20,051 nucleotides of DNA from a virus. Below, piece by piece: positions 1 through 20,051 of this stretch (position 1 is its first letter; the number at the start of each line of letters is the position of its first letter). The DNA lies in the IMG/VR virus record IMGVR_UViG_3300020160_002022, positions 1 to 20,051 of that record; one strand, 5' to 3'. The translations under genes were made by a program, and so were the position numbers. The notes below the pieces were generated by a model. It did not search any database. It was not told the origin of the DNA and saw only the letters and a program-made list of their open reading frames with translations.

Positions 1-52
1 CTTGTCAATCAGATTTCGCACAAAACATTCACCCTTGAGGGGGAGGCAAAAA

Positions 53-253
53 ATGTCGTCTGAATCAAATGATTCGCCAGAAGTAGGCATTGACGGGGAT
101 ATGGATGCCCCAAACTATGCGATTAAAAGATGGAATATTTGCATCGCATGTGACCGGCTCTTCACGCCCACCAAAACGTGCAAAGAGTGTGGTTGTTTCA
201 TGAAGATTAAGGTTCGCCTGAAGGGGTCTAGTTGCCCACTTGGCAAGTGGTGA
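53..253 (+). CDS. Small zinc-ribbon phage protein (66 aa)
   Basis: A 66-residue protein with two Cys pairs, CIAC near residue 30 and CKEC near residue 43, followed by a conserved-looking GCFMKIK stretch and the C-terminal ending SCPLGKW. This arrangement (C-x2-C, C-x2-C-G-C-F-M, then C-P-x-G-K-W) is familiar from short proteins of many tailed phages, including T4-like cyanophages. Their function is not known; a metal-binding, nucleic-acid- or protein-binding role is inference. I chose the ATG at 53 because a purine-rich ribosome site (AGGGGGAGG at 38-46) sits just upstream. A TTG at position 2 in the same frame would add 17 residues with no visible ribosome site. It is the only + strand gene in the left part and ends two bases before the convergent ParB-like gene. 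Confidence 0.8.
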   Translation: MSSESNDSPEVGIDGDMDAPNYAIKRWNICIACDRLFTPTKTCKECGCFMKIKVRLKGSSCPLGKW

Positions 254-254
254 A

Positions 255-1052
255 TTAGCACTCTGAATGTGCGTCAATGAACGATATTAGTTTCTCTGCG
301 TTTGTATCGCCATCGTAGGCTGCCTCATTGCGCAGCCACCTAATAAAGTCATACCAGCGTCTCTGCTGGTCTGGGTCATCAAAAACAATCGTGTACTGAA
401 CAACCGCTTTCGGCGTGTTCGCTAATTGCGATGTAACCAAGCCACTGCCTTGTACGGCAATATCCCTGTGTTCAACGTTTGAGGGGGCCACTATTTGTGA
501 TTCCCCTTCGCTGTTCTTTTTTACCATAGAAGACAGAATTGCCTCATTAATATCGGCGATTGGCTGAATCACTGGGGGGATGTATTGCGGTGATTCTCGT
601 GACTCCGTATTTCTTTCCTGCATGAAAGATTCCTCTTCCATTGCTGCAATCTCAAATTCATCCCACCCAAGACCATTGAATAGGTCCCCGTAGTCGTCTA
701 CGATTGAGCCGAGTAAATCTGAAATCATCCCATCATCAGTCTTGCCGAGTTCTGAGGTCCTGTTGTCAGCAAGGGCGAATGCGATAGCCCGTGAATCATC
801 GGCATCCATCTGAACTGCCGCTATATGCGTCCACCCAAGTTTCCTGGCAGCCATTACCTGGTGATTGCCAGCGATAATTGTTGCAGTGCCATCGTCGTTA
901 GGGCGAATAACTACGGGCTTAACCTGCCCAAATTCGGCATACGACGCGACAATGGCGTCGATATTCCCTCTTCTTGGGTTCCCTGCCAATGGGACCAACG
1001 TGTCAATATCAACCAAGAGATTGGATAGAGATTCGTCTGCATTGTGATTCAT
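255..1052 (-). CDS. ParB-like nuclease-fold protein (265 aa)
   Basis: The N-terminal half (about residues 10-100) is a ParB/sulfiredoxin-like domain: an LVPLAGNPRRG strand-loop, then VKPVVIRPNDDG, then the core AGNHQVMAARKLGW at about 61-74, then a stretch ending ALADNRTSELG. In plasmid and chromosome ParB the core box is GERR-like and binds CTP. Here it reads GNHQ, as in many stand-alone phage ParB-like proteins, so partitioning is unlikely. A linker (about 140-210) precedes a C-terminal segment with the pattern FDDPDQQRRWYDFIRWLR, probably a separate small domain. The start has a good ribosome site (AAGGAG seven bases upstream). It is the last gene of the leftmost minus-strand run, downstream of the coiled-coil and RuvC-like genes. 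The exact role (DNA binding, nicking or regulation) is unknown. Confidence 0.85.
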   Translation of the reverse strand: MNHNADESLSNLLVDIDTLVPLAGNPRRGNIDAIVASYAEFGQVKPVVIRPNDDGTATIIAGNHQVMAARKLGWTHIAAVQMDADDSRAIAFALADNRTSELGKTDDGMISDLLGSIVDDYGDLFNGLGWDEFEIAAMEEESFMQERNTESRESPQYIPPVIQPIADINEAILSSMVKKNSEGESQIVAPSNVEHRDIAVQGSGLVTSQLANTPKAVVQYTIVFDDPDQQRRWYDFIRWLRNEAAYDGDTNAEKLISFIDAHSEC

Positions 1053-1063
1053 GATTATTCTCC

Positions 1064-1417
1064 TTACGGCATTACCTGAGCACGCACATTGGCGTTCAGG
1101 GTACGCATTGCATCTATGGAAGTTCTCAGAGAGAGTAACTTTTCTCTTTTGGATTTAACTAAGGCTTCCGAAATCTTGTAATCAAAGTGTTCGTCGGCCA
1201 ACTTGTAATCAGCCCAAGCCTCACGTTCCTTGATTGAGCCTTTTGCTGCGAGATATTCTTTTGCCCAATTTGCTTTATAGATTGCTTCCTTCTTGGCAGC
1301 ATCTCCTGCAAGTTTTTCAAATGCTTCAGTCTCTTCTTCAAGCATGTCAATAAGACGCAGAAGTTCGGACTCAATCTCTACTTGACTAATGGGGCCATTA
1401 CGTATTCCCACGAACAA
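1064..1417 (-). CDS. Conserved coiled-coil phage protein (117 aa)
   Basis: A charged, almost wholly helical protein. It has a heptad-like start (ELLRLIDMLEEETEAFEKL), an Ala/Lys-rich middle (AAKKEAIYKANWAKEYLAAKG), and an end reading SLRTSIDAMRTLNANVRAQ. That last pattern is one I associate with uncharacterised proteins next to recombination genes in actinobacterial phages. The first codon is uncertain: TTG at 1417 or GTG at 1411 are both possible behind GGAAGTAGG. Either start overlaps the end of the RuvC-like gene, which suggests translational coupling. Size and context would fit a small recombination accessory or mediator protein of the UvsY kind, but I see no motif that proves it. Confidence 0.75.
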   Translation of the reverse strand: MFVGIRNGPISQVEIESELLRLIDMLEEETEAFEKLAGDAAKKEAIYKANWAKEYLAAKGSIKEREAWADYKLADEHFDYKISEALVKSKREKLLSLRTSIDAMRTLNANVRAQVMP

Positions 1418-1934
1418 TACCTACTTCCATTAGGGGTGACCAATCCACGTTCTTAATAGAGTCCATACTCAACTTAGGCCAATCATAGTGCCCCATGCCC
1501 TGTGATGTCCAGCCCATCTCTTCAAGTAACCAAGCATCACACTCATCGTCGGCACTCTTGCCAGACCAAATCAAACCCGTCCTTGCTGATACCGCTGAAA
1601 TTACTTCTGTTTTGGCTGCATTGCCGCGACCGGTAGCAAATTTTGCACGACAGGTGGGTGGGACATCAATGAATGGAATATTCATCTCGTAAAGAAGCAA
1701 GCGAACAACGCCGCCAAGTTCACCAATTTTATGGGATTGAGAATTGCGAGCCGCAAAGGCATAGCCCTCAACGATGACTCCCTGCGTGCCAGATTCAATG
1801 AGCACCGCAGATAGTTGGTCGCGTATATCCGCCAGACGTTTTGTTTCTTTGAACTTACTAACTATGGCTTGCGTCTTGCCATTAATTGAAATGCCAGTTG
1901 ACGTCAAAGAAAGGTCAAGACCCATGAGAACCAT
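1398..1934 (-). CDS. RuvC-like Holliday junction resolvase (178 aa)
   Basis: RNase H-fold nuclease of the RuvC type. Visible catalytic residues are Asp7 in MGLDLSLTSTG, Glu56 in VIVEGYAF, and the C-terminal acidic pair Asp130/Asp133 in SADDECDAWLLEE. A lysine-bearing GRGNAAKTEV segment lies at about 102-111. Length is close to RuvC (about 170 residues). The family resolves four-way junctions and branched DNA, and in phages it helps clear branched replication or recombination products before packaging. The ribosome site is weak, and a second in-frame ATG three codons downstream is an alternative start. It sits only 28 bases beyond an intrinsic terminator, so its expression may depend on read-through or on a promoter I cannot see. 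The 3' end overlaps the following gene. Confidence 0.9.
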   Translation of the reverse strand: MVLMGLDLSLTSTGISINGKTQAIVSKFKETKRLADIRDQLSAVLIESGTQGVIVEGYAFAARNSQSHKIGELGGVVRLLLYEMNIPFIDVPPTCRAKFATGRGNAAKTEVISAVSARTGLIWSGKSADDECDAWLLEEMGWTSQGMGHYDWPKLSMDSIKNVDWSPLMEVGIVRGNT

Positions 1935-1961
1935 TCACGAACAGTATCATCAGGAAATGCC

Positions 1962-1986
1962 AAAAACGGGAGGTCTCCCTCCCGTT
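1962..1986 (-). terminator. Intrinsic terminator after the virion-like gene
   Basis: A perfect 9-bp inverted repeat (AACGGGAGG at 1965-1973 and CCTCCCGTT at 1978-1986) with a four-base loop. On the minus strand it is followed directly by a run of five T (1966-1962). This is a textbook Rho-independent terminator for the minus-strand gene at 2072-2473. It separates that gene from the RuvC-like operon. Confidence 0.85.
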
Positions 1987-2071
1987 AGTGACTCCTAAGG
2001 TAACGGAACTGTGTACCTAAAGGTAATTCGGTTGTCGCACCGCTAGACGGTGCCGCTATTGGGCGAAACTA

Positions 2072-2473
2072 TCAGCCGAAGCGGTTGTCAGGAACGATGG
2101 TGATGGGGGTGGTCTCTTCTTCGTCGAGTTCCACGAGAACTGAAACGCCCAAGTTGGAGCCAGCAGTGCCGGAACCAATCTGGTCAATATCAACGCTCAA
2201 TAGGTCGCCAGCGGCGAAGGTGAGGATTTCAGGTGTACCGGCCAAAGTTGCAACAACTGCTGCAGCAGCAATGGTGGGACGATTGGCCTGGGTGGTGAAG
2301 ATGGTGGTGCCATTCTTGTTGATGTCAACAATAATGCTTGAACCTGCGGGTGTGGCTCCGACTCGGGCAGAGATTTTCTTGATTGTGCCACCGTAAGGGG
2401 CAACAACGAAAGCCTTACCGGCAGCAGCGGTGAGGACTCCGACGCTTTGGAACTGAAGAACTGCTGAACTCAT
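2072..2473 (-). CDS. Putative beta-rich virion protein, decoration or fibre type (133 aa)
   Basis: A small, Ala/Thr/Val/Gly-rich protein with almost no Lys or Arg clusters and alternating beta-strand patterns (for example GTIKKISARVG, SIIVDINKNGTTIFTT and GDLLSVDIDQIGS). This strand-turn-strand style is common in head decoration and fibre proteins of tailed phages, often with the VDINKNGT kind of turn. No catalytic motif or signal peptide is visible. The ATG has GGAG seven bases upstream. The gene stands alone between its own candidate promoter and a strong terminator, which suggests high-level monocistronic expression. That fits an abundant structural protein placed inside an otherwise recombination-type gene run. 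The assignment rests on fold-like appearance and context, not on a recognised family. Confidence 0.65.
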   Translation of the reverse strand: MSSAVLQFQSVGVLTAAAGKAFVVAPYGGTIKKISARVGATPAGSSIIVDINKNGTTIFTTQANRPTIAAAAVVATLAGTPEILTFAAGDLLSVDIDQIGSGTAGSNLGVSVLVELDEEETTPITIVPDNRFG

Positions 2474-2521
2474 ATTTTTTCTCCGTGTCTAGTGTTGGTT
2501 ACGACAAATAGACTTTACTAC

Positions 2522-2550
2522 ATTAAACGGCCCCCGTAGTGAACAATCAA
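2522..2550 (-). promoter_or_regulatory. Sigma70-like promoter for the virion-like gene
   Basis: On the minus strand TTGATT (2550-2545) is followed after exactly 17 bases by TTTAAT (2527-2522). These are 4/6 and 5/6 matches to the -35 and -10 consensus with ideal spacing. The start of transcription would fall near 2515, giving a leader of about 40 bases before the ATG at 2473. No transcription data are available here, so this is a prediction. Confidence 0.6.
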
Positions 2551-2567
2551 TCCAAATTTATGGCGAT

Positions 2568-2876
2568 TTAACTATCTCTTTCCCAGCCATGCTTGGCCAA
2601 CCCAAGGTCAAAGGCTAGTTGGGGCTCACGGCCTATGCGGTTATGGCACTCGCGACATACCGCCATAAGATTAGGCTCATCGATTATTGAGCCGCCTTGG
2701 GACCGTCTAACAATTTCGTGAATATCCACACTGCCTCGCCGTACATACGAAACTTTGTCGTCGTGTTTGGCAAATTTCGGGCATGCCTCGCAGTATGGGC
2801 GCTCAGAAAGCAGACGCTCAACAACTTCTCGGCGTATTACATATTCTTTTTCGCGTTTTTTACTGCGCCTACGCAC
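2568..2876 (-). CDS. HNH endonuclease (102 aa)
   Basis: A small HNH nuclease. The core is VDIHEIVRRSQGG (His53 the likely general base), then Asn69 in PNLMAVC, then His78 in CRECHNRIG. A zinc knuckle is formed by Cys29/Cys32 (CEAC) and Cys74/Cys77 (CREC). The first 20 residues are strongly basic. Such short HNH proteins are common in tailed phages; in HK97-like phages one of them supports terminase cutting, and others are free-standing homing-type nucleases. The start is GTG at 2876 with AAGGA about seven bases upstream. The gene begins 13 bases after the stop of the preceding minus-strand gene, so it probably belongs to the same transcript, which ends just before the promoter at 2522-2550. 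Confidence 0.9.
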   Translation of the reverse strand: MRRRSKKREKEYVIRREVVERLLSERPYCEACPKFAKHDDKVSYVRRGSVDIHEIVRRSQGGSIIDEPNLMAVCRECHNRIGREPQLAFDLGLAKHGWERDS

Positions 2877-2889
2877 TAGTACGTCCTTG

Positions 2890-3399
2890 CTATAGGAGGG
2901 ATACGTCTATCTTATCAAATAACCATTTATCCGATAAAGAAGCCCATAGTGCTTCGTCAATAGGGGTTGGCTCTAGGTCGTGCTTGTCCATTAATTTGCG
3001 ATGCTCATAAATTGCACGCTTATAGAATTCAATCACTTCCCATGGACTGGCCTCTGGGGCTACCCCTGTCTCAATCATTTTAGTGACTTCATCCAAGCGC
3101 TTATTCACGTGAAATAAGAATCTTTCAACACGAAGACGGCGGTCCGCATAGGCTCCATGCATTTCTTTCTGCATCCGCTTGCTGCCTATGTTCTCAAACC
3201 GACGCTCATCTTCGGCTTCTGCTCCCGCTATCTGCTCAATCTGTTCGTTGAGGTTGTCTGTTAGGGCGATAAGCGCTCGCTGCCACCTACTCCAGTTGTC
3301 GCGATGAAGTAGCACATTGCGCTGCATGGGAGACAACTTGTTTTTGACTTCCTCTGCGACCATATAGGCCAAGGCATCGTCACTAATAGTATCTGTCAT
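2890..3399 (-). CDS. Unknown helical phage protein (169 aa)
   Basis: Not recognised. The protein is hydrophilic and predicted by eye to be largely helical: an N-terminal acidic region (TDTISDDALAYMVAEEV), a central segment with many charged residues around 50-110 including RFLFHVNKRLDEV, and a C-terminal region with WEVIEFYKRAIYEHRKL followed by EALWASLSDKW. I chose the ATG at 3399 because it forms an ATGA overlap with the stop of the Cas4-like gene, and AGGA lies eight bases upstream. Longer in-frame starts at 3417 and 3408 have no ribosome site. The tight coupling to the nuclease gene suggests a shared function in recombination or replication, but nothing in the sequence shows which. Confidence 0.75.
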   Translation of the reverse strand: MTDTISDDALAYMVAEEVKNKLSPMQRNVLLHRDNWSRWQRALIALTDNLNEQIEQIAGAEAEDERRFENIGSKRMQKEMHGAYADRRLRVERFLFHVNKRLDEVTKMIETGVAPEASPWEVIEFYKRAIYEHRKLMDKHDLEPTPIDEALWASLSDKWLFDKIDVSLL

Positions 3400-4187
3400 T
3401 TTTTCCATCCTGGGCATATTGACTTATAGGCACACCAATCACATAGGCGAGACTTGTTGTGTGCAAACACCCCAGTTTCACATGCCTTTTGTATTGCGTC
3501 GTATGTGCCTTGAACGTAGTTTAAGGTATTCGTAAAATCTTCAGGTACGAGTTTATGTTGGAAAATTGCCCCATCCTTAAGATAGAGCAACTTAATCTCG
3601 GAGGCGTCTGCTATCTCTAAATTCCTCAACAATGTTGCATAAATTTGGAGTTGCAAATATTTATCCACTACCCATATTTTTTTCTGGGGTGTTTTGCCAG
3701 TTTTGTAGTCAGAAACACAGACACCATTTTCTGTGCCATCAAGCCTGTCAATAAAGCCCTTAACGGTAGCGGTACCAATGAGTCCGTTAACTTCTGTCTC
3801 TATCCCCTTGACCTCAACGGTCGTAGGGTCTTCAACTTTGAAGAGATTTTCAACGCACCACCACGCTGACCAGCGAAACCGATTAACCTCAGTATCTTTA
3901 ACAAAACCCTTAATTCTATTGGACCAATCACCGGTTTCCCAAACTTGACGGGCTAGTGCTTTGGCATAATCAATAGTGCGTTCGTTAAATGGTAGAGCAT
4001 AGAACTCTTCCAATGTCTCATGAACGAAGTTGCCCAAGAGTGTCGCTGATGATGGCAAATCTGGTATCTGGTCAATTTTGTTAAACTTGAATTTTAACGG
4101 ACATTGATTGAAGGTCCCCATTGATGATGCGGACAGGTATGGGGGAGGCGTGAACGGTGGTCCCCCAACACCATCTGACAAGGTCAC
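3396..4187 (-). CDS. Cas4/RecB-like PD-(D/E)XK exonuclease with Fe-S cysteines (263 aa)
   Basis: PD-(D/E)XK nuclease of the RecB/Cas4 type. Motifs in order: Cys29 in FNQCP, a His at about 56 in GNFVHETLE, Asp147 in GFIDRLD, the catalytic VSDYKTGK (Asp160, Lys162), a QxxxY-type QLQIY at about 179-183, and the cysteine cluster Cys249, Cys252, Cys258. Cys29 plus the three C-terminal cysteines are the usual 4Fe-4S ligands of this family. The family degrades one strand of duplex ends, and in phages it pairs with an annealing protein, here the Rad52-like product just upstream (a two-component recombination system like Red). The start is GTG at 4187, four bases after that gene's stop; its stop overlaps the next ATG. 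There is no CRISPR array, so this is not CRISPR adaptation. Confidence 0.9.
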   Translation of the reverse strand: MTLSDGVGGPPFTPPPYLSASSMGTFNQCPLKFKFNKIDQIPDLPSSATLLGNFVHETLEEFYALPFNERTIDYAKALARQVWETGDWSNRIKGFVKDTEVNRFRWSAWWCVENLFKVEDPTTVEVKGIETEVNGLIGTATVKGFIDRLDGTENGVCVSDYKTGKTPQKKIWVVDKYLQLQIYATLLRNLEIADASEIKLLYLKDGAIFQHKLVPEDFTNTLNYVQGTYDAIQKACETGVFAHNKSRLCDWCAYKSICPGWKK

Positions 4188-4190
4188 GAA

Positions 4191-5018
4191 TCACTCTTCA
4201 ACGATGATTTGTGAGCCAGGGAAACTAATCCTTGTGCATTCCTCAATGAGAGCCATGAGGATTTGTGGCGTTGCCGTCTCTAGGGTTGGCTTCGGTGCGC
4301 CATTGGCAAACTCGTTCCAGAACTGGCCCAACTGTGCTTTTTGTTCGGCGTTGAATGAGCCACTCAGTGTTCGGAATTGCTCCCACAGGGCAGCAACCTT
4401 GGGGTCAATCTGTGGTCGTGACTGCGCCATATCGTGCTCAATCTCAATGCTGAGTGCTTCATCAGAGCGAGCGAGGTATAGGGCTACACCGAATTGTTGA
4501 GCAGCCTTTTTGAGTGCGTCAGAAACAGCGCCCTTAAACTCGTCGCCAAGGTCAACAATTTCCCCTGCTTTGGTTCGCTTAATCTTTTGACCTCCGAAAC
4601 CGTCTTTAGTCACTGCCATCCAGCCATCGCCACCGTGTGTACTTAGGCGAACATGGGCGACAATGAAATCGGGGTCTAGTGGGTCGCGTTCGCATCTAAT
4701 GATTTCGGAAGACCAGCCTGCAATGCCGAAGCAACGATTAAGACGCGCAATAACTTCACTAACGGGGATATATGTGAGTGCCGTACCGCCCTTACGAAGT
4801 TCCCGCTCCACTTCCGGAGGGAAGGGTTCGCTCAAGTCCATGAGAAGGCGATGACCATCTTCTTTACGCTTTTGCTCGTCCTTGGCCCGCTTCTCGGAAT
4901 AAAAAGCATCTTCCGCAATTCGTTCCTGCAGGTAGTTATGTGTTACTTCGGGTAATTCGCTGTGCACTTTTTCGTCTCCATTTATCTCATTGGTCGGTTG
5001 TTTTTTTGCTGTTGCCAT
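4191..5018 (-). CDS. Rad52-family single-strand annealing protein (275 aa)
   Basis: The core at about residues 62-185 matches the Rad52/Rad22-like pattern: LTYIPVSEVIARLNRCFG followed by IAGWSSEI (81-106), strands through FIVAHVRLSTHGGDGWMAV, and the conserved helix GDEFKGAVSDALKKAAQQFG at 158-177. These proteins form rings on single-stranded DNA and promote annealing. The C-terminal 80 residues are a looser helical tail, where such proteins often bind an SSB or a partner nuclease. I chose the ATG at 5018 because AAGGA lies six bases upstream; a longer in-frame reading to 5087 would overlap the preceding gene and has no such signal. The adjacent Cas4/RecB-like nuclease is the natural exonuclease partner. 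Confidence 0.87.
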   Translation of the reverse strand: MATAKKQPTNEINGDEKVHSELPEVTHNYLQERIAEDAFYSEKRAKDEQKRKEDGHRLLMDLSEPFPPEVERELRKGGTALTYIPVSEVIARLNRCFGIAGWSSEIIRCERDPLDPDFIVAHVRLSTHGGDGWMAVTKDGFGGQKIKRTKAGEIVDLGDEFKGAVSDALKKAAQQFGVALYLARSDEALSIEIEHDMAQSRPQIDPKVAALWEQFRTLSGSFNAEQKAQLGQFWNEFANGAPKPTLETATPQILMALIEECTRISFPGSQIIVEE

Positions 5019-5035
5019 AGCCGTTCCTTCTTCTA

Positions 5036-5521
5036 TTACTTCTTGGACGTTATGGAAATACTGACTTTGCCTTCGGACTTTTCGCAATATGAATCAGCCG
5101 AAACGCCAATTTTCCCCAGTTCACCGACACGCCAATACGATGGTGCCGCGTAATCAAGCATTTTCGCCATCATCTCCATTGGAGACAATAAGACCTCGCC
5201 CGTGTCCATGTCAATGGATGATTCGTAGATTCTGTTGGCGACGATTGAAGCGAGACTCTTGTGGTCCCATGCTTTTCTGTCTGCCCCAGTTCGGCGCTCA
5301 ACCTGTTGGCCCGACGAGAGGACAATAATGTCTTCTTCCATCTTGCCAATCGCAGCCTGCTCAAGTTCGCTGTCTAGCATGCCAATATCTCTCTTGAGTT
5401 CGCGAAATGCATATAAAATTTCACAAATCTCCGAGACCTCTAGGTCTGGCGAATTCACTGATTCGGCGATGCAGTTGCTTAGAACCTGCCGAATATCGGC
5501 AATGCGCTCTAGTGCATTCAT
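5036..5521 (-). CDS. Conserved phage protein of unknown function (161 aa)
   Basis: Not assigned to a known activity. The N-terminal half is helical (ALERIADIRQVLSNC, then EICEILYAFRELKRDIGML and EQAAIGKMEEDIIVL). The second half has a more distinctive pattern: SSGQQVERRTGADRKAWDH near the middle, then DMDTGEVLLSP, then APSYWRVGELGKIG and a C-terminal strand-rich end. I recall similar proteins beside recombination genes in actinobacterial phages, always as hypotheticals. The ATG at 5521 is preceded by AAGGGG five bases upstream; the open frame extends to 5647 but overlaps the terminase gene and has no signal there. It lies between the terminase and the Rad52-like gene with short spacers, so it probably shares their transcript. 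Confidence 0.8.
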   Translation of the reverse strand: MNALERIADIRQVLSNCIAESVNSPDLEVSEICEILYAFRELKRDIGMLDSELEQAAIGKMEEDIIVLSSGQQVERRTGADRKAWDHKSLASIVANRIYESSIDMDTGEVLLSPMEMMAKMLDYAAPSYWRVGELGKIGVSADSYCEKSEGKVSISITSKK

Positions 5522-5547
5522 TGGAACCCCTTCCGTATTAGGTATCT

Positions 5548-6852
5548 TCAGACGATGATACCCACACGCCTGCGTTGAGGCAACCCCAAACCAGCAAGAT
5601 GTGTGAACGCGCCAACGGCAGAGTCCACTTGGTCGTCGTGGTCGCATGCCTCGGGGAAGGTTGACAATTCATCTAGCCAGTCTGTTAGCCACGGGCCACG
5701 CACGCACCTCACGTTGCCGTTGGCTACGGCTGCCGCAAATGGTCGCGCTCTCGTAACCTTGTCGCCCGTTGACCTGATTCCCAGGAAATCAAATCCCGGA
5801 AGAACGTATCGCGCGTACTGGTCAACCAATCCCTTGCCAGATGAGCCTGGCTCTTGTTCCATGCGGATTGCAACCGTACCCCCATCTTCGTAGGCAGTTT
5901 GGGAAATGAATGCTTCCACCTTCTCACCTCGGACTCTGGCTCGGCGGACATCGAGGATATAGGCTATTCCGGCATCAAATAACATCAATGTCCCAACAGT
6001 CCAGTCTGGATTCGGGTTCGTATGAGATGGCTCTGTGGCGGCAAGGTCCCAAAATCTGACGGCGCGGGCAGATGCGGAGATTCTGGGAATATCAGTTTGG
6101 TCAATAATCACGATGGATTCTCGTTGGAACATTGAGCCAAGGGTTGTTGCCCACCAGTCACCCTCCTCTAGGCGACGGCGTTCAACTGGGTCTAGGGCTT
6201 GCAGGGCAGTACGGTAAGAGTCAGCATCAATTCCGGGGTTATCTGACAATTTGGATGGAACAAAAATACGACCCTCAGTTTGCCCTTCTACGATGAATCG
6301 TTGGCGAACCCAGTTCGGCGCAGGGTTGCAGGCGGAGCGCATTCTCAAGGGGACTTGAGCCAGTGGGCCCGAAGCAGGACGACGCAGACGGGAGAACATA
6401 TATCTGTAGTCCGACTCTCTGATTTCAGTGACTTCGTCCATGCCAATAAATTGAAATTCAGCACCCTTGTAGCGTAGGAAGTCCTGCTGGTTATTTAGGT
6501 AACCGAAAGAAAGTCGTGCTCCGGAAGGGAATACTGCCGTGTAGTTGTTCGCATTCCAGCGAACATCGTCAACGGTTGACATCCAACTAATAAACCGGTC
6601 CATAATGGCTCCGGGAAGTGCCAAGTCGGCATAGGTGCGACGGAATATGATGGCAGAATAGCCAGGAACGTCAACATATTGCAACGCTGACATTAACAAC
6701 GCGGAAGATTTCCCACCGCCAGCCGCTCCTCCGAATAGTGCCTCTAATGAATATGTTCTGAGGAAAACCTTTTGAGTAAGAGAAGGTTCTTCTGGGCAGA
6801 ACGATGGTTGCTTTGGCTCCAGAAATTGGAGAACTTTATTCCAGTCCGTCAT
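5548..6852 (-). CDS. terL: Terminase large subunit (434 aa)
   Basis: DNA-packaging motor protein with both expected domains. ATPase: Walker A GGAAGGGKS at residues 41-49, Walker B FQFIGMDE at 133-140 with the catalytic Glu140, and a coupling-type SACNPAPNW at 173-181. RNase H-fold nuclease: Asp269 in RFWDLAATE, a middle EQEPGSSGKG motif, and the C-terminal DHDDQVDS (Asp407 and Asp410). Length is normal to slightly short for the family. I chose the ATG at 6852 because GGAG lies six bases upstream; TTG at 6864 and ATG at 6855 are alternatives. Unusually, it is on the strand opposite to the portal and heads the minus-strand recombination run. No small terminase is recognisable in the window. Confidence 0.95.
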   Translation of the reverse strand: MTDWNKVLQFLEPKQPSFCPEEPSLTQKVFLRTYSLEALFGGAAGGGKSSALLMSALQYVDVPGYSAIIFRRTYADLALPGAIMDRFISWMSTVDDVRWNANNYTAVFPSGARLSFGYLNNQQDFLRYKGAEFQFIGMDEVTEIRESDYRYMFSRLRRPASGPLAQVPLRMRSACNPAPNWVRQRFIVEGQTEGRIFVPSKLSDNPGIDADSYRTALQALDPVERRRLEEGDWWATTLGSMFQRESIVIIDQTDIPRISASARAVRFWDLAATEPSHTNPNPDWTVGTLMLFDAGIAYILDVRRARVRGEKVEAFISQTAYEDGGTVAIRMEQEPGSSGKGLVDQYARYVLPGFDFLGIRSTGDKVTRARPFAAAVANGNVRCVRGPWLTDWLDELSTFPEACDHDDQVDSAVGAFTHLAGLGLPQRRRVGIIV

Positions 6853-6911
6853 CATCCACTCCAAACGGCTCGCAATGTATTAGATTGTCTCTCGTGAATC
6901 ACTTCAAGGCA

Positions 6912-6928
6912 TATAAGCACGATAGCAT
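6912..6928 (+). promoter_or_regulatory. Possible -10 element and very short leader before the head operon
   Basis: A TATAAG hexamer at 6912-6917 lies about 12 bases before the ATG at 6929, and no ribosome site is visible. If this is a -10 element, the transcript would start only a few bases before the ATG, that is, nearly leaderless. There is no good -35 at the usual distance; the nearest TTGTCT (6885-6890) is about 21 bases away. The 76-base spacer between the divergent terminase and head genes must hold promoters for at least the + strand, so this is offered at low confidence. Confidence 0.3.
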
Positions 6929-7138
6929 ATGAAAACAATCATCGCGAAATTGCTAATCAAGTTACGGATACACCTCCAAAGGGAACGCATCATAACCCGT
7001 TCCTTTTCTGCCCATTGTTTAATGGTATTGTTTATTTTGCTTACGGCCATTGGAGCAGGTCTTTTATTGCCGCCTTTGGCCCTTATCGTGGCAGGTGTAA
7101 ATTGCGGACTATACGGATATCTGCTGGGTTCTGATTAA
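6929..7138 (+). CDS. Small two-helix membrane protein (69 aa)
   Basis: The N-terminus is basic (KLLIKLRIHLQRERIITR), and from about residue 29 to 66 the protein is hydrophobic with Gly/Pro breaks (LMVLFILLTAIGAGLLLPP, then LALIVAGVNCGLYGYLLG). This suggests a membrane hairpin with the basic end inside the cell. No catalytic motif is visible and I do not recognise a family. It precedes the portal by two bases, so the two are very likely translated from the same message. The start is uncertain: the ATG at 6929 has no ribosome site, and an internal ATG at 7022 would remove the basic region. A membrane role such as holin-like or superinfection-related would be pure guesswork. Confidence 0.65.
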   Translation: MKTIIAKLLIKLRIHLQRERIITRSFSAHCLMVLFILLTAIGAGLLLPPLALIVAGVNCGLYGYLLGSD

Positions 7139-7140
7139 CT

Positions 7141-9165
7141 ATGGCATGGAACAAAACTGAAAATAAATCACTCGAAAATCAAGCGCAAAAATCTGCATTT
7201 GGTCCGGGTGGAACGGTTGCTCAAAATGCCTCGTACGTAGGCAAAGGGTATCGTGACCCATGGGATATTGAGCGAGCCTATAAAGAGGGCATGCAAAAGG
7301 TCACCTGGGTTGCACGGTGCATCGATGCCATCGCTGGCAACCAGGCAAGATTGCCTATTGTCTTACGAAAAGATAACTCGCCTGACGGAATGATTGTCAA
7401 AGGTAAGACAGCAAAAAATAGTGGTTTACTAGACATCCTGAACACCAAATCTAATATTGGTGAAAACTCTTTTATCTTTAGGTACAGAGTCTCATCACAA
7501 CTCCTACTAGGAACGCGCGGAGTCTTTATTGAAAAGGTGCGTGGACGTGATGGGGGCATAATTGGACTAAACCTGCTCCCCCCGCAGTCAACCGCCCCAA
7601 TCCCTGACCCAAAGACATTTGTTTCTGGCTACGAAGTACTGATGCCCAACGGTGACAAGGTCATCATGAAGCCAGAGGATGTGTGCTGGATTCGTAGACC
7701 ACACCCAATTGACCCATATCTTTCGCTCACGCCGATGGAGTCAGCGGGTATTGCCATTGAGATTGAAAACCTTGCAAAGTTATACAACAGAAACTACCTA
7801 CTCAACGACGGTCGTCCTGGTGGATTGCTCGTTTTACGTGGGGAAATTGATGACGACGACAAGGATGAACTACGTAACAGGTTCAGAGGCAACCTCGGTC
7901 GCGTAGGTCAAACAACCGTAATTTCCGCTGATGATGGGGTTGACTTTGTTGATACATCATCAAGCCCACGAGACGCCGCCTATATTCAAATGCGCCAGAT
8001 TACAAAAGAAGAGATTCTTTCTTCATTCGGCGTTCCGGAATCAGTTATTGGTAATGCTGCGGGCAGAACGTTTTCAAATGCAAGCGAAGAAATTCGTGTT
8101 TTTTGGAATGAAACAATGTCTCCGCACCTTGAGGTCATTGCCCGTGCGTTAGATGAACTTGACGCAGAGCATTATATTGATTTTGATACTTCAAGTGTTC
8201 CAGTCCTAATTATTGCAAAACAAGAAGTTGAGCGATATTTGCTGGATGAATTGCGTGCTGGACTCATTTCAGTCAACGAATATAGAACTGGCACTGGGCG
8301 CAAGGATGTTGAGGCAGATTTGGCTGACAGCCTTCTTATGAACCCCAACCTCACTCCCATTGCCAATACAAAGAAGCCAATGGCACCTCCTCAAGAGGGG
8401 ATGCCAATGCCAGGAGCAGGCGGCCCAGGAATGCCGCCAGGTGCACCAGGAATGCCTCCAGGGATGCCAGGAATGCCTCCTGGAGCCCCAGGCGGAGGAA
8501 TGCCAGGAATGCCTCCTGATATGCCAGCAGCGCCTCCTCCGGACCCGACCACGATGGCTGGAGCAATGGCTCTTGAGTCTATGGGTGGTGGAGCGCCCCC
8601 AGGGATGGCGGCGATGGGCGCCAGCACTTCTGAAATCCTGACAAAAGATGATTCCAGTGAGACGTCACTGTCTAGGTGGACAGAAATTCTTGACCGAGGA
8701 ATTGAGCGAGTCTTAGAGCGCATGCAACGAGTTGTTATAGAAAAAATGAACGGGCAAAAATCTCGCAAGTCCTTAATGCAGGGCTCGCTTGATATTGATT
8801 CGGTTTTTTCTTTGGAAATCTGGCATAAACAACTAGAGGAAGACATTAAACCTGTTCTTTCTACGATTATCCGTGACTCTCAGGCTCTTTATTTTGAGAA
8901 ATCTGATGGCTACAGGATTCCCACAGCCCAAGATACGGTCATCAACATTGATGCGCAAATGATGCGAATTAAAGAAATTATCGACAATGTCCATACGCAG
9001 GTGGGGTCGGCAATCTATAACTCATACGGCATCAGCGATGAGGCTGCTCGTAATTCGGCCCTTCGTTCATCTGTGACTTCCATATTCATCGATGCAATCG
9101 CCAACATCAAGCCGCGAGTAGCGTCTGGCGAAGCCCGCCGAGCATGGGAATTTAGTCGCCCTTAG
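7141..9165 (+). CDS. HK97-family portal protein with Met-Pro-Gly-rich insert (674 aa)
   Basis: The portal forms the dodecameric ring at the capsid vertex through which DNA enters and leaves. Residues 1-400 follow the HK97-portal pattern: WVARCIDAIAGNQARLPIVL near 56-75, the clip/stem region SAGIAIEIENLAKLYNRNYL at 201-220 followed by DGRPGGLLVLRGEI, then ITKEEILSSFGVPESVIG at 287-304 and SNASEEIRVFWNETMSPHLE. Residues about 414-492 are a low-complexity insert of PGM-type repeats. Residues 500-674 form an extra charged helical domain with RWTEILDRGIERVLERMQR and a C-terminal DEAARNSALRSSV region; its role is unknown. Portals are often 400-500 residues, so this one is long. It starts two bases after the membrane-protein stop, without a clear ribosome site, and leads the protease and giant gene. 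Confidence 0.9.
   Translation: MAWNKTENKSLENQAQKSAFGPGGTVAQNASYVGKGYRDPWDIERAYKEGMQKVTWVARCIDAIAGNQARLPIVLRKDNSPDGMIVKGKTAKNSGLLDILNTKSNIGENSFIFRYRVSSQLLLGTRGVFIEKVRGRDGGIIGLNLLPPQSTAPIPDPKTFVSGYEVLMPNGDKVIMKPEDVCWIRRPHPIDPYLSLTPMESAGIAIEIENLAKLYNRNYLLNDGRPGGLLVLRGEIDDDDKDELRNRFRGNLGRVGQTTVISADDGVDFVDTSSSPRDAAYIQMRQITKEEILSSFGVPESVIGNAAGRTFSNASEEIRVFWNETMSPHLEVIARALDELDAEHYIDFDTSSVPVLIIAKQEVERYLLDELRAGLISVNEYRTGTGRKDVEADLADSLLMNPNLTPIANTKKPMAPPQEGMPMPGAGGPGMPPGAPGMPPGMPGMPPGAPGGGMPGMPPDMPAAPPPDPTTMAGAMALESMGGGAPPGMAAMGASTSEILTKDDSSETSLSRWTEILDRGIERVLERMQRVVIEKMNGQKSRKSLMQGSLDIDSVFSLEIWHKQLEEDIKPVLSTIIRDSQALYFEKSDGYRIPTAQDTVINIDAQMMRIKEIIDNVHTQVGSAIYNSYGISDEAARNSALRSSVTSIFIDAIANIKPRVASGEARRAWEFSRP
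8380..8616 (+). repeat. Low-complexity Met-Pro-Gly-rich coding repeat in the portal
   Basis: Repeated CCAGGAATGCC(T/G)CC units encode a run of GMPPGAPGMPPGMPGMPP-type residues (portal residues about 414-492). The repeat is nearly free of charged residues and looks like a flexible spacer between the portal core and its C-terminal domain. Near-identical DNA units suggest expansion by slippage. Confidence 0.85.
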
Positions 9166-9201
9166 TTTCAGTAAACTCACGTAGAATTATTTACTGAAAC
9201 T
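9164..9201. promoter_or_regulatory. 12-bp perfect inverted repeat after the portal gene
   Basis: AGTTTCAGTAAA (9164-9175) and TTTACTGAAACT (9190-9201) are perfect reverse complements with a 14-base centre; the left arm includes the last two bases of the portal stop codon. The stem is AT-rich and no strong T run follows, so it is a poor intrinsic terminator. It could be an operator for a dimeric regulator, an RNA hairpin that protects or divides the message, or a partial terminator tuning portal to protease ratios. A second, shorter palindrome (ACTCAT at 9224-9229, ATGAGT at 9235-9240) lies just downstream, across a possible start codon of the next gene. Confidence 0.6.
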
Positions 9202-9273
9202 CTATCTATTTGCCCCTAGTTGCACTCATAGTTGATGAGTAGAACTATTATTAAGAGCGTCGTTAGGAGCGGT

Positions 9274-10650
9274 ATGTCTACAGACCAAATCAGTTTCAAG
9301 GCACTAAATGGCCAGATTAATATTGATGAAGCACAAGGTATTGTCGAGTGTTTCGTTGCCGCAGTCGGCAACAAGGACTCAGTGGGCGATGTTGTCGCTA
9401 CTGGTGCGTTTACTGAAAGTCTCAAGCGCCGCAAGCCTCGTGTTGTTTGGGGGCACAGTTGGAACGACCCAATTGGTAAAGTTCTAGAAATCTACGAAGT
9501 TCCTACTAGCGACCCGCGATTGCCAATGAAGATGAAGCAAGCCGGTGTTGGGGGACTGTTTGCGAAGGTTCAGTTTAACTTGGCTACAGAAAAGGGACGC
9601 GAAGCATTCGCTAGCGTTGCCTTCTTCGGCCAAGAACAAGAGTGGAGCATTGGCTATAAGACGCTCAACGCAACATTTGACCCTGGCTCACAGGCAAACA
9701 TCCTTCACGAAGTTGAGTTGTATGAAGTGAGCCCAGTTCTACATGGAGCAAACCAACTCACCGGAACAATCTCTGTCAAGAGTGATGAGGGCGAAAAGTG
9801 TGGGGGCCCCATGGCCCATATGCCAAGCATGCCGTCCGGACCCGCCATTGTTGGTCGTCCAGTTCTTTCGCCGGTTGTTCGCCAGGTACATTCGCCCAGC
9901 CCACAGCGCCAACAGAGCCGTGAAGATATCTTTGAAGAAGGGGAATCACGCGTTCTCCCAGACGAAGCACGCAATGCTCTCGCCTTGGAACTAATGAGCA
10001 GGTCGCGCCTACCCCTAGACATCATTCACGCAACGGAAAACTCAGTCACCTTTAATCGCGATGCTGGAAATGGCAATTCAGTAACCTACAGACTTTCATA
10101 TCATCGTGAAGAAGAAACTGGCGAGTACATGTTTGGCAAACCAGAAAAAATTGGGATGCGCAATGAACAAAGCACGATGCCGTCGGCTCCGGTTGTTATT
10201 CCTTCGCAGATGCCTTCAATGCGCATGAACGTCAAGCCTGGTTCTGGCATGCCTACTGGGATGATGTTCCTTGCTTCTGGCGGCAAATCCCTGGATGAAG
10301 CATTGGATGAAGCCGCTGACGTCATTATTGATGTGGCGACGAGTGGCGGTATGGCTTTGCCCGCGGACAAATTGCAATACGCGATTGACCTTCTTCAGAG
10401 CATTAACGGCTCCAAGCAAGACCCTGCGGAAGAAGAAGTCTTTACGGTTCTCTGCTCACCAGATGAGGCGTACCAAGTAAAGAGTTTGCTTGACCCAGTC
10501 ATTGAATACCACCGACTGGATGCTGAAGTAGACAACCAAGGTGTCCATATCTCCAATGGCCTGACGCAAGAAGCAATCACCGCACTAGAGAACATCGCAC
10601 TCACGATTGATGACGTTCTCTACGGCCAGGCTGGTGGTTCAAAAAAATAA
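9274..10650 (+). CDS. HK97-type prohead protease with long C-terminal extension (458 aa)
   Basis: Residues about 8-170 are a U35-type prohead protease: QGIVECFVAAVGNKDSVGD, the catalytic-His motif VVWGHSW (His61 from this start), and the catalytic-Ser motif EWSIGYK (Ser125), then ELYEVSPVLHGAN. These proteases act inside the immature head, cutting scaffold and capsid precursors. About 285 further residues follow: a Pro/Met-rich linker, a segment with NALALELMSRSRLPLDII, another Met/Pro linker, and a C-terminal helical region with SLDEALDEAADVIIDVA and SPDEAYQVKSLLDPV. This extension is much longer than a bare protease and may act as a scaffold. I chose the ATG at 9274 because AGGAG precedes it, though the spacing (4) is short. 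ATG 9235 or TTG 9232 would add 13-14 residues. Confidence 0.9.
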   Translation: MSTDQISFKALNGQINIDEAQGIVECFVAAVGNKDSVGDVVATGAFTESLKRRKPRVVWGHSWNDPIGKVLEIYEVPTSDPRLPMKMKQAGVGGLFAKVQFNLATEKGREAFASVAFFGQEQEWSIGYKTLNATFDPGSQANILHEVELYEVSPVLHGANQLTGTISVKSDEGEKCGGPMAHMPSMPSGPAIVGRPVLSPVVRQVHSPSPQRQQSREDIFEEGESRVLPDEARNALALELMSRSRLPLDIIHATENSVTFNRDAGNGNSVTYRLSYHREEETGEYMFGKPEKIGMRNEQSTMPSAPVVIPSQMPSMRMNVKPGSGMPTGMMFLASGGKSLDEALDEAADVIIDVATSGGMALPADKLQYAIDLLQSINGSKQDPAEEEVFTVLCSPDEAYQVKSLLDPVIEYHRLDAEVDNQGVHISNGLTQEAITALENIALTIDDVLYGQAGGSKK

Positions 10651-10652
10651 TA

Positions 10653-13600
10653 TTGCCCGACTTTACTGAGTTAGGGCTCAACGCCGAATCTAAAGCACTG
10701 GGCGGGAAAATCGGCCAGCGTATTGGCGGTGGTCTTCGTGCTGCCCCTCCTGGGATGTCGTTCGTTGACGTAACTGGACGCGTAGATGCCGACAACGATG
10801 GAATTGTTTTTGAGGGGCTCCCCCTTGAACGGCCAATCATTCCACGATTCACCGTACCTACCAATTTGGCACGAAGTATCTCAAAACTGACCGAGGGTGA
10901 TGCCTTAGATATTGAGAAACAACGAAGGGCTGGCAATAGTCAAATATCATTTGATGAAAACAAGTTGCGCTCAATCGTAGAGACAGTAAGTGGCGATGCC
11001 GATTCTTTGGGCTCAGCGAATACTAGAACTCGCTTGAGCAAGCGAAGCACCATTGAAAGACCCTCTAGCGGCGACACTCCTGGCACTAGGTCAAAGATAG
11101 TTTCTCAATGGCTGGATGTCACTTCGTATGAATCATTCGGCGAATCGGGCAGGGAATTGGGGAGTACTTTTGGGCGAGTAGATTTAGAAAAGTTGCAAAA
11201 AGTACTACAAGGCGAACAATCCGCCCTATCAAAAACTATTGATGAATGGCAGAAAACGGGCGTATGGAACGGGGAAACAAACGGCGTTGCGATGCCGAGG
11301 GTGTATAACCCCAAAAAAGGCATAACGACGAATCTTTCGGTGGAAGAATTGGAACCATACAAAGACGAAATGGGTTCCAGATTCAATAACTATCTATCTC
11401 AGGTCGAAAAACAACTACAGCATGTAAATGACCGATTAGCAAACTTAGATAGAATGGAAAATGATGGAGATATTGCACACGTAAATGCTGTATCAATTCT
11501 TGACTTGCCGAATCTCAAGGACCTCGCCGAACGTGGCAAGAAAATAAGAACATCGCGTGGCGCTGACAGGGAGTGGTCGTTAACTGAAGCGGACCCCGAT
11601 GCGACGTGGTTGGTTCACACTGGTGTGCCAATACTTGAGAACGATGTTCTTGACCCGTCATTCACCTTGCCCAAGGGCGGCGACGGAACATACATGCGCC
11701 AAAGCATGGATACCCAAAGGCTCAATGGTTATACGCGAAACAGCATCATTAGTCGCTATGAGGAGGCGGAGCGCAATTTCAACGCCTATCAACTCGCGTT
11801 GAAGGAATATGATGAAACTGGAGTTTGGGATGGGCCAAAATTGGCCACAAATACAAGAGTTCCAGATAGGGATAGAGGCCGCAAGGAATATCAGACCTAC
11901 GTAGAGGGTCAAGATGATGCAAAAATTAATCCTGAATATTTGAGGAATATTGCTCGTGGCTATATCGATGACGGGCAAAGGGTGATGGCTCGGTATGAAT
12001 ATGCTTACCCGCTAGCAAAAGCAGGGAAAGAACATCTTAGTTACAGTCATGCGTCCTTCGGACCCAGCAGGGGATATGTACGCAATGACTTCCCAACAAG
12101 CAAAACATACCTCGTAAGAATTCCCAATGAAGAAATAGTAGAGGGGTTCCCGTCTCAGGAGTTTCAGATTTTTGATGCCAGAACACCAATAGCAAGTTTT
12201 GAGGTACCCAACCAGTTTAATCTTCCAAATATGACGGAGGCGGAAGATGCTTCTATCGCATTATTTGAAGAAGCCGCACAGAAACATATTTCAAGTAATC
12301 GCCTAGTCTCCAGCACTAGGTCGAGCCGCTCAAATCTCAGTTTGCGTTCAAGGTTTGAACCAACCGAAGCAATGAAAGAGAAAAAAATACGCAATGCTGA
12401 GAGATACGAAGCAGTGTTGCGTTGGAAAGAGCAGCACGCTGAAGACATGCTGGAACTCAATAGTGAACTCGCTAGTGTTATCGCACAGGCCAAGGCTGCA
12501 GTACAAGATGTCGACAAATCAAAACTTAAAAAAATATTTGGTTCACTCATGCCCGAATCGGAGGTGGAAGAACTTACCAGTAATCTTGCCAAGCGATTTG
12601 ACTTACTCAACAAGTCACTGCGGGAAAATCGTCGGCCGTTGTACGGACTTTTTGATTCATCAACTAACGAAGTTTTGCTTAACATTCTTCAAAATTTTGT
12701 CCCAGAATCTCCGGAACGAGATAGGACTATCAAGCAACTCAAAAAAGTAATTGCAGACAGGTCAAAATCATCACGACCAAGGTTGGGTGGAGAAGAACGA
12801 ATACTGGCCAATGACTTCATAAGTCCAGATGAATTCATTGATTCTGGCTGGTGGGGTGCTTGGCTTTATCCAGACGGTCGCATTTATCCAGTTGAGGGTC
12901 ATCAGAACGAGCATCTCTACGAAGATGCATTCGACGACGGCCTTGTTCGGTTGATATTTAATCCAGACGCCGGTCTTACTGTTGTTTCTACTGGAGCGTC
13001 CGATGACCAATTAAATGTCGTAGTCCAACTTGCTACTCTGGCTCGTGGGAAAGAACTCATATTCCACCATGAGGGCAACGAGGCCATCAAGGATTTTGGG
13101 CCTGAGGCTATTACGACTGGCGAGTTGGACCTATTCTCGAAACCAGCGCCAGAAAAAATCAAAAAGTTTATACAAACGCTAGATTACAGCAAAACTCCAG
13201 AGTTCATTCCAACTTGGTTAAGGCGAGAAAAAACTCCATTGCTTAGTACGAGGTCTCGTACGAGAACAACACAAGCGGTCGATGGCGAGATTCCGCGTCG
13301 TAACAGGATTGCACGTGGTCGTCGTGGCGAGTTGACGCAAGAAGAAGATATCGCCGAAGGTCTCGCGGAGATAGAAGAGGGACGGCAAGCGAGTCCATGG
13401 GAGAGGTATTCAATTCTCCAGAGTGATGACGGCGTCTACTATGCGGATAGAATTTCTCCCAAAGATGTCTCGCGCATGCGTGCTGGCAAACTCAAGCCAC
13501 CCGTGTATCCATTCTTTGCCCCACGCGGTGGTGGCAGTAATCAAGAAACTGGAGAAGGTTATTATTTCTCCGTTACTGGTCAAAAATTCAACGGTCGCTA

Positions 13601-16600
13601 TGGAGCGTCTGGAGCATTGGTTCGTCGCCGTCGTGGACGTTTTGGCGAGTATGAGTATCTACTAGCGCGTCGTGCTCCATGGATGAGTTCGGGCGGGGGA
13701 CAATGGTCATTCCCAGGTGGTGTCCATAAAGATAAAGACAGTTCCGAGATTCCGATGGAAACGGCAGTAACTGAGTTCAGGGAAGAAGTTGGCGGAGACC
13801 TAGAAGGCCTTACTCCGGTTTATTCTTATCGTGACCAGCGCGCACCAGACTGGGCCTACGACACACACGTCTACGAAGTAGGGCGACGAGACCTTTCTGA
13901 CATCAACGTACTTGATGGCGAGAATACCGAAGTTCAATGGTTTACCGCCAATGAGATTATGGGTCTTAATAAGAACGGGGAACTTCTCCATTCTTTTGGT
14001 TTAGTCGCTCCAGAAATATTCACTAACTCAGGAGATGATTCACTCATACGACGCGAGCCAGGTGGACTTGGGCGAATGTTTGGGAAGTTACGTGGCGGCC
14101 AACGAGAATCAGGCGAGATGGCGCTTATGTCTACTCGTTCCAGCAGGCCTCTATCTCCTACGGAAGATAGGCGACTCGCAGTTAAGGCGTTAGACCTTAG
14201 ACAGCGATTTGAAGCACTTATCAAAGAGATGCGAGACGAACGAATAGCAAAAAATGCTGCATTATTGAATATTGTTGACGACATTACCAAATTGGTAGAC
14301 GGCGGCTCTCTGACCAAAAATGAATTGGAGACAATAAGGCACATAAGTGCACGTGCCGACAATCCGCTCTACTCGCCTTCACTTACTCGTGACGTTCTAC
14401 TTATACGCCTGCAGCAAGATATTCTTCAGGTATCACGTGAGAGGGAGTTGACAGAAGACGAAACGAACCTACTGTCAATAATTAGTAATCAAATAGAGCG
14501 TAAATTCAAAGATACTGAGCCAACTCGTAGAAGCGTAGAAGTGCGGCCACTGCAGATGGAATTCATAACCCCTGAAGAATTTGCTGATTCTGGTTTTGCT
14601 GGAGCATGGCTATATCCAGACGGAACGGTCTATCCAGTTATTAACGAGCACGCGGATGAGCACGACATCATAAATTCATTTGATGATGGGATTGTGCGGC
14701 TCCGCCTATCTCACGAAAACTTAACGCGGTACCGTGACGAGCGAGAAGGGGCTCAATGGAATCAGATAAAGCCTTATATGGGCGTTGAATATGGTAATCG
14801 TCAATTTACGGATGAACAATTACAAGCGCTTGAGAGAATTTATGTTCGAAGGAAAGCGGGGATTCTTTCTTATTCAATCCACGACGAAGAAGAAATGGAT
14901 TTTGCTAGGCGCACAGGGCAAATGAAAATTGCTAAAAAAGATAAAGCAGTTACGCTTGGCACGCTTGATGCAAGGGAGCGAAGCGCTGTCGGGGACACCA
15001 TACGAGGCCAGATGGGCGATGCAAGCCCTCCAGTGCCGCGCAGCGAGGGCTACGCCTATGTCAGCACTCGAAGTTCGTCATCAATCAATTTGAGCGAACC
15101 CGATATGGGTAGTGACGGCGATATTGAGGATGTGGCAACGGAAAGCGGACTGATGTCAACTCGTTCACGACGTGGCAAAAACCGCAAAAAGTGGAATGTT
15201 ACTGGAGATAAAAAAGTAACTGGTGATATGAAGAAATTGACTCCCGAACAGGTCAGATTAGAGCAGGAACAAAAGCGCCGAGCAGCAAGAATTCCTGGAA
15301 AGCGTAAAGACGGACCATCGTCGCGAGAGTGGCTCAATGTAACCCGAAGTGCTGTTGCACCTGGAGCCAATGCCAAGGAACAATACATAAATAGTCTTTC
15401 GGCCACGAGGGCTGGCGGAGAACTCAAGGTAATTGGTCGTCCATTGTCGTCTCAGAATGCTAATGGCACCGTTTCTTATATTTCATTCGGCGGCGATATT
15501 AAGCCTGGAGATATTCTGCCAAATAACTTTATGCAGTCACTTGGGTCGCAAGGGGAATCACGATACTCGGTTGCGTCGGTTCAGCGAATGCGAGATGGGG
15601 TTAGTAAATTAGCCCTTAGGGACCTCATGACTGGCAAGGCTATTGCATCAGTCATTTCTGACGACCAGCAAATTCTAGACGCGAATCGTCCTGCGAGTAC
15701 ACGCAGTGGTCGTGTGAAGATACCCGCAGTGTGGCGAGATACGGTGGAGGACTTCCGTGCGGGCCTAACTGACGCAATAGTCATGCGAGTGCGCAACGCC
15801 ATGCAAGAAAGAGAAGACGTAGGAAATGAACTAAGTCAATTAGATGCACAATTTGATGCCAATAATCAAGAATGGCCAACAAGTGAAATGGAATATCGTG
15901 CTGAATTTTTGGATGACGCCAGACTTGCTATAACCCGAGAAGTAGAAGAAATGCTCGCCGCTGTACAGCACCTTGTGCGCGAAGAACGCCAAGCAGCATT
16001 AACTGCAGCATCTTTTAAGAAAGCAAAGAAACGGGCATCCATATATGAAGACAGATATGAAAAGTTTGAACTTGAGCCAGAAGATTGGGCTGATGTTTTA
16101 TCTCTACTCGAGTACGACCCAACACTAGAAAGAGCGCTTTTCGATACAGGACCGCAAGGCATGTCACGACAAGTTGGAATGAATCGAACTTCCGCATCGC
16201 AATTGGCAGATGAACTTAACAAGTTGACGGAGTACATTGGTTACATTGAGACTCTTGAAGTTGACTCAATCATTAATGGCAGGGATATTGATGAAGAAGA
16301 TTCCTCATTCATTGACAGGTCCGCGTCAGAGATTCTAGAAAACGCAATTCTTTCCGTTCGTCGCAAGAAGAAACTAGCCGATGCCAAAAAGGCCATCATT
16401 AATACCACGGCAACGGAATTGGACGAGCGCGCAGTGTTGGCGATATCACCCTCAACACGAAGTGTCGCTTCTCCCCGCATAACTAGTAAAGCCACAGTCA
16501 AAATGGGGAATGACTTACGTAATTCTGAGCAGTTATTCCCAGGTAGGGCAAGCAAGTTTTCTAACTCCAATGTCTCATTCGTTGCATACGACGGCAATCG

Positions 16601-19259
16601 CAATGAACTGATTGTTGGCAGAGACGGCGGAATTTATCGCTATGGCGGAATGAACGATGACATTATTGATACGTTCACCAAAAGCAGAAAGCCTATTGAT
16701 GCGTCAATAAATCAACTGGACAAGGATTCTAGTTATACGGTGTCACCGGACGGAAGTCGTCGTGGCCTCGTCCCAGGACTTACTCAACTCCTTGAACGTG
16801 ATGCGCGTAGGGTAAAACTAAGTTCCGCAGAGACATCTACGATAAAGAATCTAGCAAAGGCATATTCCGCCTCGTCTGCGGACGAGATTGTCCCCATTGA
16901 CCCAATAAGGGCTCACTCCATTGCTAAGAAACTGTTTGCCAACCAAGAGGCTGCTGCTGCCATAAATATCATTGATGCCCTTGAGGACTCTAGGAGCGCA
17001 CGTCTTTTGCCAGAAGGAATAGCCCCCATGTATCGCGGGCTTCCAAAAACTCCTGCTAGCAATATCAGTATCGTTGTAGACAACAATGACGCTGGAATAG
17101 TTCGCGAAGAATTGGCAGACTTGAAAAAGCGTTTTGCCAATAATCGTGAGGTTGCTTCGGCACTAGATGTGTACGACAAACTTATTGCTGCGGGCCAGAG
17201 CGGCGGACTTAAGACCGCGTTCAGTATGTCCCCAGCAGAATATGAGTTTATTCGCGATGGCGTCAGGACTCTACGTTCGTCCAATATGAGTAATGGGGTA
17301 GCGAGTATTGCCCTACTTGACCATGCGGCATCATCTCCAAAATTGAAATTTGATGCAACCAATTTCCCTCAAACCAATGGGACCGACGTTGGGTCGCTAT
17401 TCAACTCGGGAGCACCCTACTCGCTCAATAAAGAGCGCCGTCAAGAATTGCTCGACTGGGCCAAAGAGTCAAATATGAAGGTTGCCCAATCATTGGCTGA
17501 TGAAAAGTTTAAGACAATAGCCACATGGAAGTCTCTTGAGGCCCTGAGGGAATTCTCTATGCCTACACGTTCGGCGGTTGGTCCATCGGCGGCAAAGAAG
17601 GGCAGCAAGGAAGTCGGCACGCCATTCGCAGAGATGGCACCACCTGATTATGCCGATATGGCACCGCTAGACAAGTTGTCTTGGATTAAGGAAAACATAG
17701 TTCAAGAAGGCGGCAATAAGGGCTTGCGCAGAGATGAGGGCATTAAGCAGGCAAAAGAAATAATGGATGCCGTCAACGTTATCCAGGACAATCTGAATCG
17801 TCGTGAGAATTATGAAAACGTAATTTACGGCAATGGCTCTGGCACGGCTGCTACCCCCAATTTTGCAAAATCATGGAGTTCACTCTCGACGGGAACAAGG
17901 TCAATTCTTGACGACGAGTCAAGAAGCGTCTATTCCAATGACTTCCGTAATCTCAATAACTCTCAGGCTGCGGATATTGTTCGTCGCCTACGACCCGAAT
18001 CGGATAAAAGGCGAACTGGGGTTTATGAAATACCCGAAAACGACCTCAGCCTAATATGGGATGATGTTATGACCTCAAGTCAACAACTACTTGATGCCAT
18101 TGATAAGCGACGTGAACTCGGACTTGAAGATGAAGTGTTGGATGTCCCAAGAGTCCCCGCTCGCGAGTCACGAGTGCAACCCCCCAAGGCCCCCGGTCTC
18201 GGCGGGATGCAATTACCGATGTCTATTAGTGGACCTGAAAAGACAACTCAGACAAGGACCCCTGACTCACCTTCAAACCCAACGGCAGCAAAAGTTCGCA
18301 GACAACGCATTGCTTCTGGAATAAGCGATGCCGTCAAGGAATATCAAGACAAACTTGATTCTGTTTACTCTAATAGGTATGAAGATAATCGCCATTCACA
18401 GGTATGGAAAGATATAGATAAGTTATTTGCAGGCGATAATGGCGCTGGTGTTGATTTTGGCATTGGGAATATAGATGATGCTATTGACATTCTGGATGAC
18501 TACCTAACCAGCGATTTTGTTATGGACGCCGTAGATGGTAAGCCCAACGGGTTTGCTCCACGCGCATCGGTAATTGCCAAAAAATATGTACAAGAGAGCA
18601 TAGAGAGAGCGTCGGGCACTCGTGACTACTTGAATAAGTTGCGCAACGAATTAATGACTGATGAATTTATCAACAAAACACCTGGTCGAGGCGCATCGCT
18701 GGTTCGTACTATGCCAGAGGCAGATACTCCCCCGCAGACTCGGTACGTTCCAAAAATACGTGGACGAACAATTGATTCATACTTTGCTGCTCGCAAAAAT
18801 GAACTTTTATTGAGTACTCGCTCTACTCGGTCCTCGGTCAAAGAGGGTAGAGCAGAGATACGAGCAGAGCGTACAAAATTCAATGAACTCCTTAACTCAT
18901 TAGACAGGGAAATAAGTAAAGCCGATGACCCTCGTCATGTGGCAGCATTGAAAACTTTGAAAACAACCTTGACTCGCCAGAAGTCAGGCAAGTTGAGCGA
19001 CAAGAGAACTAACGCTGGAGCACTGTATTTAACGCAAGATGAAATTGATGACATTATTGAAGCACTTTATGTTGCTCTAGATAGACAGGTCGAGCGAGGC
19101 AGCGAGGCCAGGATTGCGTTATTTGGAGAAATGGCTGAACTTATGGCCAAGGCTGCTATGGCTACTTTCATCAACAAGACTTCAGAACCAGTCAACTCAC
19201 GGACGGTCACCAAGATAAATGAGAACGGCGAAGAGGTTGAGATAGCGCTGAATGATTAG
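10653..19259 (+). CDS. Giant multidomain protein with Thr-Arg-Ser linkers, probable virion polyprotein (2868 aa)
   Basis: A single uninterrupted 8.6 kb frame, TTG start two bases after the protease stop with no own ribosome site, so probably translated by coupling. The protein is hydrophilic, with no signal peptide or membrane segment seen. In order: an N-terminal region with a DxDxDG loop (residues 45-50); a 147-554 segment with two TGVW(D/N)G repeats (202, 389); cassette A (554-865); a Nudix domain (about 965-1130, box 1023-1048); cassette B (1160-1471), a paralogue of A; short basic linkers (1502-1682); a KTSC-like segment (about 1970-2030); and helical C-terminal parts. Twelve xTRS linkers (residues 144, 554, 865, 1160, 1471, 1502, 1563, 1682, 1934, 2304, 2414, 2721) divide these parts. 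It sits where scaffold or capsid genes usually follow the protease. I infer a packaged polyprotein, possibly cleaved at the linkers; an uncut internal or injected polyvalent protein is the main alternative. Confidence 0.85.
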   Translation: MPDFTELGLNAESKALGGKIGQRIGGGLRAAPPGMSFVDVTGRVDADNDGIVFEGLPLERPIIPRFTVPTNLARSISKLTEGDALDIEKQRRAGNSQISFDENKLRSIVETVSGDADSLGSANTRTRLSKRSTIERPSSGDTPGTRSKIVSQWLDVTSYESFGESGRELGSTFGRVDLEKLQKVLQGEQSALSKTIDEWQKTGVWNGETNGVAMPRVYNPKKGITTNLSVEELEPYKDEMGSRFNNYLSQVEKQLQHVNDRLANLDRMENDGDIAHVNAVSILDLPNLKDLAERGKKIRTSRGADREWSLTEADPDATWLVHTGVPILENDVLDPSFTLPKGGDGTYMRQSMDTQRLNGYTRNSIISRYEEAERNFNAYQLALKEYDETGVWDGPKLATNTRVPDRDRGRKEYQTYVEGQDDAKINPEYLRNIARGYIDDGQRVMARYEYAYPLAKAGKEHLSYSHASFGPSRGYVRNDFPTSKTYLVRIPNEEIVEGFPSQEFQIFDARTPIASFEVPNQFNLPNMTEAEDASIALFEEAAQKHISSNRLVSSTRSSRSNLSLRSRFEPTEAMKEKKIRNAERYEAVLRWKEQHAEDMLELNSELASVIAQAKAAVQDVDKSKLKKIFGSLMPESEVEELTSNLAKRFDLLNKSLRENRRPLYGLFDSSTNEVLLNILQNFVPESPERDRTIKQLKKVIADRSKSSRPRLGGEERILANDFISPDEFIDSGWWGAWLYPDGRIYPVEGHQNEHLYEDAFDDGLVRLIFNPDAGLTVVSTGASDDQLNVVVQLATLARGKELIFHHEGNEAIKDFGPEAITTGELDLFSKPAPEKIKKFIQTLDYSKTPEFIPTWLRREKTPLLSTRSRTRTTQAVDGEIPRRNRIARGRRGELTQEEDIAEGLAEIEEGRQASPWERYSILQSDDGVYYADRISPKDVSRMRAGKLKPPVYPFFAPRGGGSNQETGEGYYFSVTGQKFNGRYGASGALVRRRRGRFGEYEYLLARRAPWMSSGGGQWSFPGGVHKDKDSSEIPMETAVTEFREEVGGDLEGLTPVYSYRDQRAPDWAYDTHVYEVGRRDLSDINVLDGENTEVQWFTANEIMGLNKNGELLHSFGLVAPEIFTNSGDDSLIRREPGGLGRMFGKLRGGQRESGEMALMSTRSSRPLSPTEDRRLAVKALDLRQRFEALIKEMRDERIAKNAALLNIVDDITKLVDGGSLTKNELETIRHISARADNPLYSPSLTRDVLLIRLQQDILQVSRERELTEDETNLLSIISNQIERKFKDTEPTRRSVEVRPLQMEFITPEEFADSGFAGAWLYPDGTVYPVINEHADEHDIINSFDDGIVRLRLSHENLTRYRDEREGAQWNQIKPYMGVEYGNRQFTDEQLQALERIYVRRKAGILSYSIHDEEEMDFARRTGQMKIAKKDKAVTLGTLDARERSAVGDTIRGQMGDASPPVPRSEGYAYVSTRSSSSINLSEPDMGSDGDIEDVATESGLMSTRSRRGKNRKKWNVTGDKKVTGDMKKLTPEQVRLEQEQKRRAARIPGKRKDGPSSREWLNVTRSAVAPGANAKEQYINSLSATRAGGELKVIGRPLSSQNANGTVSYISFGGDIKPGDILPNNFMQSLGSQGESRYSVASVQRMRDGVSKLALRDLMTGKAIASVISDDQQILDANRPASTRSGRVKIPAVWRDTVEDFRAGLTDAIVMRVRNAMQEREDVGNELSQLDAQFDANNQEWPTSEMEYRAEFLDDARLAITREVEEMLAAVQHLVREERQAALTAASFKKAKKRASIYEDRYEKFELEPEDWADVLSLLEYDPTLERALFDTGPQGMSRQVGMNRTSASQLADELNKLTEYIGYIETLEVDSIINGRDIDEEDSSFIDRSASEILENAILSVRRKKKLADAKKAIINTTATELDERAVLAISPSTRSVASPRITSKATVKMGNDLRNSEQLFPGRASKFSNSNVSFVAYDGNRNELIVGRDGGIYRYGGMNDDIIDTFTKSRKPIDASINQLDKDSSYTVSPDGSRRGLVPGLTQLLERDARRVKLSSAETSTIKNLAKAYSASSADEIVPIDPIRAHSIAKKLFANQEAAAAINIIDALEDSRSARLLPEGIAPMYRGLPKTPASNISIVVDNNDAGIVREELADLKKRFANNREVASALDVYDKLIAAGQSGGLKTAFSMSPAEYEFIRDGVRTLRSSNMSNGVASIALLDHAASSPKLKFDATNFPQTNGTDVGSLFNSGAPYSLNKERRQELLDWAKESNMKVAQSLADEKFKTIATWKSLEALREFSMPTRSAVGPSAAKKGSKEVGTPFAEMAPPDYADMAPLDKLSWIKENIVQEGGNKGLRRDEGIKQAKEIMDAVNVIQDNLNRRENYENVIYGNGSGTAATPNFAKSWSSLSTGTRSILDDESRSVYSNDFRNLNNSQAADIVRRLRPESDKRRTGVYEIPENDLSLIWDDVMTSSQQLLDAIDKRRELGLEDEVLDVPRVPARESRVQPPKAPGLGGMQLPMSISGPEKTTQTRTPDSPSNPTAAKVRRQRIASGISDAVKEYQDKLDSVYSNRYEDNRHSQVWKDIDKLFAGDNGAGVDFGIGNIDDAIDILDDYLTSDFVMDAVDGKPNGFAPRASVIAKKYVQESIERASGTRDYLNKLRNELMTDEFINKTPGRGASLVRTMPEADTPPQTRYVPKIRGRTIDSYFAARKNELLLSTRSTRSSVKEGRAEIRAERTKFNELLNSLDREISKADDPRHVAALKTLKTTLTRQKSGKLSDKRTNAGALYLTQDEIDDIIEALYVALDRQVERGSEARIALFGEMAELMAKAAMATFINKTSEPVNSRTVTKINENGEEVEIALND
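12312..13244 (+). repeat. Cassette A of the giant protein (311 residues)
   Basis: Runs from the STRS linker at residue 554 to the one at 865. The first 150 residues are helical and charged. Then follows FISPDEFIDSGWWGAWLYPD starting at residue 722, YPVEGHQNEH, FDDGLVRLIF and, near 785-812, DDQL...KELIFHHEGNE. Cassette B repeats the same order and length, so the two arose by duplication. I do not recognise the domain. Confidence 0.8.
13245..14129 (+). other. Nudix hydrolase segment of the giant protein
   Basis: This segment lies between the STRS linkers at residues 865 and 1160. It holds a Nudix fold: GASGALVRRRRGRFGEYEYL, then GGGQWSFPGGV and the box G1023-x8-E1032-x7-T-E1041-F-R-E1044-E1045-V-G-G, followed by THVYEVGRR and TEVQWFTANEI. 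Nudix enzymes cut nucleoside diphosphates linked to another group (NAD, ADP-ribose, Ap4A, dNTPs, capped RNA). The metal-binding glutamates are present, but the usual Arg of the REUxEE motif is Thr and the first loop is about three residues longer, so activity is probable but not certain. The substrate cannot be told from sequence. If the flanking linkers are cut, it would be released as a protein of about 290 residues. Confidence 0.8.
14130..15062 (+). repeat. Cassette B of the giant protein (311 residues)
   Basis: Runs from STRS at residue 1160 to STRS at 1471, exactly as long as cassette A. After a helical first half it has FITPEEFADSGFAGAWLYPD from residue 1304, YPVINEHADEH, FDDGIVRLRL and, near 1390-1416, DEQL...ILSYSIHDEEE, matching cassette A position by position. 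The first halves have diverged more than the FIxPxEF domain. Confidence 0.8.
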
Positions 19260-19277
19260 TAAAAGTTGCAGAAATGG

Positions 19278-19415
19278 CAGCATATAATTGCTGTATACTC
19301 TAAACCCAGAAGACAATTTTATATTTAACCTTTCCACTGGGGAGTCGTCATTGCGACTACTATCTCATTGGAGCAGAACAGTACGCTGTGGTCCAACCTA
19401 CAAGGAGTCGCAACA
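19278..19415 (+). promoter_or_regulatory. Leader region with hairpins and -10-like boxes
   Basis: The 156-base gap after the giant gene is the longest on this strand and is densely patterned. TATAAT (19283-19288) is an exact -10 consensus and forms the loop of a perfect CAGCA/TGCTG hairpin (19278-19293); TATACT follows at 19294-19299. No matching -35 is seen at the usual distance. Further on, AGTCG/CGACT (19343-19347, 19354-19358) can pair around a TTG, and GGAGTCG occurs twice (19341-19347, 19404-19410), each time next to a possible start codon. It probably gives the next gene separate, strong or regulated expression. Confidence 0.5.
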
Positions 19416-19419
19416 ATGA
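19351..19419 (+). CDS. Possible 22-residue leader peptide, overlapping the next start
   Basis: A short frame starts with TTG at 19351, six bases after a strong GGGGAG ribosome site (19339-19344). It encodes 22 residues (LRLLSHWSRTVRCGPTYKES, then two Gln) and stops with TGA at 19417-19419. That stop overlaps the next gene's ATG as ATGA, the usual arrangement for translational coupling. The start codon lies in the loop of a small hairpin. It may be a regulatory leader or chance. A rival reading is that the ribosome site serves an upstream in-frame extension of the next gene from a rare ATT at 19350. Confidence 0.3.
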   Translation: MRLLSHWSRTVRCGPTYKESQQ

Positions 19420-20051
19420 GTTATCAGCAAAAGGCAATCGTAAAAATTGATAGTGATGGTGCGGTTGCTAAGTGCGCCAAGGGCCTAGCAGGCACCGAGT
19501 GCGGCTACAAGGCTGGCGCCAAGGTGTGCGGCAAGTGTGGCGCAATGGCCGTCGAGGTCAAGATGGTGCCCGTCAACGAGATGGCAGAAGCCCCAGAAGA
19601 CGAATTATCCGAAGAGGAATATAAGCAGATGATGCGAATGCGTCGTGCCAACAAGGAAATGGGCATGGCTATGGACGAAGACATGGAAGACGAAGAGGAT
19701 TCTGCAGTCTCCAACTATCTTGAGCCCATGAAAAAAGGCGGAATGCTTATGCCAATGCCCGCCGATGAAATGATGGACGAAGAAGAAGAAAAAATGGCCA
19801 TGGCTTACGAAAAAATGATGCGTATGCGTAAGGGTATGGGCATGGGTATGGGCGAAGAAGAAATGATGGACGACGACGAAGAAGTTATGGCCACCCCCAA
19901 GGGCATGCGCTGGGGTAAGCGTATGACGTCCTATAAAGAAGAAGACGAAGAAATGATGGAGGGTGACGAGGACGAAGAAATGATGGAAGACGAGGAAGAC
20001 GAGGACGAAATGATGCCCATGCGCCCCGCTGCTTCTGGAATGGCCCCCGAC
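19416..20051 (+). CDS. Met/Asp/Glu-rich protein with N-terminal Cys4 zinc-ribbon-like motif (partial, at least 212 aa)
   Basis: An open frame from ATG 19416 (AAGGAG eight bases upstream) to the window end with no stop. Residues 1-46 contain Cys20, Cys29, Cys38 and Cys41 (C-x8-C-x8-CGKC), a zinc-ribbon-like spacing. From about residue 55 the sequence is extreme in composition: runs of Asp/Glu mixed with Met pairs (EEYKQMMRMRR, DEMMDEEEEKMAMAYEKMMRM, KGMGMGMG, DEDEEMMEDEEDEDEMMPM). It has no hydrophobic core that I can see. Its place after protease and giant gene and its acidic, probably flexible nature would fit a scaffold, or the N-terminal scaffolding part of a capsid precursor whose fold lies beyond the window. 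Neither is shown by motif. Confidence 0.8.
   Translation, partial: MSYQQKAIVKIDSDGAVAKCAKGLAGTECGYKAGAKVCGKCGAMAVEVKMVPVNEMAEAPEDELSEEEYKQMMRMRRANKEMGMAMDEDMEDEEDSAVSNYLEPMKKGGMLMPMPADEMMDEEEEKMAMAYEKMMRMRKGMGMGMGEEEMMDDDEEVMATPKGMRWGKRMTSYKEEDEEMMEGDEDEEMMEDEEDEDEMMPMRPAASGMAPD

Follow-up and report, generated by a model that had tools for sequence, protein, structure and literature searches.

Why should a single phage protein of 2868 amino acids contain the tripeptide Thr-Arg-Ser about a dozen times, and what could recognize it? The initial annotation of this DNA took the repeats for cleavage sites of a virion polyprotein, processed by a neighbouring prohead protease. The window analysed here (the whole stretch of 20,051 nucleotides) belongs to a group of contractile-tailed, aquatic phages from uncultured viral contigs. 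No relative of the S78 protease was found in a bacterial genome collection, so that no host can be named.

The giant protein and its separators

The gene order is portal, S78 protease, giant, acidic protein, further giants and capsid protein. The protease gene had been described as lying directly upstream of the giant and indeed ends 2 nucleotides before it. The frame of the giant itself is uninterrupted, running over 2868 codons from a TTG start. The features on which the analysis rests are the following.

7141-9165, plus strand: portal gene
9232-10650, plus strand: gene of the S78 (HK97-type) prohead or capsid maturation protease, 472 aa (Pfam PF04586, PHROG, motifs)
10653-19259, plus strand: giant polyvalent-type polyprotein, 2868 aa, TTG start (open reading frame; homologues L001, L010, L013, L014)
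10677-10889, plus strand: N-terminal module APPGMxFVDVTGxxDADxDGIVFEGxPLERPIIPRF, recurring in other giants of the phage group (alignment of 20 loci)
11082-11093, plus strand: separator tag GTRS, STRS in L001 (site alignment)
11085-12314, plus strand: module, residues 145-554, a cassette shared, at 77-82% identity, with LSSG and GM[SR]S phages and flanked there by their tags
12312-12323, plus strand: separator tag STRS
12315-13247, plus strand: module, residues 555-865, paralogue of 14133-15158
13245-13256, plus strand: separator tag STRS
13248-14132, plus strand: module, residues 866-1160, with Nudix domain at 13611-13967 (PF00293, E 2e-8)
14130-14141, plus strand: separator tag STRS
14133-15158, plus strand: module, residues 1161-1502, paralogue of 12315-13247, with a weakly kept STRS at 15063-15074
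15156-15167, plus strand: separator tag STRS
15159-15698, plus strand: basic module, residues 1503-1682 (33 K/R, 17 D/E)
15696-15707, plus strand: separator tag STRS
15699-16454, plus strand: module, residues 1683-1934
16452-16463, plus strand: separator tag STRS
16455-17564, plus strand: module, residues 1935-2304
17562-17573, plus strand: separator tag PTRS, the same in homologues
17565-18815, plus strand: module, residues 2305-2721, with an internal GTRS at 17892-17903 that is TRD in homologues
18813-18833, plus strand: double separator tag STRSTRS
18816-19256, plus strand: C-terminal module, residues 2722-2868
19368-20051 (window end), plus strand: acidic protein gene, its start inside the window

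The minus strand holds, between 255 and 6864, genes for ParB_N, RuvC-like, HNH, PD-(D/E)XK, Rad52-like and terminase proteins, which are transcribed in the direction away from the head block. The acidic protein, found between the first and the second giant (in contig G004 at 40860-42464), is very acidic and rich in DEEM, with four cysteines in its N-terminal part and a C-terminal domain that is conserved; a role as scaffold is possible.

The giant consists of a Nudix domain and about nine other modules, most of them without a Pfam match. The Nudix domain, which had been called complete, occupies residues 987-1105 and is recognized above the Pfam cut-off, but its box is imperfect: G-x8-E-x7-T-E-F-R-E-E-V-G-G, compared to GX5EX7REUXEEXGU, has a longer loop and a threonine in place of the first arginine, while the glutamates are retained. 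The two cassettes initially regarded as paralogous are so, with 43% identity over 115 aa (E 1.5e-18). AlphaFold2 models were uninformative, the alignments being too shallow (mean pLDDT of 45 for residues 131-1210 and 35 for the Nudix module), and a Foldseek search with them matched nothing below E 0.3.

The initial count of 12 xTRS sites, eight of them exactly STRS, can be confirmed. There are 13 TRS, or 12 if STRSTRS is taken as one site, and eight non-overlapping or nine overlapping STRS, far above what is seen in shuffled versions of the giant: TRS has a mean of 1.1 copies (maximum 7) and STRS of 0.1 (maximum 2) in 5000 shuffles, and no 4-mer whatsoever reaches more than four copies in 1000 shuffles. 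It had also been noticed that the codons differ at every STRS site. In fact the codon strings differ at all 13 TRS sites, and codon identity among them is 0.222, where 0.216 is expected for independent choice. Selection acts on the tag peptide and not on the DNA.

The homologues of the giant, all from viral contigs, are 57-89% identical to it with most or all of the length aligned. STRS is strictly kept in them at residues 555, 866, 1161, 1503, 1683, 1935 and 2722; the site at residue 2305 is PTRS throughout, and that at residue 145 is GTRS in the window and STRS in L001. Eight sites were selected for their conservation; there the tag residues never vary (100% invariant), the preceding residue is invariant in 12% and the following one in 38% of cases, and the value for the whole protein is 55%. 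The linkers ahead of residue 1161, for example, read GEMALM, DAALA, DAVLS or LASS, followed by a constant STRS. As in a polyprotein, a short site at module borders is thus better kept than its flanks, and the expectation that TRS would be the best-kept part of the linkers is borne out. A preference for a preceding hydrophobic residue, on the other hand, did not survive the comparison, as few positions vary more than the one preceding STRS.

Three of the TRS sites are doubtful when the homologues are considered: the STRS at residue 1472 is poorly conserved, the TRS at 2415 is replaced by TRD in homologues and is probably no tag, and the TRS at 1564 lies inside a conserved stretch and not in a linker context. 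Two or three of the sites beyond the conserved ones thus look fortuitous. Twelve linkers releasing about a dozen proteins of 30-410 residues had been proposed; the separators remain, but since these three sites are doubtful, their number is about 9-10 and they delimit ten segments of 144-417 aa.

Could the tags simply be neutral linkers that are homogenised by DNA exchange, or recombination points for the shuffling of cassettes? The modules are clearly shuffled and their borders coincide with tags, as such an origin would predict. Yet the codons of the tags are almost as different as chance permits, which rules out homogenisation at the DNA level, STRS is fully kept where its flanks vary, and the tape measure protein, discussed below, is tagged as well, which counts against neutral linkers. 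This explanation is very improbable. Identical tag codons are mildly in excess in contigs G013, G032 and G002, which may reflect recent duplication of modules.

One tag per phage

The cassette of residues 145-548 recurs at 77-82% identity in two giants found in a scan of viral contigs, L003 (3305 aa) and L008 (3293 aa), which contain no TRS at all. Segments kept without TRS were the case named beforehand as speaking against cleavage sites. The case occurs, but other tags stand in: L003 carries LSSG ten times and L008 carries GMSS/GMRS, and the border that reads PGTRSKIVSQW in the window is TLSSGSTILSQW in L003 and VGMRSKIVSEW in L008. Since the cassette bears the tag of its own phage in each (LSSG, GMRS), TRS itself is not special. 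The substitute tags at the same borders strengthen the interpretation as separators.

A blind search for the most over-represented 4-mer in the giants returned STRS, GMSS/GMRS, GMRS (15 copies), LSSG, GLAS, GFAS/GFSS or SGAM. Further scans, for which the N-terminal module, the cassette and the protease served as queries, extended the set of loci to L093, and the tags were counted in ten long related phage contigs, each read nearly whole. Each of the ten has a single dialect: STRS, GM[SR]S, GMRS, GLAS, GF[AS]S, LSSG or SGAM. Their giants contain 213 own tags as against 21 for five foreign tags combined, that is, 1.90 own tags per 1000 aa and 0.037 per foreign tag; in the remaining proteome the own tag (0.029 per 1000 aa) is at the background of the foreign ones (0.025). 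At least two giants of one contig have the tag in common, with 9, 9, 5 and 10 copies of STRS in four separate giants of G004.

The position of the tags is equally consistent. They mark module ends, as claimed from the start for TRS, and they avoid Pfam domains. Of the ends of shared modules, 33% have a tag no more than 25 aa away, compared to 16% by chance (none of 1000 shifts gave as high a value), and only one of 70 tags is found inside a Pfam domain where 5.7 would be expected. In alignments across dialects, a tag faces the own tag of the other phage within 8 columns in 57% of cases, as against 8% for random columns; the flank GRPGxRPLxG, for instance, is constant across phages and is followed by MRS, FSS or LAS. 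Doubled tags occur (STRSTRS; GFASRTGAGGGGFAS).

A later scan matched at least 599 stretches with relatives of S78. Among the matches listed, about half of 24 non-redundant held-out loci have a significant tag, SMRS, SSRS, SKSTT and FSSGR being new; the other half have no significant exact tag. The repertoire across lineages thereby comprises STRS, SSRS, SMRS, GMRS, GMSS, GLAS, GFAS, LSSG, SGAM and SKSTT. The last shows no clear pattern common to the others, and a general hydrophobic-x-Ser consensus was dropped once it had come to light.

What reads the tag

A short peptide that is uniform at 8-40 sites in several different proteins, is selected as such, does not occur in single-module proteins and is exchanged between phages as a whole set must have a trans-acting reader, and we regard reading in trans as almost certain. 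Because the tags lie between modules, outside folded domains, and are sometimes doubled, a protease site is the simplest interpretation; on this sequence evidence the tags are probably cleaved.

Where cleavage would take place is constrained by the tape measure protein, the gene of which lies on the opposite strand, after the tail sheath gene. Each of the ten phages has its own tag in this protein if the near-form GM[AT]S of G003 is included, with 16 exact own tags where 2.6 are expected from foreign tags (P about 2e-8). All are within two variable stretches, and the conserved core has none. As this is a tail protein, the initial idea of a cleavage confined to the prohead had to be abandoned: any cut must reach a tail protein as well, and probably occurs before or during assembly, in the cytoplasm.

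A tag outside the head is also what one would expect if the tags were not cut at all but served as docking motifs, one per module, for a phage-coded carrier such as the portal, a scaffold or a tail component that threads or stores the chains. A binding partner accounts for a private code and for reading in trans as well as a protease does. It is at odds, however, with single-module proteins of the same genomes being without tags beyond background, and with the location of tags at module borders, sometimes in doubled form, as befits separators. Docking seems quite improbable to us.

If the tags are cleaved, the candidate nearest at hand is the S78 protease (PF04586, E 1.3e-13; PHROG head maturation protease, 1.5e-28), the catalytic His and Ser motifs of which, WGH and EWSIGY, are invariant in ten phages. 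The GMRS, GLAS, GF[AS]S, SGAM and LSSG phages have tagged giants with an S78 domain fused to their N-terminus, and the dialects cluster on the S78 tree, with 10 changes compared to 22 in shuffles. The initial proposal that the neighbouring prohead protease cuts the linkers thus retains its genetic linkage, adjacent or fused, but not a matching change in the enzyme. Between dialects the catalytic domain retains an identity of 73-100%, with 88-93% among the STRS, SSRS, SMRS, SKSTT and GM[SR]S phages (L195, L196, L198 and L018 compared with window positions 9292-9795), which does not look like an enzyme with a changed specificity. Furthermore, the likely cut site in the capsid protein, NGANMxx, is constant in all dialects, and a dialect-specific capsid site had to be rejected. 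With a catalytic domain that is near-constant while the tags change, and a capsid site that ignores the dialect, S78 as the reader is unproven; it is nevertheless the likeliest enzyme, with somewhat better than even odds of making the cut.

The constancy of S78 would be explained if the tags were cut by a metalloprotease instead, either the HExxH protein located early in the second giant or the MPTase-PolyVal modules, before packaging or after injection. In nine of ten phages (G004 30730-40890 and eight counterparts) the giant encoded after the acidic protein has an HExxH at residues of about 550-620. These zincins diverge much more than S78, to 19-30% identity between most dialects, while kindred dialects retain 40-55%; a reader that changes might show such a pattern. 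Self-processing of polyvalent proteins by MPTase modules has been proposed by Iyer et al. 2017 (PMC5512222). Still, the SGAM phage has no HExxH at the corresponding place, the association of zincin and tag is no tighter than the general kinship of the phages, and the first tagged giant is fused to S78 and not to the zincin. We hold a metalloprotease to be a serious alternative but an unlikely one, though less so than docking; sequence co-variation brought no decision between S78 and zincin.

Taken as a whole, we assign a probability of roughly 0.65 to the tags being phage-specific cleavage sites that separate injected modules and are read in trans, with S78 as the likeliest enzyme. According to this model, modules that are probably enzymes and host-directed factors would travel in the virion and enter the host together with the DNA. 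Their linkers would hold a short tag (STRS in the window), private to the phage and common to its giants and tape measure, which is read in trans, likeliest by proteolytic cleavage during assembly. The chain of the window would thereby be converted into about ten free proteins, presumably by the phage's own S78 protease, encoded just upstream and in many relatives fused to the giant. It could further be imagined, and here we see the chances as evenly balanced, that this is a private processing code: one tag of 4-6 residues per phage, at about 8-40 sites over polyproteins and tape measure, rewritten when lineages diverge and adopted by modules that move, so that the phage's own protease, and not that of a rival, controls the release of the arsenal.

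Known systems and biological meaning

Across the giants of the group, Pfam recognizes MPTase-PolyVal, ArdC-N, zeta toxin, RNase T-type exonuclease, UvrD helicase, KTSC, pentapeptide repeat and Nudix domains, so that many unrelated catalytic or binding domains are united in one polypeptide, and the giants are placed amid late structural genes. The GM[SR]S and LSSG phages have the class-typical MPTase-PolyVal and ArdC-N in sister giants; in the window giant Pfam detects no class-typical polyvalent domain and no MPTase. On the basis of the domain set and of the place between portal and capsid genes, the giants are polyvalent proteins in the sense of PMC5512222. They make up about 30-45% of the coding sequence read in several phages and, by analogy, would be packaged in the virion and injected.

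In the sections of Iyer et al. 2017 (PMC5512222) concerned with this class, polyvalent proteins are likewise giant, multidomain and encoded near head genes, with ArdC-N, MPTase-PolyVal, nuclease and Nudix modules in shuffled architectures that the authors liken to polyproteins. Those sections describe no recurrent linker tag and propose embedded metallopeptidases instead, whereas the present phages have a private code that is genome-wide and common to several giants and the tape measure. The same sections cite DarA and DdrB of phage P1, internal head proteins subject to proteolytic processing, of which DarA counteracts host restriction; this resembles the fate supposed here, although no repeated tag is described for them there. 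Comparable as well is the prohead protease gp245 of SPN3US, which cuts several head and ejection proteins at A-x-E, some of them repeatedly (PMC10052503). One protease, a short motif and multiple cuts per protein are shared with the reading of the tags, but the gp245 cuts strip propeptides instead of freeing many mature modules, 42 head proteins stay uncut, and A-x-E is unrelated to the present tags.

The closest cultured relatives of the S78 protease, at 38-42% identity, are found in phages of Actinobacteria: Gordonia phages DalanDe, GMA6 and Hanem, Brevibacterium phage Cantare and Streptomyces phage Gilgamesh. In none of the five was a repeated tag found, and several neighbouring functions are encoded by separate genes in these phages, unlike in the present group. 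Fusions and giants exist there too. DalanDe gp27 (L112 11632-16533), a protein of 1634 aa annotated as protease, has the domain on its C-terminal side with about 1100 unexplained extra residues ahead, and Gilgamesh gp48 (L117 16979-30853) is a hypothetical protein of 4624 aa upstream of the S78 gene.

Some further proteins of the group deserve mention. The DUF6321 domain is encoded by a separate gene in G004 (2260-4227, L123), and this region has a close match inside the S78-bearing giant of the SGAM phage (G032 27789-39038). Collagen-like proteins with GATG/GPTG repeats, up to 2215 aa long, occur in most phages of the group (for example, G013 100611-107255 and G021 64960-69636). A protein of about 680 aa, with no Pfam or PHROG match, has homologues in all ten phages and directly precedes the third giant in G004 (24467-26518).

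What is already known comprises polyvalent proteins, prohead proteases and the cutting of head proteins at several sites, and the private separator tags would be the new element; no description of phage-private tags common to several giants and the tape measure was found in the open-access literature.

Polyproteins that are cut apart are typical of retroviruses and of the RNA viruses of eukaryotes, while phages mostly use separate genes. Should the tags indeed be cut, tailed phages would use tagged polyproteins to deliver injected effectors in large sets. It is an evolutionary puzzle that some 30 dispersed sites change together while the catalytic domain of the protease hardly does. Since the tag indicates the limits of modules in proteins with hardly any annotation, dozens of candidate anti-defence and take-over proteins can be delimited in silico.

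What the first reader, a model, noticed from the sequence alone, without database searches (positions are those of the whole stretch)
12312..15062. Two paralogous 311-residue cassettes flank the Nudix segment
Linker-to-linker distance is 311 residues in both (554 to 865 and 1160 to 1471). Each has a helical half, then F-I-x-P-(D/E)-E-F-x-D-S-G-x-x-G-A-W-L-Y-P-D-G, Y-P-V, an H-x(2-4)-E-H patch, F-D-D-G-(L/I)-V-R-L and a late D-(D/E)-Q-L region. Equal length with diverged sequence suggests an old duplication of a linker-bounded unit, supporting the idea that the linker-to-linker piece is the functional unit. The domain is unknown to me; the conserved His/Glu/Asp patches could be a metal or active site.
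Basis: seen in the sequence. Interest (0 to 1): 0.75.

Follow-up and report, generated by a model that had tools for sequence, protein, structure and literature searches.

The report
Duplicated module in phage effector polyprotein

Summary
Confirmed: residues 554-864 and 1160-1470 of a 2868-aa ORF (10653-19259) are true paralogues. Profile comparison gives 99.9%, E 6e-32 for the alpha/beta core and 89%, E 2e-6 for the helical half; controls score under 2%. Both copies are predicted with the same order of helices and strands. Not confirmed: equal length as evidence. The 311/311 match is coincidence, and the Nudix-flanking order is not conserved. The core occurs in 14 other viral contigs of 2.9 million, once as a linker-bounded core alone. 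It has no significant match in Pfam, PHROGs, NCBIfam, PDB sequences or 50,697 phage records. 'Linker = unit boundary' is supported by other evidence: related phages carry up to four giant ORFs with a lineage-private linker (STRS, SMRS, GM[SR]S, SSRS or GSKS) that changes in concert at homologous junctions, is written in diverse codons, and lies beside (once fused to) the S78 maturation protease. One whole unit moved linker to linker and bears the recipient's linker. Best reading: a virion effector polyprotein of the polyvalent kind, probably cut at its linkers by that protease. Cleavage, injection and the cassette's own activity are not shown.

The parts
7141..9165 (+). portal protein gene
   Evidence: PF04860, E 1.3e-45
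9232..10650 (+). S78 prohead (maturation) protease gene; inferred to cut the linkers
   Evidence: PF04586, E 1.3e-13; PHROG 80, E 1.3e-28; directly upstream of the polyprotein in relatives and fused to it in G016
10653..19259 (+). giant polyprotein ORF, 2868 aa, TTG start
   Evidence: orthologues in L002, L006/G001, L019, L022/G003, G008, G009, G016, G022
10653..11021 (+). shared N-terminal domain (DVTGRVDADNDGIVFE...ERPIIPRF), candidate head-packaging domain (inference)
   Evidence: also starts or heads two other giant ORFs of G001
11082..12311 (+). unit aa 144-553, exchanged whole between phages
   Evidence: 76% identical end to end to a GMRS-bounded unit of G009; positional counterpart in G001 only 28%
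12312..12323 (+). linker STRS, aa 554
12312..13244 (+). cassette 1 (aa 554-864)
12366..12764 (+). helical half of cassette 1 (cassette residues 19-151)
   Evidence: AlphaFold2 model
12798..13181 (+). WLYPDG alpha/beta core of cassette 1 (WLYPDG at 12861-12878)
13245..13256 (+). linker STRS, aa 865
13611..13967 (+). Nudix domain of the unit between the cassettes (unit 13245-14129)
   Evidence: PF00293, E 2.1e-8 for the whole protein
14130..14141 (+). linker STRS, aa 1160
14130..15062 (+). cassette 2 (aa 1160-1470)
14157..14510 (+). helical half of cassette 2 (cassette residues 10-127)
   Evidence: AlphaFold2 model
14544..14954 (+). WLYPDG alpha/beta core of cassette 2, with an extra hairpin (WLYPDG at 14607-14624)
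15063..15074 (+). linker STRS, aa 1471
15156..15167 (+). linker STRS, aa 1502 (SMRS at the homologous junction of G008, GMSS in G009)
15696..15707 (+). linker STRS, aa 1682 (SMRS in G008)
16452..16463 (+). linker STRS, aa 1934
18813..18824 (+). linker STRS, aa 2721 (SMRS in G008, GMAS in G009)

Best explanation
The two pieces are paralogous copies of one module in a virion effector polyprotein of a tailed phage. The giant protein is a chain of independent units joined by a lineage-specific short peptide (here STRS) and headed by a shared N-terminal domain. Shown by sequence: the duplication, the shared predicted fold, exchange of a whole unit between linkers, concerted change of linkers across the giant ORFs of a genome, the place beside the S78 maturation protease and one natural fusion to it. 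Inferred: the chain is built into the prohead, the S78 protease cuts at the linkers, and the freed units stay in the head and enter the host with the DNA, where each acts alone. The cassette would be one such unit, a helical bundle plus a WLYPDG alpha/beta core kept in two diverged copies, most likely a binder or inhibitor of a host target rather than an enzyme; this last step is a guess.
For: Paralogy; models. Linker tetrapeptide far above shuffled maxima and private to each lineage: G001 STRS 37 against 7, G008 SMRS 16 against 6, G009 GMSS 16 plus GMRS 14 against 6, G016 SSRS 15 against 6, G022 GSKS 26 against 6. Same junction, different linker in other phages. Nine linkers here written with nine different 12-base sequences, so selection acts on the protein. 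Unit aa 144-553 is 76% identical end to end to a GMRS-bounded unit of G009, against 28% to its counterpart in G001. A single core is a linker-bounded unit alone in G022. Protease directly upstream in six genomes, fused to the polyprotein in a seventh. Sister units in relatives include Zeta toxin, ArdC-N, MPTase-PolyVal, KTSC and pentapeptide repeats. Precedent: prohead protease gp245 of phage SPN3US cuts nine head proteins at a short A-x-E motif (PMC10052503).
Against: No cleavage, packaging or injection was observed. The protease's catalytic region is 81-98% identical between phages with different linkers, so a strict enzyme-site code is not obvious. G008 mixes SMRS with some STRS and SSRS. 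The candidate major capsid protein of G001 (4496-5803, named on sight) has no STRS. The structural neighbours of the core are weak.
Confidence: 0.6

Rival explanations
1. An uncleaved polyvalent protein: the repeated peptides are flexible spacers, the whole chain is packaged and delivered as one piece, as reported for the N4 virion RNA polymerase.
For: N4 vRNAP is packaged unprocessed (PMC5512222). All linkers are Ser/Gly/Arg-rich, as spacers are. The protease is nearly the same beside different linkers.
Against: Spacers need a composition, not one tetrapeptide repeated 9-37 times per genome and changed in concert at homologous junctions.
Confidence: 0.25
2. The cassettes are metal-dependent or other hydrolytic enzymes with the conserved His, Glu and Asp as active site.
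For: H, E, D-G and R invariant in 19 sequences; next to a Nudix unit here.
Against: D-D-G becomes D-S-G and the H-x-x-E spacing breaks in the G022 core; no enzyme fold found by Foldseek or VIA-align; the strongest conservation is a turn (W-x-Y-P-D-G), which fits a fold-defining motif.
Confidence: 0.15
3. The cassettes are structural parts of the head (inner scaffold or core), not injected effectors.
For: Gene lies among portal, protease and head genes; the cassette is absent from many relatives only where the whole unit is absent.
Against: Presence and copy number vary from zero to two between related phages, and sister units are effector-like.
Confidence: 0.1
4. The linkers are DNA recombination sites that spread as repeats and have no role in the protein.
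For: Units are exchanged exactly at linkers.
Against: Linker DNA is codon-diverse: nine of nine distinct 12-mers here, 30 of 35 in G001.
Confidence: 0.03

Closest known systems
Polyvalent proteins of phages and conjugative elements (Iyer et al. 2017, PMC5512222)
   Same: Very large multidomain proteins near late virion genes, joining unlike effector domains; relatives carry ArdC-N, MPTase-PolyVal, Zeta toxin and KTSC domains.
   Different: Here there are up to four per phage, with a uniform lineage-specific linker at unit borders and a separate S78 protease alongside; that paper ascribes processing mostly to built-in zincin metallopeptidases, names an assemblin-like peptidase at some C termini, and its text has no mention of linkers.
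Head/ejection proteins cut by prohead proteases (SPN3US gp245, PMC10052503; T4 internal proteins, from my knowledge)
   Same: A maturation protease cutting several head proteins at one short motif.
   Different: There mostly N-terminal propeptides are removed; here one chain would be cut into many units. The motif is Ser/Arg-rich, not A-x-E, and cutting is inferred.
Phage N4 virion RNA polymerase (PMC5512222, PMC12633501)
   Same: Giant (about 3,500 aa) protein packaged and ejected with the DNA.
   Different: One protein, packaged unprocessed, no repeated linker reported.
Gelsolin/ADF-H-like domains
   Same: Consistent structural neighbours of the core in both models.
   Different: Z at most 5.9, no sequence relation, no function shown.

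Membership tests
Polyvalent proteins | one polypeptide joining several domains of unlike activity | tested here: met
   Window: Nudix plus several unrelated units. Relatives: Zeta toxin, pentapeptide, KTSC, ArdC-N, MPTase-PolyVal.
Polyvalent proteins | encoded among late/virion genes | tested here: met
   Directly after portal and prohead protease.
Polyvalent proteins | carries domains catalogued as polyvalent-protein domains | tested here: inconclusive
   Yes in G009 (PF18818 E 8e-35, PF08401 E 5e-23), none above cut-off in the window's own protein.
Polyvalent proteins | delivered into the host with the DNA | not testable with these tools
   Needs virion proteomics or injection assay.
Peptidase S78 (gene 9232-10650) | curated profile match above cut-off | tested here: met
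   PF04586 51.9 bits, cut-off 21.
Nudix hydrolase (unit between the cassettes) | curated profile match above cut-off | tested here: met
   PF00293 34.7 bits, cut-off 21.1.
YqeY (helical half of cassette 1) | curated profile match above cut-off | tested here: not met
   18.1 bits, cut-off 27; 2 of 12 relatives match.
Large polyvalent protein-associated domains (LPD), for the cassette | match to an LPD profile | tested here: inconclusive
   Only LPD5, E 0.19, partial; I did not check that all 40 LPDs are in the library.
Gelsolin/ADF-H fold (core) | structural match clearly above background | tested here: inconclusive
   Best Z 5.9 (copy 1) and 5.2 (copy 2), concordant but below the usual noise ceiling.

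The most novel reading that the evidence does not exclude
These phages use a private cleavage-site code: every linker in up to four giant effector polyproteins carries one tetrapeptide that differs between lineages and is rewritten in concert. The maturation protease cuts the packaged chains into many separate effectors, and incoming units must take on the recipient's code. The WLYPDG cassette is a new, repeatedly traded effector domain of this system.
Probability: 0.45. Interest if true: 0.85.

Novelty: new variant of a known kind. Interest (0 to 1): 0.72.

Why it matters
Polyproteins cut into separate working parts are best known from RNA viruses of eukaryotes. A dsDNA phage that packages chains of effectors and frees them with its head protease would be a new way to load many injected proteins at fixed ratios. 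The linker code would show where each effector begins and ends in thousands of residues of unannotated phage protein, so that new domains such as this cassette can be cut out and assayed singly. It also makes prohead-protease specificity testable, because five natural linker sets go with closely similar proteases.

Tried and rejected
Equal 311-residue length as evidence: rejected. Cassette 1 helical half as YqeY: below cut-off, seen in 2 of 12 relatives. PDB sequence hits of the cassette profile (best E 0.004, ApcH, HA2 and others): cover helical stretches or short pieces only, taken as noise. Foldseek in PDB and BFVD: nothing with E under 0.001. Linkers as DNA recombination repeats: rejected by codon diversity. 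Relatives among 50,697 phage records: none for the whole protein; the core gave nothing, or chance hits at E 2-9. Chloroflexi MAG hit L038: a short stretch of the N-terminal domain only, no cassette. L007, a GAWLYPDG pattern hit: an unrelated small protein. No paper with 'phage polyprotein' or like phrases in the library. A resemblance from memory to a PDG-containing domain of gut mobile elements could not be tested and is not used.

Full report
WHAT WAS CHECKED. The finding lies in a 2868-aa ORF (10653-19259, TTG start) directly after a portal gene (7141-9165, PF04860) and an S78 prohead protease gene (9232-10650, PF04586). The window is a complete IMG/VR record of 20,051 bases. STRS starts at aa 554, 865, 1160 and 1471, which gives 311/311, and the motifs listed are present in both pieces.

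PARALOGY. BLASTP between the pieces gives E 1e-19. Profiles of seven sequences of each type give 99.9% probability and E 5.6e-32 over 105 columns for the core, and 89% and E 2.1e-6 over 83 columns for the helical halves; controls with two other units of the same protein give under 2%. AlphaFold2 models (pLDDT 79.3 and 77.5, pTM 0.74 and 0.76) have the same succession of elements: a helical bundle, a short helix, a beta-hairpin around WLYPDG, helix, strand, strand, long helix, strand, strand, helix; copy 2 has one extra hairpin and one extra helix. The second model used an alignment that includes copy 1, so the two predictions are not fully independent.

EQUAL LENGTH IS COINCIDENCE. WLYPDG starts 183 residues after the linker in copy 1 and 159 in copy 2. 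The close relative L002 has 315/310, L006 308/312, L019 308/351, L022 307/354. Flanking of the Nudix unit is not conserved either: L043 has cassette-cassette-Nudix, L027 two adjacent cassettes, G009 the Nudix unit without cassettes.

DISTRIBUTION. Scans of IMG/VR found the core in 14 other contigs. There are two copies in the close relatives and in L027, L043 and L046, and one in L047, L048, L049, L050 and L076; fragments may hide more. In L076/G022 the core is a unit by itself, without the helical half, between a GSKSST linker and the stop codon, so the core is the minimal module. No significant hit exists in Pfam, PHROGs, NCBIfam, PDB sequences or 50,697 phage records. In 19 sequences R, W, Y-P-D-G, Y, H, E, D-G and R are invariant. 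The G022 core changes D-D-G to D-S-G and breaks the H-x-x-E spacing, which weakens an active-site reading. The tree of cores keeps the orthologues of each copy together, with poor support at the deep forks.

LINKERS MARK UNITS. Nine related or candidate phage records were read at full length. Those with polyproteins have one to four ORFs of about 1,750-4,400 aa. The most frequent tetrapeptide of the large ORFs is private to the lineage: STRS in the window (9 against a shuffled maximum of 4), G001 (37 against 7) and G003 (13 against 4); SMRS in G008 (16 against 6); GMSS and GMRS in G009 (16 and 14 against 6); SSRS in G016 (15 against 6); GSKS in G022 (26 against 6). G019, which has one cassette, shows no such peptide. 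At homologous junctions the linker differs while the flanks stay: LMSTRSRRGKNRKKW (window) and PLSMRSRRGKNRKKW (G008); PASTRSGR and SASMRSSR. The nine linkers here are written with nine different 12-base sequences, the 35 in the four polyproteins of G001 with 30, so identity is kept at the protein level. Unit aa 144-553 is 76% identical from its first to its last residue to a unit of another polyprotein of G009 that is bounded by GMRS, whereas its positional counterpart in G001 is 28% identical. A whole unit moved, and its linker matches the recipient. G001 and G003 hold an extra unit of about 408 aa between two STRS linkers that the window and L019 lack.

PROTEASE. The S78 gene lies directly upstream of this polyprotein in G000, G001, G003, G008, G009 and G022, and in G016 both are one ORF of 4421 aa. 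A jumbo-phage prohead protease is known to cut nine head proteins at a short motif (PMC10052503). I infer linker cleavage by this protease. Against a simple code: its first 190 residues are 81-98% identical between phages with different linkers, and G008 mixes linkers.

SISTER UNITS. Pfam finds Zeta toxin, pentapeptide repeats, KTSC, ArdC-N and MPTase-PolyVal in the related giant ORFs, part of the repertoire of polyvalent proteins (PMC5512222). Three of the four giant ORFs of G001 share the N-terminal DVTGxxDADxDGIVFE...ERPIIPRF domain, a candidate packaging domain (inference).

FUNCTION OF THE CASSETTE. Both cores have gelsolin/ADF-H-like domains as structural neighbours (best Z 5.9 and 5.2), concordant but within the noise stated by the tool. 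My best guess is a binding or inhibitory domain rather than an enzyme; it is weakly supported.

VERDICT. The larger system is the interesting part: a variant of phage polyvalent proteins with a lineage-specific linker code. Cleavage and injection remain to be shown.

Noticed in passing
10653-11021; G001 ORFs 6451-14742, 15096-24467, 42581-52549: A DADxDGIVFE...ERPIIPRF domain (EF-hand-like spacing of Asp residues) heads several giant ORFs; a shorter form (DADNDGIVQEGTPFERP) occurs in more distant phages (L033, L035, L036, L037). Possibly a head-packaging signal.
   Followed up: partly
L088:2606-15868 (G016:42606-55871): Natural fusion of the S78 prohead protease with the polyprotein in one 4421-aa ORF, ending in several helix-turn-helix repeats.
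   Followed up: partly
11082-12311 and G009 ORF 6300-16121 residues 1790-2203: Unit shared at 76% identity between otherwise unlike polyproteins; a HTGVP...VLDPxF motif recurs in both and in the diverged G001 unit, perhaps an NAD-using transferase, not tested.
   Followed up: partly
L048:1676-5635: In L048-L050 the single cassette follows a stretch that looks like a PEP-utilising phosphohistidine domain and precedes a Cys-His unit (GSGNCYEAA...YNHAWVE), a unit also found in G001 and G009; named on sight.
   Followed up: no
19368-20051: Next gene: a Cys-containing N-terminus followed by a very acidic Met-rich region; about 500-600 aa in G001, G003 and G016, unknown function, after the polyprotein in each.
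   Followed up: no
G001:1-86043 (L014-L018): About 37 kb of this 86-kb phage record is four STRS-linked giant ORFs; two tRNA-Arg genes (anticodons TCT and CCT) are present, of interest given Arg-rich linkers.
   Followed up: no
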